Shown: one piece after another, positions 1-64,000 of the stretch | Layout: each line of letters opens with the position of its first letter | Numbering within the stretch: the stretch's first letter is position 1 | From: Prevotella sp. | GTDB taxonomy: Bacteria > Bacteroidota > Bacteroidia > Bacteroidales > Bacteroidaceae | DNA: 64,000 nucleotides | Assembly (NCBI GenBank): GCA_017557405.1 | Contig: JAFYYV010000028.1 | Location: 62,001-126,000, forward strand | Direction of reading: 5' to 3' | Made by a program: the position numbers and the translations under genes | Notes under the pieces: generated by a model | What the model saw: only the letters and a program-made list of their open reading frames with translations | What the model was told of the DNA's origin: nothing | Database searches by the model: none

Positions 1-54
1 GATAATGAGATAATAGATAAAAGATAAAAAATAAATAATAAAAAACTATTCTCT

Positions 55-82
55 CACCTCTTACCTCTTACCCCTTACCTCT
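55..82. repeat. CCTCTTA-type 7-bp tandem repeat upstream of trpS
   Basis: About four imperfect copies of a pyrimidine-rich 7-mer (CCTCTTA, one copy CCCCTTA) lie in the AT-rich leader of trpS. Simple repeats of this type are common between genes in Bacteroidales. No consensus -7 box is visible between here and the trpS start. Confidence 0.6.
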
Positions 83-124
83 AAAGAACAATACAATAAT
101 AAAAATATAGTAAAGAAAACAAAA

Positions 125-1210
125 ATGGGAAAAGTAATCTTAACAGGCGACCGTCCCACCGGCAAGCTCCATTTGGGGCATTATGTGGGGTCTCTGCGTC
201 GCCGTGTGCAACTTCAGAACGAAGGTAACTACGACAAGATGTTCGTTTTCATGGCCGATGTACAGGCACTTACCGACAATGCAGACAACCCCGAGAAAAT
301 CCGTCAGAACATCATTGAGGTGGCCCTCGATTATCTTGCAGCCGGCCTCGACCCCGAGCGGTGCATCCTTTTCATACAAAGTCAGATTACCGAATTGGCG
401 GAACTGACCACTTATCTGATGAACCTCATTACCGTGAGCCGTGTGCAACGCAACCCTACGGTGAAGACTGAAATAAAAATGCGCAACTTCGAGGCCAACA
501 TCCCCCTCGGATTCTTCTGCTATCCCGTCTCACAGGCTGCTGACATCACTCTGTTCAAGTCGACCACCGTGCCTGTAGGAGAAGACCAGGAGCCCATGCT
601 CGAAGTCACACGCGAGCTCGTACGCCGTTTCAACAACACCTATGGCGAAGTGCTGGTGGAGCCAGAAATCATGCTCCCAGAGAACCTCACCGCCCGCCGT
701 CTCCCCGGTACCGATGGCAAGGAGAAAATGTCAAAGTCGCTTGGCAACTGCATCTATCTCAGCGACTCTGCCGACGAGGTGTGGCAGAAGGTGCGCTCCA
801 TGTATACCGACCCCACTCACCTCAATGTGAGCGATCCCGGACATGTGGAGGGCAACGCTGTATTCACTTATCTTGATGCCTTCTCCACCGAAGCCGATTT
901 CGCCAACTTCTGGCCTGAATACAAGAACCTCGATGAGCTGAAGGACCACTACCGTCGTGGTGGACTTGGCGATATGAAGTGCAAGAAGTTCCTCAATCAG
1001 GTGCTCAACCAGTTCCTCGAGCCTATGCGCCAACGCCGTCATGAGTTCGAGCAGGATATCCCTGAAATCTACAACATCCTGCGTCGTGGAACCGACAAGG
1101 CTCGCGAAACGGCTGCCCAGACCATGAGCGAAGTGCGCAAAGCCATGAAGATTGATTATTTCAACGACGCCGAACTCATTCGCCAGCAATCCGAGAAATA
1201 TTCCAAATAA
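125..1210 (+). CDS. trpS: Tryptophan--tRNA ligase
   Basis: This is a class I aminoacyl-tRNA synthetase that charges tRNA-Trp in the cytoplasm. The N-terminus has the Rossmann-fold HIGH-type motif as HLGH (residues 16-19), inside the [13 protein letters not shown] block typical of TrpRS. The KMSKS loop is intact at residues 201-205. At 361 residues it is somewhat longer than the ~330 of classic bacterial TrpRS; the extra length is in the C-terminal half after KMSKS. The start is the first ATG after an AT-rich leader. It appears to be transcribed alone and ends at a strong intrinsic terminator. Identification is secure from the motifs and full-length organisation. Confidence 0.97.
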
Positions 1211-1233
1211 AGGAGTGTAGGTGGTAAAAGAGT

Positions 1234-1292
1234 AGGAGTGTGGACACTAGCTTTTCCAATTGGAAGAGACCTGTCCACACTCCTTTTTTATT
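1234..1292 (+). terminator. Intrinsic terminator of trpS
   Basis: A perfect 13-bp inverted repeat (AGGAGTGTGGACA at 1234-1246, complement at 1272-1284) is followed by a run of T. It lies just after the trpS stop codon. Confidence 0.9.
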
Positions 1293-1326
1293 TTTAATTC
1301 TTTAATTTTATAATTTTTCAATTCCC

Positions 1327-1860
1327 CTAGAATTCCCTATTCATCAGCAGGTTGAACGCTGACAACAATTCCATGGCGATGCGGTGTGCGAAAGGTGGTT
1401 GAATGGTTCGACTGCTGCTGTTGATTTCGTGCACGATTCCTTCCTCGTCGTCCTCGTTGGCGCTGAAGTAGAAGCGTGTCTCGTCGCCTGAATTCTTCTC
1501 ATAGTAGAAAGCCAGCTGTTCATCGTCATCGAAGAGGAACTCCTGATAGTATTTGAATCCCACATCGTAGGTGTTCACGATGAAATAGGGATGGAAGAAG
1601 TAGCGTTCCACGTCCTTGTTCTCCTTGGTCTTGAAATAGTAGGTGGTGGTCACCTTCCCCACGGTTCCATTTGGCAGCGTGTAGTTGCTCACCGCCCGCG
1701 TCATGTCCGAAGGCTTCCCTTGCTTCTCTTTCCGCTCCGCCACTTCGATGTTCTTCTTTGCTTCGGAATACATCTTCCTGATCTCCGCCACGCGATCCTG
1801 TGCCGATGCTGTCAGGGCGAATAGAAGGCATCCCAACGCCATCATAATGGTCTTTCTCAT
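1327..1860 (-). CDS. Secreted protein of unknown function
   Basis: The 177-residue product starts with a clear Sec signal peptide (MRKTIMMALGCLLFALTASA, cleavage predicted before QDR). The mature part is hydrophilic, with a charged N-terminal helix and then a region rich in Tyr, Phe, Glu and Asp that could be a small beta-rich domain. I recognise no family. It probably acts in the periplasm or at the outer membrane. The gene lies 19 bp downstream of a small membrane-protein gene on the same strand, so the two are probably co-transcribed. The 3' end faces the trpS terminator. Confidence 0.75.
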   Translation of the reverse strand: MRKTIMMALGCLLFALTASAQDRVAEIRKMYSEAKKNIEVAERKEKQGKPSDMTRAVSNYTLPNGTVGKVTTTYYFKTKENKDVERYFFHPYFIVNTYDVGFKYYQEFLFDDDEQLAFYYEKNSGDETRFYFSANEDDEEGIVHEINSSSRTIQPPFAHRIAMELLSAFNLLMNREF

Positions 1861-1879
1861 AGCCGTTTCCTTTCTTTCG

Positions 1880-2308
1880 TTAAAGTTTTATCGATTCGTT
1901 GTATGGATCCACTTTCTTCTTCTTTCTCATGAGCAGCCAGGCGAAGAGGAAGCACAACAGTCCGAAGAAGATGATGGCTCCTCCGAACAGCCATCCGAGG
2001 AATGTGCCGAGGCCGTCTGCCCGATATCCAGGATACTCCACGGGCGTCATCTCTTTCAGTTGGTTCTCAATGGCCAGCGAGTCTTCGCCCACCACTTCGT
2101 AGAGCATCTGGCTCAGCGAGTCGTAACGTATTCCTTCTTCCGACTCCACCCATTCTGTGTATTCCTCCCATGCTTGTTTGTGGGCTGCTGCCTTTTCGTG
2201 ATCGTCCTCGGTGGCTACGCATCCCAACATCAATCCTGATGCCACTGCCAAGATGCCGAGAATGATGAGCACTGCACCGAAACAACCTCTTGCTTTACTT
2301 CTTGCCAT
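1880..2308 (-). CDS. Small membrane protein with two transmembrane segments
   Basis: A 142-residue protein with a hydrophobic segment at about residues 10-30, a polar, acidic central region of roughly 70 residues, a second hydrophobic segment at about 105-128 and a basic tail (RKKKK). The second segment followed by positive charges suggests both ends are cytoplasmic and the acidic loop lies in the periplasm. No family is recognised. It is the first gene of a likely two-gene unit with the secreted protein downstream. No consensus -7 box is visible upstream. Confidence 0.75.
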   Translation of the reverse strand: MARSKARGCFGAVLIILGILAVASGLMLGCVATEDDHEKAAAHKQAWEEYTEWVESEEGIRYDSLSQMLYEVVGEDSLAIENQLKEMTPVEYPGYRADGLGTFLGWLFGGAIIFFGLLCFLFAWLLMRKKKKVDPYNESIKL

Positions 2309-2344
2309 ATCCTTATCTTTTTAGTTGTTCATTTAATTTTCTAA

Positions 2345-2435
2345 TCTTAATCTTTGACTTCGTCGAAACCGCTCACGCTTTGGATAGCTCAAGCAAGCTT
2401 GGCTCTCCGCTCGCTTAATCGCGGTCTTAATCTTT
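2345..2435. repeat. 11-bp direct repeats flanking a 69-bp segment
   Basis: TCTTAATCTTT occurs at 2345-2355 and again at 2425-2435, bracketing a 69-bp segment with alternating GC- and purine-rich words. Short tandem ATCCTTC-like units follow to about 2461. The arrangement could be a small inserted element with its target duplication, or slippage-derived repeats. Nothing codes here. Confidence 0.5.
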
Positions 2436-2462
2436 CATCCTCATCCTTCATCCTTCATCCTT

Positions 2463-3011
2463 TCACGGGTTCAGCACCGTCTCCGTAGTATAATCGTCGT
2501 ACACCACAATCTGAATGCCCTTCGCATCGGCTTTCACCGGTAGCCCCTGCAGGTCGTATCGGGCCACCTCACGCCTTTCTCCTTCCTTGGGCGTGGTCTC
2601 CACAGCCTTCGCTCCGGTAGTGGTCTCGTAGGTCACAATCTTCTTCAGGTTTGCGCAATCCCTGAAGGCGTCGTCACCAATGTAGTACACCGTGGAAGGT
2701 ATTCTGATCTCCTCCAGATATTGGTTTCCCTGGAATGCTCCCCGCGCAATGCAATACACGCCGTCTGGTACCGTGTACGACGTCTGTTGCTTGCTCTGTG
2801 GGAACTTTACCAGCGTTTCGCAACGTGGTGAACCACTGGTGTAACGATCGTCGAATGTGGCGAATAAGACGCCGTCCTCCGAGTGGTAGTAGCCCATGTA
2901 GGTGATGCCCATGTAACCCTCGCCCGTTCCGCTGTTCGTCACCGTGTATTGGGCGAACGCTCCTATCGTGCACATGAGGGTGGCCAGCAGAGTCAATATG
3001 TATTTTTTCAT
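2463..3011 (-). CDS. Short secreted leucine-rich repeat protein (BspA-like)
   Basis: The 182-residue protein has a signal peptide (MKKYILTLLATLMCTIGAFA). Its central part matches the treponemal/BspA-type LRR_5 pattern, with units such as YCIARGAFQGNQYLEEIRIPS and YYIGDDAFRDCANLKKI at about residues 85-130. Large BspA proteins mediate surface adhesion; this one has only two or three repeats. The end (YDLQGLPVKADAKGIQIVVYD) resembles the YNLxGxxV C-terminal tail of other secreted proteins in this window but lacks the closing NGKKVxVK, so the tail is degenerate. A consensus promoter lies just upstream. Confidence 0.8.
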   Translation of the reverse strand: MKKYILTLLATLMCTIGAFAQYTVTNSGTGEGYMGITYMGYYHSEDGVLFATFDDRYTSGSPRCETLVKFPQSKQQTSYTVPDGVYCIARGAFQGNQYLEEIRIPSTVYYIGDDAFRDCANLKKIVTYETTTGAKAVETTPKEGERREVARYDLQGLPVKADAKGIQIVVYDDYTTETVLNP

Positions 3012-3046
3012 GATGCGTAGTGGTTTTTAATTCTTGTTTCCTTTTG

Positions 3047-3054
3047 CAAAGATA
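3047..3054 (-). promoter_or_regulatory. -7 box of the LRR protein gene
   Basis: TATCTTTG on the minus strand matches the Bacteroidetes TAnnTTTG -7 consensus. It lies about 35 bp before the start codon of the gene ending at 2463. Confidence 0.7.
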
Positions 3055-3120
3055 CAACAAAAATCTGAAACCTCCAAATTTAGACCCCTCTGCAGCGTGA
3101 AAATTTGTTAATGGGAAAAG

Positions 3121-3150
3121 CGTCACAGCGTCACAGCGTCACAGCGTCAC
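3121..3150. repeat. CGTCACAG 8-bp tandem repeat
   Basis: Almost four head-to-tail copies of the 8-mer CGTCACAG. The distal part also forms the left arm of a 20-bp inverted repeat described separately. Confidence 0.85.
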
Positions 3151-3310
3151 ATTAAGCACCTTCCACATTTCCCATTGAGCCCCAAAATAGAGAGAGTGGT
3201 ACGTTAATATTGTATAATATTATATAATATAATATATAATTATAATAATAGTATACTATTATTTCTTGCCCTCTGCACGTCGAAATGACCTTAATGTGAC
3301 GCTGTGACGC
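3136..3310. repeat. 175-bp AT-rich segment bounded by 20-bp inverted repeats (MITE-like)
   Basis: The 20 bp at 3136-3155 (GCGTCACAGCGTCACATTAA) recur as the exact reverse complement at 3291-3310. Between them lies an extremely AT-rich, locally palindromic stretch (about 3200-3262) made of TATAATATTAT-like words. No ORF is present. The arrangement resembles a miniature inverted-repeat element or a cruciform-forming segment; no target-site duplication was identified. The remainder of the 3012-3654 gap holds the 22-bp unit array and unremarkable AT-rich sequence. Confidence 0.6.
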
Positions 3311-3321
3311 GGGACGTTCTG

Positions 3322-3431
3322 GGTGTCAAAGACCACAAATGAGGCGGTCAAAGGGCATCTTTGACCAAACGATAGCAATGGGATAGGGGGCTCAAAGCGA
3401 ATTTATGAGGGAAACAAAGGGCGAAAAAGCA
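3322..3431 (+). repeat. 22-bp tandem unit array, copy A (flanks missing)
   Basis: Five consecutive 22-bp units (3322, 3344, 3366, 3388, 3410). Most contain a TCAAAG...TGA or TCAAAG...CTTTGA core. The first unit and the start of the second match the array at 18.16 kb over ~30 bp with one mismatch, and the third shares CGATAGCAATG with that array. The conserved left and right blocks found around the other copies are not seen here. Confidence 0.7.
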
Positions 3432-3654
3432 TGGGTTTCGAGTCGTTTTTGACGCATAATCCCGCAAAATCGAGCTCAAAATCGATGAAAATACAAGAAA
3501 ATCCGCTAAATACTCAGATGAAAAAGGTATATACTCAGGAGAGAGAAAATTTCAAGTGTTAAGAGCTGTGAAATTGAAATTTGCTCAAAAATGGCTTGAA
3601 AATGAACGAAAATGGCTCGAAAGGAGTGTAAAACGAGTGGGAAGGGGTGAAAAA

Positions 3655-4953
3655 CTACACTTTTCTCCGCAACCAGATGGCTTGTATGACGCCTCGGAGG
3701 ACGAGATAAACAATGAGGGCGAGCCAAAGCGCGTGATTGTGGAGCGAGGGCGAGAGGGTGTAGTGGAGGATGAAGAAAACGGCTGTGGCGATGACCGACG
3801 AGAGGAGCATTCCGCGGGTGGCGGTGATGCCGATGAAGATGCCGTCGTAGATGAACGCTGCCACACCAGCGAGCGGTATGAGGAGCGCCCAGGGCAGGTA
3901 GGGCGTGGCGGCTTCAATCACTTCGCGGTGGTTGGTGAGGAGCGAGAGGAATGGTTTTCCACCGAGCGCGTAGGTGGCCGTAAAGAGCACCACCATGATG
4001 GCACCCCACAGGAACAATCGGCGCACGAGGGCTTGGAATCCACTCACGTCGCGGGCTCCATAGAGTTTTCCGCCCATCGCCTCGCCAGCGAACGCAAAGC
4101 CGTCCATCACATAACTGAAGAGCGTAAAGAGCGTCATCAGCAGCGTATTCACCGAGAGGATGAGGTCTCCCTGACGTGCTCCGGCAGCGGTGAAAAACAG
4201 GTTGACCGCCACCAGGCATACCGTTCGGAGGAAGATGTCGCGGTTGACGCGTAGGAAGGGCGCAAAGCCATCAGTCTTGTTCTTCGATTTGAAGGAAAAA
4301 CCAACTGACAACGGACGCTGGATGCCTTTCCTTTCCAACGCCCATAGCGCCATGGCGAGACCACTCCATTGCGCAACGAGGGTGCCGAGAGCAACGCCTT
4401 CGATTCGCATGCCCAACCCATAGACGAAGAGCAGGGAGCACGCGATGTTGATGATGTTCTGAAGGATGGAGACGGCCATCGGAGTGTGCGTGTCCTGCAT
4501 GCCGATGAACCATCCCGTGAGGGCGTAGAGCGAGAGTGTGGCAGGTGCGCCCCAGATGCATATATTAAAATAGGTGCGCACGAGGGTGGCGATTTCCTCG
4601 GAAGGTCCCATCAGCCAGATGGAGAGTCCGCGGAGGGGGATTTGCAGGACGACAATCATCAATCCGAACAGCAATCCCAGCGTGAGCGAGTGGGAGAGCA
4701 TGGTGTGGATGCCTTGCTGGTCGTTTCGCCCCACGGCTTGTGCGGTGAGTCCGCTCGTACCCATCCGAAGGAACCCCAGCAGCCAATACATCACATTGAA
4801 AATCATCGACCCCACGGCAATCGCTCCTATGTAGGTGGCGTCGCCGATATGCCCCACGATAGCCAGGTCGACAAGTCCCAAGAGGGGCACGGTCACATTC
4901 TGGACAATCGAGGGGATGGCCAGTCGGAGGATGTCGCGGTCAATGGTTTTCAT
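3655..4953 (-). CDS. MATE-family multidrug/toxin efflux transporter (DinF-like)
   Basis: A 432-residue polytopic membrane protein with about twelve hydrophobic segments, the usual size and topology for MATE proteins. The N-terminal block (LRLAIPSIVQNVTVPLLGLVD, then AIVGHIGDATYIGAIAVGS) is characteristic of the DinF branch. The protein would export organic cations or other toxic compounds using a Na+ or H+ gradient. The gene starts 6 bp after the upstream ABC transporter gene, so it is the third gene of an efflux operon. The substrate cannot be predicted from sequence. Confidence 0.93.
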   Translation of the reverse strand: MKTIDRDILRLAIPSIVQNVTVPLLGLVDLAIVGHIGDATYIGAIAVGSMIFNVMYWLLGFLRMGTSGLTAQAVGRNDQQGIHTMLSHSLTLGLLFGLMIVVLQIPLRGLSIWLMGPSEEIATLVRTYFNICIWGAPATLSLYALTGWFIGMQDTHTPMAVSILQNIINIACSLLFVYGLGMRIEGVALGTLVAQWSGLAMALWALERKGIQRPLSVGFSFKSKNKTDGFAPFLRVNRDIFLRTVCLVAVNLFFTAAGARQGDLILSVNTLLMTLFTLFSYVMDGFAFAGEAMGGKLYGARDVSGFQALVRRLFLWGAIMVVLFTATYALGGKPFLSLLTNHREVIEAATPYLPWALLIPLAGVAAFIYDGIFIGITATRGMLLSSVIATAVFFILHYTLSPSLHNHALWLALIVYLVLRGVIQAIWLRRKV

Positions 4954-4959
4954 GCCGAT

Positions 4960-6885
4960 CTATGACAAGAGCGAAGTGTCGCCCGTGTAGAGTTGATAGT
5001 ATTTCCCTTTCAATTGGAGGAGTTCGTCGTGTGAACCACTTTCGATGATCTGTCCGTGGTCGAGAACGATAATCTGATCGGCATTGCGGACCGTGGAGAG
5101 ACGGTGGGCGATGACAAAGGTGGTGCGCCCTCGCATGATGCTGTCCATGCCGCGTTGCACGAGTTGCTCTGTGCGTGTGTCGATGGATGAGGTGGCCTCG
5201 TCGAGGATGAGCACAGGCGGGTTGGCCACGGCAGCACGGGCGATGGCAAGCAGTTGGCGTTCACCTTGTGAGAGATTTCCGCCATCAGCGTTCAGCACGG
5301 TGTGGTAGCCATTGGAGAGTCTTCGGATAAAGTCGTCGGCTCCCACCAATCGGGCTGCCTCACGACATTCCTCGTCTGTGGCGTCAAGGCGGCCATAGCG
5401 GATGTTGTCGAGCACGGTGGCGGTGAAGAGGTGGGTCTCCTGCAACACAATGCTCATCGAGCGCCGCAACGATTCCTTGCTGATGTCGTTGATGGGGATA
5501 CCATCGTAGAAGATGTTGCCCTCTTTCACGTCGTAGAATCGGTTGATGAGGTTGATAATGGTGGTCTTGCCAGCTCCGGTGCCTCCTACAAAGGCGATTT
5601 TCTGTCCGGGCGAGGTGTTGATGTTAATGTCGAACAGCACTTGCTTCTCGGGCACATAACCGAAATCAACATGCTGGAAATCGACATCGCCTTCCACTTT
5701 ATGAGGTCGCTCGTTGCTCGTGTTCCTGTTGTCAGTCTTCTGCTGGGCGCCATTTGGTTCTTCCTTTCCCTTGACCCAATTGCCATTCTCCAACTTCCAT
5801 TCTCCGTTGTCGGTCTCGGGTTCGGCATCGAGTAATCGGAAAACACGTTCGGCTCCCACCGATGCGTTCAGCACGGAGTTGATTTGCTGGCTGACGTGGC
5901 TGATGGGTTGGGTGAAACTCTTGTTCAACTGCAGGAATGCCACGATGGTTCCCAACGAGAGCGATGCATGTAGGAACGATGATGGATTGAGGGCGATGGT
6001 GGCGCCCACGACGGCGATGAGCACATAGCCAAGGTTGCCCAAGTTGCCATTGATGGGCATCACGATGTTGGCGATCTTGTTGGCGTTGTAGGCCGACGAA
6101 CGCAGTTGCTCGTTGATGTCCTCGAAGTCGTTGATGGCGCGTTGCTCGTGGCAGAAAACCTTCACCACCTTCTGTCCTGTCATCATTTCTTCAATGAAGC
6201 CGTTGACACGCGCTAAAGACTCCTGTTGTGTGCGGAAGAAGCCGCGCGACCATTTTCCCAGACGTGTGGTGACCAGCATCATCACGAAGGCCATGAACAG
6301 GCTGACGAGCGTCAGCGGGATGCTGAGCACAATCATCGAGGTGAAGGTGACCACAATGGTGATGATAGAGTTGAATACCTGTGCCATACTCGTTGAGATG
6401 ACCTGACGTAGTGAATCCACATCGTTCGTGTAGGTTGACATCAGTTCGCCATGCGAGTGTGAATCGAAATAGCTGATGGGCAGCTGTTCCATGCGCTCGA
6501 AGAGTTGCTTGCGAAGCTTCAACTGGGTGCCTTGCGAAACGTAGATCATCAGCCGGTTGTAGGTGTAGGAGCAGATGACGCCCGCCATGAGTATCAATCC
6601 CAGTTTGAAGAGCGTCTGCAGGAGCGAGGCGTATTGAGGGTTGTCCACTTGTGTGAGCGGCACGATGTAGTCATCGATGAGCGTCTTGGTGAAAAGCGTG
6701 GAAGCCAACGATGTGATGGACGAGATGACGATGCAGAGGAGCACGGTGGCAATATACCATTTGTAGTGCTTCATGACGATGCGGAACAAGCGAATGAGCG
6801 TGTTCTTCTTGTTCTTGTCGAGGGTGGCCGTGAGGTTCTGTCCACGAGGCCCTCCGTTGTTGCGGTTGAAGTTAGGCTGTCTCAT
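4960..6885 (-). CDS. ABC exporter half-transporter with canonical ATPase site
   Basis: A 641-residue fused permease/ATPase of the ABC multidrug/lipid exporter type. Six transmembrane segments fill roughly residues 35-340. The nucleotide-binding domain follows, with Walker A GGTGAGKTT, signature LSQGE and Walker B LILDE with the catalytic Glu present. It overlaps the upstream ABC gene by 4 bp and probably forms a heterodimer with it. The linker between permease and ATPase (about residues 355-395) carries a low-complexity insert (GEWKLENGNW, then NGAQQKTDNRN) whose DNA is two tandem 14-bp units. This looks like an intergenic repeat that became coding sequence. Confidence 0.95.
   Translation of the reverse strand: MRQPNFNRNNGGPRGQNLTATLDKNKKNTLIRLFRIVMKHYKWYIATVLLCIVISSITSLASTLFTKTLIDDYIVPLTQVDNPQYASLLQTLFKLGLILMAGVICSYTYNRLMIYVSQGTQLKLRKQLFERMEQLPISYFDSHSHGELMSTYTNDVDSLRQVISTSMAQVFNSIITIVVTFTSMIVLSIPLTLVSLFMAFVMMLVTTRLGKWSRGFFRTQQESLARVNGFIEEMMTGQKVVKVFCHEQRAINDFEDINEQLRSSAYNANKIANIVMPINGNLGNLGYVLIAVVGATIALNPSSFLHASLSLGTIVAFLQLNKSFTQPISHVSQQINSVLNASVGAERVFRLLDAEPETDNGEWKLENGNWVKGKEEPNGAQQKTDNRNTSNERPHKVEGDVDFQHVDFGYVPEKQVLFDININTSPGQKIAFVGGTGAGKTTIINLINRFYDVKEGNIFYDGIPINDISKESLRRSMSIVLQETHLFTATVLDNIRYGRLDATDEECREAARLVGADDFIRRLSNGYHTVLNADGGNLSQGERQLLAIARAAVANPPVLILDEATSSIDTRTEQLVQRGMDSIMRGRTTFVIAHRLSTVRNADQIIVLDHGQIIESGSHDELLQLKGKYYQLYTGDTSLLS
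5783..5810. repeat. 14-bp tandem repeat inside the ABC transporter linker
   Basis: Two 14-bp units (CCATTCTCCAACTT and CCATTCTCCGTTGT on the plus strand) encode the repeated GEW/GNW part of the interdomain linker. GGAGAATGG-type words are frequent in Bacteroidales intergenic repeats. Confidence 0.6.
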
Positions 6886-8657
6886 TTGTCAAAGTCTCCC
6901 GTCGTTTGGTTCTGAATCTCGTTGATTTCCTTGTATAGCTGGTTGGTCTGCAAGAGTTGCTCGTGGGTGTCGAAGCCAGTCACCACTCCGTTGTCCATCA
7001 CCAGAATCCTATCGCATTCGCGCACGCTGGAGATGCGTTGGGCGATGATGAGTTTTGTCATGTGGGGCAGTTGCGTGCGGAAAGCCTTCTGGATTTTCGC
7101 ATCGGTGGCAGTATCGCAGGCGCTGGTAGAGTCGTCAAGAATCAATATCTTCGGCTTCTTCAGCAAAGCTCGCGCGATGCAAAGGCGTTGTTTCTGACCG
7201 CCCGACACGTTAGTGCCACCTTGTTCGATGTGGGTGTTGTAACCATCGGGTTTCTCCATGATGAACTCATCGGCTTGCGCCATACGGCAGGCCTCCCGAC
7301 AGTCCTCGAGTGTGGCATCGGGATCACCCCAACGCAGGTTGTCGAGGATGGTGCCCGTGAAGAGCGTGTTTTGTTGGAGCACGATGGAGACATTGTTGCG
7401 AAGCGTCTCGAGATCGTATTCCTTTACGTTGTGTCCGCCTACCATCACCTCGCCCTCGTTGGTGTCGTAGAGGCGGCTGATAAGGCTGATGAGCGTTGAC
7501 TTTCCCGAGCCTGTTCCGCCAATCACGCCGATGGTCTCGCCCGATGCGATGTTGAACGAAACGTTGTAGAGGGCCGACTTCTTCGAGGGCTTCTCCTCGG
7601 TTTCGCTTGCGGCTTCTTCTTCCTTCTTCGAGACATAATCGAATCGCACACCGCGGAACTCGATGCTTCCATCGGGCATCTCCGTCAGGGCGTTCTCAGG
7701 ATTCACAATGTCGGGTTGCTCGTTGATGACCTCAGCCACACGCTTGCCACTGGCGGCACTCTGTGTGAGCATCACGAAGATCATAGAGAGCATCATCAAA
7801 GCCTGAAGAATCGACATCACGTAGGTGAAGAGCGATGCCAGTTCACCGGTTGTCAGCGAACCGCTTACGATGAAGTGGGCACCCCACCAAGAAAGGGCGA
7901 TAATGCAACCATACACCACCATGTTCATCACGGGATGGTTCAGTGCCATCAGGCTCTCTGCGCGTACATATAACTTGTATAACCCCTCTGCGGCACGTGC
8001 GAACTTTTCGTTCTCGTATTTCTCGCGAACAAAGGCTTTCACCACGCGTATGCCAGCCACGTTCTCCTGTACGCTCTCGTTCAGTGCATCATATTTCTCG
8101 AACACCTGCGCGAAGAGTTTCGATACGCGCGAGATGATGCTCCAAAGCGAGAAGGCCAGCACCACCATCGCCACGATGAAAATCAGTGACAAGCGGGCGT
8201 CGATGACCAGACACATCACAATGGAGAGCAGCAATCGGAAGGGAGCGCGCACCGTGATGCGAAGAATCTGCTGGTAGGCATTCTGAAGGTTTGACACATC
8301 GGTCGTCATGCGTGTCACCAATCCGCTCGTTGAATACTTGTCGATGTCGCTGAAGGCGAACCGCTGGATGTTCTTATACATGGCCGAACGCAGATTGGCG
8401 GCGAATCCCGAGGAGGCATACGATGAGAATCGTCCTGCCAAGATGCCGAAGAGCAGACTCAGGAAGGCCATTCCCAGCATCAGCGCACCATAATAATACA
8501 CCTGTTGGATATTGCCCGCATTGATGCCTTTGTCGATGAGCGAGGCCGTGATATAGGGAATCATCACGTCCATCACCACCTCAAGGGCGGTCATCAGGGG
8601 CGTCATAATGGAGGCCGTCTTGTATTGGCCGATTTGTTTAGCTAATGTTTTAATCAT
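6882..8657 (-). CDS. ABC exporter half-transporter with degenerate ATPase site
   Basis: A 591-residue fused permease/ATPase with six transmembrane segments in the first ~310 residues, then a nucleotide-binding domain with Walker A GGTGSGKST, signature VSGGQKQR and Walker B ILILDD. The residue after Walker B is Asp (LDDSTSA) rather than the catalytic Glu, as in the degenerate half of heterodimeric exporters such as TM287/288 and BmrCD. The neighbour has the complete site, so the two genes probably encode one asymmetric transporter. A charged insert (KKEEEAASETEEKPSKK) lies just before the first beta-strand of the ATPase domain. First gene of the efflux operon, with its own promoter. Confidence 0.95.
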   Translation of the reverse strand: MIKTLAKQIGQYKTASIMTPLMTALEVVMDVMIPYITASLIDKGINAGNIQQVYYYGALMLGMAFLSLLFGILAGRFSSYASSGFAANLRSAMYKNIQRFAFSDIDKYSTSGLVTRMTTDVSNLQNAYQQILRITVRAPFRLLLSIVMCLVIDARLSLIFIVAMVVLAFSLWSIISRVSKLFAQVFEKYDALNESVQENVAGIRVVKAFVREKYENEKFARAAEGLYKLYVRAESLMALNHPVMNMVVYGCIIALSWWGAHFIVSGSLTTGELASLFTYVMSILQALMMLSMIFVMLTQSAASGKRVAEVINEQPDIVNPENALTEMPDGSIEFRGVRFDYVSKKEEEAASETEEKPSKKSALYNVSFNIASGETIGVIGGTGSGKSTLISLISRLYDTNEGEVMVGGHNVKEYDLETLRNNVSIVLQQNTLFTGTILDNLRWGDPDATLEDCREACRMAQADEFIMEKPDGYNTHIEQGGTNVSGGQKQRLCIARALLKKPKILILDDSTSACDTATDAKIQKAFRTQLPHMTKLIIAQRISSVRECDRILVMDNGVVTGFDTHEQLLQTNQLYKEINEIQNQTTGDFDK

Positions 8658-8728
8658 AATAGATGGTTTTCGGCCTCAAAATTAAGAAAAAAAATCCAAA
8701 CATGAATCAACATGACTTGAAAACTTAG

Positions 8729-8736
8729 CAAATATA
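8729..8736 (-). promoter_or_regulatory. -7 box of the efflux operon
   Basis: TATATTTG on the minus strand, about 70 bp before the first ABC gene. It lies back to back with the rmuC promoter. Confidence 0.6.
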
Positions 8737-8760
8737 TTTGGCTATTTGCACGATTTTTCG

Positions 8761-8768
8761 TATCTTTG
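8761..8768 (+). promoter_or_regulatory. -7 box of rmuC, very close to the start codon
   Basis: TATCTTTG ends only 8 bp before the ATG at 8777. A TTTG at 8737-8740 lies 20 bp upstream, where the Bacteroidetes -33 element is expected. Transcription would start within a few bases of the ATG, giving a nearly leaderless mRNA. This also rules out an upstream in-frame start at 8738. Confidence 0.7.
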
Positions 8769-8776
8769 CATTGAAT

Positions 8777-10129
8777 ATGGAAATTGTCTATTTATTGATA
8801 GGAGTGGTTGTGGGAGCGGCTTTTGGCGTGCTCTTCATGCTGAACCGCAAGAAGGCGGTGCAGAGCACTCTGATGCTCACTGCCCAGCGGTTGTCACAAG
8901 AGGAACTGGCGCGCCAGGGGTTGCAACAGCAACTCGATGCTTCGGCCGATGATGTGCGCGTGCTGAACGAGGAACTGACAGACATGAAGGTGGCGCTGGC
9001 AAGCAAACAAACCCAGTTGCAGGCGGAGCAAGATCAGAATTCGCGCGAAATGGCTTTGCGGCAGGAGCAGTTCAAACAGCAGTTGGCGACCGTTCAGGAG
9101 CAGTTTGCCAACCTTGCTTCCAAACTTCTTGACCAAACCACCTCGCAACTGAAGTCGCAGAACACGGAGTCGATGAAGACGCTCACCGACCCTCTGCGTG
9201 AGAATATTGACCAACTGCAACGCGCCATCCAGCAAACCAATAGTGAGACCGCCAAGCAAACGGCTTCGCTCTCGCAACAACTGAAGGAGATGAGCGAGCA
9301 AACCAATCGTATCAACACCACTGCCACAAGGCTCACCAACGTCATCCGGGGTGGAAACAAGGCGCAAGGCAACTGGGGGGAGCGTATGCTGACGGAGATA
9401 TTGGACAGCCAAGGATTCCGTGAAGGCATTGACTATGATACCCAGCAGGTCATCACCACCACCGAAGGCAACAAGCGGTTGGTACCTGATGTCGTGCTCC
9501 ACTATCCGCAAAACGAGGATGTGGTCATCGATTCGAAAATGTCCATCGAGGCGTATTATCTTTATGTGAACACTGAGGATGCCCAACAGAAGCAACGCTA
9601 TGCGCAGGAATTGGTTCGTAGCGTTCGTTCGCAGATGAGCAACCTGGCGCAGAAGGACTATAGCAGTTTTGTGCAACCACCACGCCACGCCATCGATTTC
9701 GTCATCATGTTCGTGCCCAATGAGGGCGCTCTCCAATTGGCTTTGCAGACGGAACCTCGCTTGTGGGGTGAGGCTTTCGACAAACAGGTGTTCCTGACGA
9801 GTCAGCAGAACTTGATGGCCATCCTCAAAATGATTCAAATTGCTTGGCGTCAATATGCCCAGACGGAAAACCAGAAGCGTGTCTTCGGTATGGCTGAGGA
9901 ACTCTTGAAACGTGTGGGCGAGTTCATCAAACGATTCGAGAAAGTGGGGAAGGACCTCGAAACCCTCCATTACGATTACGAGGAAGCCTACAAGAAGGCT
10001 TTCACGGGAAGGCAGAGCATCGTGCAGAAGGCCAACCAACTGAAGGAATTGGGCGTGAAAGAAACCGCCACGCTCCCCATCCCGTCGGTCGAACCCGATA
10101 TTGATGAAAAAGAATTCGACCAAGAATAA
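8777..10129 (+). CDS. rmuC: DNA recombination protein RmuC
   Basis: The protein has 450 residues from the ATG at 8777. A single N-terminal transmembrane segment (EIVYLLIGVVVGAAFGVLFML) is followed by a long Gln-rich coiled coil (about residues 25-190) and the conserved RmuC nuclease-like domain, with NKAQGNWGERMLTEILDSQG, LVPDVVLHYP and VIDSKMSIEAY. RmuC limits inversions at short inverted repeats in E. coli and belongs to the PD-(D/E)XK-like superfamily; the VIDSKM block fits the catalytic core. It is transcribed alone from a promoter next to the start codon. The family match is clear; its role here is inferred from E. coli. Confidence 0.95.
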   Translation: MEIVYLLIGVVVGAAFGVLFMLNRKKAVQSTLMLTAQRLSQEELARQGLQQQLDASADDVRVLNEELTDMKVALASKQTQLQAEQDQNSREMALRQEQFKQQLATVQEQFANLASKLLDQTTSQLKSQNTESMKTLTDPLRENIDQLQRAIQQTNSETAKQTASLSQQLKEMSEQTNRINTTATRLTNVIRGGNKAQGNWGERMLTEILDSQGFREGIDYDTQQVITTTEGNKRLVPDVVLHYPQNEDVVIDSKMSIEAYYLYVNTEDAQQKQRYAQELVRSVRSQMSNLAQKDYSSFVQPPRHAIDFVIMFVPNEGALQLALQTEPRLWGEAFDKQVFLTSQQNLMAILKMIQIAWRQYAQTENQKRVFGMAEELLKRVGEFIKRFEKVGKDLETLHYDYEEAYKKAFTGRQSIVQKANQLKELGVKETATLPIPSVEPDIDEKEFDQE

Positions 10130-10150
10130 TGATAATACAAAAATAATGAT

Positions 10151-10158
10151 TACCTTTG
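10151..10158 (+). promoter_or_regulatory. -7 box upstream of the tyrosine phosphatase gene
   Basis: TACCTTTG, 48 bp before the ATG at 10207. It probably drives the phosphatase gene and possibly the icd-acn-gltA genes that follow. Confidence 0.65.
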
Positions 10159-10206
10159 CACCGTGAAATCAGTGGAAGGATAATCATTGTTTTGTTTCCT
10201 GACATT

Positions 10207-10695
10207 ATGAAAAAACGTTTGCTGTTTATTTGTCTCGGAAATATTTGCCGTTCACCGGCCGCTGAGGGCGTGATGAAAGCCATTGTGCAGAGCGAGTGGA
10301 AGGACGACGAATACGAGATTGATTCGGCGGGCATCGGCTCTTGGCATGTCGGTGACCTACCTGATAGGCGCATGCGTCAATGTGGGGCGAAACGCGGATA
10401 CGATTTCAACAGCCGTGCTCGACAGTTCAAGGTAGCCGATTTCGATCGCTTTGATTATATCTTCGTGATGGACAGGGAGAACGAATACGATGTGTGTTCG
10501 ATGGCTCGTAGCGAGAACGATAAGCAGAAGGTTTATCGGCTCGTTGACTATTTGGTAACCAACAAGGGCGCGGCAACCATTCCAGACCCTTATTACGGCA
10601 ATGAGCGCGATTTCGAATATGCCCTCGATTTGATTGAGGATGCGTGCAGAGGCGTCTTCGACAGATTGCAGGCAAAGAATAAAGGCAATGAATGA
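10207..10695 (+). CDS. Low-molecular-weight protein-tyrosine phosphatase
   Basis: A 162-residue cytoplasmic phosphatase. The active-site loop C(X)5R is present at the N-terminus (FICLGNICRSP, Cys9 to Arg15), and the general-acid Asp lies in DPYYG near the C-terminus, as in all LMW-PTPs. Such enzymes often oppose tyrosine kinases of capsule export, but no kinase gene is nearby. The ATG at 10207 is chosen because it places the P-loop at the standard distance from the N-terminus; an in-frame codon at 10156 lies inside the promoter box. icd follows after 31 bp. Confidence 0.93.
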   Translation: MKKRLLFICLGNICRSPAAEGVMKAIVQSEWKDDEYEIDSAGIGSWHVGDLPDRRMRQCGAKRGYDFNSRARQFKVADFDRFDYIFVMDRENEYDVCSMARSENDKQKVYRLVDYLVTNKGAATIPDPYYGNERDFEYALDLIEDACRGVFDRLQAKNKGNE

Positions 10696-10726
10696 AATGA
10701 ATATATGTTCAACCTTTAAATAATTT

Positions 10727-11947
10727 ATGAAGAATATGGAAAAAATTAAAATGACAACTCCACTCGTGGAGATGGATGGCGACGAAATGACTCGCATCTT
10801 GTGGAAAATGATCAAGGACGAGATTATTTTGCCGTTTGTGGATTTGAAAACCGAATACTACGACCTCGGACTTCCTCACCGCGATGAGACGAATGACCAG
10901 GTAACTATCGACTCTGCAGAGGCAACCAAGAAATATGGGGTGGCTGTGAAGTGCGCCACCATCACACCCAACGCTCAGCGCATGGATGAATACAAACTTC
11001 ATCAAATGTGGAAGAGCCCCAATGGAACCATCCGTTCAATTCTCGATGGTACCGTCTTCCGCGCTCCTATTACCATTCCCAGCATCAAACCTTGTGTGAA
11101 GAACTGGGAGCGCCCCATCACGATCGCTCGTCATGCTTACGGCGATGTCTATAAGAGCGTTGAGATTCGTGCTAATGAACCTGGTACCGCCCGTCTGGTA
11201 TTCGAAGGTCAGAGTGGTCAGCGCCAGGAGATTGTCATTCATGATTTCAAGGGTGAGGGTGTCATCCAAGGCATGCACAACACTGACAAGTCCATTCGTT
11301 CGTTTGCTCATTCGTGCTTCAAGTTTGCTGTTGACACCAAACAGGACCTTTGGTTTGCCACCAAAGACACCATCTCGAAGAAATACGACGCTCAGTTCCG
11401 TGAGATTTTCCAGCAGGTGTTCGATGAGAACTATAAGGCGAAGTTCGAAGAGTTGGGCATTGAATATTTCTACACGCTCATCGATGACGCTGTGGCTCGT
11501 GTCATCCGTTCGAAAGGTGGATTCATCTGGGCTTGTAAGAACTATGATGGCGATGTGATGAGTGATATGCTTTCCACCGCTTTCGGTTCGTTGGCCATGA
11601 TGACCAGTGTGCTTGTTTCTCCCGATGGCAACTACGAATACGAGGCTGCCCACGGAACCGTGACGCGCCATTATTACAAATATCTGCAAGGTGAGGAAAC
11701 TTCCACTAACCCGATGGCTACCATCTTCGCATGGAGTGGTGCATTGCGCAAGCGTGGTGAACTTGACTCTCTGCCCTCGTTGGTGGCTTTTGCCGACAAA
11801 CTGGAGGCTGCTTGCTTCGATACGTTGGCTGAAGGAATCGTCACGAAAGACCTTGTCAATCTGATGGAAGGTGTGACACCCAAGGCTGTGACATCGGCTG
11901 GATTCATCGCCGCCATTCGTGAGCGTTTGGAGCAGAAACTGAATTAA
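10727..11947 (+). CDS. icd: Isocitrate dehydrogenase (NADP-dependent, eukaryotic-type)
   Basis: It oxidises isocitrate to 2-oxoglutarate and CO2 in the cytoplasm, producing NADPH. The 406-residue sequence is of the eukaryotic/mitochondrial IDH subfamily ([47 protein letters not shown]), unlike the E. coli IDH type. The metal/isocitrate-binding block [24 protein letters not shown] is complete. It is the first of three adjacent genes for the citrate-to-2-oxoglutarate branch, all with short gaps. Several in-frame ATGs (10727, 10736, 10751) make the start uncertain by a few residues. Confidence 0.96.
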
Positions 11948-11972
11948 GAACTGAACAAAAGGAGATAGAATT

Positions 11973-14228
11973 ATGATACTAGACATAGACATGTTGAAAG
12001 ACTTCTACGCCTCATACGCGCAGAAAGTCGACTCGGCACGGCAAACCATCTGCCGTCCGCTGACATACACCGAAAAGGTGTTGTTTGCCCATTTGTATGC
12101 CGACAACACATTGAAGCCTTTCAAGCGTGGAGTCGATTACGTTGAGTTCCGCCCTGACCGTGTGGCTATGCAAGATGCTACCGCTCAGATGGCTTTGCTC
12201 CAGTTCATGAATGCTGGCAAACCTCGTGTGGCTGTTCCCGCTTCGGTTCATTGCGACCACTTGATTCGTGCTGATGTGGGTGTGGAGAAAGACCTCCCTG
12301 CCGCTCTCGAGACCAACCGTGAGGTATACGATTTCCTTCGTTCGGTTTCGTTGAAATATGGCATTGGCTTCTGGGGACCTGGGGCTGGCATCATCCATCA
12401 GGTGGTGCTTGAGAACTATGCGTTCCCTGGTGGAATGATGGTAGGAACCGACTCTCATACGCCGAATGCTGGTGGATTGGGTATGGTGGCTGTTGGCGTA
12501 GGTGGTGCTGACGCTGTTGATGTGCTCACCGCCCAGCCTTGGGAGTTGAAGATGCCGCGTCTCATCGGTGTGCGTCTCACAGGTAAGCTCAATGGATGGG
12601 CTACTCCAAAGGATGTCATCCTGCTGATTCTCGGCATGCTGACCGTGAAAGGCGGAACCAACGCCGTGCTTGAATACTTCGGTGAAGGTTTGGAGAGTCT
12701 TTCAACGACTGGTAAGGCCACCATCTGTAACATGGGTGCTGAGTTGGGAGCAACTTGCTCTATCTTCCCATTCGACAAGAACGCCGATGAATATTTGTGC
12801 AAGACAGGACGTGAGGCTGTTGCTGTGATGGCTCGCCAGAATGCCGCCAACCTGCGCGCTGATGATGAGGTGTATGCAAATCCTGAATTGTTCTACGACC
12901 AGATTATTGATATTGACCTCTCGAAAGTGGAGCCGCATCTCAATGGTCCGTTCACGCCCGATGCTGCTACACCCATCTCACAGATGAAGGCTAAAGGTCC
13001 TGCCAACGATTATCCGATGGTAGTGGAAGTGGGACTCATTGGCTCGTGCACCAACTCCAGTTATCAGGATTTGTGCCGTGCAGCTTCGGTTGCTCGTCAG
13101 GCAGCTGAGAAGAATATCGATGTCCGTGCCCAGCTGATCATCAATCCTGGTAGCGAGCAGATTCGCGCCACAGCTGAACGTGATGGTATCCTCGATGACT
13201 TCAAGCGTATCGGTGCCATGATCATGACTAACGCTTGTGGTCCTTGTATCGGCCAATGGAACCGTCATACTGACGACCCACAACGTAAGAATGCCATCGT
13301 GACATCGTTCAACCGCAACTTCCGCCGTCGTGCTGATGGCAATCCCAATACATTCGCATTCATTGGAAGTCCTGAACTCACAACAGCTTTGGCTATCGCT
13401 GGACGTTTGGACTTCAATCCGACGACAGACACTTTGACTGATCGCAACGGTAATGTTGTAAAACTCGATGAGCCGAAGGGATTCGATTTCCCACCGAAGG
13501 GATTTGCTGAGGCTGACAACGGATTCATTGCACCTTCCACCGACAATGGTAACATTGAAGTGGTTATCTCACCCGACTCGAAGCGTCTGCAACGTTTGGA
13601 GCCTTTTGCAGCTTGGGATGGAAACGACCTCATTGATATGCCGTTGCTCATCAAGACACAAGGCAAGTGTACGACCGACCACATTTCAATGGCTGGCCCG
13701 TGGTTGAAGTTCCGTGGACATCTGCAGAACATCTCTGACAACCTGCTGATGGGCGCTGTGAATGCATTCAATGGCGAGGCCAACAAAGTGAAATGCCAGA
13801 TTTGTGGCGAATATGTGGAGGTGTCCACTGCTGCCAAATCATATAAGGAGAAAGGACTTTCGAGCATTGTTGTCGCTGAAGACAACTACGGAGAGGGCAG
13901 TAGCCGCGAGCATGCTGCTATGGAACCACGCTTCTTGGGCGTGAGAGTGGTGTTGGCGAAGAGTTTCGCTCGCATCCACGAGACAAACCTGAAGAAGCAG
14001 GGCATGTTGGCATTAACATTCCAAAATAAAGAAGATTACACACGAGTACAGGAGAACGACCGCATTTCACTCACAGGATTGAAGGAGTTTGCACCAGGAA
14101 AACCGCTCACCATCACTCTGAAACATGAGGATGGCAGCGAAGAGAGTTTCCCCGTGGAGCACACTTACAATCCAACACAGATTGCCTGGTTCAAGGCAGG
14201 AAGCGCTTTGAATCATAGCGCAAAGTGA
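11973..14228 (+). CDS. acn: Aconitate hydratase
   Basis: A 751-residue aconitase that interconverts citrate and isocitrate. The three [4Fe-4S] cysteines are in the expected blocks: [13 protein letters not shown] and [13 protein letters not shown]. The C-terminal swivel domain has the substrate-binding [14 protein letters not shown] motif. Size and organisation match mitochondrial-type aconitases, in keeping with the eukaryotic-type IDH next door. It sits 25 bp after icd and 31 bp before the citrate synthase gene, so the three are almost certainly one transcript. Confidence 0.96.
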
Positions 14229-14259
14229 TGAAATGGCGGGAATAAGGTAAAAAGAAAAG

Positions 14260-15606
14260 ATGAAGAAAGAATATTTAATTTACAAACTGAGTGACGAGGT
14301 TAAGAACTCGTGCAAGATTGACAACGAACTATTTCAGAAATATGGTGTAAAGCGTGGCCTCCGCAACGAAGATGGAAGCGGAGTGCTCGTAGGATTGACC
14401 AATATTGGTAATGTGGTGGGTTATGAGATTGATGAAGAAGGAAAACCTCAACCCACACAAGGAAAACTCTTTTATCGTGGCTATGAATTGGATGACCTCG
14501 TAGAGCCACTGCTCAAGGAAAAGCGTTTCGGATTCGAGGAAATCGCCTACCTGCTCCTCTCGGGTAACCTGCCTGATGAAGAGGAATTGGATGCTTTCCG
14601 TGAGCTCATCAACGAGAATATGCCACTTGACCATCGCACCATCGTGCACATCATCGACCTTGAAGGTTCGAACATCATGAACATCTTGGCACGTTGCGTG
14701 CTCGAGATGTACACCTTCGATCCGAATCCTGATGATATCTCGCGCGACAACCTGATGCGTCAGTCGATTGAGTTGATAGCCAAATTCCCCACGATCATCG
14801 CCTACGCTTACAACATCTATCGCCACTCCGAGCAAGGTCGTTCGCTCCATATCCGCCACCCGAAAGAGGGTGCTTCGATAGCTGAGAACTTCCTTTTCAT
14901 GTTGAAGCACGACGATTACACCGAACTTGACGCCCGCATGCTTGACCTGCTGCTCATCATCCAGGCAGAGCATGGTGGTGGTAACAACTCAACGTTCACC
15001 GTTCGTGTTACTTCCTCCACGCGTACCGATACATATAGCTCCATCGCTGCTGGAATCGGTTCGCTGAAAGGTCCTCTTCATGGTGGTGCCAACATCAAGG
15101 TCATCAACATGTTCCATCATCTGAAAGAGCAAATCAACGATTGGACGAACATCGATGAAATAGATGTTTATCTCAATAGGATGCTTAACAAGGAAGCCTA
15201 CGACAAAACGGGCCTTATCTATGGAATCGGCCACGCCGTCTATACGATGAGCGACCCACGTGCCGTTGAACTGAAGAAGCTCGCTGGCGAACTGGCCAAA
15301 GAAAAGGGGAGGGAAGAGGAATACGAATTCTTGAAACTCATTGAGCAGGAAGGAATCAAATGCTTGATGAACTTCCGCAAGAGCCGCAAGCCTGCTTGCG
15401 CCAACCTTGATTTCTATAGTGGATTCATCTATGAGATGATAGGTTTGCCTCAGGAGATTTATACTCCTATCTTCGCTATGGCTCGTATCGTGGGATGGAC
15501 CGCCCACCGCATTGAGGAACTCAACTTCGAAGGACGTCGCATCATCCGACCTGCCTACAAAAACATCCTCGACCGAAAGGAGTACATCCCCATCGACGAA
15601 CGATAA
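14260..15606 (+). CDS. gltA: Citrate synthase
   Basis: It condenses acetyl-CoA and oxaloacetate to citrate. The 448-residue protein keeps the active-site blocks: GPLHGGANIKVINM with the first catalytic His, GIGHAVYTMSDPRA with the second His and neighbouring residues, and the C-terminal ARIVGWTAHRIEEL. It has an N-terminal extension of about 40 residues relative to short bacterial enzymes (MKKEYLIYKLSDEVKNSCKI). It is the last gene of the icd-acn-gltA cluster and is followed by a strong terminator. The cluster makes 2-oxoglutarate, which anaerobic Bacteroidales use mainly for glutamate. Confidence 0.95.
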   Translation: MKKEYLIYKLSDEVKNSCKIDNELFQKYGVKRGLRNEDGSGVLVGLTNIGNVVGYEIDEEGKPQPTQGKLFYRGYELDDLVEPLLKEKRFGFEEIAYLLLSGNLPDEEELDAFRELINENMPLDHRTIVHIIDLEGSNIMNILARCVLEMYTFDPNPDDISRDNLMRQSIELIAKFPTIIAYAYNIYRHSEQGRSLHIRHPKEGASIAENFLFMLKHDDYTELDARMLDLLLIIQAEHGGGNNSTFTVRVTSSTRTDTYSSIAAGIGSLKGPLHGGANIKVINMFHHLKEQINDWTNIDEIDVYLNRMLNKEAYDKTGLIYGIGHAVYTMSDPRAVELKKLAGELAKEKGREEEYEFLKLIEQEGIKCLMNFRKSRKPACANLDFYSGFIYEMIGLPQEIYTPIFAMARIVGWTAHRIEELNFEGRRIIRPAYKNILDRKEYIPIDER

Positions 15607-15630
15607 AAAGGATTACATTCATATTCAAAG

Positions 15631-15664
15631 AAGCCGTCACACTTGAATGTGGCGGCTTTTTTAG
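15631..15664 (+). terminator. Intrinsic terminator after gltA
   Basis: AAGCCGTCACA pairs with TGTGGCGGCTT (one G-T pair), followed by a T run. Confidence 0.9.
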
Positions 15665-15728
15665 TTAAATAATTTTAAAGAATTGATTATTTATAGTACT
15701 ATGTATTGCAAGGTACTAATATTTTACA

Positions 15729-15736
15729 TACCTTTG
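15729..15736 (+). promoter_or_regulatory. -7 box of the padR-pspC unit
   Basis: TACCTTTG, about 48 bp before the padR start. Confidence 0.65.
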
Positions 15737-15783
15737 CGCCAACAAAGAACGCTAACAAATAAAATGATGAAAAAAGAATCAAC

Positions 15784-16140
15784 ATGATGAACATTGACAA
15801 TGCAAAATCACAAATGCGCAAAGGGATGCTTGAATATTGCGTCCTGCTGCTCATCAGGCGGAGGCCGTCGTATGCCTCCGACATCCTTCTACAACTGAAA
15901 GAAGCACATCTGCTGGTTGTTGAAGGAACACTCTATCCGTTGCTCTCTCGATTGAAGAACGACCATCTGCTCTCTTATGAATGGCAGGAAAGCACGCAAG
16001 GGCCGCCACGCAAGTATTATGCTCTGACCGCTGAGGGCGAGACTTTCTTGCAAGGGCTCGACGCCTCATGGGCTGAGATTTCCGATACTGTGAATCTATT
16101 GAAAAACGAAACAAGTTATATTGAAACAGAAAACAAATAA
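15784..16140 (+). CDS. PadR-family transcriptional regulator
   Basis: A 118-residue winged-helix regulator. The pattern KGMLEYCVLLLIRRRPSYASDILLQL, LLVVEGTLYPLLSRLKNDHLLSY and GPPRKYYALTAEGETFL is the PadR N-terminal DNA-binding domain including the conserved wing; the remaining ~25 residues form a dimerisation helix. Two consecutive ATGs (15784, 15787) both fit. It sits 6 bp before a PspC-domain membrane-protein gene. This PadR-PspC pairing recurs in Bacteroidetes and suggests the regulator controls the envelope protein and itself. Confidence 0.93.
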   Translation: MMNIDNAKSQMRKGMLEYCVLLLIRRRPSYASDILLQLKEAHLLVVEGTLYPLLSRLKNDHLLSYEWQESTQGPPRKYYALTAEGETFLQGLDASWAEISDTVNLLKNETSYIETENK

Positions 16141-16146
16141 ACAAAT

Positions 16147-17886
16147 ATGAAAAAGAATATAACCATCAATCTATGCGGTCGACTCTTCAACATCGATGAA
16201 GATGCTTACGAACTGCTGAACAATTATATGGAGACCTTGCGCAACTATTTCAAGCGCGAAGAAGGGGGCGATGAGATCGCTGACGACATCGAGGAACGCA
16301 TAGCTGAACTGCTCGATGAACTGAAAGCGAGCGGTGTGGAAGCCGTGAACATCGATCATGTGAAAGACATTATCAATCGCGTCGGTCAACCCGAGCAGAT
16401 GGAAGGCGATGCAGAATCAACTGAAGGAAATACCCAACGTCAATCGGCTGCCGATCAACCAGCAGGTCATAAAGGAGTGGAGGCTGTGAAGTCTTTCTTC
16501 CAGAATCGTCGCCTCTATCGCAATCCGAAGGACAAAATGCTGGCTGGTGTCATTTCAGGCTTGGCCAGCAGTTTCGAGATTGAAACCACCCAGTTGCGAT
16601 TGGCCGTTGTTTGTGTTGTGCTGTTGCTCTCGTTGTTCGGCAGCTTTTTTGGTTTCCATCACTTCATACTCAACCTGAATGTCTGCTTGCTTTTCGTGGG
16701 AATATACATCATACTGGCGTTGATTATGCCCGAAGCCGAAACACCCGAACAGCAGTTGAAGATGCAAGGCAAACCCGTGAATATGGCCAACTTGGGAAAC
16801 GAGGTGGTGCAGAGGGTGGACGAACGTGCTGAACGCCCTAAAAAGAGAGGTGTTGTGCGCTCTTTATTGAATGGTATCATGCACTTTTTTGTCGGATGTT
16901 TCAAGGTGTTGCTGGGTATGCTGGCAGTTTCGTTGTTCTTTGCGGGCGTGGGATTGATAGTATGGTCGATACTGGCCATCTATATGCCCGACCAGACACC
17001 TTATTTCTTTGATTGGTACACGGCCAAGATTCTAGAGAACAACATGCCGCTCTTCCTCACCTTCCTGGTGGCTACACTGCTGGCATTGTTCATCCCCGCT
17101 TATAGCATTGCCCATTGTTTGTTGTCGCGCATGAGTGTAATGCATCGCATACTTGCCCTCGTCGTGTGGATTATCGCATTGGTGACAGCCATTTCGTTGG
17201 GTGTTATGCTCACGCAGATCAGCGAAAAATGGTGGCACGAATATCGTGCGGAAAGTAGTGAGGCCGAAGTGGTGGTCAACGATAGCATTCATGTCAAACT
17301 CTATGAATACGAATTCTTGAGCGAAAATGGTTGGCAGGTTCTGAATGCTGATGGTTGCAACGGTCATTTAACAGCGTTTGGCGAATATTATATTAGTAAC
17401 CATCATGGCTATCGTTATCTCGACAGCTACGATGACCATCATCGCCAACACTATCGCGTGGAGCGGTCGGACACGCTCATGCCTGGCACTTACGAACTGA
17501 GTGTGGCAGCACGAGCCAACGGCACGGGTGCGTATGTCTATACGCTCATCGATGGGAGGAAACATCTGATAGAGATTCCTGCAAGGGGAAATGTGGGTGG
17601 TTCCATTTGGCAAGCAGCGAGAGATTCTATTGATTACATAACGATGACTACGCCATCTGTTGGAAACCAGACACATTATATCATACCCTCCGAATGGACA
17701 GAGATGGTCGAAGTCAACGATGGAAAAGGCTATGGTTGGAATCGCTTGACGTTTGACAACATCGTTATCACGAAGCCCAACACGGTCGTCAGTTATGGTT
17801 TGACTTCCGATCCTGCATTCACAGGGCAGACGTGGTTGGGTCAATGGTTCTCGGCTTGCGATTTCAAACTGAAGAAAAAAGAATGA
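16147..17886 (+). CDS. PspC-domain membrane protein
   Basis: The 579-residue protein has an N-terminal cytoplasmic region (MKKNITINLCGRLFNIDEDAYELL..., ~90 residues, with an acidic DDIEERIAEL helix), then a PspC domain at about 118-195 (RNPKDKMLAGVISGLASSFEIE, with two hydrophobic segments), further transmembrane segments between about 240 and 360, and a ~200-residue C-terminal domain probably outside the membrane. PspC domains occur in envelope-stress proteins. Translational coupling to padR (6 bp gap) suggests joint control. The C-terminal domain is not recognised. Confidence 0.88.
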   Translation: MKKNITINLCGRLFNIDEDAYELLNNYMETLRNYFKREEGGDEIADDIEERIAELLDELKASGVEAVNIDHVKDIINRVGQPEQMEGDAESTEGNTQRQSAADQPAGHKGVEAVKSFFQNRRLYRNPKDKMLAGVISGLASSFEIETTQLRLAVVCVVLLLSLFGSFFGFHHFILNLNVCLLFVGIYIILALIMPEAETPEQQLKMQGKPVNMANLGNEVVQRVDERAERPKKRGVVRSLLNGIMHFFVGCFKVLLGMLAVSLFFAGVGLIVWSILAIYMPDQTPYFFDWYTAKILENNMPLFLTFLVATLLALFIPAYSIAHCLLSRMSVMHRILALVVWIIALVTAISLGVMLTQISEKWWHEYRAESSEAEVVVNDSIHVKLYEYEFLSENGWQVLNADGCNGHLTAFGEYYISNHHGYRYLDSYDDHHRQHYRVERSDTLMPGTYELSVAARANGTGAYVYTLIDGRKHLIEIPARGNVGGSIWQAARDSIDYITMTTPSVGNQTHYIIPSEWTEMVEVNDGKGYGWNRLTFDNIVITKPNTVVSYGLTSDPAFTGQTWLGQWFSACDFKLKKKE

Positions 17887-17899
17887 AATTGTTTGATGA

Positions 17900-17919
17900 T
17901 TCAACTTTTGCAAGTTGAA
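17900..17919 (+). terminator. Possible hairpin after the pspC-like gene
   Basis: TTCAACTT and AAGTTGAA are separated by 4 bases just after the stop codon. The stem is short and has no T run, so terminator function is uncertain. Confidence 0.35.
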
Positions 17920-18062
17920 GGTATAAAGAGTCTAAAGGGGAGTGGAGGAGTATAAAGGGACAAAAGAAATGTCAAAAATATTCCGAATTTCACCCCCTTA
18001 AAACGGCCCTCGTTTCAAAATAATAGTCTCTCTCTCGAAAATACGTGAATTTTGGGCGTTTT

Positions 18063-18091
18063 CGGAAGTCGCTGATAGTCAACGGCTTCCG
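18063..18091 (+). ncRNA. Conserved hairpin of the dispersed element, copy B
   Basis: A 29-base imperfect palindrome beginning CGGAAG and ending CTTCCG, with a 3-base loop. Compared with copy D it carries compensatory or half-compensatory changes at four pairs, which suggests selection for the structure. Whether it is transcribed is unknown. Confidence 0.5.
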
Positions 18092-18111
18092 TTTTCTTTA
18101 CATCTGATTGA

Positions 18112-18287
18112 TGAATAAAAGCGTCATTTTTATGCGCTCAAAGCTATGGAATGACGTTGTCAAAGACCACAAATGAGGAGGTCAAAGCTATGCAATGAGC
18201 CGCTTAAAGACCACAAATGACACGCTCATTCGATAGCAATGACAAAACAAGGGCGTGAAGAATGGGAAACAAGAGCGTAAAAATGGT
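18112..18287 (+). repeat. 22-bp tandem unit array, copy B
   Basis: Consecutive units starting at 18134, 18156, 18178, 18200 and 18222 are clear (for example TCAAAGCTATGCAATGA and TCAAAGACCACAAATGA cores). Units at 18112, 18244 and 18266 are degenerate but in phase. Units differ from each other yet keep the 22-bp period. Confidence 0.8.
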
Positions 18288-18437
18288 TTTCTTTCACGTT
18301 TTTCTTTCCTAGATTGAACGAAAAAGTCGACAGCTTTTTGTCGTGTTTTTTCAAAGGAAAAAGCATAATTAATGTTAATGTCTTTTGACAAATGACACTT
18401 TTTTTCGTTCTAAATAATAGACAAGAACTAAATTTTT

Positions 18438-19073
18438 ATGGTAAAAAGATCGATTATTGTATTGTCTTTAATGTTTGGCTTTTTGCTTGTGCAAGCCCAA
18501 GAAATAAGCCGACGAGTCACCGAGTATGAAGAGTTCAAACCGGCTGTCATTCATTTGGTGTCGGGCAAAGACGTTTCTACACCCAAAGCGAACATCTTCC
18601 TGAAAAACAGCACGTTGCTCTATCTGAGCGGAACGAAGACCAAAGAGGCGTTCACGGATAATCTGAAGAGTGTGGATTTCGACGACCGCACTTATTATCG
18701 CGTTGACACGTTGCTGGCTTATAAGGTTGACAGCGTGGGCACGAGTGCGCTTTTTTGCGCCCGACTCATCGACATGAATGCACTTGGTCAGATGATTCGA
18801 AGTTCTCGGCAAATCACGAATATCGATGTTGGCGACCAGATTACCGCAACGTCTTTGCGCAAGGTTGAGGGTGATGAGTTTGATTATCCCATCGTCAACC
18901 AGTATTATTTTCTTTGTGGTGGGAAAATCGTTCGAGCTCGCGAACACGAAGTGTTGCGTGCTACACCCAAGGCTCGCCGTCGTGCTTTCTGGTCGACGGT
19001 GCGCGAAGCTGGATTCCAGTGGTCGAGCGAAGAATCGCTCATGAAGCTTCTGAAGGCGATTACCGAATCCTAA
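18438..19073 (+). CDS. Secreted protein of unknown function
   Basis: A 211-residue protein with a signal peptide (MVKRSIIVLSLMFGFLLVQA, cleavage before QEI). The mature protein appears mixed alpha/beta, with a basic C-terminal third (ATPKARRRAFWSTVREAG). I recognise no domain. It stands alone between the dispersed element upstream and the convergent ligase gene. No consensus -7 box was found; the T-rich end of the element lies about 85 bp before the start codon and could affect expression. Confidence 0.75.
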   Translation: MVKRSIIVLSLMFGFLLVQAQEISRRVTEYEEFKPAVIHLVSGKDVSTPKANIFLKNSTLLYLSGTKTKEAFTDNLKSVDFDDRTYYRVDTLLAYKVDSVGTSALFCARLIDMNALGQMIRSSRQITNIDVGDQITATSLRKVEGDEFDYPIVNQYYFLCGGKIVRAREHEVLRATPKARRRAFWSTVREAGFQWSSEESLMKLLKAITES

Positions 19074-19079
19074 GAATTA

Positions 19080-19238
19080 GATTAAGGAAAAAATGTAAAG
19101 AAGAGGGTTTAAGGAAGTTGAGGAAGTAGATGAATTAGAGGGGGTTAAAGGTCAATAGCTTAATGATTAGAGTTCTCTATTAAAAAGACTTATGGCTTCT
19201 AACTCCTTCTACTTCTTTTTACTCCTTCCTCTACGAAT
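19080..19238. repeat. Purine-rich tract opposite a pyrimidine-rich tract
   Basis: A plus-strand purine tract (AAGAAGAGG, GGAAGTTGAGGAAGTAG words, about 19097-19140) is followed by a pyrimidine tract built of CTTCTACTTC/CTCCTTC words (about 19197-19238). These are degenerate inverted simple repeats between two convergent genes; no clean terminator was found. Confidence 0.45.
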
Positions 19239-19239
19239 A

Positions 19240-21405
19240 TTATACTTCTCCTTCTCCGAATCTCTCGATGAACGTGTCTTCCGAGATGATCTCAATGCCC
19301 AGTTGCTGGGCTTTTTTGTTTTTGCCAGAAGTGGAAGTGATGTCGTTGTTGATGAGGAAACTGGTGGCTCCGCTCACGCTTCCGCTCACTCGTCCGCCCT
19401 GACTCTCGATATAGGCTTTCAGTTCATCGCGGTTTTTGTAGTGGTGAACATCGCCCGTAATGACGAATGTCAGCCCTTCACATCGTTTGCCTGTGGGTTG
19501 CAAGGAGGCTTGTTTGAGTGTGATTTGCTCAAGCAGTCGATTGAGTGTCTGCTTGTTCTTTTCATCGCGGAACCAATTGATAATCAACGTGGAACGCTCG
19601 GGACCTATGCCGTCGATGTGGGCAAAATATTCCAAGTCGGTGGTTGTTGAAGCCTTCTCGATGAGCTCTTCGAAAGTGTAAGCGCCCAACAATCGTTTTG
19701 CTACATCGCCTCCGCATTTCGGAATGCTCAAAGCGATTAGTAGCCGCTGGGCATCTACCTCGCGCGACTTGTCGATTGAGTGCATGATGTTGGCGGCCGA
19801 TTTCTCGCCAAAGCCTTCCAATAAGGAGATTTCGCGGATGTGTTGACGCAACTGGTAGATGTCTGCATAGTCGCTGATCCACCCCAAGTTGATGAATCGG
19901 GCGAGTGTCTGTTCTGAGATACCGTCAATATCCATACCTGCCTTCGACACGAATCGGGCGTATTTCTTCAGTTGTTTGGCTGGACAGACGGGGTTCGTGC
20001 AATGCAGGGTTCGCGTACCGCTCGTCTGACTTACCACGATTTCAGTTGGTTCGTGGCACACGGGACATTGTTCGGGAATGTGCAACTGGCCGACGCTCTC
20101 AATCACCTTGATGACCTTCGGGATGATCTTGTTGGCTTTGATGACGCTGATACGTGTTCCTTTGTCGCCAATTCCCAACCGCTCACATTCGCTGATGTTG
20201 CAGAGCGAAGCGCGTTTCACGGTGGTTCCTTCCAACTCGACAGGGCGGAAGATGGCAACGGGCGAGATGGTAGAGGCCGCACACGACCACTCTATCTCCT
20301 GCAACTCGGTTTCGGCGGCTTCGTCTTGCCATTTGAAAGCGAGGCCTGCGCGTGTTGCATGATGTCCTGTTACGCTTCCTGTCTGGGCGTAAGCCGTATC
20401 GTCGTAGGTCACAACAAGGCCGTCAACAGGGTAGGGGAAGCGCGTTTGGTTGTTTCCCGTCACTCGTTCGGTAAAGCGGTCAATCACGGCTTGCACGTTC
20501 TCAACGGTGGGATGTTCCACCAATTCGCGCTCTACGGTTTTGAAACCTTGTGCGTCGAGCCAAGCCATTCGTGCTCCCCAACTATTTTCATTCGTGTCCT
20601 TCGCATTGTTCTCGCTCGCAAACAAATCGGATTCTTTCACCTCAGCGAACAAATCTTGTTCTCTTGCTTCTGCAAACAAATCCCTCTGTTTCGTGGGCAT
20701 TTCCTTCTCTTTGGAAGTATTCCCCTTCGCCCTTTGGAGAGGTGGTGAGGTGGTGAGGCTTTCTTTTTCCGAATACACCAATGTGAACGGAATCCATTGA
20801 AGGTTGCGCCGACGCAGTTCTTCGAGATTGTCTTTCAACGACAACGAACCCGACGCCAAATTGCGAGGATTCGCATAATCTTCGCCGCTCTCGATGAGAA
20901 AACGCTCGAAGTCGTCGTAGGCGATGACGGCTTCGCCGCGAATCACCGTGTGGCCCTTTGCTTTGATAGTGTTGGGAATGCCGCCGATGCCGCTTGCCAG
21001 ATGGGTGATATTGGTGCCGATATGTCCGTTTCCGCGTGTCACAACTTTCTGCAAACGTCCGCCGTCGTAGGTCACAACGAGTGTCAAACCGTCGAGCTTC
21101 CACGAAATCCAGATAGGACGGCCTTCCGCCCATTTCACGAGTTCGCTCACTTGCTTGGTCTTCGCCAACGATAGGGCGGCAAACTCATGAGCCTCTTTCT
21201 GCCCGGCGGTGTTGTCTTCCGATACGTTGTTGGTTGGCGAGTCGGGCAGGGTGGTGCCTGTCTCCTCCTCCAACCGTTTCAACTCGTCGAAGCGCGCATC
21301 CCACTCGTAGTCGGTCATCTGCTCCGCGCGTCCGTTGTAATAAGCGTCTGATGCACGATTGAGTTCCTCAACCAGTTGTTGCATCCTTTTCAGTTGCTCT
21401 TCCAT
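19240..21405 (-). CDS. ligA: NAD-dependent DNA ligase, divergent LigA type, with a repeat-bearing loop insertion
   Basis: It seals nicks in DNA using NAD+. Domain order is that of LigA: Ia helical region with AYYNG and YEWDARFDEL, adenylation domain with catalytic Lys103 in SWKLDG and TRGNG, OB fold, C4 zinc finger (CPVCHEP...CTNPVCPAKQ), helix-hairpin-helix repeats (GFGEKSAANIMHSIDKS) and a C-terminal BRCT domain (GLTFVITGDVHHYKNRDELKAYIES). Wording such as ISWKLDG and TRGNGHIGTNITH departs from the main LigA consensus, so it may be a second, accessory ligase. A ~60-residue insertion (about 214-275) lies in a surface loop of the adenylation domain and contains three DLF motifs. The promoter is 20 bp from the start codon. 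Confidence 0.9.
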   Translation of the reverse strand: MEEQLKRMQQLVEELNRASDAYYNGRAEQMTDYEWDARFDELKRLEEETGTTLPDSPTNNVSEDNTAGQKEAHEFAALSLAKTKQVSELVKWAEGRPIWISWKLDGLTLVVTYDGGRLQKVVTRGNGHIGTNITHLASGIGGIPNTIKAKGHTVIRGEAVIAYDDFERFLIESGEDYANPRNLASGSLSLKDNLEELRRRNLQWIPFTLVYSEKESLTTSPPLQRAKGNTSKEKEMPTKQRDLFAEAREQDLFAEVKESDLFASENNAKDTNENSWGARMAWLDAQGFKTVERELVEHPTVENVQAVIDRFTERVTGNNQTRFPYPVDGLVVTYDDTAYAQTGSVTGHHATRAGLAFKWQDEAAETELQEIEWSCAASTISPVAIFRPVELEGTTVKRASLCNISECERLGIGDKGTRISVIKANKIIPKVIKVIESVGQLHIPEQCPVCHEPTEIVVSQTSGTRTLHCTNPVCPAKQLKKYARFVSKAGMDIDGISEQTLARFINLGWISDYADIYQLRQHIREISLLEGFGEKSAANIMHSIDKSREVDAQRLLIALSIPKCGGDVAKRLLGAYTFEELIEKASTTTDLEYFAHIDGIGPERSTLIINWFRDEKNKQTLNRLLEQITLKQASLQPTGKRCEGLTFVITGDVHHYKNRDELKAYIESQGGRVSGSVSGATSFLINNDITSTSGKNKKAQQLGIEIISEDTFIERFGEGEV
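20614..20688 (-). repeat. 27-bp coding repeat in ligA: three DLF motifs
   Basis: Residues 240-264 contain QRDLF, EQDLF and ESDLF with 9-residue spacing, encoded by three 27-bp units sharing a GCAAACAAATC-like word on the plus strand. QxDLF-type peptides are the usual bacterial sliding-clamp-binding motif. Confidence 0.75.
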
Positions 21406-21425
21406 TGTGCTCGTTTTTCAATATG

Positions 21426-21433
21426 CAAATATA
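21426..21433 (-). promoter_or_regulatory. -7 box of ligA
   Basis: TATATTTG on the minus strand, 20 bp before the ligA start codon. Confidence 0.65.
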
Positions 21434-21549
21434 AACAAATTTCTTGAGAGTTGCAACATCTTCACGAAATCAAATTGCAAAATCAGGGCGAAACTCTTTT
21501 TTGATGAGTTTTTCTAAGAGTTTTTGTGCGGTTTTTCTGTCCGAATGAT

Positions 21550-21557
21550 TATCTTTG
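21550..21557 (+). promoter_or_regulatory. -7 box of the B3/B4 gene, very close to the start codon
   Basis: TATCTTTG ends 9 bp before the ATG at 21567. A TTG codon at 21555 lies inside the box and so cannot be the start. The mRNA would be nearly leaderless. Confidence 0.7.
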
Positions 21558-21566
21558 CACTCACGT

Positions 21567-22232
21567 ATGAAAGTGATTGTATCTAACGAGATTGAGCAGG
21601 TGTGCCCAGGCTTTGTGGGCGCTTGTGTGGAGGCCGATGTGGTGAACACGCCGTTCTCCGAAGGGTTGTGGCAGGAGATCAAGGCTCTTGGCGAGCAATT
21701 CAAGGCCGAGTTGACCACCGAGTCGTTGAAACAGATGTCGGGCATTGCCGCCACTCGTCGTGTTTATAAGGCTTGCGGCAAAGATCCTTCGCGCTATCGC
21801 CCTGCCTCCGAAGCCCTCATTCGCCGCATGTTGCAAGGCAAGGAACTCTATCAGATTGACACACTTGTCGATCTCATCAATCTCGCCAGCATTCGTTTTG
21901 GTTATTCCATTGGCGGGTTTGATGCCGCTAAGTTCGTGGGCGACACGCTGACATTGGGTGTCGGACGCGCTGGCGAACCATACGAGGGCATCGGTCGCGG
22001 GATGATCAACATTGAAGGTCTTCCCGTCTATCGCGATGAAATCGGCGGTGTGGGAACTCCTACGAGCGATAACGAGCGTACGAAGATAACCCTCCAAACC
22101 ACTCGTATGGCCGTCCTCATCAACGGATACGACGGCGATGAAGCCCGTGTTCGTGAGAATGCCGAGTTCATCTTGCGCCTCGTCTCACAATACTGCCAGG
22201 CTCAAAATGGCCGTTATTTCGTGTATAGATAA
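21567..22232 (+). CDS. Free-standing B3/B4 tRNA-binding domain protein
   Basis: A 221-residue protein matching the stand-alone form of the B3/B4 domain of phenylalanyl-tRNA synthetase beta chain (COG3382-like), the region that carries editing activity in PheRS. Typical blocks are KDPSRYRPASEALIRRMLQGK, LYQIDTLVDLINLASIRFGYSIGG and PTSDNERTKIT. Stand-alone copies are thought to bind or edit tRNA, but their substrate is not established. It is divergent from ligA, with promoters in the 160-bp gap. The start at ATG 21567 is set by the promoter position. Confidence 0.88.
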   Translation: MKVIVSNEIEQVCPGFVGACVEADVVNTPFSEGLWQEIKALGEQFKAELTTESLKQMSGIAATRRVYKACGKDPSRYRPASEALIRRMLQGKELYQIDTLVDLINLASIRFGYSIGGFDAAKFVGDTLTLGVGRAGEPYEGIGRGMINIEGLPVYRDEIGGVGTPTSDNERTKITLQTTRMAVLINGYDGDEARVRENAEFILRLVSQYCQAQNGRYFVYR

Positions 22233-22261
22233 ATAGTTTGCATTAACTGACTGTCAATTAC

Positions 22262-22619
22262 TTTGACAAAAAGTTGTCAACTATTTCGTTCAATCTAGAA
22301 TCGGAAAAACGTAGATTTTGCCTCTTGATCCACCGTTTCAGCCCTCGGAAATTGGTACATGTGGCATGTAAGGTTCTTAGGTAGTACATCTAACTCGCAT
22401 AGATGTAGCATGTGAGCCCCTTTTATCATAGCTGTGACAGCGAAAAATCAAGCAATTTCAGCCTCAGAAGTATACCTCTAACTAGGTGTAAAATCGCATG
22501 AAAAACGCAACCATGTGATTGCCAGCGACTTACCTCAATGTCGATTTTTGGCCATATTTCCGCCCAACTCTTCTTTTTTTCAAAATACACCCCATTTTGA
22601 GGCCCCTAAATTCAGAATT
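22262..22619 (-). repeat. Dispersed intergenic element, copy C (diverged)
   Basis: Same order as copies B and D, with its sense on the minus strand. The right block contains the identical 15-mer (CTAGATTGAACGAAA, complement at 22284-22298) and a GACAA-CTTT-TTGTC hairpin; the array is at 22350-22481. The left block is recognisable but diverged (CATTTTGAGG then AAATTCAGAATTA at 22592-22620). The hairpin of copies B and D is not clearly preserved. It fills most of the 22233-22888 gap. Confidence 0.75.
22350..22481 (-). repeat. 22-bp tandem unit array, copy C
   Basis: On the plus strand, units end with CATGTAA, CATCTAA, CATGTGA and GCTGTGA at 22371, 22393, 22415 and 22437, exactly 22 bp apart; a further in-phase CCTCTAA ends at 22481. 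The base sequence differs from arrays B and D, but period and dyad character are retained. Confidence 0.7.
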
Positions 22620-22691
22620 ATCTTGACATTATACGTTAGTTTATAATTTTGTTAGTTGGTAAGTTTATTAGTTCGTTAGTTAATGCCTTAT

Positions 22692-22728
22692 CTCCTCACC
22701 CTTTTGGGGGAGGTTGGGAGGGGGCTGC
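22692..22728. repeat. CTCACCC...GGGGGAGG intergenic repeat
   Basis: A CCTCACCCTTTTGGGGGAGG palindromic word followed by TTGGGAGGGGGCT. GC-rich words of this kind recur between genes in Bacteroidetes, and the ligase insertion begins with a related word. The rest of the gap to 22888 is AT-rich leader of the large secreted-protein gene. Confidence 0.5.
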
Positions 22729-22815
22729 CTTTATTAATAATGTGAAAAACCCTTAAAAAACAGCCCCAAACTTGAACTTTTCCCGTAAAATCCCCTTTCT
22801 TTCGATATTTTTCAC

Positions 22816-22823
22816 TACATTTG
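22816..22823 (+). promoter_or_regulatory. -7 box of the 1332-residue protein gene
   Basis: TACATTTG, 65 bp before the start codon. The leader ends in ATTAACTAAATCCTA directly before the ATG, matching the leader of the paralogous gene at 27351. Confidence 0.6.
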
Positions 22824-22888
22824 CCACGATATATACCTAATATGAACAATAATAATCAAAAAAATAATTATTAACTAAATCCTATTTT

Positions 22889-25800
22889 ATGAAACATTTA
22901 AAACTACTATTGACGTTACTTACCCTCTTTATAGGTGTTGGTAGCGTAAGTGCACAGGAAGAAGGAACATATTTCCTGTACAATGAATCGACAGGCTTAT
23001 TCTTAAGTCGTGGTGCCACTTGGGGTACACGATCTACTGCTGATCTGTATGGTATTGCGTTTGAATTGGCTAAAATAAACGATGGGGTTTACACTCTCAA
23101 GAATGTTGACCATTCGCTTGTTGCTAATGGAAACAAATACTTGGGCGACAACCTTTACACAGACAATGGTTCTGCATGTAATTACACCTTTGCTTCTCAA
23201 GGAAATGGTTATACGATTTCCAAAGGTAGTGGGTATTTAACAGCATCCACTGCTGGAGCGGCAATTACTGAAAATGCTGATGCTTCTGACAATTCAGTGT
23301 GGAAGCTCCTAACCAAAACAGAGTATAATACAATTCTTGCACAAAGAAAAAATACTGAAGCAGCTTCAATTGCTAACGCAGCAGGTTTTAATGATGTTAC
23401 AACTCTTGATGGGTTGATAGCAAAGATCTCTGATACGAATACATTTATTAGTGAAGATTGCACAAGTAAAGTTGCTAACGCCAATATTGGAGCAGGTAGT
23501 AGTGGATGGACAAAAGACAACGATTCAAATAGAGGTGCAGGTGATACCAAAGCTGGCGATGGCGTTTTTCAAAGTTGGAATGGAAGTACAAATATTTACC
23601 AAACAGTAAGCAATCTTGAGGAAGGAATTTACAAATTATCCGTTCAAGCGTTTTATCGTATTGGTAATAGCGCCTCAGCAGTTAGGGTGGCTGATAATGG
23701 TTGTATGGTTGACTATCTGTATGCAGGCAATAATAACACGCAACTTGTCTCTTGGTATAATATTAGAACGGACGATAATAGTCCTAATAGTATGGCTGCC
23801 GCACACACTCTTCTCGATTCAGATTCAAACATCGCTTTGGTAGAAGTATTTGCTTATGTTGGACAAGAAGGTACTCTTAAAATAGGTATTAATAATCTTA
23901 GCTATGTTGAAAATGATTGGATGATATGTGATAATTTCAAGTTGACATATTATACAGATAAGGTTGCTGAAGCGCAAATAGATGCTTTGATAGCTACTAT
24001 TCCCGAAAATGTGCCAACAGCAGTCGCTACCAATCTGAATACGTTGAAAGAAGCCTTGCAGAGCGAAAAAACCATCGTGGCTTATAATGCCTTGGATGCT
24101 GCCATTAAGGCAGCAAATCCCATAGCTGAGAAATACGATGTATACAAGACAGTTCGAGACCGTATGGTTACTATCAAGAACCAAACTGGTTTTACAAATA
24201 GTGGTGATGCTGCAACTGCTTTTGATGCAGAAGTTACAGCACAGAATACTGCTGTTGAAGCTTCTACAACTGTAGCTACCATTGAGGCTGCTATTGAGGC
24301 TGTCCGCGCTGCTGCTGGTACATTCCTTGGTGCTGTAGAAATAACAGGAACGGTAGATGCTACCGCTCTCATTATGAACGACACACCAACTTCAAATGGC
24401 GATTTCTGGGCATTAACAGGAGGCGTGACTTTTGATAGTGGCAATAACGTAGCGGAGTATTGGAATCAAAGTGGTATGTCTATAAAGCAGCTCCTTTATG
24501 GTCTTCCTATAGGATACTATACTTTGACAGCAGTCGCTCTTACGCGTACTGACTATGTAGGAACTTTGTCAGCTGGTGAAAACACCATGAACATAGCTAC
24601 TGTAGGAAATAGCACAGTTGACAATCGTAGTCAAGCAAATACTTGGTTCAATAATGGTAATGGTGTGAATGCTCTCTCATTCCACCTTGCTAATGCTGCT
24701 AATGTTGAAATTGGTATAACGGCAGACAACGCAAATGGGGATCATTGGACTGTGTGGCGCAATTTTAAATTAGAGTATTTCGGAACCGACCCACTTGCTG
24801 CTGACAAAGCCCTCTATCAGGAAGCTCTTGCCAATGCACAGGAAGTTGACGACACCTATACTGTTGTTACTGGCGAAGAAGCTACTGCACTCGATGAGGC
24901 ACTTACAACATATGGAAACGTTGTTGCAAATTATGATGATGTGGAAGGTAGTAAGACTGCTTTACAGGAAGCTACAGCTGCGTTGAACGAAGCAGCCCAA
25001 ACAGTTAAGGATGCCGCTCCTTCATATGAGGCTTACAACGCAGAGAAGGAGAAGGCTGTCATCATCGGTTTGACCGACGAGATTCCTGCAGCTACTAACG
25101 CTGCTGCAGCAGCAGCCGCTGTGAACACCATGAAGGTGGCAGAAAGCACATTCGTGAATACAAACTATCCTGCAGATATCACATCTTTGGTGGGCGATCT
25201 CTCAACGTGGACTGGCGAAGGTGGTACAGGAACCAGTAACAACCAACACTGGAGTGGCTCTACCAAAACTTATTATGAGCAAAGTAGTGGTAACTGGGGT
25301 GCCAATGCTTGGGAAATCTCATACACGAAGACCGTTACGCTTCCTGCCGGTAAGTACATGGCGAAGGTGGCTGCTCGTGGTACTGCCGCCCTTACATATA
25401 GCGAATTAAGCGTTTCTGTCAGCAAAGACGTGATGCCGCTCGCTCACAAGGGTGATAATGGTAAGGGTATCGCTACCGATGGTACAACCAGTTTCGACGA
25501 GGGCACATTTGCTAACAACGGCAATGGCCGTGGTTGGGAATGGGGCTATTTGCCATTCGAACTGACTGAAGAAAGTGAAGTTACATTCACGCTTGCTTCT
25601 AAAGCCGAGTCTAGTGGACTGTGGGTAAGCTACTGTGACTTCGCACTGCTCAATGTCCTCGCTACTGCTGAAGACTATACAGCACTTGAAGATGCTAAGC
25701 CAACGGATATCGTCCTTGGCTTTGAGGAAGGCGAATATGCTCCTTATAATAATATAGAAGCCGCTGCTGCTCTTGAACTCGCAAATGGAATTGATCCTGA

Positions 25801-26887
25801 AGCTGCAAACGCACAGGTTGCTGTTCAACTCGCAACGAACACCTTGATGACTACCAAGTGGGTGGCTAATGAAGAGGAAGTGAATGCAGTCCACAATGGA
25901 TTGTTCGCCACAGTTCAGGAAGGTGCCAACTATCCTGAAGGATGGACTCGTACGAATAGTTGGGGACAGATGCGTAGTGGTATTGAAGGCGACTATGCAA
26001 CGGCTTATTACAACCAACCTGGTTCCTTGAAGTATGGTAATAATGGTGGTTATATCATGCCATTGAAGGCCAATACCACCTATACCTTGAAGTTCGCTTA
26101 TCGCTCTCATGAGAATAATTCGAACGATGGAATTACCGTTTCAGTGTTGAATGGAGAAGATGGCATCAGTGGAAAGACATTCCCAGGAAATGGTTCTACT
26201 ACTGATTGGAAAACAGCCACTATGGTCTTCACAACAGGTGCAGCAGGTAATTATGTGCTAACACTTGCAAATGGTGGTAATACATGGATGACTGGCGTTG
26301 AGATTTTCAAGGCACAGCCCGTTGAAATTGCTATTAAGGCTGGTCGTCAATACACAGCATTCAGCTGCGAATGGCCACTCGACTTTGCTAACACTGGTTT
26401 GACTGCACAGATTGTGACTTCAGCAAAGGGTGCTACTCAGGACGTGACCAAGGTTCCTGCCAATACAGGTATCATTGTTGGTCTCGCTGAGCCTGCAACA
26501 GAGAATACAACCATTCAGGTTCCTATTTGCACTGAGGAGACTGAAGATGTTGCTGAAGCCAACATGTTGGTTGCTGTAGTTGACGGTGCAACTATTATAC
26601 AACCTACAGACTACACCATCTATGTGTTTGGTAAGAAGAACGGCAAGGAGGCCTTCTATAAAGTAGGATCAAATGGCATCACAGTTCCTGCCAACAATGC
26701 ATATCTTGCTGTTCCTGTAGCTGCAGGAGCAAAGGAAGTCATCTTCTTGGGTGGCGAAACAACAGGTATCAACAATGTTGATGCAGATGTAGAAACTGGT
26801 GATCTCTATAATCTCTCTGGCATGAAGGTGAAGAAGGCTCAGAAGGGCGTCTACATCCAGAATGGTAAGAAAGTGATTGTTAAATAA
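22889..26887 (+). CDS. Very large secreted multidomain protein with C-terminal sorting-type tail
   Basis: A 1332-residue protein: signal peptide (MKHLKLLLTLLTLFIGVGSVSA), an N-terminal domain (~23-140, GTYFLYNESTGLFLSRGATWG), then alternating beta-sandwich modules that look carbohydrate-binding-like (for example ~200-345, ~480-630, ~770-925, ~1000-1130, with NLEEGIYKLSVQAFYR and W..CDNFKLTYY signatures) and Ala/Glu-rich helical segments of FIVAR type, a beta-rich domain (~1140-1290) and the tail YNLSGMKVKKAQKGVYIQNG followed by KKVIVK. It is probably displayed on the cell surface and binds glycan or protein; no catalytic motif was found. Paralogous throughout to the 933-residue protein downstream. 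Confidence 0.85.
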   Translation: MKHLKLLLTLLTLFIGVGSVSAQEEGTYFLYNESTGLFLSRGATWGTRSTADLYGIAFELAKINDGVYTLKNVDHSLVANGNKYLGDNLYTDNGSACNYTFASQGNGYTISKGSGYLTASTAGAAITENADASDNSVWKLLTKTEYNTILAQRKNTEAASIANAAGFNDVTTLDGLIAKISDTNTFISEDCTSKVANANIGAGSSGWTKDNDSNRGAGDTKAGDGVFQSWNGSTNIYQTVSNLEEGIYKLSVQAFYRIGNSASAVRVADNGCMVDYLYAGNNNTQLVSWYNIRTDDNSPNSMAAAHTLLDSDSNIALVEVFAYVGQEGTLKIGINNLSYVENDWMICDNFKLTYYTDKVAEAQIDALIATIPENVPTAVATNLNTLKEALQSEKTIVAYNALDAAIKAANPIAEKYDVYKTVRDRMVTIKNQTGFTNSGDAATAFDAEVTAQNTAVEASTTVATIEAAIEAVRAAAGTFLGAVEITGTVDATALIMNDTPTSNGDFWALTGGVTFDSGNNVAEYWNQSGMSIKQLLYGLPIGYYTLTAVALTRTDYVGTLSAGENTMNIATVGNSTVDNRSQANTWFNNGNGVNALSFHLANAANVEIGITADNANGDHWTVWRNFKLEYFGTDPLAADKALYQEALANAQEVDDTYTVVTGEEATALDEALTTYGNVVANYDDVEGSKTALQEATAALNEAAQTVKDAAPSYEAYNAEKEKAVIIGLTDEIPAATNAAAAAAAVNTMKVAESTFVNTNYPADITSLVGDLSTWTGEGGTGTSNNQHWSGSTKTYYEQSSGNWGANAWEISYTKTVTLPAGKYMAKVAARGTAALTYSELSVSVSKDVMPLAHKGDNGKGIATDGTTSFDEGTFANNGNGRGWEWGYLPFELTEESEVTFTLASKAESSGLWVSYCDFALLNVLATAEDYTALEDAKPTDIVLGFEEGEYAPYNNIEAAAALELANGIDPEAANAQVAVQLATNTLMTTKWVANEEEVNAVHNGLFATVQEGANYPEGWTRTNSWGQMRSGIEGDYATAYYNQPGSLKYGNNGGYIMPLKANTTYTLKFAYRSHENNSNDGITVSVLNGEDGISGKTFPGNGSTTDWKTATMVFTTGAAGNYVLTLANGGNTWMTGVEIFKAQPVEIAIKAGRQYTAFSCEWPLDFANTGLTAQIVTSAKGATQDVTKVPANTGIIVGLAEPATENTTIQVPICTEETEDVAEANMLVAVVDGATIIQPTDYTIYVFGKKNGKEAFYKVGSNGITVPANNAYLAVPVAAGAKEVIFLGGETTGINNVDADVETGDLYNLSGMKVKKAQKGVYIQNGKKVIVK

Positions 26888-26911
26888 TTAGATTGTTAGA
26901 AAGGAAACAAT

Positions 26912-27103
26912 ATGAAAAAGGATTATATAGAACCAAAGATGAAGCAACTCCTTCTTGATCAGGAATATTTGATGGACTTCGATGTGTTGTCAGGTCCTGA
27001 AAATGAAGTCGGTGATGGCGATATTGAGTTCTCGAAAGAAGGTAACACATTTGGAGACGAATCACTTCCCCAAATGAAGAGCGTCTGGGACGAGGAGTTC
27101 TAA
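26912..27103 (+). CDS. 63-residue peptide of unknown function between the two large secreted proteins
   Basis: A 63-residue acidic ORF starting 24 bp after the large gene, with no signal peptide. It begins MKKDYIEPKMKQLLLDQEYL and ends SVWDEEF. Short proteins starting MKK-aromatic-x-x-P and ending in Trp plus acidic residues are, as far as I recall, widespread in Prevotella, with no assigned role. The N-terminal half could be helical and leader-like, and the rest is Gly/Asp/Glu-rich. No modification enzyme or exporter is adjacent, so a RiPP precursor role is not supported. It is probably cotranscribed with the upstream gene, because the next terminator lies after it. Confidence 0.7.
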   Translation: MKKDYIEPKMKQLLLDQEYLMDFDVLSGPENEVGDGDIEFSKEGNTFGDESLPQMKSVWDEEF

Positions 27104-27155
27104 CATGATTTGACCTTAGCGTCCTCCATCGTGAGGACACACTGATAACAAGAAT

Positions 27156-27193
27156 GGGGCAAATGGCGTAACTGCTGTTTGCCCCGTTTTTTG
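27156..27193 (+). terminator. Intrinsic terminator after the 63-residue ORF
   Basis: GGGGCAAA and TTTGCCCC form the stem, followed by GTTTTTTGG. A smaller hairpin GTCCTC/GAGGAC lies at 27121-27136. Confidence 0.85.
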
Positions 27194-27350
27194 GTATGTA
27201 ATTTGCAAAAAACATATAAAAGGAGAGACGAAAAAGAAAAAAACGAGGAAAAGCGTTCGTCGTTTCAATTATTTTCAGTAACTTTACACCGAATATATCT
27301 ACGATAACTAAGAGAGAACAATAAATATTATTAACTAAAACCTAATTTAT

Positions 27351-30152
27351 ATGAAACATTATCGACTTTTCTTGACTGCTCTCGCAGCAGTGTTCTCACT
27401 GGGCTTGAGTGCCCAGAGTTGGACGGGGTCGGAGGTGGCCAATGGTAAGTTCTTCCTCTACAATGTGGGGACGGGCACTTATCTTTGTGGTGCCAATGAT
27501 TGGGGAACCCACTCGTCTGTATCAAAATGGGGTATCGATTATACCCTTGAGGGTTCTAATGGTGTTTACACGTTGGAATCACAGATTTCAAATGGTGGTG
27601 ATAGCCATTATTTGGGTGGTAACTACACAGATGCAGCCCCAGTGAATTGGACTTTTGAGAAAGTAAGTAATTCCCCCATCGCTTATACGCTGAACAATGG
27701 GGAAGGTTATCTGGCTCACACATCAGGGACATTAGTTGAAGTGGTGGCTGATGGTTCGAGTGATGATGCCAAATGGATTCTTGTTAGTTACGATGATATC
27801 TATGCTGCTATGGAAGAAGCAACAGAATCGAACCCAATGGATGTTCGTCTTCTGATTCCTGGTGCTGATATTGGTCGTAACAACCAACGTAATGGTAAGT
27901 GGAATTTCACTTACAGTGGTGGAAACAACCGTACAGGTGGTGACAACAAAAACTTTATTGTAGAGGCTTGGAACAGTACGTTTGAGTTTTCGCAAACTTT
28001 GACCGACCTACCTGTTGGTTACTATAAGTTTAGTTGCTCAGGTTTCGGCACGAATGGTACGACTTATATCTTTGCCGGTGAAGTGGAAACTCCTTTTGCC
28101 GTTACGACAAACAATGGTGGTGACTGGGCTGCTGAGGGTATGAATGTTGAAGCAGGCGAATATACAGGAAACGAAATTGCTGACATGGTATTGGTTACGG
28201 ACGGCACATTGAAAGTGGGTATTAAGAGGACAGAACAAGTAGGTGCTGACTGGGCATTGTTCGATAAGTTCGTCCTTACTTACTATGGTGCTCCTACCGA
28301 TCTTTCTGCCTATGAAGAAGGACTTGCAGCTGTAGTGGCTGAAGCCGAGGCTCTTGAAGGAACCATACCGGGATTAGCTTATAGTACATTGGCTGCTGTC
28401 GTAAGTGCGAATAACAAGAGTTACTCGACTGCTGACGCATACACCGAGGCTACAAAGGCTATCAAGGATGCTATCGAAGAGGCCAAGGTCCTTCAAGGTG
28501 CTTATAGTCGCTATGTATTAGTTAGGGATGCTGTAAAGGAAGTTAGTTCTTCGGTCAGCACTTCTTCCGCAGATGCCATAGCAGATGATGCTACCACTAA
28601 TGAGGATATTGAAGAAGCTGTGGTCGCTGTGCGTCAGGCTTTGGTGGATTATCTACCTAACATTAATGTTGCTGATGGTGACAGCATCGACTTGACGAAC
28701 GCACTACTCGACAACCCAACAGTGAGCAAGAACACTGACTATTGGACGAAGGAAGGTACTCCGAATGGTGGTTACAGTTGGGCTGCTGTGAATTATGGGG
28801 AGACAGAGTTCTATCAGCAGAACTTCAAGTTCTATCAGAAAGTTATTTTAGGCAAGGGAACCTACAGCTTTGGTGTGACAGGTTTCCATCGTGCTGGCAA
28901 TCACTCCACCTATTTCTATGCTGGTGATGACAAGGTCTTGATTCCTGGTGTGGAAAGTAGTGTAGTGAACTCGATGGCAGCGGCCAAAGAATACTTCGAC
29001 GATGGCAACGGAATGCTTTATCTGAAGTTTGTGCTTGAGAATGATGAAAACGAAATTGAGGTGGGTATTGAAAACAAAGACACCCAGACTGACAAGTGGA
29101 CCATCTTCCGCAATTTCACACTTCGCTATTATGGTTCTAAGATAGATCTCTCCAGCTATGAAGAGGCTTGGGAAGAGGCTGTCGCAGCTGCCAATGCTGC
29201 TCTTGCTGACGATGCATATGCTAACGTGACAGGTGATGAACTTGATGCCGTGAATACAGCCAAGGCCGATGAACCTGATTATACCAAGGAAAGTTTCACA
29301 GAAAAGATAGGAGCCCTTAACGATGCTGTTCAGGCATTCAAGGCTGCTGCTGCCGCTTATGATGCATATGTAGCTGAGAAAGCTGTCGCTGAGATGATTG
29401 GCAGTGAGGTCGGTGACGCTCCTACAACCGCAGCAGAGGCCACCGCAGCAGTTGCTGCATTGAAGGAAGGTGAGTTTGATTATATAGAAGCCAACTATAA
29501 ATTTGACAAGACGTCCGAAATTGGCGACTTCCCCACTTGGGAGTATACGGCAACCGTTAATAACAATGAAGATGACTATGGCACGAATGAGAATGAACAC
29601 TGGAGTGGAAATCCTAAGACCTATTACGAGCAACCGAATGCAGGTTGGGGAGCAAGTCTTTGGACACTTCAGTTCGATAAGGAGGCCAAACTGCCTGCTG
29701 GCGACTACATGTTGAAGGTGGCCGCTCGTGCATCGGCTGGTGTTACGGCCAAGATGTCTTGTGACGCTGCCACTGGTACTACCAAACTCACGTCGAAAGG
29801 TGCTACTGGCAAGGGTATTGACAAAACTGGTGATGCCAACTTCGGCGATGGCGAATTCGCCAGAGAGGATGGCAGCGGTTATGGTTGGGAATGGTGCTAT
29901 TTGCCCTTCTCGCTTAGTGAAGAAAAGACGGTGACCATCACATTAGAAGCCGAGACCAATAGCAATCATCAATGGGTTTCATGGTGTGACATTTCGTTGC
30001 TTTGCAAGCAGGATGTTGCTACTGGTATCACAACTATCGGTCAAGAGAACAACTTCGGTGCTAACGATGTTTACAACCTGCAAGGCCAGAAGGTGGGCAA
30101 GACCCAGAAGGGTGTGTTCATCATGAATGGCAAGAAGGTCGTTGTGAAGTAA
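27351..30152 (+). CDS. Large secreted multidomain protein, paralogue of the 1332-residue protein
   Basis: A 933-residue protein with a signal peptide (MKHYRLFLTALAAVFSLGLSA), an N-terminal domain like its neighbour's (GKFFLYNVGTGTYLCGANDWG), beta-sandwich modules (~150-310, ~455-600, ~720-900; e.g. DLPVGYYKFSCSGFG and WTIFRNFTLRYYG), helical FIVAR-like spacers and the tail YNLQGQKVGKTQKGVFIMNG followed by KKVVVK. It has fewer modules than the 1332-residue protein, consistent with duplication and loss or gain of repeats. It is probably surface-exposed and binding rather than catalytic. Its start-proximal leader (ATTAACTAAAACCTAATTTA) matches the paralogue's. Confidence 0.85.
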   Translation: MKHYRLFLTALAAVFSLGLSAQSWTGSEVANGKFFLYNVGTGTYLCGANDWGTHSSVSKWGIDYTLEGSNGVYTLESQISNGGDSHYLGGNYTDAAPVNWTFEKVSNSPIAYTLNNGEGYLAHTSGTLVEVVADGSSDDAKWILVSYDDIYAAMEEATESNPMDVRLLIPGADIGRNNQRNGKWNFTYSGGNNRTGGDNKNFIVEAWNSTFEFSQTLTDLPVGYYKFSCSGFGTNGTTYIFAGEVETPFAVTTNNGGDWAAEGMNVEAGEYTGNEIADMVLVTDGTLKVGIKRTEQVGADWALFDKFVLTYYGAPTDLSAYEEGLAAVVAEAEALEGTIPGLAYSTLAAVVSANNKSYSTADAYTEATKAIKDAIEEAKVLQGAYSRYVLVRDAVKEVSSSVSTSSADAIADDATTNEDIEEAVVAVRQALVDYLPNINVADGDSIDLTNALLDNPTVSKNTDYWTKEGTPNGGYSWAAVNYGETEFYQQNFKFYQKVILGKGTYSFGVTGFHRAGNHSTYFYAGDDKVLIPGVESSVVNSMAAAKEYFDDGNGMLYLKFVLENDENEIEVGIENKDTQTDKWTIFRNFTLRYYGSKIDLSSYEEAWEEAVAAANAALADDAYANVTGDELDAVNTAKADEPDYTKESFTEKIGALNDAVQAFKAAAAAYDAYVAEKAVAEMIGSEVGDAPTTAAEATAAVAALKEGEFDYIEANYKFDKTSEIGDFPTWEYTATVNNNEDDYGTNENEHWSGNPKTYYEQPNAGWGASLWTLQFDKEAKLPAGDYMLKVAARASAGVTAKMSCDAATGTTKLTSKGATGKGIDKTGDANFGDGEFAREDGSGYGWEWCYLPFSLSEEKTVTITLEAETNSNHQWVSWCDISLLCKQDVATGITTIGQENNFGANDVYNLQGQKVGKTQKGVFIMNGKKVVVK

Positions 30153-30199
30153 GCACATGGAAGATTCCTCTTGATGGAGGACGCTTAACAAAATAAATT

Positions 30200-30227
30200 G
30201 GGGCAATCTGCAAATGCAGGTTGCCCC
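30200..30227. terminator. Hairpin between convergent genes
   Basis: GGGGCAA...TTGCCCC with an inner CTGC/GCAG stem, between the large secreted-protein gene and btuG. It has no T run but resembles the terminator after the paralogous gene. Confidence 0.55.
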
Positions 30228-30243
30228 GATTGTATGTTATGCA

Positions 30244-31347
30244 TTATCGTAGTTCCGTGTGATGAGCGAAAACCAAGGTGCCAGGTCCTACGCCACAAAC
30301 ATATTTGTTGAGGAAGGTACCATTTGCGGAATAGTGAGCTACATAGCCGTCAGTGGTGTAACTGGCATAGCCTTTGTAATCGGCGTTCTCGCTATAAGAT
30401 GTAATGAAGACATCGCCCGTGATTTGATCTACACCGATGGCTACAGGACTGAAGATTTCGGAACCAGTTGTGAACTGGCTTTCTTTACCCGTCTTCAAAT
30501 CGTAGACGTTGTAATTGTTTACCTCTGCCCAGTTCTCATCGTAGGTGGTGTTGACGATATAGAGCAGATTCTTTGTGTCGTCTAAGGCTATCATCCGACC
30601 ATGGGTAAGTGTGGTTACTTGATCGTTGGCGTCAATCTTCTGAACTGTAGCAGGCACTTCGGCATAGTTTCCCCAACAAGCCAAGTAGATGTTGGTGCCA
30701 TCGTTGAGAATCTGGTTGGGGTTGGCTGCCACTGTGATGTCCTTCACTTTTGAGAGGTCGGCTGCTTGAAGTTTCACCACATTGGTATGGTAGTCATAGC
30801 TGTAGCCACCAAGATTTTTCCATGCATTGCATACGTAGAGGTAGCCACCGAGAGCAGTGATACCTTCCAACGCATCGCCAATGGTGGCTGATGTGGCGAC
30901 GATTTTCAATGAAGTGGTATCAATCTTAGAGACGGTACCATCGTAGCTAGTAGCATAGACGGCTTTTCCATCGGTGCAGAGTTCGCGTGGCGTTGTCATG
31001 CTGATGGGGCTATAAGCTGACATAGAGTGGGCATCCACCACCTCCACGCGGTTCTCGTCGGCTGTGGCGATGTACATCTTGCTTCCGCAGATTATTGCAT
31101 TGTTGGGTGTTCCGCCCAGTGAGCGTCCGTTTTTGTTTTGGAAGACATTGCGAGAGACAGTCCCAGTAGCGTAATCCAGATAGTCGAGTGAGCCGTCAAT
31201 CTTGTTGAAGTAGCTACCCTCGTTGAGGATGAACACGCCATCGGCGACACTTACTTGTTCGAATTCTTTTTCATCGTCGTCGCTACATGCAGCGAACAAC
31301 AAAGCGCCAGCCAAGATGCAGACGCAGGTTTTGAATTGCTTTTTCAT
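30244..31347 (-). CDS. btuG: BtuG-like surface beta-propeller lipoprotein (cobalamin binding)
   Basis: A 367-residue lipoprotein with lipobox LLFAAC and then CSDDDEKEF, a charge pattern usual for surface-exposed Bacteroidetes lipoproteins. The mature part has repeating blade motifs (GSKMYIATADENRVEVVDA, GKAVYATSYDGTVSKID, DTKNLLYIVNT) of a DUF5074/YncE-type seven-bladed propeller. In Bacteroides thetaiotaomicron BtuG is such a propeller, binds vitamin B12 very tightly at the cell surface and hands it to BtuB. Here the gene lies 70 bp after a BtuB-like receptor gene under a cobalamin riboswitch. That context supports the same role. Confidence 0.85.
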   Translation of the reverse strand: MKKQFKTCVCILAGALLFAACSDDDEKEFEQVSVADGVFILNEGSYFNKIDGSLDYLDYATGTVSRNVFQNKNGRSLGGTPNNAIICGSKMYIATADENRVEVVDAHSMSAYSPISMTTPRELCTDGKAVYATSYDGTVSKIDTTSLKIVATSATIGDALEGITALGGYLYVCNAWKNLGGYSYDYHTNVVKLQAADLSKVKDITVAANPNQILNDGTNIYLACWGNYAEVPATVQKIDANDQVTTLTHGRMIALDDTKNLLYIVNTTYDENWAEVNNYNVYDLKTGKESQFTTGSEIFSPVAIGVDQITGDVFITSYSENADYKGYASYTTDGYVAHYSANGTFLNKYVCGVGPGTLVFAHHTELR

Positions 31348-31417
31348 TTTCTTTTTGTTTTTGTTGTTATGATAGTTGATGATTCAATGTTCTAAATAAA
31401 CCATAGACAGAATGGCG

Positions 31418-33376
31418 CTATTCGATGACTAGTTGCACTCGCCACGAGCGACCAGGCATGGGATAGTGGGCCACAATGTCGTATTGCTTGTCTAACAGAT
31501 TACGGATGGAAGCCCTCAACGTGAGCCGATGGCCGTGCCAAGTGAAGGTGCGCCATGCACCGAGATCAAACTCCACGAAACCAGCTATGCGTGTGCCTTG
31601 TGAATGTTCATTGGTAGCCCATCGATGGCTTTGTCCATCAGTACTAAGCGAGAGGTTAGCCCATGGATTCTTCCATGCGAGTGTCGCACTAAATGAATGT
31701 TGTGGCACATAGGCTATTTGCAGTTGATAGTTCGGTGAATCGGGATTACTGCGGTTCTCTGCTCTTTGCCAACTATAGTTTCCGGTCAGTGAGAGTTGGT
31801 GTCGAGCGCCCAGATGATATGCAGTTTCAACTGTGACATCGGTGCCATAGACTGCCACATTGGCTAGATTCATCATCCGCCATACGAACATGTTAAAGGG
31901 GATGGCCACGATTTTGTCTGACACCTTATTATAATATATGTCAGTCGTCAGCATACATTCGACCTTGTTTTTCCATGCGTGGTGCCAGGTGAGTCCTGCA
32001 TTCCATTGTGAGGCTTTTTCGGGTAGTAAGTCGTTGGAACCGAAGTGATAGAAATAGAGTTCGTTGAATGTTGGCAGTCGGTAAGTCTGCTTCCATGAAG
32101 TGCGTAGTAACAACTCTTCGGATGACAACAATCGATAGGATAGGGCTAGGGATGGAGATAGGTGTTGGGTGTTGGACGTTGGCTGATGGGCAATGGTTGA
32201 TAACAATCGGGCGATGACGGTCAGTCGATTGTATTTAGCTTTAGCAGCAAGCGCTTGAAGGATAGTGTGCCGATGGGGATGTCCGTATGTGCTAATAGTA
32301 CTGTTGAGGCTATTCATGAGATAGTCGGTGGAATAGTCGAACGAGAGGGTAGTGGTGGGTTCGTAGAGCACTGCCGCAGCCGCATACCATTCACGTTGCC
32401 AATATTGTGCATCACTCACAACACTTCCTGGTGTGTGGTTTATGTAGTCACTTTCGGCCCAGTTGACCTTCGCGTTCGCCATCAGATGCCATTGTTTGTT
32501 CAGCGTTCCTCGATAACACGTTTGCATGAAAGCATTTTTGTCATGTAGTTGCTCATCGTTTTCGTTGGTATAGTATCGAACGATGCCAGGCAAACGCCGC
32601 AGGTTGTCGCTATAGTGTATCTTTGCGTTTATTTGATGGAGTTCGTTGGGTTGCCATGTGGCCATCGTTTCGATGTGACCTGTACTCATTCTGCTATTCG
32701 TACGACGTTCACGCGTGGTCATTGACACATTTTTGAGCGTGAATGGGTAATCGTTCTCGGCATAGAGATATTCGCCAGATGCCCCTACGGACCAACCACT
32801 TCCTAGGTTTTGTCCATACCAGAATGATGGCGAAAACGTTGCCCATGAACCATAAGCCACCGAAGCCCTCCATTCAGATTGATGTTGAGGGGTTGGTAAT
32901 GGACGCGTCTGCAATTCCAACATGGCTGCACTTGACATGTTTCGTGCTGGACGGAAGATGTCGTCGGCATCGCCAATGGTCAGTGTCATTTGTTCCATGT
33001 TCTCAATGGAATAATGTGACAGGTCGATCTCGCCTGTTTGGCAATCGCTCAGCGCAATGCCGTCATATGTCACCATCGTGTGGCGCGAGCCGATACCACG
33101 TGCGGAAACAGTCTTCATTCCACCAGCACCACCATAGTCGCGCACGGTGATGCCTGCCATGTGTTTCAATGCATCGGTCATGTTGGTGACATTCAACTGC
33201 AACATCTGGTTTTTGTTCAGTCGTTGTACAGGCATAAGCGATGAAGTCATGCCTATGCTACCTTCGGCCACAACCTCAACGTTCGGCAACTCGCGCACGG
33301 TTGCAGAATCGTTAGGTGTCTGTGCATGAGCACTGACAACCAACATCGAGAGCATGAATCTACAGAATGGTTTCAT
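31418..33376 (-). CDS. btuB: TonB-dependent vitamin B12 receptor, BtuB-like
   Basis: A 652-residue outer-membrane receptor with a signal peptide (ending SAHA), a plug domain (NVTNMTDALKHMAGITVRDYGGAGGMKTVSARGIGSRHTMVTYDG, ~60-110) and a 22-strand barrel ending in the aromatic-rich C-terminal strand RSWRVQLVIE. The sequence alone would allow several substrates, but a cobalamin riboswitch directly upstream and a BtuG-like gene downstream point to corrinoid uptake. The barrel is slightly shorter than siderophore receptors, like known BtuB proteins. Energy would come from TonB-ExbBD encoded elsewhere. Confidence 0.9.
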   Translation of the reverse strand: MKPFCRFMLSMLVVSAHAQTPNDSATVRELPNVEVVAEGSIGMTSSLMPVQRLNKNQMLQLNVTNMTDALKHMAGITVRDYGGAGGMKTVSARGIGSRHTMVTYDGIALSDCQTGEIDLSHYSIENMEQMTLTIGDADDIFRPARNMSSAAMLELQTRPLPTPQHQSEWRASVAYGSWATFSPSFWYGQNLGSGWSVGASGEYLYAENDYPFTLKNVSMTTRERRTNSRMSTGHIETMATWQPNELHQINAKIHYSDNLRRLPGIVRYYTNENDEQLHDKNAFMQTCYRGTLNKQWHLMANAKVNWAESDYINHTPGSVVSDAQYWQREWYAAAAVLYEPTTTLSFDYSTDYLMNSLNSTISTYGHPHRHTILQALAAKAKYNRLTVIARLLSTIAHQPTSNTQHLSPSLALSYRLLSSEELLLRTSWKQTYRLPTFNELYFYHFGSNDLLPEKASQWNAGLTWHHAWKNKVECMLTTDIYYNKVSDKIVAIPFNMFVWRMMNLANVAVYGTDVTVETAYHLGARHQLSLTGNYSWQRAENRSNPDSPNYQLQIAYVPQHSFSATLAWKNPWANLSLSTDGQSHRWATNEHSQGTRIAGFVEFDLGAWRTFTWHGHRLTLRASIRNLLDKQYDIVAHYPMPGRSWRVQLVIE

Positions 33377-33427
33377 GTTGTTTTGTCACTCTTCCTTGCA
33401 TCGAGGTATCGAGACGCGCCGTAGGGC

Positions 33428-33626
33428 ACACACGGGGCAGGTCTTCTGACTTGCAGTCGAAAGATGAACGCCTTCCCAATCTTCTAGAGACCAGTGGCTA
33501 ATAGGTTCCTCTTCGTTCAAAGGACTGCTCACAGCTGCGGGACAGTTCAGGTCTTTCACCTGATTCCCTTTTAAGGGCCTGTGATGCATTCTTCCTGTCG
33601 GAAATTCGCACAAGCCCACCCTATGC
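33428..33626 (-). promoter_or_regulatory. Cobalamin (B12) riboswitch
   Basis: Reading the minus strand, the expected blocks appear in order: CACAGG, GGGAA, GGTGAAAGACC, CTGTCCCGC, the B12 box AGCCACTGG (complement at 33491-33499), GGGAAGG and AAGTCAGAAGACCTGCC. It lies between a consensus promoter and the BtuB-like gene and would reduce expression when adenosylcobalamin is abundant. Confidence 0.95.
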
Positions 33627-33631
33627 GAGCG

Positions 33632-33639
33632 CAAAGATA
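33632..33639 (-). promoter_or_regulatory. -7 box of the btuB-btuG operon
   Basis: TATCTTTG on the minus strand, immediately 5' of the riboswitch, so transcription would begin at its first conserved bases. Confidence 0.75.
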
Positions 33640-33851
33640 CGAATAATAAACGAAACGGCAAAACGCCGTATGAGGAAATCGAGTATCGGTGTTTCATGTT
33701 ACATCAAGGAAGAAGAATGAGTGTTCGATTTTGTCATATCGAGTTGACAAAAAAGAAGTGAAGAAAGAAAAGAGAATAGATTAATGTCAATTAAGATGGT
33801 ATGTTTTACACTTTTCCACTTTGAATATTTTCTGCATTTAGACTTTATTTG

Positions 33852-33859
33852 TACCTTTG
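33852..33859 (+). promoter_or_regulatory. -7 box of the DASS transporter gene
   Basis: TACCTTTG, 41 bp before the start codon at 33901. The gap 33640-33851 otherwise holds AT-rich sequence with nothing recognisable. Confidence 0.65.
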
Positions 33860-33900
33860 CAGTCCGAAATCAATCATACAAATAAAGGAGTAAAAATAAA

Positions 33901-35370
33901 ATGGCAGAAAATGTCAAGAAGACTCTCACAGGAGACTTTAGTAAGAAAAAGATGATGATGTTCGCCATTACGGCCATCATCACGCTAATTGTTTGGAATT
34001 TGCCTATCGACAGTTTTGGTATCGAAGGGCTCACTGTTGTACAGCAGCGTGTCATTGCTGTTTTCATGATGGCTGTGCTGCTATGGCTCACTGAGGCGAT
34101 TCCCGCCTGGGCCACGAGTGTCACTATTATTTTCGTCTTATTGTTTTGCGTCAGCGACTCGGCGTTCAAGTTCCTACAAGGAACTGATGGCGAGTATGGA
34201 CAATTGCTCAATTCGACGAGCATTATGGCATGTTTTGCCGACCCCACCATCATCCTTTTCCTCGGTGGATTTGTCTTGGCCATTGCTGCCACGAAGTCGG
34301 GTCTCGATGTGCTGATGGCAAAGACCATGATCAAGCCTTTCGGCAAGAAGAGTGAGAATGTGTTGCTGGGCTTTATGCTCATCACGGGTATCTTCTCGAT
34401 GTTCATCTCAAACACCGCCACGGCAGCCATGATGCTTACATTCCTGACACCTGTGTTCAAGGCATTGCCTGCTAATGGAAAAGGTCGCATTGCTTTGACA
34501 ATGGCCATCCCCATTGGTGCCAACCTTGGTGGTATGGGAACGCCTATCGGTACACCCCCCAATGCTTTTGCGTATAAAGTACTCAATGACCCTGCAGGAC
34601 TTGACATGGGCATTTCATTCGGTCAGTGGATGATGATTATGGCTCCGCTTGTGATTATCATGCTGTTGCTCAGTTGGTTTGTCATCCTGAAGTTCTTCCC
34701 ATTTACCAAGAAGACCATTGAACTGGACATTGAAGGTGACGTTCAGCAAAACTGGCGTACGGTGGTGGTGGCTGTGACTTTTGCTGTGACCATTCTTCTC
34801 TGGGTGTTTGGAAAGCAGTTGGGTGTAAATGCCAATACGACGGCTATGCTACCCATTGCAGTGTTCGCTTTCACAGGTGTGATTACTGCCCATGATTTGA
34901 GAGATATTGACTGGGCCGTCATTTGGATGGTGGCTGGTGGTTTTGCTTTGGGTTTGGCTATGAATGGAACAGGTCTGGCAGCCAATGCTGTGAAGAGCAT
35001 TCCGTTTGCTTCGCTCAGCCCAATCGTGGTGCTCATCGTGAGCTGCTTGGTCTGCTTCGCATTGAGTAACTTCATTTCGAATACGGCTACAGCTGCTTTG
35101 CTTATTCCCATCCTAACCGTTGTTTGCTCGGGTATGGGTGACAGCCTTGGACTCATTGGTGGTACAAGTACTGTACTTGTCGGTATTGCCGTTGCCGCAT
35201 CTTGCGCCATGGCACTGCCTATCTCCACTCCGCCGAATGCCATTGCCTATTCCACGGGTCTCATCCAACAGAAGGATATGGCCAAGACTGGTTTGACCGT
35301 GGGTATCATGAGCTTGATCATCGGTATTATCGCCTTGGTGTTCATTGGCAAGATCGGGCTGTTTGGATAA
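33901..35370 (+). CDS. DASS/SLC13-family sodium-coupled anion transporter
   Basis: A 489-residue polytopic protein with the SLC13 architecture: two inverted repeats, each with an SNT motif (MFISNTATAAMML near residue 165 and NFISNTATAALLIPIL near 400) that binds Na+ and substrate carboxylate. The MPIGTPPNAFAY and LPISTPPNAIAY loops are also characteristic. Substrates in the family are C4-dicarboxylates, citrate or sulfate; succinate or malate exchange would fit an anaerobe, but sequence alone does not decide. It is followed after 3 bp by a DMT transporter gene, so both are probably cotranscribed. Confidence 0.95.
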   Translation: MAENVKKTLTGDFSKKKMMMFAITAIITLIVWNLPIDSFGIEGLTVVQQRVIAVFMMAVLLWLTEAIPAWATSVTIIFVLLFCVSDSAFKFLQGTDGEYGQLLNSTSIMACFADPTIILFLGGFVLAIAATKSGLDVLMAKTMIKPFGKKSENVLLGFMLITGIFSMFISNTATAAMMLTFLTPVFKALPANGKGRIALTMAIPIGANLGGMGTPIGTPPNAFAYKVLNDPAGLDMGISFGQWMMIMAPLVIIMLLLSWFVILKFFPFTKKTIELDIEGDVQQNWRTVVVAVTFAVTILLWVFGKQLGVNANTTAMLPIAVFAFTGVITAHDLRDIDWAVIWMVAGGFALGLAMNGTGLAANAVKSIPFASLSPIVVLIVSCLVCFALSNFISNTATAALLIPILTVVCSGMGDSLGLIGGTSTVLVGIAVAASCAMALPISTPPNAIAYSTGLIQQKDMAKTGLTVGIMSLIIGIIALVFIGKIGLFG

Positions 35371-35373
35371 TTG

Positions 35374-36255
35374 ATGAAAAAATCTTTCATCCAGCTTCAT
35401 TTGTCGGTCTTGCTTGCTGGCTTCACGGGGCTTTTCGGCAAACTCATCACTTTGAACGAAGTGGACATTGTGTGGTATCGCATGTTCTTCACATCGATGA
35501 TTCTGCTTGTCTTCACAGGTTTGCCACGTGTTGCCACACGTAAAATGCTACAATTGGCTGGTTGTGGTGCCTTGTTGGGACTCCATTGGATGCTTTTCTA
35601 TGGTTCCATCAAGGCATCAAATGTTTCTATCGGCGTCATTTGTTTCTCGCTGGTGGGCTTTTTCACGGCATTCATAGAGCCTATTGTCTATCATCGACGC
35701 ATATCGTGGAAGGAGGTACTGTTCTCGCTCATTACGCTATGTGGTCTGCTGTTCATCTTTTCGTTTGATGCGAAGTATCGATATGGTATCATGATAGGTG
35801 TGATATCGTCGTTCGTGTGTGCACTTTATGCTACATTGAACAAGCGTGTCAGTGTGGGTGTGAAGAGTAGGACTGTGTTGTTTTACCAGATGGCAGCAGG
35901 ATTAGTGGTGGTGTCGGTCATCATTCCATTTTATCTTCTTGTGTTTCCATCGAACCAACCTGTGCTAGTGATTCCTGAAGGCGGTAATCTATGGTGGATG
36001 CTCTGCCATGCGTTGTTCTGTACAGTAGGTATGTATCTACTTCAGATTCAGGCTTTACGTGGGCTCTCGGCATTCACGGTAAATCTTTCCTACAACTTGG
36101 AACCATGTTACACCATATTGATGGCATTCGTATTCTTTGGTGAAGCACGTGAAGTGAACTTCTCATTCTATGTTGGCATCTTGCTTATTCTGGCAAGTGT
36201 GTTGTTACAAACATGGCGGGCAGTCAATTTACAGAAACAAGAAACGAGGGTTTGA
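35374..36255 (+). CDS. DMT-superfamily transporter (EamA-type)
   Basis: A 293-residue protein with ten predicted transmembrane segments in two EamA repeats (~5-140 and ~150-285), the normal size for this family of metabolite or drug exporters. The start is taken as ATG 35374; a TTG directly before it is less likely. It starts 3 bp after the stop of the DASS gene, implying coupled translation. A bidirectional hairpin overlaps its stop codon. The substrate is not predictable. Confidence 0.92.
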   Translation: MKKSFIQLHLSVLLAGFTGLFGKLITLNEVDIVWYRMFFTSMILLVFTGLPRVATRKMLQLAGCGALLGLHWMLFYGSIKASNVSIGVICFSLVGFFTAFIEPIVYHRRISWKEVLFSLITLCGLLFIFSFDAKYRYGIMIGVISSFVCALYATLNKRVSVGVKSRTVLFYQMAAGLVVVSVIIPFYLLVFPSNQPVLVIPEGGNLWWMLCHALFCTVGMYLLQIQALRGLSAFTVNLSYNLEPCYTILMAFVFFGEAREVNFSFYVGILLILASVLLQTWRAVNLQKQETRV

Positions 36256-36265
36256 CACCCTCGTT
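36243..36265. terminator. Bidirectional terminator overlapping a stop codon
   Basis: AACGAGGGT pairs with ACCCTCGTT across 5 bases. The stem includes the last codons of the DMT gene and lies directly before the convergent DPP-IV stop. Confidence 0.8.
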
Positions 36266-36271
36266 CTTTGT

Positions 36272-38491
36272 TTATTCTAATTCGTTCCATTTTGGTGGTT
36301 CTACTCCCAACAGATGCTTGACGAAGAAATCGAAACGTTTGTGTTCACCGTAGCGTTCACCCATTGTATGATGTACTCCAGGAAGAACAACTAATTCAAA
36401 ATCCTTGTTGGCTTTGATGAGAGCATCTACTAATTGCATGGTACTGGCAGGATCTACGTTGTCGTCCATTTCCCCAACAACGAGCATTAAAGGGCGTTCC
36501 AATTTCGAGGCATGATACACATTGCTCGATTCAACATAGCTTGAGTCGACAGGATAACCCATCCATTGCTCGTTCCACCAAATCTTGTCCATACGGTTGT
36601 CGTGGCATCCGCAAGAACTATAGGCTGCCTTGTAGAAGTTGCCATGCAAGAGCACGGCGGTTGTTGACTCTTGTCCACCTGCCGAGGCTCCGAAGATTCC
36701 TACGCGGTTGATGTCCATGTAGGGATACTTTTCTGCAGCCGCTCGAATCCATGCCATGCGGTCGGGGAAACCTGCGTCTTTCAAGTTTTTGTAGCAAACT
36801 TCCTCGAATTGTTTTCCACGCCATGATGTACCCATACCATCAAGCTGAACAACGATGAAGCCCAATTCAGCCAAAGCTGTGGTGTTCCCATTGTATGAGA
36901 TGAATGACTTTGGTGTATAGGCATCACCAGGCCCTGCGTAGATATATTCAATGATAGGATATTTGCGTGATGGATCGAAATTGGTAGGTCGTTGTATGAT
37001 TCCCCATATCGGCGTTTGCCCATCGCGCCCTGGAGCTACAAATACTTCTGGAGCTTGCCAACCTTCGTCTTTCAGTCGAGAGATGTCGGTGGTTTCCAAC
37101 GTTCGGATAATCTGCCCATCTTTAGCTTGTCGCACAACCGTGACGGGGGTTTTGTCAACTTGCGAATAGGTATCCACCAAGAACCGATAATCAGGGGGGA
37201 ATTGTGCGTTGTGGTTACCCGCCTCAGGAGTCAGGCAAACCAAGTTTTTGCCGTCAATACCTATTTTATAATAATGTATGAAATAGGGATCTTCGTCTTT
37301 GTTCATTCCACTGGCAGAAAAATAGATTACTCCCAAACTGTCGTCTACATGAATGACACGACGCACACACCAAGCACCTTTGGTGATTTGGAGAGCTTCT
37401 CCCTTTATCAATGAAGAGGCGGCACTTTTCTTTTGAGAGGCTTTCTTTTGCGTGTCGAGGGGATAAAGATAGAGATGATTCCAATTGTCGCGCTCGCTCA
37501 TCCATATCAAATATTCGCCAATGGGCAGACCAGGTATCGTACCTGTGTTTTTGAAATAGTGACGATAGGTGCGGTTGTAATTCACGAACTTGTCGGAACG
37601 TTCCTCTACGATGGTTCGCAAAGTACCAGTCTGGGCGTTCATCGCCAATACTCTATAGACTTTGTGTCCGCGTGCATTGTATTCCATACGTACTTCACGA
37701 CTATCTTCCGTCCACTCGAACCATCCCAAATCATATTGATTGGGACACAAAGCAGTATCGGCCATCAACTTTTGTCCGTTCTCCACGTCAAAGATGCAGG
37801 GGATACGTTGCGGAAGATCATCACCAGGCTTGGCATATTCTTGCTTGTGAAGGACAGGTTGGTTAGCGTTTCTAGGTGCAGATTCGACATAATAGACGAA
37901 CCTTTTTTCGACGGAGCGGCGCTTGCAAACGAAGATCTTTCGGTTATCAGGACTCCATAAGATGCGGTTGGAGTAATAATTGCCAATGGTTCCGTCTTGC
38001 GTGAGTTGGCGTTTCTCGGTATATGGCTTGCCAGTCTCGTGAAGGATCAAATTATGGTCTTCAATGTATGCTTCCCATTTTCCATCTTGAGATCTCACAG
38101 GACGCATTTCATCTTCTTCATCGACTTCCATCCAGTGGCGTTCACGTCGTGGGGGATATTGTCGTTTATTGGTTTCGCGAGGTCTGACATTTCTTGCATT
38201 TTCTGCTTCTTCGCGTGTGTTATAAACGTTCTTTTCGTCATTCTCTGCGTTGTATAACATATACCGCCAACCATCAGGTGTGTTAACTGAATAACTCAGT
38301 TCTGGTTTGTCTTTCTCCCATCTCAGGTTTTGAGGGTTGCCAAAAACATTGTCTGTGCTAAACTTTTTTTGCAACGAATAAGCGCGGCGGTAATCTTCGA
38401 GAGTACCTTGGGCGTTGGCTGATGTTGCAAAACCAACAGCCAACATCCCAAGAATTATGAAATGAAAGTTCTTTCTATGGGTTACAAGCAT
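36272..38491 (-). CDS. Secreted S9 prolyl peptidase (dipeptidyl peptidase IV type)
   Basis: A 739-residue enzyme with an N-terminal signal sequence (ending ATSANA), a DPP-IV N-terminal beta-propeller (about residues 40-480) and a C-terminal alpha/beta hydrolase. The nucleophile Ser is in GIFGASAGGQ (usual consensus GxSxGG), the catalytic Asp in GEMDDNVDP and His in LPGVHHTM. DPP-IV releases X-Pro dipeptides and lets periplasmic peptides be used as carbon and nitrogen source. Last gene of a run with M60 peptidase, LRR protein and pantothenate kinase genes (6, 21 and 24 bp gaps). Confidence 0.93.
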   Translation of the reverse strand: MLVTHRKNFHFIILGMLAVGFATSANAQGTLEDYRRAYSLQKKFSTDNVFGNPQNLRWEKDKPELSYSVNTPDGWRYMLYNAENDEKNVYNTREEAENARNVRPRETNKRQYPPRRERHWMEVDEEDEMRPVRSQDGKWEAYIEDHNLILHETGKPYTEKRQLTQDGTIGNYYSNRILWSPDNRKIFVCKRRSVEKRFVYYVESAPRNANQPVLHKQEYAKPGDDLPQRIPCIFDVENGQKLMADTALCPNQYDLGWFEWTEDSREVRMEYNARGHKVYRVLAMNAQTGTLRTIVEERSDKFVNYNRTYRHYFKNTGTIPGLPIGEYLIWMSERDNWNHLYLYPLDTQKKASQKKSAASSLIKGEALQITKGAWCVRRVIHVDDSLGVIYFSASGMNKDEDPYFIHYYKIGIDGKNLVCLTPEAGNHNAQFPPDYRFLVDTYSQVDKTPVTVVRQAKDGQIIRTLETTDISRLKDEGWQAPEVFVAPGRDGQTPIWGIIQRPTNFDPSRKYPIIEYIYAGPGDAYTPKSFISYNGNTTALAELGFIVVQLDGMGTSWRGKQFEEVCYKNLKDAGFPDRMAWIRAAAEKYPYMDINRVGIFGASAGGQESTTAVLLHGNFYKAAYSSCGCHDNRMDKIWWNEQWMGYPVDSSYVESSNVYHASKLERPLMLVVGEMDDNVDPASTMQLVDALIKANKDFELVVLPGVHHTMGERYGEHKRFDFFVKHLLGVEPPKWNELE

Positions 38492-38497
38492 TATTAA

Positions 38498-41041
38498 TTA
38501 CTTTTGATAGCATTTCACTTTAGAGCCATCGTAACCTACAGCCATGATATACGATGGTTTCTCGGAGGCAGTCCATACAACATCAGTGTATGATGCCGTT
38601 CCGCTAGAGATTCCTCGTCCGTAGTTGGTCATGTGAAGCAGTGTTCCATCGGACGTGTAGGTCTCGAATCCCACCGCATTTGGCCAGTTGTTGTGTTGGA
38701 TACGTATATACGTTCCATTGTTGGTGCAACCACTATTTAGCGTACCTTCGGATACGGGAATCTTGTTAGCAAATGCGTCTTTATTGTTGATGTTGATGTA
38801 AACAAGTCCTGCTGGAGCCTCTGGGTAATTGGCTTCGGTGATTTCTTTCTCAAGGTTGTTAAGCATGGTTTGTGTGATTGTTAGCTGGCGCGTACTATAA
38901 TCACTGATTTGTTGGTTAACTACCTTGAACATACCTACCTGTTTGAAATAGGGTAGGTAATTTGTCTTTGTCACATGACACCATTGTTTCATGAAGTTCA
39001 CTTGCTTCTGTCCATCGTTCATGCTACTGAGGTCTGAGGTTCGCATGACTTCAAAAAGATCAGGATATGCATCCGGAATGTTACCTGCTTCATGAGTATA
39101 GACAAAGAGTTGCCAGAAAGGAATAAGCGTCACGAAAACGTCGTTGTTTGCAGATGGTAGGAATTGTCCACCTTTGAGGATGCTGTATTCATAGAAATCA
39201 TAATATCGGAATCCACCGTCTTCATTCTCCAATCGATGGTATCCACTAGGACGTAGGCGATGCTCTACATAAGCAGAATAGATGTTGTTGGTTACTTCCG
39301 TAAGTCCAACCCACAACACACCATTGGTCTGATTGACGTGTCCCAGTTCATGACCAGCTCCCCAGAAGTCGAATCTACTGAGGTCTTGTGCTACAGGTTG
39401 CTCGAGAGCATTGATGGGAATGCAAAATCCGTCGTTGCTGGCATGATAGAGTCCACCACTTTGTTTCACGGAAATCATAGCCATATGGTTGCCGTAGAAT
39501 CGGTTGTATTTGTCGATTCCCATGACTTCATGCTCATATTTCACAATATTGTCGTAGAGTTCTACGAGTTCCTTTCCCTTTGTAGGACAATACTGCTTGA
39601 GCGCAGAGACAGGGATAGCGCCTTGAATACGTTCTCCCACATAGTCCATGATATCGCTTTTGGCGTTGGCAAGCAAGTTCTTCCAATCGTCGTTTGTGTC
39701 GCCACGAGTGATGTCGAAGTATCCATTGACAGTTCCATTGAAGAAATGAAGTTTTACCTTGGGAGCAGTTTGGAAGTTTGGCGTGTAATACGAAATGTAT
39801 CCATTACCTCGGTTTTTCGTTTGGATGATATTGATACCATTTGCCAATGCGTATGAACTGCTTTGCGGATCTGGGTATTGAGAAGACGAGAATCCTCTGA
39901 TATTGAGTGCCACAGCATCATCTCCGATTCCTTGTGCTACGACTATATAGGTGCTTCCCTTTTCAAAGAAGATTCCAGTGGGGTTCTCGTGGTCGTTGTA
40001 TCGATAGCTGTTTTTCATTTCTGCCTGCAAGTCAGCGAGTGGCCGGTAAGCTTTGAATTCGTTGATACGGAACTTGGTGTTGTAGTCAGGGGTGTTGTAG
40101 AGCAGATATGCCATGCTCTTGATGGCATCAGATTTCAGTTGGTTGATGTCATCAATGGTAACGTTGGGCTTCAGTTGCGAACAGAGGTCATCGGCAAAGA
40201 TGTTCTTCATGCCTTCAACCAAATCCCTGTTTGCTTGATAGAATTCCATCTCTGCACAAGCGGCATATCCTTCTCCGCCGTCTCCCAAACCACTTTTTAC
40301 GATGAATCTTACCGATGCGATGTTATCGATGCCATTGTCTCCGAATGAAATGCGGCTGGCACTACTGCTACCATTGAGGTCAACGGTCTTCAGTTCGTTC
40401 CACTTGACTTCGTTGTTGAGTTTATATTGAATGGTAACAACTTTGAAGTTTCCGTTAGTTGCGCCGTCCTGTCGTGGTGTATAGATGACGTAATCAACAT
40501 GTGACGCTTGACTGAAATTGTAGGTTAGTGTAATAGGGAAATGTGTTTCTCCATACCACGGCGAGTGGTACATAGTTTGTAGGTTTCCATCGTAGGACAA
40601 AGCTATGTCGTAACCTGACTGGTATTGCGAAGCAGTTCCACTCTTAATGGCGATTTTCTGGTCGGCACTGTTCGTGCTCATGGTGTTAGGCTTTTGCTCC
40701 ACAGTAAACGTGCGCTCAGCCTTTCCATCTGGAGACTTGAAAGTGAGTGTTCCCCATCGTGTCGAACCAAGATAATTGTATTTACCGAAAACAGTGATGT
40801 TTCCAGGAGTAGGCTGTTGGAAATCCAACCAATCGGCATTGCTGCTAATGTTGAAATCGCAGTTGGATGCCACAGCAAGGGAGGTGAAATCTCCTTTATA
40901 ATTCATCTGTGCTGAGTCTGTGCTCAGTATAATGGATGGCAAGTTGTCTTTCCCATCACCAAATCTCAAAGATTGGGCGTGGGAAGTAATCGCCATTGTT
41001 ATCATGCATGCTATTGCTGCAAAGTATCTAATGCTTTTCAT
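38498..41041 (-). CDS. Secreted M60-family metallopeptidase (enhancin-like, probably mucin-directed)
   Basis: An 847-residue protein with a signal peptide (ending ITSHA), a BACON-like Ig domain (~35-125), an F5/8-type C (discoidin) carbohydrate-binding domain (~130-270) and an M60 peptidase domain. The zinc site is HELGH (His564, Glu565, His568) with a likely third ligand Glu582 in GLTEVTNN, matching the M60 HExGH pattern. The Bacteroides M60 enzyme BT4244 cleaves O-glycosylated mucin, and the BACON plus CBM arrangement here is similar, so a mucin or glycoprotein substrate is plausible. It is followed by a DPP-IV gene that could process the released peptides. Confidence 0.92.
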   Translation of the reverse strand: MKSIRYFAAIACMITMAITSHAQSLRFGDGKDNLPSIILSTDSAQMNYKGDFTSLAVASNCDFNISSNADWLDFQQPTPGNITVFGKYNYLGSTRWGTLTFKSPDGKAERTFTVEQKPNTMSTNSADQKIAIKSGTASQYQSGYDIALSYDGNLQTMYHSPWYGETHFPITLTYNFSQASHVDYVIYTPRQDGATNGNFKVVTIQYKLNNEVKWNELKTVDLNGSSSASRISFGDNGIDNIASVRFIVKSGLGDGGEGYAACAEMEFYQANRDLVEGMKNIFADDLCSQLKPNVTIDDINQLKSDAIKSMAYLLYNTPDYNTKFRINEFKAYRPLADLQAEMKNSYRYNDHENPTGIFFEKGSTYIVVAQGIGDDAVALNIRGFSSSQYPDPQSSSYALANGINIIQTKNRGNGYISYYTPNFQTAPKVKLHFFNGTVNGYFDITRGDTNDDWKNLLANAKSDIMDYVGERIQGAIPVSALKQYCPTKGKELVELYDNIVKYEHEVMGIDKYNRFYGNHMAMISVKQSGGLYHASNDGFCIPINALEQPVAQDLSRFDFWGAGHELGHVNQTNGVLWVGLTEVTNNIYSAYVEHRLRPSGYHRLENEDGGFRYYDFYEYSILKGGQFLPSANNDVFVTLIPFWQLFVYTHEAGNIPDAYPDLFEVMRTSDLSSMNDGQKQVNFMKQWCHVTKTNYLPYFKQVGMFKVVNQQISDYSTRQLTITQTMLNNLEKEITEANYPEAPAGLVYININNKDAFANKIPVSEGTLNSGCTNNGTYIRIQHNNWPNAVGFETYTSDGTLLHMTNYGRGISSGTASYTDVVWTASEKPSYIMAVGYDGSKVKCYQK

Positions 41042-41062
41042 ATTGTCTTGATTATTAAGTTC

Positions 41063-42397
41063 TTATTTGATGATCACTTTCTTTCCATTTACGATATAAA
41101 TGCCTTTGGGCAGAGTCTGGCTGTCGATTCTCACACCAGAGATAGAGTAAATGGTAGTCGTAGAAGGATTGTCATGGTTATCCAGGTTTTGAATGCCTGA
41201 AGTGGAATTGACATTGAAGGGTTCGGATGTCAGCGTGATGTCCGGATAATACCTAGACGTAGCCGTCAACTTGATGTTATTGAATGGTTTGTTGAATGTG
41301 ACTTTTCCTGCGGAATAGCTATAATCGTCTCCCTGTACAAGTTGATTGCCATCTGAATCGACGAAAGCGAAATCGGTTTGCACTACCTTGTCCCATCCAT
41401 TGTAAATCAGTTGTTGCTTCCAATTGTAAGTCTCATTGGTATTCAAGTCTTCAGTCAGTTTATAAGGGCGTTGCGGGGTGATGCTAGCTTCTAGCGTATA
41501 AACTTTTTGCCTTGGCTCATAAATGGTAGGTAGTGAATTAAAGAATAAAGTGTTGTCATTCAAACCTGCGTATTTGATGGTTGAACTGCATGAAGGATCC
41601 CAAAGAATCTCGTTCAGTTCGTTGTTACTAACAATGAGCACTTCCAGTTTCCTTGCACTTGTGATATCGAGGGTGTCCAGTTGGTTATAGCTGGCCATGA
41701 GTTCGGCCAGTGCTGCTGATTGCAGCGTTAGGGATGTCAATTTGTTGTTGCTAGCAACTAATCTTTTTAAGCTAGTACTCTTAGTGAAATCAAGTTGTTC
41801 GAGTTGGTTGCTCTGACCGATAAACACCTTTAGCTTCGCCATAGAAGCATTGTTTTTCACTTCATTGATTTCGTTGCTTGAGCAAACAAGGGAAGTTAAT
41901 TCATTTATTCCCGTAAGGTTTGTCGATGTCAATTGGTTGCCTGCGCAATTGATGCTTTTGACAACTTTACTTCCAAAGCGAAGAGAAGTGAGACGATTAT
42001 CTTGGCAGTCGAGTGTTGTGAGTTTTGTAGCCGAATTCAAATCCAATTCAGTCAGTTCGTTGCCAGGACAATAGAGCTTTTGAAGAGTAGCGCGAATGCC
42101 TACCACAGAAATGCTTGTCAGTCCATCATTTGGCAGATAGAGTGATGTGATGTTTTCATCGGAACTGATGGTGAAATCAGTTGACTTTATTGTGAATTCC
42201 TTCGGCGTAGCATCTGAATAGAATTCTTCTTTCGTACCATCATTCCATGTTATGGATGCTGTAATACCAGCATCCATAGCCACAGTGATGGTTTGTCCGA
42301 CGGCTTTGCTAGTTGATAATTTCACATCGCCAGCAGATGCAGGGATTGTTGCCATTCCCAATGTCGTGGCCAATAATAAATGTTGTATGGTATTCAT
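41063..42397 (-). CDS. Secreted leucine-rich repeat protein with sorting-type tail
   Basis: A 444-residue protein with a signal peptide (ending TIPASA) and about ten LRR units of ~21 residues (~85-290) of the type LxxLDCQDNRLTSL and LTSLVCSSNEINEV, which resemble internalin-type repeats. A beta-rich region follows (~300-400), then the tail IYSISGVRIDSQTLPKGIYI ending NGKKVIIK. It probably binds protein or glycan at the cell surface. It sits between the pantothenate kinase and M60 genes with short gaps. The function is inferred from repeat type only. Confidence 0.88.
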   Translation of the reverse strand: MNTIQHLLLATTLGMATIPASAGDVKLSTSKAVGQTITVAMDAGITASITWNDGTKEEFYSDATPKEFTIKSTDFTISSDENITSLYLPNDGLTSISVVGIRATLQKLYCPGNELTELDLNSATKLTTLDCQDNRLTSLRFGSKVVKSINCAGNQLTSTNLTGINELTSLVCSSNEINEVKNNASMAKLKVFIGQSNQLEQLDFTKSTSLKRLVASNNKLTSLTLQSAALAELMASYNQLDTLDITSARKLEVLIVSNNELNEILWDPSCSSTIKYAGLNDNTLFFNSLPTIYEPRQKVYTLEASITPQRPYKLTEDLNTNETYNWKQQLIYNGWDKVVQTDFAFVDSDGNQLVQGDDYSYSAGKVTFNKPFNNIKLTATSRYYPDITLTSEPFNVNSTSGIQNLDNHDNPSTTTIYSISGVRIDSQTLPKGIYIVNGKKVIIK

Positions 42398-42421
42398 ATT
42401 AGGTTAGGTTTATATTTGATA

Positions 42422-43249
42422 TTATTTGTTGTTCAGATAGTAAAGAGCCGCTCCGATAGCCGTACAGAATTCACTATAGGATGGGATGTGGAATTTCACG
42501 CCGTAGAGTCGTTCGGTGGCAGGGAAAACGCGTTGGCATAAAGGTAGGCGTGTCAAGTTGCCAATCATGACAAAGTCTTTGATGTCACTACCCATTGCTG
42601 ATAAGATTGAAGCCGAACAGATGCTTTGAAGCACCATCCACATGATACCCAATGCTATGTCTTCGCGAGAAGCATCGCTAGTGGCATTGCCAAACAATGA
42701 AGCGATAGCATCCATCGGTAATCCTGGCAATGGCTTGGCTGAAATGTCGCCAATGAGAACATTGATGCGTGAGATATCTCCTTGTTCGGCCAATTCAGCA
42801 ACTTGATGAATATCGTCGGTTTTCAGCATAATGCGAGAAAGACCAGCCAACGTACCACCTCCAATGCCGATACCTCCAATATGACGGATGTCGGCACCGT
42901 TGCATTTCACAAGCGACGTACCTGTGCCCATGCTTACGACAATCATGCGATCGAGCTTGGTTTCATATCGTGCTCCCAAACCATCGGCAAGGAACTCTTC
43001 GGCTTTGGCTGTGGGCAATCCATAGATGGCTGAATCCACGTATGCGCTACCTACGCCTGTGAGCATTACTTGTTCAATATCGCCCAAGTTGACGTGGTTG
43101 TCGTAGAGATACTTGCCAAAAGCCCCATACAACGATGTAATGGGGTCGGTGGCCTTGATTCGAATGGGTGATGTGACGATACCTGTCTCGTTGATACCCA
43201 CTATCTTGGTCGTGCTGATGCCGACATCGATTCCAATGACTACTCCCAT
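42422..43249 (-). CDS. coaW: Type II pantothenate kinase
   Basis: A 275-residue ASKHA-fold kinase that phosphorylates pantothenate, the first step of CoA synthesis. The N-terminal phosphate-binding motif GIDVGISTTK, the VVSMGTGTSLVKC block and the GGGTLAGLSRIML block are characteristic of the type II (Staphylococcus/eukaryote-like) family rather than CoaA or CoaX. It is the promoter-proximal gene of a unit whose other members are secreted proteins. This may be simple read-through rather than a functional link. Confidence 0.9.
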   Translation of the reverse strand: MGVVIGIDVGISTTKIVGINETGIVTSPIRIKATDPITSLYGAFGKYLYDNHVNLGDIEQVMLTGVGSAYVDSAIYGLPTAKAEEFLADGLGARYETKLDRMIVVSMGTGTSLVKCNGADIRHIGGIGIGGGTLAGLSRIMLKTDDIHQVAELAEQGDISRINVLIGDISAKPLPGLPMDAIASLFGNATSDASREDIALGIMWMVLQSICSASILSAMGSDIKDFVMIGNLTRLPLCQRVFPATERLYGVKFHIPSYSEFCTAIGAALYYLNNK

Positions 43250-43276
43250 AGTTATTCAATAGGTTGGTATTTTTTG

Positions 43277-43284
43277 CAAAAATA
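43277..43284 (-). promoter_or_regulatory. -7 box of the coaW-LRR-M60-DPP unit
   Basis: TATTTTTG on the minus strand, about 27 bp before the coaW start. It faces away from the NUDIX promoter 43 bp downstream. Confidence 0.6.
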
Positions 43285-43327
43285 CAAAAAAAATGGCAAT
43301 GAAACGCTTCGGATATGAATTATTTTG

Positions 43328-43335
43328 TATATTTG
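43328..43335 (+). promoter_or_regulatory. -7 box of the NUDIX gene
   Basis: TATATTTG, 22 bp before the ATG at 43358. It overlaps an upstream in-frame TTG, which is therefore not the start. Confidence 0.65.
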
Positions 43336-43357
43336 TGCAATAAAAACAACAATCATC

Positions 43358-43768
43358 ATGAAAAAGCAGACAGAAGAAACTCCGAGAGAGACAATTAATG
43401 TGGTGGCCGCCGTTGTGAAAGAAGGCGATAAATACTTGTGTATGCAACGCCCGCGCTCACGTCGTAGATACATTTCCGAGCATTGGGAGTTCCCTGGTGG
43501 AAAGGTAGAGGAAAACGAAAGCGACCATGAAGCATTGGTTCGCGAAATCAAGGAGGAAATGGATTGGGATATCTTTGTAGGACGTTGCATCGGAACGGTG
43601 GAACATGAATATCCTGATTTTGATATTCGTTTGACGGCATATTGGTGTCGTGGTGGAGAGGGTGAGTTCATACTCAAGCAGCATTTAGATGCCAAATGGC
43701 TCAAGCGCGAGGAGATGGGCGACCTGAAATGGACCGAAGCCGATCGAAAGATGTTGGAGTTGCTTTGA
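43358..43768 (+). CDS. NUDIX hydrolase, MutT-like
   Basis: A 136-residue enzyme with a complete NUDIX box (GGKVEENESDHEALVREIKEEM, matching GX5EX7REUXEEXGU with D in place of G near the end). The short length and the WEFPGGKVE context resemble MutT-type 8-oxo-dGTP diphosphatases, which sanitise the nucleotide pool, though other (d)NTP substrates are possible. It stands alone, with its own promoter and a terminator that also serves the convergent gene. Confidence 0.92.
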   Translation: MKKQTEETPRETINVVAAVVKEGDKYLCMQRPRSRRRYISEHWEFPGGKVEENESDHEALVREIKEEMDWDIFVGRCIGTVEHEYPDFDIRLTAYWCRGGEGEFILKQHLDAKWLKREEMGDLKWTEADRKMLELL

Positions 43769-43805
43769 TTCCTTCTCTTGTTTATGCGTTTTCTATATGA
43801 TGCAT

Positions 43806-43837
43806 AAAAAAAGCTCTCACGTGAGTGGGAGCTTTTT
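43806..43837. terminator. Bidirectional terminator between NUDIX and DUF1573 genes
   Basis: AAAAAGCTCTCAC pairs with GTGGGAGCTTTTT (one G-T pair). A or T runs on each side allow use on both strands. Confidence 0.9.
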
Positions 43838-43862
43838 ATGATGTTGCCATATAGATGGCTTC

Positions 43863-44252
43863 TTATTCTTCTGTCATATCGCCTTCAATGTAGAGACGAG
43901 TCAGTTCAGGAACACCGTTCGTACGTACGGTGACAGTCTTCTTGAAATGACCTGGGAACTTACCTTTACCGTTGTAAGTCACTTTGATTTCGCCCTTCTC
44001 ATTCGGCATGATGGGCTTCTTGGTGTAGTTGGGTACGGTGCAACCACAGCTAGCCACAGCCTGATTGATGATGAGCGGAGCATCGCCCACATTGGTAAAG
44101 GTGAATGTGCATTCCTGTACAGGATCTGACTCGGAGAACGTTCCAAAGTTATGGGTGACCTTGTCAAACTTGACAGATGCTTGTTTCTCTTGAGCTGAAA
44201 CTATGCCAACAAATGCGATGAGCATGATGGCTACAAATAGTACTTTCTTCAT
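43863..44252 (-). CDS. Exported DUF1573 protein
   Basis: A 129-residue protein with a signal peptide (MKKVLFVAIMLIAFVGIVSA) and a single DUF1573 domain of Ig/MSP-like fold: FDKVTHNFGTFSESDPVQ, FTNVGDAPLIINQAVASCGCTVPNY and GEIKVTYN. The Cys-Gly-Cys pair is conserved in the family. Such proteins are abundant and periplasmic in Bacteroidetes; the function is unknown. The start at 44252 is chosen because it begins the signal peptide and follows a promoter; an earlier in-frame codon lies at the promoter. Confidence 0.9.
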   Translation of the reverse strand: MKKVLFVAIMLIAFVGIVSAQEKQASVKFDKVTHNFGTFSESDPVQECTFTFTNVGDAPLIINQAVASCGCTVPNYTKKPIMPNEKGEIKVTYNGKGKFPGHFKKTVTVRTNGVPELTRLYIEGDMTEE

Positions 44253-44283
44253 ATTAATAATGTATTGTGTTGTTATTATGACG

Positions 44284-44291
44284 CAAAGATA
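44284..44291 (-). promoter_or_regulatory. -7 box of the DUF1573 gene
   Basis: TATCTTTG on the minus strand, 31 bp before the start codon. Confidence 0.65.
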
Positions 44292-44367
44292 CAATTTTTG
44301 TTTATTTTGTGCATCAGTTTCTGTTGTTTTTTAAGAATCTTTATATAGTCACATCTTATTCATTTTC

Positions 44368-45480
44368 TTATTTTCCAACCACAAATCTGTAGTATTCAGT
44401 GGCTCCAAGGAGGAAACAGCCAAGTCCGAAGTCTTCGAAATCGGGTACACGACTGTAGGTGACAGGTTGCGAGTCTTTTGGCTCTTTGCCAGTTCCTTGA
44501 ACATATCCCAAGAAACCATCAGCATGAACACTTTCGGTTTGCAAGGCTTTCCATGCACGGTCGACAATAGGTTGGAATTGCTTCTTTTTGAGTAATCCGT
44601 TGCGTAAGCCCCAACTCATACCATATAAGAAGAGGCTTGTACCTGTTGTCTCTTTGCCGCCGAATGTGGTGGGGGAGACGAGCGAACAGTTCCAGAAACC
44701 GTCTTCGCGTTGACAAGAAGCAAAAGCTTGACTCATAGAAACGAAGTCTTTCTTCAGTTCTTTGTAGTACTTATCCTTTTTGCCGATGGTTTGCATCACT
44801 CTCACAAGCGCAGCATACACCCATCCATCCCCACGACTCCAATAGCAGGGTTGCCCATCTTTCTCCTGATATGGGGGAACGAAATCCTTGTCGCGCCACC
44901 AGAATCCCGTCTCTTTGTTAAATAGACCTCCGCCACATTCGTTTCTTGTCCAACGATAAGACTGCATAGCATAATCGAGATATTCGCGTTTGCCAGTCAG
45001 TATATAGGCTTGTGCATAGAGGGGCATAGCCATCTGTATGGCATCTATCCAAGTCCAATAATCATGCCTTCCACTAGCCATCTGGTTGTCAAGGTTTTCC
45101 AATACTTTCGCAAGTTTTTCCTTGTTGCCGTTGGCCAGCATGATATAAGTCTGTCCGCAACATTGGTCGTCAGCGTCGGTGGTTTTCACTCCATTGCGAG
45201 GAGTCCATTGGTGGAAATCCGCCCATTGGGTGGCATAGTCAATATAACGTTGTTGAGGATCGATCTTGTAGAGCGCCATCAGTCCTTCATAATAGACGGC
45301 ACGCGTCCAAAGAGAACTGGGTCGCACCTTTTTGACGAATGTAGGACGTGTCGGATCAGCATATTTGGCCATGAAATAGTTGTTTGCACGTTGAGCGGTA
45401 GCCAACACATCGTTGGCGTTCTGAGCCGTGATGTTCAAGGCAAGTCCTAAGAGCAAACAAGCGAAAACAGCTTTTCTCAT
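44368..45480 (-). CDS. Secreted glycoside hydrolase, GH105/GH88 type
   Basis: A 370-residue protein with a signal peptide (ending LNITA) and an (alpha/alpha)6-barrel of unsaturated rhamnogalacturonyl hydrolase type. Landmarks are DDQCCGQTYI with the probable general acid Asp, YWTWIDAIQMAMP, YWSRGDGWVYAAL and TGTSLFLYGMSWGL. GH105 enzymes remove the 4,5-unsaturated uronic acid left by pectin lyases, so the gene suggests use of plant or host acidic polysaccharide. No lyase, SusC/D pair or regulator is adjacent, so it is not in a typical PUL here. Confidence 0.9.
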   Translation of the reverse strand: MRKAVFACLLLGLALNITAQNANDVLATAQRANNYFMAKYADPTRPTFVKKVRPSSLWTRAVYYEGLMALYKIDPQQRYIDYATQWADFHQWTPRNGVKTTDADDQCCGQTYIMLANGNKEKLAKVLENLDNQMASGRHDYWTWIDAIQMAMPLYAQAYILTGKREYLDYAMQSYRWTRNECGGGLFNKETGFWWRDKDFVPPYQEKDGQPCYWSRGDGWVYAALVRVMQTIGKKDKYYKELKKDFVSMSQAFASCQREDGFWNCSLVSPTTFGGKETTGTSLFLYGMSWGLRNGLLKKKQFQPIVDRAWKALQTESVHADGFLGYVQGTGKEPKDSQPVTYSRVPDFEDFGLGCFLLGATEYYRFVVGK

Positions 45481-45518
45481 GTCTTGATAAGTAGTTGGTT
45501 TGTTAAAATTCTATTTTG

Positions 45519-45526
45519 CAAAAATA
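45519..45526 (-). promoter_or_regulatory. -7 box of the GH105 gene
   Basis: TATTTTTG on the minus strand, 38 bp before the start codon. Confidence 0.55.
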
Positions 45527-45621
45527 GTAATTTTTGAGCAATGTGGCAAATAATTTCATCTTTGCTTGCTCGTTTTCCATCATTTTTTTGTGATTAGCAG
45601 TTTGTTGTGATAGATTTTTAT

Positions 45622-45629
45622 TACCTTTG
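45622..45629 (+). promoter_or_regulatory. -7 box of aspS
   Basis: TACCTTTG, 35 bp before the aspS start. Confidence 0.65.
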
Positions 45630-45664
45630 CATGCAAATTGAATAAAACAAAAGAAAAATAGAGA

Positions 45665-47431
45665 ATGTATAGAACAAAGACTTGTGGTGAGCTTCGGCTC
45701 TCAGATGCCGGTCAGAGCGTGACGCTTGCCGGATGGGTTCAACGTGTGAGGAAGATGGGCGGAATGACCTTTGCTGATCTTCGCGACCGTTATGGATTGA
45801 CACAATTGGTGTTCAACGAGGAATCTGACAAGGAGCTTTGCGACAGAGCCAACAAACTGGGACGCGAGTTCTGTATTCAGGTGAAGGGCGATGTGAGCGA
45901 GCGCCAAAGCAAGAACCCCAAGATGCCTACGGGCGACATTGAGATTCTGGTGAGAGAACTGAACGTGTTGAGCGAGAGTCAGACACCGCCATTTACTATA
46001 GAAGACCAAACCGATGGTGGCGACGATATTCGTATGAAATATCGTTATCTGGATTTGCGCCGCAATGCTGTGCGCAAGAATCTGGAACTGCGCCACCGTA
46101 TGACCATCTTGATTCGCAACTTCTTGGATTCCAAGGACTTCATAGAGGTGGAGACTCCCATTCTTATTGGTTCCACCCCAGAGGGTGCTCGCGACTTTGT
46201 TGTTCCGAGCCGAATGAATCCTGGCCAGTTCTACGCTTTGCCACAAAGTCCGCAGACGTTAAAACAACTGTTGATGGTGAGCGGTTTCGATCGTTATTTC
46301 CAGATTGCAAAGTGCTTCCGCGATGAGGATTTGCGTGCTGATCGCCAACCTGAATTCACGCAGATCGACTGCGAAATGTCGTTCGTGGAGCAGGAAGACG
46401 TTTTGCAACTCTTCGAGGATATGGCTCGCCATTTGTTCAAGGAGGTTCGTGGTGTGGAACTGCCGCCGCTGCAAAGAATGACTTGGCACGAAGCTATGCG
46501 TAGGTTTGGAAGCGACAAACCCGATTTGCGATTCGGAATGGAGTTTGTTGAGCTGATGCCACAATTGAAGGGAACAGGTACATTCCCCGTTTTCAACGAT
46601 GCTGAATACATTGGCGGTATTTGTGTTCCTGGCTGCGCCAACTACACCCGCAAGCAACTTGACCAGCTGACCGACTTCGTAAAACGTCCGCAGGTTGGTG
46701 CAAAAGGTCTTGTGTATGTGAAGTTCAACGAGGATGGAACCGTGAAGTCGAGCATTGACAAGTTCTACACACCCGAGGTGTGGGTGCAGGTGAAAGAGGC
46801 TATGGGCGCAAAAGATGGCGACCTGGTGCTCATTCTGAGCGGCGACAATGCCAACAAGACGCGAGTGCAGCTCTGCACGCTCCGCCTTGAGATGGGAGAA
46901 CGTCTCGGCCTTCGCGATAAGGACAAGTTCGTTTGCTTGTGGATTGTTGACTTCCCGTTGTTCGAGTGGAGCGATGAGGAGCAGCGCCTGATGGCCACCC
47001 ACCATCCGTTCACGTTGCCCAATCCCGATGATATTCCTTTGCTGGAAACAGCTCCCGAGCGTGTTCGTGCAGTTGCCTACGACTTCGTTTGCAATGGAGT
47101 GGAAGTTGGTGGCGGTTCGTTGCGTATCCACGACGGCAAGTTGCAGGAGAAGATGTTCCAGATTCTGGGCTTCACACCCGAGCGGGCAATGGCTCAGTTT
47201 GGCTTCTTGATCAACGCCTTCAAGTATGGTGCACCTCCTCATGCAGGATTGGCATTCGGTCTTGATCGTTTCGTTTCGTTGATGGCAGGCCTCGATAGCA
47301 TTCGCGATTGCATTGCTTTCCCGAAGAATAATAGCGGTCGTGACGTGATGCTTGATGCACCAGGCGAATTAGACCCTAAACAGCTGGAAGAGTTGCAGTT
47401 ACGTCTTGATTTAAGTCAAGAAAATCAATAA
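45665..47431 (+). CDS. aspS: Aspartate--tRNA ligase
   Basis: A 588-residue class II synthetase of the bacterial type. An N-terminal OB fold binds the anticodon ([23 protein letters not shown]). The catalytic core shows motif 2 ([18 protein letters not shown]) and motif 3 ([15 protein letters not shown]), with the bacteria-specific GAD insertion between them (about residues 285-410). Length and domain order are normal. Transcribed from its own promoter. Confidence 0.97.
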
Positions 47432-47500
47432 TTGTGTGCGAAAACAGTTTTGATGGCTCACTTTTTCGTCAAAATGTTAGATAGTTTAAGAAATAAACAC

Positions 47501-47508
47501 TAATTTTG
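47501..47508 (+). promoter_or_regulatory. -7 box of the H1-like winged-helix gene
   Basis: TAATTTTG, 67 bp before the ATG at 47576. Confidence 0.6.
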
Positions 47509-47575
47509 CAGCGAAATCAAAAGATTGATACAAAAAACTGGACTCAATCGTTCATTAAAATTGTTTTACAAAATT

Positions 47576-47869
47576 ATGGCAGAAAAGAAAGCAACAACAA
47601 AGGCTACCGCTACAAAGGCAGCAGCTGAGAAGAAGGCTCCTGCAAAGAAGGCAGCAGCCAAGAAGGTTGAAGTAGTAGTGAATGCTGAAAGCGTAGGCTT
47701 CCGCGCAGGTGATGTTTACAACGCACTCGCAGCAGCTGGCAAGGCTCTCAAAGTGGCCGAGATCGCTAAAGCAGCAAAGATCACAACTGAAGAGGCTTAC
47801 CTGGGAATTGGCTGGCTTCTGAAAGAAGGCAAAGTGAAGGGAGAGGACAACCTCATCGCATTGGCTTAA
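47576..47869 (+). CDS. Winged-helix protein with histone H1-like Lys/Ala-rich N-terminus
   Basis: A 97-residue protein. Residues 1-38 are Lys, Ala, Thr and Pro repeats (KKATTKATATKAAAEKKAPAKK) like the tail of histone H1 or HU extensions. Residues ~40-97 form a small winged-helix domain of the DUF2582 type (GDVYNALAAAGKALKVAEIAKAAKITTEEAYLGIGWLLKEGKVK). The basic tail would bind DNA non-specifically; a nucleoid-associated role is plausible but unproven. The start at 47576 places the basic tail at the N-terminus; an upstream in-frame codon at 47525 would add hydrophobic residues untypical for the family. It ends at a strong terminator. Confidence 0.88.
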   Translation: MAEKKATTKATATKAAAEKKAPAKKAAAKKVEVVVNAESVGFRAGDVYNALAAAGKALKVAEIAKAAKITTEEAYLGIGWLLKEGKVKGEDNLIALA

Positions 47870-47891
47870 TCAAGTTAGAGAATACGAGAGA

Positions 47892-47932
47892 GGAGAGCTG
47901 AGGGTCTTTTTGATCTCAGCTCTCCTTTTTTG
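47892..47932 (+). terminator. Intrinsic terminator after the H1-like gene
   Basis: A perfect 11-bp stem (GGAGAGCTGAG / CTCAGCTCTCC) followed by TTTTTTG. The next gene starts 11 bp later and may depend on read-through. Confidence 0.9.
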
Positions 47933-47942
47933 TTTCATAGGG

Positions 47943-48281
47943 ATGGAGTACGACAAGGAGATATTTAAGGTGCTGACAGAAGCGGGTAGTGCGGGGATTT
48001 CAGTTCAGAAAATCTCGCGCCACGTGCACAATGCATTCAACTCGCTGTTCAATCCAATAGCGTTCGATGAGGTTCATGCCTATGTCTCGCAGTTCCTGCT
48101 TCGCAATTCCAAAGATCCCAACTCGGTCATCGAACGCACGCCGGTTCGCGGCATTTATCGTCTGAATATGGAGTCGCAGGAAGGTCAGCAGTTGATGTTG
48201 CAATTCAGCGAGCGCCAGGAAGAGGAGCCCGAACCACCCCAGAGCAATTGTGTTGATTTGTCGCTCTCGTTGTTCGATTGA
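47943..48281 (+). CDS. Small winged-helix-like protein with C-terminal clamp-binding-like peptide
   Basis: A 112-residue cytoplasmic protein. The first ~75 residues (EIFKVLTEAGSAGISVQKIS, VHAYVSQFLLRNSKDPNSVI, RTPVRGIYRLN) read like a winged helix of HARE-HTH type. An acidic, Glu/Pro-rich linker (~80-100) follows, and the protein ends DLSLSLFD. The final hexapeptide resembles the QxxLxLF sliding-clamp-binding motif, although Gln is replaced by Asp. I know of no assigned function. The ATG at 47943 lies just after a terminator; an earlier start at 47910 would fall in the terminator stem. Confidence 0.75.
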   Translation: MEYDKEIFKVLTEAGSAGISVQKISRHVHNAFNSLFNPIAFDEVHAYVSQFLLRNSKDPNSVIERTPVRGIYRLNMESQEGQQLMLQFSERQEEEPEPPQSNCVDLSLSLFD

Positions 48282-48401
48282 CTTTTTTCTTTTGAAAAAT
48301 CACGACAAAATCTTGTCAGCTTTTTCGTTCAATCTAGAACGGAAAAATGTATAGGAAAACGATTTTTCAGCTTCAATTTCCTCATTTTCCACACATGAAA
48401 T

Positions 48402-48533
48402 TGTCACATGTATCGTCTGAGCCGCTCATAGCTATGCTTTGACCCGCTTAGATGATAGCTTTGAGGCCCTCAAAGCATAGCTCTGACAACCTCAAAGCAT
48501 AGTTTTGACAAGGTCATTGCATAGCTTTGACAA
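48402..48533 (-). repeat. 22-bp tandem unit array, copy D
   Basis: Six contiguous 22-bp units beginning at 48402, 48424, 48446, 48468, 48490 and 48512. Several are near-perfect dyads such as TCAAAGCTATGCTTTGA. Confidence 0.85.
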
Positions 48534-48554
48534 GTCAGGAGAATGTAAAGAAAA

Positions 48555-48583
48555 CGGAAGTCATTGACTACCAATAACTTCCG
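48555..48583 (-). ncRNA. Conserved hairpin of the dispersed element, copy D
   Basis: Read on the minus strand, all 13 pairs of the stem form (two G-U), with a TAG loop. On the plus strand the two wobble pairs become A-C mismatches, which favours the minus strand as the functional RNA strand. Confidence 0.5.
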
Positions 48584-48766
48584 AAAACGTTCATTTTTCG
48601 CATATTTGCCCGCGAAGGAAAAGATTTTTGAAACGAGGGCCGTTTTGAGGGGGGGAAATTCGGAATTTATTTGATAAAATAAACGATTCGCATTTCGCAC
48701 GAAAAAAACCTTGAGTTGGTTGGGTAAAAAACGCCGAAATTATTTTCTGCTATGAATAAAAATTCG

Positions 48767-48774
48767 TAATTTTG
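48767..48774 (+). promoter_or_regulatory. -7 box of the GDP-fucose operon
   Basis: TAATTTTG, 37 bp before the manC start. Confidence 0.6.
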
Positions 48775-48811
48775 CCGAATATTCTTGTCTTTTAAATTAT
48801 AGAGGTTCTTT

Positions 48812-49876
48812 ATGGCACGTGTTATCAACCATTTAGTGATTATGGCCGGCGGAGTGGGCAGCAGATTTTGGCCCATGAGTACAACAGACAGGCCTAAGCA
48901 GTTTATAGATGTGTTGGGAGTTGGACGCTCGCTACTCCAGCTCACATTCGACCGCTTCGAGGGCATTTGCGCTCCCGAGAATGTGTGGGTTGTTACCAAT
49001 CAGAAGTATTTTGAATTGGTCAAAGAGCAGTTGCCTGAGGTTCCTGTGGGCAACATTCTTTGCGAACCTTGCCGTAGAAACACCGCTCCGTGCATTGCTT
49101 ACGTGAGTTGGCGCATCAAGTCGCAAGATCCGAAAGCCAATATCGTAGTGACGCCAAGTGATCATATTGTGGCTGATGAAACTGAATTCCGCCGTGTGGT
49201 CAAGTCGTGCTTGAAGTTCACGGGCGAGACTGATGCCATCATCACGTTGGGAATGAAACCGAATCGCCCAGAGACGGGCTATGGTTATATACAGGCCGAT
49301 TTGAGTACAAGTTCGCCGCGAAACAAGGAAATCTATCGCGTTGACAAGTTCCGCGAGAAACCCGATTTGGAGACAGCAAAGTCTTACATTCAGCAGAACA
49401 ATTTCTTCTGGAATGCGGGCATCTTCATTTGGAGCGTGAGCACTATAGTGAATGCTTTCCGTGTTTACCAACCCGCCCTCAGCAAGATTTTCGAGCGTTT
49501 GTTGGACGTTTATGGCACAGACAAGGAGCAGGAGATGATTGACAAGCTTTATCCTGAGTGTGAGAATATTTCAGTCGACTATGCCATCATGGAGAAGGCC
49601 GAGGAGATCTTCGTTTGTCCGGCTGATTTCGGCTGGAGCGACTTGGGAACATGGGGTTCTTTGTTGGCTCAGACGAAACGCGATTTGTATGGCAACAGTT
49701 GCATTGGCCCTAACATCACGATGTTCGACTCTCACAATTGCATCGTCCACACAACGGGCGAACGTAAGGTGGTCATTCAAGGGCTCGATGACTGCATTGT
49801 GGCCGAGAAAGACGGCATGTTGCTCATCTGCAAACTATCTGAGGAGCAGAAAATCAAACAATTTAGTGGAGAATAA
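48812..49876 (+). CDS. manC: Mannose-1-phosphate guanylyltransferase
   Basis: A 354-residue nucleotidyltransferase that makes GDP-mannose from mannose-1-phosphate and GTP. The N-terminal GTP-binding loop (MAGGVGSRFWPMSTTDRPKQF), the metal-binding TPSDH and the GYGYIQ and FREKPD blocks are all present. It is the single-domain form, without the C-terminal isomerase domain of long ManC enzymes. First of three genes (gaps of 24 and 18 bp) that convert mannose-1-phosphate to GDP-L-fucose. Confidence 0.95.
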   Translation: MARVINHLVIMAGGVGSRFWPMSTTDRPKQFIDVLGVGRSLLQLTFDRFEGICAPENVWVVTNQKYFELVKEQLPEVPVGNILCEPCRRNTAPCIAYVSWRIKSQDPKANIVVTPSDHIVADETEFRRVVKSCLKFTGETDAIITLGMKPNRPETGYGYIQADLSTSSPRNKEIYRVDKFREKPDLETAKSYIQQNNFFWNAGIFIWSVSTIVNAFRVYQPALSKIFERLLDVYGTDKEQEMIDKLYPECENISVDYAIMEKAEEIFVCPADFGWSDLGTWGSLLAQTKRDLYGNSCIGPNITMFDSHNCIVHTTGERKVVIQGLDDCIVAEKDGMLLICKLSEEQKIKQFSGE

Positions 49877-49900
49877 AAAACAAAATAGATAAAATATAGA

Positions 49901-50986
49901 ATGGAAAGAAAAGTTGCTCTTATCACAGGTATTACAGGTCAGGACGGCTCATATCTGGCGGAGTTTTTGATTGAGAAAGGCTACGAGGTGCATGGATTGT
50001 TGCGCCGTAGTAGTTCGTTCAATACGGGCAGGATCGAACACCTTTATCTCGATGAGTGGGTGCGCGACATGAAGAAGGCTCGCTTGGTGAATCTCCATTG
50101 GGCTGATATGACCGATTCTTCATCGCTGATTCGCATCATTGGCGAGGTTCGTCCAACTGAGATTTACAATCTTGCCGCACAGAGTCATGTGAAGGTTTCG
50201 TTTGATGTTCCTGAATATACGGCCGATACCGATGCTGTGGGGGTGCTCCGTTTGTTGGAGGCTGTGCGCATCGTGGGTCTTGAAAAGGAGTGCCGCATCT
50301 ATCAAGCCAGCACGTCGGAGCTTTATGGTAAGGTGCAGGAAGTGCCTCAGAAGGAGACAACGCCTTTCTATCCGCGTTCTCCGTATGCTGTTGCCAAGCT
50401 TTATGGCTTCTGGATTATGAAGAACTATCGTGAAAGCTACGGAATGTATTGCTGCAACGGTATTTTGTTCAACCACGAGAGTGAGCGCCGAGGTGAGACC
50501 TTTGTCACACGCAAGATCACGTTGGCTGCCGCTCGTATTGCGCAAGGTTTCCAAGACAAACTCTATTTGGGCAACCTGAATTCGCTTCGCGACTGGGGAT
50601 ACGCAAAGGATTATATCGAGTGCATGTGGCTCATTTTGCAGCAACCCGAACCTGATGATTTCGTGATTGCTACGGGTGAATACCACACCGTTCGCGAATT
50701 CGCCACATTGGCTTTCCATCATGTTGGAATCGAATTGGAGTGGCGTGGTGAAGGTGTTGATGAAAAAGGATACGACAAACAGACAGGAAAAGCTCTTGTT
50801 GAAGTCGATCCCAAATACTTCCGTCCTGCTGAGGTTGATCAGCTTCTTGGCGACCCCACCAAAGCGAAGAACACGCTTGGATGGAATCCGCGTAAGACGA
50901 CATTCGAACAGCTTGTGAAGATCATGATCGACCACGACATGAAGTTCGTGCGCAAGCTTTACCTGAAGTCACAAGTTGCTGATTGA
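49901..50986 (+). CDS. gmd: GDP-mannose 4,6-dehydratase
   Basis: A 361-residue short-chain dehydrogenase/reductase-type enzyme that converts GDP-D-mannose to GDP-4-keto-6-deoxymannose using bound NADP. The Rossmann motif [14 protein letters not shown], the [15 protein letters not shown] loop and the catalytic Tyr-x3-Lys (YAVAK, in [13 protein letters not shown]) are present. The following fcl enzyme uses the product. Fucosylation of capsule and surface glycoproteins is common in Bacteroidales. Confidence 0.97.
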
Positions 50987-51004
50987 CAAAGCGATAGATT
51001 GGAT

Positions 51005-52201
51005 ATGTTAGACAAAAACGCGAAAATCTATGTGGCTGGTCATCGTGGATTGGTAGGCTCTGCCATTTGGAACAATCTGCTGAAGCGCGGCTATACTAAT
51101 CTTGTCGGGCGCACGCATCGTGAACTCGATTTGACTGACCAATTGGCGGTGCGTCGTTTCTTTGACGAAGAACGTCCCGATGCTGTTGTGTTGGCTGCTG
51201 CTTTCGTAGGCGGCATCATGGCAAACTCGCTCTATCGTGCCGATTTCATCATGCAGAACATGATGATGCAATGTAATGTTATCGGTGAGGCCTACAAGCA
51301 CGGCGTGCAACGTTTGCTTTTCTTGGGTTCTACGTGCATCTATCCCAAGAATGCGCCGCAACCTATGAAGGAGGATTGCCTGCTTACTTCTCCCTTGGAA
51401 TACACCAACGAGGAGTACGCAATAGCCAAGATTGCGGGTTTGAAGATGTGCGAGAGCTACAATCTGCAATATGGAACCAACTATATTGCCGTGATGCCCA
51501 CCAATTTGTATGGACCTAACGACAATTTCCATTTGGAGAACTCGCACGTGATGCCCGCTATGATGCGCAAGATTTATTTGGCCAAACTCATTCACGATGG
51601 CGATTGGACGGCCATTCGTTGCGATATGGACAAACGTCCGGTTCAATATAAGAATGGCGATGCTAAACTTACTGTTGACGGTTCTGCAAGCGAACAGGAA
51701 ATCTTGGATGCTTTGGCTTTTTATGGCATTTATGATAACAAGGTGGTGTTGTGGGGAACTGGAACGCCGCTTCGTGAGTTCCTCTGGAGTGAGGATATGG
51801 CTGACGCATCGGTGCATGTGTTGTTGAATGTGAACTTCAGCGACATCATCGGCATTGAGAAGTATTCCAGCGTCCATTATGGAACAAGTGCTTCGGGTGC
51901 TGTTGACCGCAACAACAGCGAGGGACGTGGTGGTGCAATCCCATCTTTGGGTGAGATTCGCAATTGCCATATCAATGTGGGAACGGGCAAGGAACTCACA
52001 ATCCGCGAACTTTCCCAATTGGTTGTCAAGGCCGTCGGCTTTGAGGGTGAGGTGGAGTTCGATGCTTCTAAGCCAGATGGAACACCACGCAAGTTGATTG
52101 ATGTAACCAAGTTGCATAGTCTTGGTTGGACTCACAGCGTTGAAATAGAAGATGGTGTGAAAAAACTATTTGATTGGTATCAGGATTCTTTGAAATCTTG
52201 A
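51005..52201 (+). CDS. fcl: GDP-L-fucose synthase (long form)
   Basis: A 398-residue epimerase/reductase of the WcaG family that makes GDP-L-fucose. The Rossmann loop [10 protein letters not shown], the [17 protein letters not shown] block and YxxxK (YAIAK) are intact. It is ~75 residues longer than the E. coli enzyme (321). The extra sequence is mainly one insert of ~45 residues after [17 protein letters not shown] and one of ~30 residues before [14 protein letters not shown]. Similar long forms may occur in other Bacteroidetes. ATG 51005 is preferred to an upstream TTG at 50999. Confidence 0.94.
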
Positions 52202-52218
52202 TATCAATAATATAAAAC

Positions 52219-52247
52219 AAAAAGCTTCGCATCAGCGAGGCTTTTTG
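52219..52247 (+). terminator. Intrinsic terminator after fcl
   Basis: AAAAAGCTTCGC pairs with GCGAGGCTTTTT (one wobble), with a T-rich 3' side. Confidence 0.9.
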
Positions 52248-52294
52248 TGATTCGATGGCCACTTGATGGCAAAACTACGAACCTAAATAATGAG

Positions 52295-53476
52295 ATGAAA
52301 GCCAAATCAATCCTTCTTGTCCTTATGGGACTCCTCTGCATCGTGATGACTTCGTGTTCAATCATACGAGGTTACAGGGCTGACGGCGCGGCTGGCCCCC
52401 ACATTTTCAGTTTCGAGCATCATGTGCACGACACGATTCCTAATGGCAGCAACACCTTTAGTTTCCCTGTTGCCAAGAACCGAGCCGACTGGATTGACAC
52501 GCTGCATTTCTTTACCCAGGGTCCGCAGGTAAACAACCTCACGTTCCCCGATGCGATGGGCAGGAAGGGCAAGACGCAGGGTGTGATGATTATCCAGAAC
52601 GACAGCATCATCTACGAGAAATACTGGGGTGACATGACCGCGGACCGTCTGGCCACTGTGTTCTCCGTTTCCAAGTCCATCAACTCGCTGTTGTGCGGCA
52701 TTGCCGTTGATGACGGTTATATACACAGCATTGACGATGCCGTCACCGAGTATCTGCCCGAGCTGAAGAAGAAAGACCCCATGTGGCAGAAACTGACCAT
52801 CCGCCATCTGCTCGACATGAGGAGCGGACTGGACTTCGATGACACCTATTACCTGAACTTGAAAGGGTTGAAGCGGCTTCATGCGATGGCTAGGTTGAAC
52901 TACGGCCACAACTTGATGAAGCAGATTCGTGGTCTGAAGTTCCGTTGTGAGCCTGGCACCGACCATCGCTACGAGAGTATGACGGCGCAGATTCTGGGTG
53001 TGGTGATTGAGCGGGCCTCAGGCAAACATTATGTCGACTACCTCAGTGAGAAGGTGTGGAAACCCCTGCAGATGGAGTCGCCGGCATTGATAAACATCGA
53101 CAGCCGGAAGCACGACGTGGCCCACGCATTCGGTGGCATCACCCTCACCCTGAAGGACCTGGCCAAGATTGGCCGCCTATATCTCAACCGCGGCATGTGG
53201 AACGGCAAACGTATTGTGAGCGAAGAGTGGATAAGGCAATCGACCGAGTACAATACTAGCAACAAGGGCTATCATTTCAACTGGTACAACCTGAGCAGTG
53301 TGAACCATCCCAAGGAGCAATATCCCGGCTATTATGCGGAGGGCATCAAGGGGCAGGTGCTTTATGTAAACCCCTACAAGAACCTGATTATGGTAAGAAT
53401 CGGATTGAACAACAATTTCGGTGCCGTATTTATTCCCGAACTCTTTGAAGTGTTCAGCAACTGTGATAAATTCTGA
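52295..53476 (+). CDS. Serine beta-lactamase-fold hydrolase (class C/esterase type), lipoprotein
   Basis: A 393-residue enzyme with a lipoprotein signal peptide (MKAKSILLVLMGLLCIVMTSC, lipobox VMTSC). The serine hydrolase SxxK motif is in VFSVSKSINSLL, and a YxS-type Tyr lies in HRYESMTAQ. Such proteins may be esterases, D-aminopeptidases or penicillin-interactive proteins rather than true beta-lactamases. The ATG at 52295 is preferred because it starts the signal peptide; an in-frame start at 52247 lies at the terminator of the previous gene. Codon use looks more GC-rich than the neighbours, a weak hint of different origin. Confidence 0.88.
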   Translation: MKAKSILLVLMGLLCIVMTSCSIIRGYRADGAAGPHIFSFEHHVHDTIPNGSNTFSFPVAKNRADWIDTLHFFTQGPQVNNLTFPDAMGRKGKTQGVMIIQNDSIIYEKYWGDMTADRLATVFSVSKSINSLLCGIAVDDGYIHSIDDAVTEYLPELKKKDPMWQKLTIRHLLDMRSGLDFDDTYYLNLKGLKRLHAMARLNYGHNLMKQIRGLKFRCEPGTDHRYESMTAQILGVVIERASGKHYVDYLSEKVWKPLQMESPALINIDSRKHDVAHAFGGITLTLKDLAKIGRLYLNRGMWNGKRIVSEEWIRQSTEYNTSNKGYHFNWYNLSSVNHPKEQYPGYYAEGIKGQVLYVNPYKNLIMVRIGLNNNFGAVFIPELFEVFSNCDKF

Positions 53477-53497
53477 TTATTCATAAAAAACTAAACT

Positions 53498-54229
53498 ATG
53501 GACAGAAGAGATTTTATTAAGAAAGCGGCTTTGGCGGCAGCAGGAACCGCCATTACTTCACCCGTATCAGCCATGCTTACACAAGCCACACAGCAGCATG
53601 GTAAAACAAAGGTACTGATGATCAACGGCAGCCCCAGACCTGATGGTAACACATTCTGTTGCTTGAAAGAGATAGAGACGCAGTTGCATAAGTTTGGTGT
53701 GGAAACCGAAATCGTTCAGATAGGTCGTGGTCCCATCCGCATGTGTATCAATTGTGGTGGTTGCCATCGAAACAACGGAAAAGGTTGCGTGTTCGATGAT
53801 GACCTCTGCAGTGTGATTACCGAAAAGATGGCTACATCGGATGCGCTCATCGTGGGTACGCCTGTCTATTATGGACAACCTAATGGTGGCGTGTTGTCAT
53901 TGATGCAAAGGTTGTTCTTCTCGGCAGGACATTTGGTTCAGAACAAACCCGCAGCAGCATTGGCTGTGTGCCGTAGAGGTGGTGCTACAGCCACACTCCA
54001 AACGATGAACATGATGTTCGAGATGATGAACATGCCTGTTGTTACCTCCCAGTACTGGAATATCGCTTACGGTGCTGGCAAGGGAGAAGTGAAACTCGAT
54101 ACCGAGGGAATGCAAACCATGCGCACCCTCGCTACCAATATGGCATGGTTGCTGCAGAAAATCCATGCTGATGGCAATACTGCTCCTCAGCGCGACGAAC
54201 GTCCTCAATTCATGAACTTTATCAGGTAA
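53498..54229 (+). CDS. Exported flavodoxin-like NAD(P)H-dependent oxidoreductase
   Basis: A 243-residue protein with a Tat-like signal (MDRRDFIKKAALAAAGTAIT, RR followed by a hydrophobic stretch) and an NADPH-dependent FMN reductase domain. The flavin-phosphate loop is in INGSPRPDGNTFCCL, the family's cysteine cluster in CINCGGCHRNNGKGC, and GTPVYYGQPNGGV lies near the flavin. It is related to the iron-sulfur flavoprotein family (here the cysteines are C-x2-C-x2-C with a fourth ~7 later). Export of a folded flavoprotein would fit the Tat signal. A perfect inverted repeat overlaps the stop codon. Confidence 0.88.
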   Translation: MDRRDFIKKAALAAAGTAITSPVSAMLTQATQQHGKTKVLMINGSPRPDGNTFCCLKEIETQLHKFGVETEIVQIGRGPIRMCINCGGCHRNNGKGCVFDDDLCSVITEKMATSDALIVGTPVYYGQPNGGVLSLMQRLFFSAGHLVQNKPAAALAVCRRGGATATLQTMNMMFEMMNMPVVTSQYWNIAYGAGKGEVKLDTEGMQTMRTLATNMAWLLQKIHADGNTAPQRDERPQFMNFIR

Positions 54230-54251
54230 GCCCCATAGAACTTACCTGATA
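54220..54251. terminator. Perfect 11-bp hairpin at the end of convergent genes
   Basis: TATCAGGTAAG and CTTACCTGATA are separated by 10 bases and overlap the oxidoreductase stop codon. There is no T run, so it may act as an mRNA 3' end stabiliser rather than a terminator. Confidence 0.6.
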
Positions 54252-54264
54252 TAAAGCGTTTCCA

Positions 54265-55101
54265 CTATTGTTCCTGATTCTTGGTGGTCAGGCGACGGAT
54301 GTGTTGTTTCAGGATGTGGTAAGCGGGGTGGGGCATAGCACCGTGGTCGTATCCTTGCATCTCGTATAAGGTCACGTCCTTGTGACCAACCAGTTTCAGC
54401 ATCCGCCAAAAGTAGGCCTGTTCCTCATAGCGTCCGTAGAGTTCCAGTTCTCTATCGCCCGAGATGATGACGATGGGCGGGGCATCAGGACGGATGTAAG
54501 TAAGTGGAGCGTATTGGTCGATGGTGGGTTGCAGAGGGCCAATACCTTGTTGCTTGCGGATATTGTAGTGGGTGATACATTGCCCGCTGAAAGGTACGAG
54601 AGCAGCTAAGGAGTCAGCATCGACACCATATTTGGCAAGCCATTTTTTGTCCAATCCAATCATATCAAGCAGGTAACCACCAGCAGAGTGCCCAGCAACA
54701 AAGATCTTGCGATGGCTACCGCCGTATTTCTCGATGTTCTTGTAGGTCCAAGCCACAGCGGCTGCTGCATCGTCCAATATGTCATCGATTTTAGCTTTGG
54801 GCAGTAGACGGTAATTGGCAGCAACGACCACCAAACTGCTGTTCTTCAATTCCTGGTCAATGTGTTTGTTGCCGCCCTCGATGCCTCCGCCGTGGAACCA
54901 AACCACCACAGGAGCGTCCTTACGGTCGGTGGGATAATAAACGTCAAGTTTACAGCGCTCTTTGGCGTAGGCATCGGTTGATTCCGTATAGGGGATGTCA
55001 TTGACTTGTTGGTACTGCGCCTTTGCAATAGTCGGGAACAATAGGAAAACAATCCCTACTATGATGCTGTCTTTTATCAATGTTCTCAAAAGCTGTCTCA
55101 T
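54265..55101 (-). CDS. Exported alpha/beta hydrolase (carboxylesterase type)
   Basis: A 278-residue protein with a signal peptide (ending FPTIAKA) and the esterase/HSL-like fold. Oxyanion-hole motif HGGG is in VVWFHGGGIEGG, nucleophile Ser in VAGHSAGGY, an Asp in IISGDRELE and catalytic His in QGYDHGAMPH. Comparable enzymes (BD-FAE type) deacylate xylan or host glycans; here the substrate is unknown. It is divergent from the umuD operon, with both -7 boxes within 40 bp. Confidence 0.88.
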   Translation of the reverse strand: MRQLLRTLIKDSIIVGIVFLLFPTIAKAQYQQVNDIPYTESTDAYAKERCKLDVYYPTDRKDAPVVVWFHGGGIEGGNKHIDQELKNSSLVVVAANYRLLPKAKIDDILDDAAAAVAWTYKNIEKYGGSHRKIFVAGHSAGGYLLDMIGLDKKWLAKYGVDADSLAALVPFSGQCITHYNIRKQQGIGPLQPTIDQYAPLTYIRPDAPPIVIISGDRELELYGRYEEQAYFWRMLKLVGHKDVTLYEMQGYDHGAMPHPAYHILKQHIRRLTTKNQEQ

Positions 55102-55149
55102 GGGTTCAGTTTTTGTTAGGTTAGTAGATAGGGTTATTTAAATTCTATG

Positions 55150-55157
55150 CAAATATA
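55150..55157 (-). promoter_or_regulatory. -7 box of the esterase gene
   Basis: TATATTTG on the minus strand. It lies 22 bp from the divergent umuD box, so the two polymerases would compete for overlapping DNA. Confidence 0.6.
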
Positions 55158-55179
55158 ATGAAATTTCCGCAATTATTCG

Positions 55180-55187
55180 TATTTTTG
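55180..55187 (+). promoter_or_regulatory. -7 box of the umuD-umuC operon
   Basis: TATTTTTG, 52 bp before the umuD start. I could not identify a LexA operator with confidence. Confidence 0.55.
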
Positions 55188-55239
55188 CAATGTGATTTTT
55201 AGATATTATGTCTCTTTTGTGAAATGAAACGATAAAACC

Positions 55240-55686
55240 ATGTCGAACATTCAAATCATACAAGGCGATTTTGAGAAGGAACTGAGACTTCAGTTCGCTC
55301 CTGACATCAAGGCGGGATTTCCTTCTCCTGCCAGTGATTATATACATGAGAGTCTTGATTTTAATCGGGATTTCATAAAGCATCCCGAGGCAACTTTCTA
55401 TGGACGTGTCAAAGGGGATTCTATGATTAATGCTGGAATATTCGCTGGCGACATTGTTGTCATAGATAGGGCTTTGGAACCAAGTCATGGGGATGTCATC
55501 GTCGCATATCTTGAGAAGGAATATACCATCAAGTTTTTGGACTTGAGCCATAAGGATGAAGGGTATATAGAGTTGGTTCCTGCAAACGATGAATATGAAC
55601 CTATCAGAATCAACAAATTAGATTCTTTTGAAGTCTGGGGTGTTGTTATCTGGACAATCCACGATTGGACAAAGCATAAGAGATGA
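55240..55686 (+). CDS. umuD: UmuD-like S24 protease/polymerase V subunit
   Basis: A 148-residue self-cleaving protein. The S24 catalytic dyad is Ser61 in GDSM and Lys98 in YTIKF. The cleavage site is probably Ala25-Gly26 in DIKAGFPSP, the usual UmuD arrangement, and there is no DNA-binding domain, so this is not LexA. After RecA-dependent cleavage UmuD' joins UmuC to form the translesion polymerase Pol V. First gene of a tight operon (15 bp, 1 bp, then 4-bp overlap). Confidence 0.93.
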   Translation: MSNIQIIQGDFEKELRLQFAPDIKAGFPSPASDYIHESLDFNRDFIKHPEATFYGRVKGDSMINAGIFAGDIVVIDRALEPSHGDVIVAYLEKEYTIKFLDLSHKDEGYIELVPANDEYEPIRINKLDSFEVWGVVIWTIHDWTKHKR

Positions 55687-55701
55687 TTAAAACATTGTGA
55701 T

Positions 55702-56118
55702 ATGGATATTACCAAAGCATTCGAGGTCGCTTTCAATCGCAAGAAAGCTAAAAATTGGGGGAAGATATATGTGTTAGTGGATATCCACGACACCATATTA
55801 CGGGCTTGTTATGAAAACGAGGAAACCTACGATTATTATCCGTATGCGAAAGAAGCCTTGCAACTTCTTACCAACCGGGAGGATATCTGTCTGATCCTTT
55901 GGAGCGGTTGTTATGAGGAACAATTGGATGCATATAGAAGCAAGTTTTCGGAAGAGGGCATTCATTTTGACTATGCCAATGAAAATCCAGAGGTAGGGAA
56001 CACGAGTTTTCAGAATTTCGAAGCAAAACTATATTTCAATGTGGGAATAGACGACAAGTTTGGTTTTGATGGTGAGAGTGATTGGGTTAAAGTAATAGAG
56101 GTGTTAGGGATATTCTAA
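55702..56118 (+). CDS. HAD-like protein between umuD and umuC
   Basis: A 138-residue protein that looks like a reduced haloacid dehalogenase-fold domain. Motif I reads VDIHDT (Asp27, His29, Thr31), motif II ILWSG (Ser69) and motif IV GIDDK (Asp118, Asp119). The usual second Asp of motif I (DxDx[TV]) is His, and the helical cap is almost absent. It could be a phosphatase or nucleotidase acting on damaged nucleotides, or a structural partner of the polymerase. UmuD and UmuC genes are normally adjacent, so its position between them (gaps 15 and 1 bp) suggests a shared role. Confidence 0.75.
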   Translation: MDITKAFEVAFNRKKAKNWGKIYVLVDIHDTILRACYENEETYDYYPYAKEALQLLTNREDICLILWSGCYEEQLDAYRSKFSEEGIHFDYANENPEVGNTSFQNFEAKLYFNVGIDDKFGFDGESDWVKVIEVLGIF

Positions 56119-56119
56119 T

Positions 56120-57415
56120 ATGTACGGAATCATTGACTGCGACAACTGCTACGTTTCATGTGAGCGTGTCTTTCGGCCGGATTTGAAAGACAAGCCAGTC
56201 GTTGTGTTGTCAAACAATGATGGTTGCGTTGTGGCACGAAGCAACGAAGCGAAGAAGATGGGCATCAAAGCTGGTACACCTTTCTACCAACTTGAAGAGC
56301 TGTTTCCTAACAACAAGATAGCTGTATTTTCATCCAATTACGAGCTATATGGTGAATTGACGGGACGTGTCGTAGACATAATCCGCAAAGAAGCCCCAGC
56401 ATATTTCAGATATTCCATTGATGAGTGCTTCGTTTATTTTGATGGAATGGAGAGTCATGGGCTAAAGCTATGGGGAGAGAACCTTCACAAGAAGATCAAG
56501 CAATACGTGGGAATGCCGGTCAGCGTGGGAATCGCTCCCAATAAGACTTTGGCAAAAGTAGCCAGCTACTTCGCCAAAAAATATGAAGGTTACCACCACT
56601 GTTGCATGATAGATACAGATGAAAAAAGGATAAATGCCTTGAAACTCTATCCCATCGAAGAGGTATGGGGCATTGGAAGAAGGTATGCCGCCCGTCTGCA
56701 GAAGTTTGGTGTGAAGACTGCCTATGACTTCGCCTCCCATCATGGGGATTGGGTAAAGGCGACTTTCAATAACATCGTCATCTACCGAACATGGGCGGAG
56801 CTGAATGGCAAAGACTGCATCCCCAACGAGGAGATTGCCAAGAAGAAGAGCATCTGCACCAGCCGCTCGTTCAACGGCATGATTACCGATTTTGCCGACC
56901 TCAGGACACATGTGGCCAACTATGCTGCCCGTTGTGCCGAGAAACTAAGGCAACAAGATACAGTGGCTTCCGTGGTGGGCGTGTTCATCAACACGAACCA
57001 GTTCCGTGAAGATCTCCCGCAATACTGGAACTTTCAGGAAAAGAGGTTGATTACGCCCTCGAACTCCACAATCACCATCGTCCAAGCAGCCACGGAGGTG
57101 CTGGAAAGCATCTACACCCAAGGCTACCGATATAAGAAAGCGGGTGTCATTGTTATGGGATTCGGTCCGAATAGTCCCATCCAACAGGATCTGTTCGACA
57201 TCAATGCCGAGCAGTTCGAAAAGTTGAAGCGGTTGGATGAGGTGGTTGACCGCATTAACAGAACCAACGGAACGGAGACGATTGTTCTTGGCTCCCAGCA
57301 GTACACTAGGAAAGATGGCAAGGGAAAGGCTGATGTGTTTGCCAATGCCATCAAACATGACTTCAGAAGCAAGAATCCCACCACGAGGTGGAGTGACATC
57401 ATTGAGTTGACATGA
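56120..57415 (+). CDS. umuC: UmuC, Y-family DNA polymerase
   Basis: A 431-residue catalytic subunit of the translesion polymerase. The palm carboxylates are present: Asp6 and Asp8 region in GIIDCDNCY and Asp/Glu in YSIDECF. The steric-gate region VARSNEAKKMGIKAG and the little-finger domain are also visible. A QQDLF peptide (residues 355-359) matches the sliding-clamp-binding motif QxDLF. Preceded after 1 bp by the HAD-like gene. It overlaps the next gene by 4 bp (ATGA). Confidence 0.95.
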   Translation: MYGIIDCDNCYVSCERVFRPDLKDKPVVVLSNNDGCVVARSNEAKKMGIKAGTPFYQLEELFPNNKIAVFSSNYELYGELTGRVVDIIRKEAPAYFRYSIDECFVYFDGMESHGLKLWGENLHKKIKQYVGMPVSVGIAPNKTLAKVASYFAKKYEGYHHCCMIDTDEKRINALKLYPIEEVWGIGRRYAARLQKFGVKTAYDFASHHGDWVKATFNNIVIYRTWAELNGKDCIPNEEIAKKKSICTSRSFNGMITDFADLRTHVANYAARCAEKLRQQDTVASVVGVFINTNQFREDLPQYWNFQEKRLITPSNSTITIVQAATEVLESIYTQGYRYKKAGVIVMGFGPNSPIQQDLFDINAEQFEKLKRLDEVVDRINRTNGTETIVLGSQQYTRKDGKGKADVFANAIKHDFRSKNPTTRWSDIIELT

Positions 57416-58581
57416 GATATACAACCTGCATAATCAGTTTTTTGCTGAGCGTTCTGATGACGATGGCTCAGTCAAACCATTCTAATCATCTTCCATATAT
57501 GGCAGATGGTGTGATTGATACGACAAACCATGAATCCGCAGGATTGTTGCCAACAACGGGCGTAAAGACTGTTACCATCTTCAAGGCAGAAGAACATACG
57601 GATCATTATGCCAATGGTGTCGTGATGACAGCTTTCAAAGGAAAGTTGTATTGTTTGTGGCAGAGTTCACCAAAAGATGAAGATAGCGACGATACTTGGG
57701 TGGCTTATAGTGTAAGTGCCGATGAAGGATCAACTTGGAGCAATCCACAACCATTGGCTCTGCCTACCAAGGACTTTTATTGCACCTCTGGTGGTTGGCA
57801 GGTAAATGGCGACACGTTGATCGCTTTCATCAACACTTGGCAAAAAGGATTTGAACCACGAGGAGGTAAGACGAACTATATCACAAGTGTTGATGGACGG
57901 ACGTGGAGTCAAATGTTGCCAGTCACAATGGCGGCCGGAAACGATATGGAAGGTGTTTTGGAGCAAGACCCCTACACACTTCCCGATGGTCGTCTCGTTG
58001 GTGCTGCTCACTTCATGCCAGGACTTCATGTCTGTCCCGTTTATACAGACGATTCAAGAGGTATAAGTGGTTGGCGGAAAGGATTATTTGAGGCTGAAGA
58101 CAATGGTAAACAATCACGGGAGATGGAGCCTAGTCAATATATGCAACCAGATGGTACGCTCGTCATGTTATTCCGCGACCAAAAGAGCAGTTTTCGAAAA
58201 ATGGCTTCCATAAGCACAGACAGAGGAGAAACATGGACGAAACCTGTCGTCACCAATATCCCTGACGCACGAACCAAACAATGTGCAGGCAATCTGCCTG
58301 ACGGTAGTTCCTTCATGGTCAGTTGTCCTGCCAATGATAAACAGCGATGGCCTCTTGTCTTGCAACTGAGTCAAGACGGAAAGGTCTTTGACAAGGCCAT
58401 TTTGTTGCGTAGTGGTTCACCGGCCGACTTGCCGCAGAGACGTTATGAAGGCAGATACAAGACATTAGGATACAATTATCCCAAGGCTATGATTCATAAC
58501 GGTCATCTTTATGTGGGTTATTCCACCAACAAGGAAGATGTGGAATGTACCATTATTCCCCTGGACGTATTGAATAGATGA
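57412..58581 (+). CDS. Secreted sialidase-like protein (BNR/Asp-box)
   Basis: A 389-residue protein with a signal peptide (MRYTTCIISFLLSVLMTMA). It has three Asp-box-like motifs (SADEGSTWSNP, SVDGRTWSQM, STDRGETWTKP) of a six-bladed propeller as in exo-sialidases and related glycosidases. I do not see the FRIP-type N-terminal motif, so GH33 activity is not certain; it could be another BNR glycosidase or a binding protein. It starts inside the umuC stop codon (4-bp overlap), so translation is probably coupled. Apart from the shared transcript I see no functional reason for it to follow a mutagenesis operon. Confidence 0.82.
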   Translation: MRYTTCIISFLLSVLMTMAQSNHSNHLPYMADGVIDTTNHESAGLLPTTGVKTVTIFKAEEHTDHYANGVVMTAFKGKLYCLWQSSPKDEDSDDTWVAYSVSADEGSTWSNPQPLALPTKDFYCTSGGWQVNGDTLIAFINTWQKGFEPRGGKTNYITSVDGRTWSQMLPVTMAAGNDMEGVLEQDPYTLPDGRLVGAAHFMPGLHVCPVYTDDSRGISGWRKGLFEAEDNGKQSREMEPSQYMQPDGTLVMLFRDQKSSFRKMASISTDRGETWTKPVVTNIPDARTKQCAGNLPDGSSFMVSCPANDKQRWPLVLQLSQDGKVFDKAILLRSGSPADLPQRRYEGRYKTLGYNYPKAMIHNGHLYVGYSTNKEDVECTIIPLDVLNR

Positions 58582-58634
58582 CAAAAAAATGGAGACTCGA
58601 AAGCAAGCTTTCTGTCTCCATTTCCTGTACTTTG

Positions 58635-58708
58635 TGATTCCGGCGGGATTCAAACCCACAACCTTCTGATCCGTAGTCAGATGCTCTATTCAGTTGAGCT
58701 ACGGAACC
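58635..58708 (-). tRNA. tRNA-Arg (ACG)
   Basis: 74 bases. Acceptor stem GGTTCCG/CGGAATC, D arm with AGCTCA, anticodon stem TCTGA/TCAGA with loop CTACGGA (anticodon ACG), variable loop and T arm with GGTTTGAATCC. CCA is not encoded. Confidence 0.95.
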
Positions 58709-58743
58709 AATCCGTATTGTTTTTGTATGCTTTCTCGTTTAAG

Positions 58744-58817
58744 TGATTCCGGCGGGATTCAAACCCACAACCTTCTGATCCGTAGTCAGATGCTCTATTC
58801 AGTTGAGCTACGGAACC
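58744..58817 (-). tRNA. tRNA-Arg (ACG), second identical copy
   Basis: Identical over all 74 bases to the copy at 58635-58708, with a 35-bp spacer. Same strand, presumably one precursor transcript. Confidence 0.95.
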
Positions 58818-58840
58818 GACTATTTCCGATTAAGCGACTG

Positions 58841-58848
58841 CAAAGGTA
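58841..58848 (-). promoter_or_regulatory. -7 box of the tRNA-Arg pair
   Basis: TACCTTTG on the minus strand, 23 bp upstream of the first tRNA. Apart from the tRNAs and these promoters, nothing is seen in 58582-59026. Confidence 0.65.
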
Positions 58849-58984
58849 CGATGTTTTTCCGAATTGACCAAATTCTTTGATTGTTTTTTTGCAAAAATCT
58901 TTAGTAACGAAGAAGTCGTGAAGAAAAATGAGGATAGTATCACAATCATAGTCTATTTTTCTTTGATATATTGAAATAAAATTG

Positions 58985-58992
58985 TATCTTTG
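58985..58992 (+). promoter_or_regulatory. -7 box of the Na/Pi cotransporter gene
   Basis: TATCTTTG, 34 bp before the start codon. Confidence 0.65.
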
Positions 58993-59026
58993 CCGATAAT
59001 CACAAAAATCAATTTTCTTTCTAAGA

Positions 59027-60757
59027 ATGGAATCGACACAAGGTTATTTGATGGTTGTGCTGAAGATGTTGGGTTCTTTGGCACTGCTGATGTATGGTAT
59101 GAAAACCATGAGTGATGCTTTGCAGAAGATGGCAGGACCTCAGTTGCGACATGTTCTTGGCGCCATGACCACCAACCGTTTCACGGGTATGTTGACGGGT
59201 GTCTTCGTCACAGCAGCCGTACAGTCATCAACGGCAACGACGGTCATGACCGTTTCGTTCGTTAGTGCAGGATTGTTGACGTTGGCCCAAGCCATTAGTG
59301 TGATTATGGGTGCCAACATCGGTACGACGTTGACGGCATGGATTATGTCCACATTCACGGCATTCAATGTCACCAACTTCGTGTATCCCGCGTTTTTCAT
59401 AGCCATCATTCTCATCTATAACAAAAAGCGGCGCACGGTGGGTGATTTCATCTATGGACTTGCCTTCATGCTCCTGGGACTTGGAACGCTACGCCAGACG
59501 GGTATTGACATGCGATTGGGAGAAAACGAGGCCTTGTTGTCGTTCTTCACCAGTTTCGACCCACAGAGTTTCTTCACGACCATCCTTTTCTTGGTCATTG
59601 GTGGTGTGTTGACCATGTGTGTGCAGTCGTCGGCAGCCGTAATGGCCATCACGATGATCTTGTGTTCCAGTGGCGTGTTGCCCATCTATCAGGGTATTGC
59701 CCTCGTAATGGGTGAGAACATTGGTACGACGGTGACTTCCAATATTGTGGCACTATCAGCGGGAACCCAAGCTCGACGAGCCGCCTTTGCCCACATGTTC
59801 TTCAATTTGTTTGGCGTCTGTTGGATATTGGTGTGTTTCCGTCCGTTCATAGATATGGTTTGCGGTCTTGTAGGCTTCGATGTGTCGATGACCAAAGAGT
59901 CGGCTGGACAAGCGGCATTTCTGGCCAATGCAGCCAAGTTGAGTTTCGTTCTTGCGGCCTTCCACACCTGTTTCAACCTGGTGAACACAGGCATCTTGAT
60001 TTGGTTCATTCCTCAGATAGAGAAACTGGTGTGTCGTGTCATCAAGTCCAAGAAGGAAGATGCAGATGAAGATACACGCCTTCGTTATATCCACGGTGGT
60101 TTGATGAAGACCCCAGAAATTTCAGTCCTTCAGGCGCAAAAGGAAATCACGCTCTTTGCTGTTCGCATCCAACGCATGTATGGTATGACCCGCGACTTGT
60201 TAGAGCTCACGACCAAGGAGAATTCGAAGGATGAGTTTGAGATGTTGTATGAGCGGATAGAGAAATATGAAGGTATCTCCGACAACATGGAAATCGAAAT
60301 TGCCCGCTATCTGGAGCAAGTCAGCGATGCCCATCTTTCCGATGACACGAAGGCCAAGATTCGTCAGATGATGCGTCAGATCAGCGAGATTGAGAGTATT
60401 GGTGATGCTTGCTACAATTTGGCTCGCACGATGAATCGCCAGCAGAATTCGGGTAAGAAGTTCACCGAGAACCAATATACTGACTTGCGTGGAATGATGC
60501 AATTGACCGATGATGCTCTGACTCAGATGAACCTCGTGATGAAAGGCCATCGCGAAGACTTCAACATCCAGGAGACCATGCGTCTGGAGGATGAGATCAA
60601 CGAACGCCGCAATCTTTTGAAGAAGGAGAACATCCAGGCTGTCAATGACCATCAGTATGATTATGCCGTCGGTACGATGTACACCGACTTGGTCAACGAG
60701 TGCGAGAAGCTTGGCGACTATGTGGTGAATGTGGTCGAGGCTCGCTTGGGCGTTTGA
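59027..60757 (+). CDS. Na+/phosphate cotransporter family protein with PhoU-like tail
   Basis: A 576-residue protein of the NptA/YjbB type. The N-terminal ~330 residues hold two inverted membrane repeats with the QSS motifs (AAVQSSTATTVMTVSF and CVQSSAAVMAITMIL) that bind sodium and phosphate. The C-terminal ~220 residues form two PhoU-like helical bundles in the cytoplasm, which may regulate transport. It could import phosphate with Na+ or export excess phosphate. It has its own promoter and shares a terminator with the convergent htpG. Confidence 0.93.
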   Translation: MESTQGYLMVVLKMLGSLALLMYGMKTMSDALQKMAGPQLRHVLGAMTTNRFTGMLTGVFVTAAVQSSTATTVMTVSFVSAGLLTLAQAISVIMGANIGTTLTAWIMSTFTAFNVTNFVYPAFFIAIILIYNKKRRTVGDFIYGLAFMLLGLGTLRQTGIDMRLGENEALLSFFTSFDPQSFFTTILFLVIGGVLTMCVQSSAAVMAITMILCSSGVLPIYQGIALVMGENIGTTVTSNIVALSAGTQARRAAFAHMFFNLFGVCWILVCFRPFIDMVCGLVGFDVSMTKESAGQAAFLANAAKLSFVLAAFHTCFNLVNTGILIWFIPQIEKLVCRVIKSKKEDADEDTRLRYIHGGLMKTPEISVLQAQKEITLFAVRIQRMYGMTRDLLELTTKENSKDEFEMLYERIEKYEGISDNMEIEIARYLEQVSDAHLSDDTKAKIRQMMRQISEIESIGDACYNLARTMNRQQNSGKKFTENQYTDLRGMMQLTDDALTQMNLVMKGHREDFNIQETMRLEDEINERRNLLKKENIQAVNDHQYDYAVGTMYTDLVNECEKLGDYVVNVVEARLGV

Positions 60758-60797
60758 TTCAATCGGTCGAGTAGGATAGATGTTTCCATCCATATAG

Positions 60798-60834
60798 AAA
60801 AAAGGCGTTAGAGAGTTTCTAACGCCTTCTTTTG
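60798..60834. terminator. Bidirectional terminator between the Na/Pi gene and htpG
   Basis: AAGGCGTTAGA (60802-60812) pairs with TCTAACGCCTT (60818-60828), with A and T runs on both sides. Confidence 0.9.
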
Positions 60835-60862
60835 TTTCTGTATTGTAATCGATGCAAACGTC

Positions 60863-62917
60863 TTATTTGATCAGTTCCACCGAACGCTTCAGGAATGCAT
60901 CGAGGGCAGCACCTTTCAGCATACCGTTCTGCAACAGAGCGAGGTCGATGAGCTGGTGGACGATGCTGTTGTTCTTGGCATATTCAGCCAGCACGTTGTT
61001 CTTCTTGTCCTTCTGCTCCTGCACAGCCTTCTCGGTGTTGCTCTTGTCGTCCTTCTCCTCTTGTGTCAGTTCGTCGTATTTCTTCTTGTCCTGCATCTGA
61101 CGGATGGCAGCCAGACGAGCCTCTTGGCCTTTCAGTTCGCTAAGGATGGGCTTCAAGGCTTCTGTGGTGTTGCTCTCGGTATCGGCAAGCACCTTCTTCA
61201 CCAGTTCGTGGTCGGCATTGAGTACGATGGTATACATGTCGGGCATTTGGGCATAGAATCCCATTCCACTCTGATAGCGGCTCATGTCCTTCATGCGGCG
61301 CATGTATTCGCTCTGCGTGATGACCACAGGTTGCATCTGCTCACCCAACGATTGAACCTCCACGTTGAACTCCGTCTTCTCAATCTTCGGCATCTGCGAC
61401 TTGAATACCTGTGACAAACTGTCAGTTTGCTCGTCGGTCAATTCGGTTTTCTTAGCATCTTCCTTCACGATAAGACGGTCGATGATGTCACCATCCACGC
61501 GAGTGAAGCGGCTCTTCTCAAGCTTCTGCTCCAACATCTGTGCCACAGGCGTATCCAGCTGACCATCGAAGAGCAACACGCTGTAACCCTTCTGCTTAGC
61601 GGTCTCGATGTACGAATATTCCTCCTCCTTGTTGTTGGCATAGAGGTAGATGAGCGTGCCGTCCTTGTCGGTTTGCTCGCCTTTGATGAGCGTTTTGTAT
61701 TCATCCAGCGTGAAGTACTTGCCATCAACGTCCTTCAGCAAAGAGAAGTCCTTCGCACGATCGTAGAAGTCGTCTTGTGTCAGCATTCCATAGTTGATGA
61801 AAATCTTCAGATCGTCCCATTTCTCCTCATATTCCTTGCGGTTCTCGTTGAAGATGGACTTCAGACGGTCGGCCACTTTCTTCGTGATGTAGGTAGAGAT
61901 TTTCTTCACGTTGGCATCGCTCTGCAGGTAGCTACGGCTCACGTTCAGAGGGATGTCGGGCGAGTCAATCACACCATGAAGCAGGGTGAGGAACTCGGGT
62001 ACGATGCCCTCCACCTGATCGGTCACAAACACCTGGTTGCAATAGAGTTGGATCTTGTTCTTCTGCAGGTCGATGTTCGACTGAATGCGTGGGAAATAGA
62101 GGATACCCGTGAGGTTGAAAGGATAGTCGACGTTCAGGTGAATCCAGAACAACGGCTCGTCCTGCATGGGGTAGAGGGTCTTGTAGAACTGCTTGTAGTC
62201 CTCATCCTTCAGCGTAGAAGGAGTCTTTGTCCACAACGGCTCCACATTGTTGATGATATTGTCCTCATCTGTGTCCTGCATCTTGCCGTCTTTCCATTCC
62301 TGTTTCTTACCAAAGCTGATGGGCACAGCCATGAACTTGCAATATTTGTTCAGCAGGTCCTGAATCTTCTGCTTCTCAAGGAATTCCTTGCAATCATCGG
62401 CGATGTGTAGGATGATGTCAGTACCGCGGTCCTCCTTCTTGTCGTCCTCGATGGTGAATTCAGGACTTCCGTCGCATGTCCAGCGAACGGCCTTGGCGCC
62501 TTCCTGATAACTCTTCGTGACAATCTCCACTTTCTCGCTCACCATGAAGGCCGAGTAGAAACCCAAACCGAAATGACCGATGATGGCGTTGGCCGAATCC
62601 TTGTATTTGTCAAGGAAATCCGTCACACCCGAGAAGGCGATTTGGTTGATGTACTTGTCGATTTCCTCCTCAGTCATACCGATGCCTCGGTCGCTGAAAG
62701 TCAGCGTCTTCTTCTTTTCGTTGAGGCTCACGCGGACGGTCAAGTCGCCCAGTTCGCCCTTGAAGTCGCCGCGGTCGGCAAGGGTTTTCATCTTCTGAGT
62801 GGCATCAACAGCGTTCGACACCATCTCGCGAAGGAATATTTCGTGATCGCTATAGAGAAACTTTTTGATGACGGGGAAGATGTTCTCGGTCGTAACCCCG
62901 ATGTTACCTTTTTGCAT
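60863..62917 (-). CDS. htpG: Molecular chaperone HtpG (Hsp90)
   Basis: A 684-residue ATP-dependent chaperone. The GHKL ATPase domain is complete: REMVSNAVDATQK with the catalytic Glu region, FSDRGIGMTEEEID and GHFGLGFYSAFMV. It is followed by the middle domain (WIHLNVDYPFNLTGILYFPR, LNVSRSYLQSD) and the C-terminal dimerisation domain. ATG 62917 (MQKGNIGVTTENIF) is preferred because it matches the family N-terminus; an in-frame TTG at 62950 would add 11 residues. Slightly longer than E. coli HtpG (624), as is normal in Bacteroidetes. Confidence 0.97.
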   Translation of the reverse strand: MQKGNIGVTTENIFPVIKKFLYSDHEIFLREMVSNAVDATQKMKTLADRGDFKGELGDLTVRVSLNEKKKTLTFSDRGIGMTEEEIDKYINQIAFSGVTDFLDKYKDSANAIIGHFGLGFYSAFMVSEKVEIVTKSYQEGAKAVRWTCDGSPEFTIEDDKKEDRGTDIILHIADDCKEFLEKQKIQDLLNKYCKFMAVPISFGKKQEWKDGKMQDTDEDNIINNVEPLWTKTPSTLKDEDYKQFYKTLYPMQDEPLFWIHLNVDYPFNLTGILYFPRIQSNIDLQKNKIQLYCNQVFVTDQVEGIVPEFLTLLHGVIDSPDIPLNVSRSYLQSDANVKKISTYITKKVADRLKSIFNENRKEYEEKWDDLKIFINYGMLTQDDFYDRAKDFSLLKDVDGKYFTLDEYKTLIKGEQTDKDGTLIYLYANNKEEEYSYIETAKQKGYSVLLFDGQLDTPVAQMLEQKLEKSRFTRVDGDIIDRLIVKEDAKKTELTDEQTDSLSQVFKSQMPKIEKTEFNVEVQSLGEQMQPVVITQSEYMRRMKDMSRYQSGMGFYAQMPDMYTIVLNADHELVKKVLADTESNTTEALKPILSELKGQEARLAAIRQMQDKKKYDELTQEEKDDKSNTEKAVQEQKDKKNNVLAEYAKNNSIVHQLIDLALLQNGMLKGAALDAFLKRSVELIK

Positions 62918-62981
62918 AATGCTGTCAGTTTTGATTTTATTGTCTGCCAACGATTATGCAAATAGCGTGCCAAAAATTATA

Positions 62982-64000
62982 TTAGAAATTCAATTTCTTT
63001 CTGATTTTTGAATCGACGGCATCTTTGTGGAGGAAGATGTAGGTGGTGTTCAGGGCGATATAATTTTTCGACATGTACCAGATACCGTGATAGTCGCCTG
63101 TGTCGCCCCACGAGTTTTTCACCATGTAGTATTCGCGTCCGTTCTGGTCGTGGGCCAATCCGTAGATGAGCATCACGTGGTCGTAGGTCGACTGCCACAG
63201 GTCGAATCGTTCTTGGCGCAGTTCCTGGGTGGGTGTCATCTCGGGCGTCTTTGCACCCAGTTTCTTGATGGCGTTGGCCTTCTCCTGGCGAGTCAGTTGC
63301 AACCATCGGGCAGCATCGCTACCTGTGAGGTCCTGCACTTGCTTCACATCGCAGGCGAGGGCGAGTCCTTGTCGGGTGAAACCATCTTCGCTCACATCGC
63401 CGCCCCAAGCCACCGTATAGCCGTTTTTCAAAGCGTGGTCGATAGTGCTCATCATCTCTTCCATCGGCACATTCTGACTCAGGCAAGGACGCCATTTGTA
63501 GGGTGCTTCGATGACAAAGGGTTCGTAGAACGGATGATGCGTAAAGCTGGTGATACTCACGTAGTTATCCTTCTTGATGCCCAGCATCTGAGCGAACGAC
63601 AGAGGTGTGTATTCCTTCCCTTCATAGATGAACGTCTCGGGGCATTTTCCCAGATAGGCATCAAGGATTCCCTGCATACCCGAGCGCCATTGTGTGGTGA
63701 GTTGTTTGCTGGTACTTTTTGCGATGGATTGCACATAAGGTTCCAACGCGCTGAAGAACTCGGTGAAGTCGGCCAATGTGTCGCCGATGAGTTCGCCAGG
63801 ATGAGCCATTGCCGTCTCTGGGCAGATGCCCCATCGGTTGATGACGGCAAACACGTCGTCTGCCGAGCCACCCTCCGAGAAGCGGCTGTGGCCATGCATG
63901 CGCACGTGGTGTTCGGCGCAATCCATATAGTCTTTGTTGGCCACGAACATCTCGCTCAGGTCGTAGGTCTTTCCTTTCGTGCGAAGCAGTTCGCTCTCCA
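62982..64000 (-). CDS. pepC: C1-family cysteine aminopeptidase (bleomycin hydrolase/PepC), N-terminus outside the window
   Basis: The 3' part of a gene that continues past the window end; about 339 codons are present, in frame to the last base. It belongs to the bleomycin hydrolase branch of papain-like peptidases. Seen here are MEEMMSTIDHALKNGYTVAWGGDVSEDGF, the catalytic His in DHVMLIYGLAHD and Asn in MVKNSWGDTGDYHG. The catalytic Cys block lies in the missing N-terminal part. An ATG at 63950 within the frame (MFVANKDYMD) is internal, because the frame stays open upstream with family-like sequence (SELLRTKGKTYDLSE). Confidence 0.92.
   Translation of the reverse strand, partial: ESELLRTKGKTYDLSEMFVANKDYMDCAEHHVRMHGHSRFSEGGSADDVFAVINRWGICPETAMAHPGELIGDTLADFTEFFSALEPYVQSIAKSTSKQLTTQWRSGMQGILDAYLGKCPETFIYEGKEYTPLSFAQMLGIKKDNYVSITSFTHHPFYEPFVIEAPYKWRPCLSQNVPMEEMMSTIDHALKNGYTVAWGGDVSEDGFTRQGLALACDVKQVQDLTGSDAARWLQLTRQEKANAIKKLGAKTPEMTPTQELRQERFDLWQSTYDHVMLIYGLAHDQNGREYYMVKNSWGDTGDYHGIWYMSKNYIALNTTYIFLHKDAVDSKIRKKLNF

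Follow-up and report, generated by a model that had tools for sequence, protein, structure and literature searches.

An interspersed repeat family with a palindromic 22-bp array in the genus of a Prevotella genome

The intergenic element that occurs three times in the window (the whole 64,000-nt stretch of Prevotella DNA analyzed here) belongs to a real interspersed repeat family, found in one genus so far, whose palindromic array is unusual and well kept. It is probably a non-autonomous, non-coding repeat that carries a putative protein-binding array acting at the DNA level and that is confined, so far, to one broad genus, its copies dispersed between the genes of Prevotella-like bacteria from the rumen. 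The combination of fixed ends and species-variable, mirror-image 22-base sites suggests selfish DNA or putative docking sites for a DNA-binding protein. The first-pass annotation of the window had proposed a protein-binding array, a non-autonomous mobile element, or a family of structured RNAs; the first two readings survive, and the third is rejected below.

Three copies in the window and at least 34 in the genome

All three window copies contain a left block, a unit core, and a right block in the order first annotated, and the 15-mer CTAGATTGAACGAAA is exact in 3/3 of them, as had been claimed; the other motifs quoted for the two long copies are indeed common to both. The elements themselves stood, with their ends adjusted by an alignment of 30 copies (Table 1). 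Two profiles were built: R1, which models 67 positions of the left-block core and contains no array, and R2, a right-block model from own-genome copies only. They matched copy 1, itself among the sequences used to build both, at 18037-18103 (R1, E=2.6e-17) and 18273-18347 (R2, E=1.9e-22). Several units of its array are of the type seen in stand-alone arrays (TCAAAGACCACAAATGA). The diverged copy 3 was not detected by R1 and is a family member by its right-block score (R2, E=1.3e-12); on a tree it falls into a second subfamily, amplified mostly in the sister species RUG11493. An Rfam scan of the window returned nothing beyond two tRNAs and a cobalamin riboswitch, none of them on the element. 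The riboswitch lies at 33419-33638 on the minus strand (RF00174, 101 bits).

Table 1. Positions of the element copies, their parts, and the RAYT-like gene
Feature	Position	Strand	Basis
Element copy 1, complete (left block, six 22-bp units, right block)	17970..18354	+	Alignment of 30 copies
Copy 1 left-block core: GAAAATACGTGAATTTTGGGCG, then a palindrome, then TTTTCTTTACAT	18037..18103	+	
Copy 1 array, six 22-bp units, the first degenerate	18116..18247	+	
Copy 1 right block, containing CTAGATTGAACGAAAAAGTCGACAGCTTTTTGTCGTGTTTTTTCA	18273..18354	+	
Element copy 2, complete	48293..48676	-	Alignment of 30 copies
Copy 2 array, six 22-bp units	48404..48535	-	
Element copy 3, diverged (L002)	22262..22628	-	Alignment of 30 copies
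Single RAYT-like gene of the own genome	L160:1237-2271 = G000 C16:297880-298911		

Allowing up to 2 mismatches, the 15-mer was found at 35 places in the genome to which the window belongs (the own genome, G000), compared with 1 for the reversed control. Thirty of these places were retrieved; 25 were elements and 5 were not (the 2-mismatch places L025, L026, L027, L029, and L030). Together with five copies identified via blastn, they gave the 30 aligned copies, and three more at C39:9461, C16:166183, and C38:132019 and one in L109 bring the own-genome count to at least 34. The genome searches scored best candidates only, with stricter filters over 40 genomes and rough R1 E-values, so weak or further copies were missed. 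The anticipated family with conserved block order thus extends beyond the three window copies, to at least 34 copies here and to RUG11493, which has 73 left-block matches; the outcome named in advance as a refutation, these copies alone with a block order seen nowhere else, did not occur.

A full copy measures ~385 bp and runs from TGTCAA to TTTTTTCA in the 30-copy alignment, with a distance from TGTCAA to CTAGATT of 338-340 bp in 25/30 copies. The median pairwise identity of copies was 0.71 (29 copies). The earlier description of conserved ends and varying cores holds between species, but not within the own genome, where the median identity was 0.72 for the array versus 0.73 and 0.70 for the left and right ends. 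The annotated 22-bp unit was borne out, since the strongest core period was 22 in 25/25 standard-length copies, whose cores, cut at 22 bp, resolve into six units with a sequence typical of each position (L002, L008, L017, L018, and L020, which have other lengths, were left out of both analyses). A pattern of four TCA-N11-TGA units in a chain, with at most 2 mismatches, occurred at 230 own-genome places, compared with 0 for the control.

Two further features of the copies were observed. In many full own-genome copies, among them representatives of both sequence types, units 3 and 5 are nearly reverse complements of each other, which would be expected of a larger inverted repeat within the array or of correction by template switching. 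Seven copies (L006, L013-L016, L019, and L020) have in common ~600-1000 bp of extra upstream sequence with an AT-rich center (such as AACTAATTAATAATCAATAAGTTATA) between short direct repeats, which are copy-specific, yet mirrored in the opposite arm.

Arrays of the same kind also stand alone. A blastn search with copy 1 found additional places that matched in the array only, and the fifteen examined (L095-L109) have approximately four to six units each, many starting with TTGTCA and ending with TGACAA, and several lying directly after a stop codon. The R1/R2 profiles found no left or right block in the 2 kb retrieved for fourteen of them, weak R1 scores in three places (E 0.36-0.93) being regarded as chance; in L109, a complete element lies ~0.5 kb from the stand-alone array. 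AT-rich pieces like those upstream of the seven copies adjoin the arrays L096, L104, and L105. At the locus of copy 1, the corresponding intergene of RUG11493 contains a five-unit stand-alone array of other sequence, and neither R1 nor R2 matches there.

Distribution across the genus

Across 200 genomes of the genus, R1 had a match in 25 (own genome included) and none in 175. Four or more matches were found in 8/200, namely, the own genome and G208 (at least 25 each), G012 (18), G142 (7), G029 (5), and G126, G137, and G209 (4 each); the remaining 17 positive genomes had one or two matches each. Among 247 genomes of the order, the own genome was the sole match, and R1 matched 8 of the 31 genomes from which named loci had come. 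One of these loci (L031) comes from the metagenome-assembled genome RUG11493, the nearest relative found; for the gene preceding copy 1, its protein is 77% identical, the highest value among 40 loci. R2 found the right block in 19/20 RUG11493 loci retrieved; beyond the two closest genomes, no right block was recognized, save weakly in 1/10 G208 loci. Arrays have six units in the two closest genomes and five in the others examined.

Following R1 matches into six other genomes yielded 20 loci. L278 of G081 runs into a contig end and was set aside, which left 19 for a period test: 10 from the at least 25 matches of G208, 5 of the 18 of G012, 2 of the 7 of G142, 1 of the 4 of G126, and the single match of G219. 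In the 135 bp following the R1 match, the strongest period was 22 in 19/19 loci. Dyad symmetry exceeded that of letter shuffles (p 0.02 or less) in 18/19, the exception being L275 (p=0.14), in a test that is lenient because letter shuffles also destroy the period. The units differ by species, for example, CAAAATGGCCCATTTTG in G208, AAAGCTATGCTTT in G012, and CGGAGCTATGCTTCGG in G142. Their middles are species-specific, while the 22-bp period and the dyad persist.

The four-unit TCA-N11-TGA pattern was present in 18/200 genomes and at many places in six (G000, G165, G062, G101, G028, and G109); the pattern sequences of five of these six (without G165) were yet other palindromes, and the matches in some of the remaining pattern-positive genomes look like single tandem repeats. 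The reversed control pattern matched in a few genomes (such as G032, 25, and G142, 27 per strand), indicating that other arrays of 22-bp period are present there. Among 60 relatives, the right-end 15-mer matched in 17, the own genome included; the other 16 had 19 places versus 12 for the reversed control in all 59 genomes besides the own one, so the 15-mer is uninformative in relatives. G012 has no right-end 15-mer despite its 18 R1 matches.

Separate amplification in two species

When 30 own copies were placed on one tree with 20 from RUG11493, 4 changes of genome label were required, compared with 16.0 in shuffles (minimum 8). The copies form two subfamilies, and the amplification of either took place mainly in a single genome. 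Copy 3 and L018 were cross-placed with the subfamily of RUG11493, as was L312, a RUG11493 copy, with the own one. The RUG11493 copies were drawn from the best R1 matches, a choice that leans to the own type and should therefore act against the separation observed.

Copy 2 is absent in G196 between the same two flanking genes, where the intergene measures 177 bp, compared with 530 bp here, and neither R1 nor R2 matches it. Divergence of the flanks prevents placement of the junction, and this empty site could reflect loss instead of gain. The neighboring genes were divergent, convergent, or tandem for 10/6/9 of 25 own copies and 5/5/9 of 19 RUG11493 copies, in a crude ORF-based count made without a genome-background comparison, which dropped 5/30 own copies, 1/20 RUG11493 copies, and 2/19 arrays with a gene missing on one side.

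Consistent with the first-pass annotation, we found no terminal inverted repeat (TIR): the best match between the own-genome consensus ends (one consensus pair) was reached by 115/1000 shuffles. Nor was a target site duplication (TSD) detected, with values of 4.60 versus 4.67 expected from mispaired flanks for the 30 own copies and 4.58 versus 4.51 for 19 RUG11493 copies (L310 skipped). The lack of TIR and TSD speaks against a classic MITE. L306 of RUG11493 is flanked by an 11-bp direct repeat, GAACGACAAAA, whose right-hand member lies 28 bp past the assumed end; it is the only match that long among the 19 RUG11493 copies. No mobilizing gene was found and no autonomous parent was seen. Specifically, no parent insertion sequence with the same ends was noticed among 53 own-genome blastn matches (from the 40 best of 171 candidates) and the loci read in this 54-contig assembly. 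A phage or plasmid origin was also tried and dropped, as blastn with one copy gave no match and two exact patterns were not found in IMG/VR contigs.

A possible role for the host

The blocks and the array might instead be kept for host use, as chromosome-organizing or gene-insulating sites and not as selfish DNA. We consider this unlikely, even if it is the best of the alternatives. The retention of unit spacing and dyad despite sequence change would fit, as would the differing five-unit array that the sister species has in the copy 1 intergene. Set against these, copy numbers vary widely in the genus, from zero R1 matches in 175/200 genomes to 73 in one relative, and G196 retains the genes on either side of copy 2 but lacks the copy itself. 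One specific host role, a six-frame stop array, drew on the observation that 42/73 changed TGA/TCA triplets in the units of the own genome and RUG11493 still encode a stop on one strand, a plain count over related, non-independent copies. It was dropped, because TGA/TCA is not kept in the G208, G126, and G219 arrays and such a role therefore fails genus-wide.

Possible mobilization by a RAYT

Array units that are palindromic, intergenic, and species-specific recall REP/BIME palindromes mobilized by a host REP-associated tyrosine transposase (RAYT), and the own genome does have one RAYT-like gene (NF047646 at E=3e-11 with 43 bits, where the cut-off is 80; Y1_Tnp at 7e-5). A degenerate array lies ~1 kb upstream of this gene, with an ORF in between. 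It was passed over by the strict array definition, under which no 22-bp array was found near 17 RAYT-like loci from eleven genomes (flanks usually of 3-4 kb per side, ~7 kb for the own gene, and almost nothing on one side of L222). As only 9/17 loci are in array-bearing genomes (G000, G062, G101, and G028), the informative count is 0/9. A relative of this gene with an E of 1e-10 or better was among the matches listed for 2/8 genomes with at least four R1 matches (G000 and G208), and none was among those listed for G012, G029, G126, G137, G142, and G209. G012 combines 18 R1 matches with zero candidate RAYT genes. The tags expected at unit feet were not kept, with GTAG at one and the other foot in 1 and 0 and CGTC in 21 and 5 of 150 units (in total, 1 and 26 of 300 unit ends). 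RAYT mobilization is thus not supported by these observations, and we regard it as improbable, slightly more so than a host role.

Probable dyad symmetry of DNA rather than RNA structure

Each unit contains on average 4.95 complementary pairs of 8 in the own genome and 6.52 of 8 in G208, compared with 1.81 and 0.16 same-letter mirror pairs, respectively. Pooled unit halves matched each other better than re-dealt halves, which did as well in only 6/2000 trials in each of the two genomes. By unit position in the own genome, re-dealt halves were as good in 6 (unit 3), 0 (unit 5), and, more weakly, 37 (unit 1) of 2000 trials, and the halves of units 2, 4, and 6 were no better than re-dealt ones (1213, 1771, and 1205 of 2000). 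As only units 3 and 5 clearly beat re-dealt halves, the dyad partly reflects unit types. Among mismatches in pairs 1-7 of the dyads, A.C and G.T numbered 47 versus 38 in the own genome and 27 versus 23 in G208; an A.C frequency at least equal to that of G.T points to the symmetry of double-stranded DNA.

This pattern bears directly on the proposal of a structured RNA family, i.e., a small RNA or a cis-regulatory leader in many copies, which has the lowest probability of the alternatives and which we reject. A left-block hairpin was kept in 82.4% of cells, compared with at most 48.1% when slid, and many copies close on the right with a GACA..TTGTC palindrome and, after it, a T-run, terminator-like by eye. 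However, the whole element (~400 nt) has a weak consensus fold, at -9.9 kcal/mol for one strand and -5.3 for the other, and covariation in this hairpin was not above shuffles, 421/500 of which reached its paired-cell share and 407/500 its covariation score. Besides the missing preference for G.T over A.C in the units, the copies have no marked gene-orientation bias, and Rfam at gathering score placed no family on the element in the window and six loci, the best hit in the six loci being a miRNA model at E 0.003 (32 bits versus a gathering score of 100).

Discussion

In the reading that we favor, a non-autonomous repeat with a protein-binding array, the element comprises three modules: a conserved left block, 5-6 dyad-symmetric sites spaced at 22 bp (approximately two helical turns), and a right block. 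It is most likely as DNA that the array acts, and we infer that protein dimers may bind it on a single face of the helix, with each unit taking one dimer. The candidate binder would be a nucleoid protein or one of the recombinase/transposase type. On this view, the repeat has spread by within-genome copying, presumably driven by that protein; each species has amplified it independently, and its intergenic insertions lie in both orientations.

A bolder and rather doubtful extension, to which we nevertheless give somewhat more credence than to any of the alternatives above, is that the 22-bp arrays, alone or in the element, form a dispersed address system. Their species-specific half-sites would co-evolve with an undescribed array-polymerizing dimeric DNA-binding protein, and the ~385-bp element would copy the address around the chromosome with neither inverted ends nor target duplication.

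The element is of the same broad kind as BOX, PINSR, BrickBuilt, and REP. The nearest in its host is PINSR, which, in the part of its description available to us, is intergenic in Prevotella, regarded as non-coding, free of TIRs, and amplified in a lineage-specific manner, with 177 and 184 copies in two strains and reports only from four related species (PMC4755523). The present element resembles it in host genus, intergenic location, lack of TIR, high copy number, and lineage-specific amplification. It is set apart by description, PINSR being 188 bp long versus ~385, with no 22-bp palindrome array mentioned in that available part (PMC4755523).

BrickBuilt of Porphyromonas gingivalis, according to the portion of the source at hand, has 1 to 22.8 units of 23 nt, IS5-like TIRs, and 18-19 copies per strain compared (PMC4596501). 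Both it and our element are intergenic repeats of Bacteroidales with a leader and a tail around a short-unit tandem array. Unlike BrickBuilt as described there, our element has a near-fixed number of 22-bp dyad-symmetric units and no TIR (PMC4596501). Variable-number units of 23 nt were not encountered in the 25 standard-length copies, all six-unit with period 22, and BrickBuilt termini of the GAGACCTTTGCA type were not in the alignments, where the ends are those given above.

BOX of Streptococcus pneumoniae, proposed to be mobile, is built of A-B(n)-C modules with boxB absent or multiple, is overrepresented between convergent genes, and has a predicted RNA fold, as far as the accessible text goes (PMC3049150). 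It is likewise a small interspersed repeat with a modular layout, the layout alone being compared. By the same partial account, it differs in its unrelated phylum, variable boxB, excess between convergent genes, and predicted RNA fold (PMC3049150).

REP/BIME sequences with RAYTs are described, in the parts consulted, as palindromic intergenic units in species-specific families, with atypical flanking structures reported for the Bacteroidetes TnpA_REP subclass 2.6 (PMC6006769, PMC3733652). Our units are also intergenic, palindromic, and species-specific. Unlike REPs as characterized there, they sit within a larger element having its own ends (PMC6006769, PMC3733652), they lack the GTAG/CGTC tag and strict arrays by RAYT-like genes, and several carriers are without a RAYT relative.

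No published account of this element was found in the open-access literature, outside which most subscription papers fall, and few interspersed-repeat descriptions were found for this part of Bacteroidota, mostly from oral species. Repeats of this kind may break assemblies and mislead searches for non-coding RNA. The family described here has clear subfamilies, separate bursts in sister species, and an array whose spacing and symmetry stay constant under sequence turnover. That combination of constant spacing with turning-over sequence makes a search for the protein that reads it possible, and the family lets one ask how a repeat that has neither inverted ends nor target duplications spreads.
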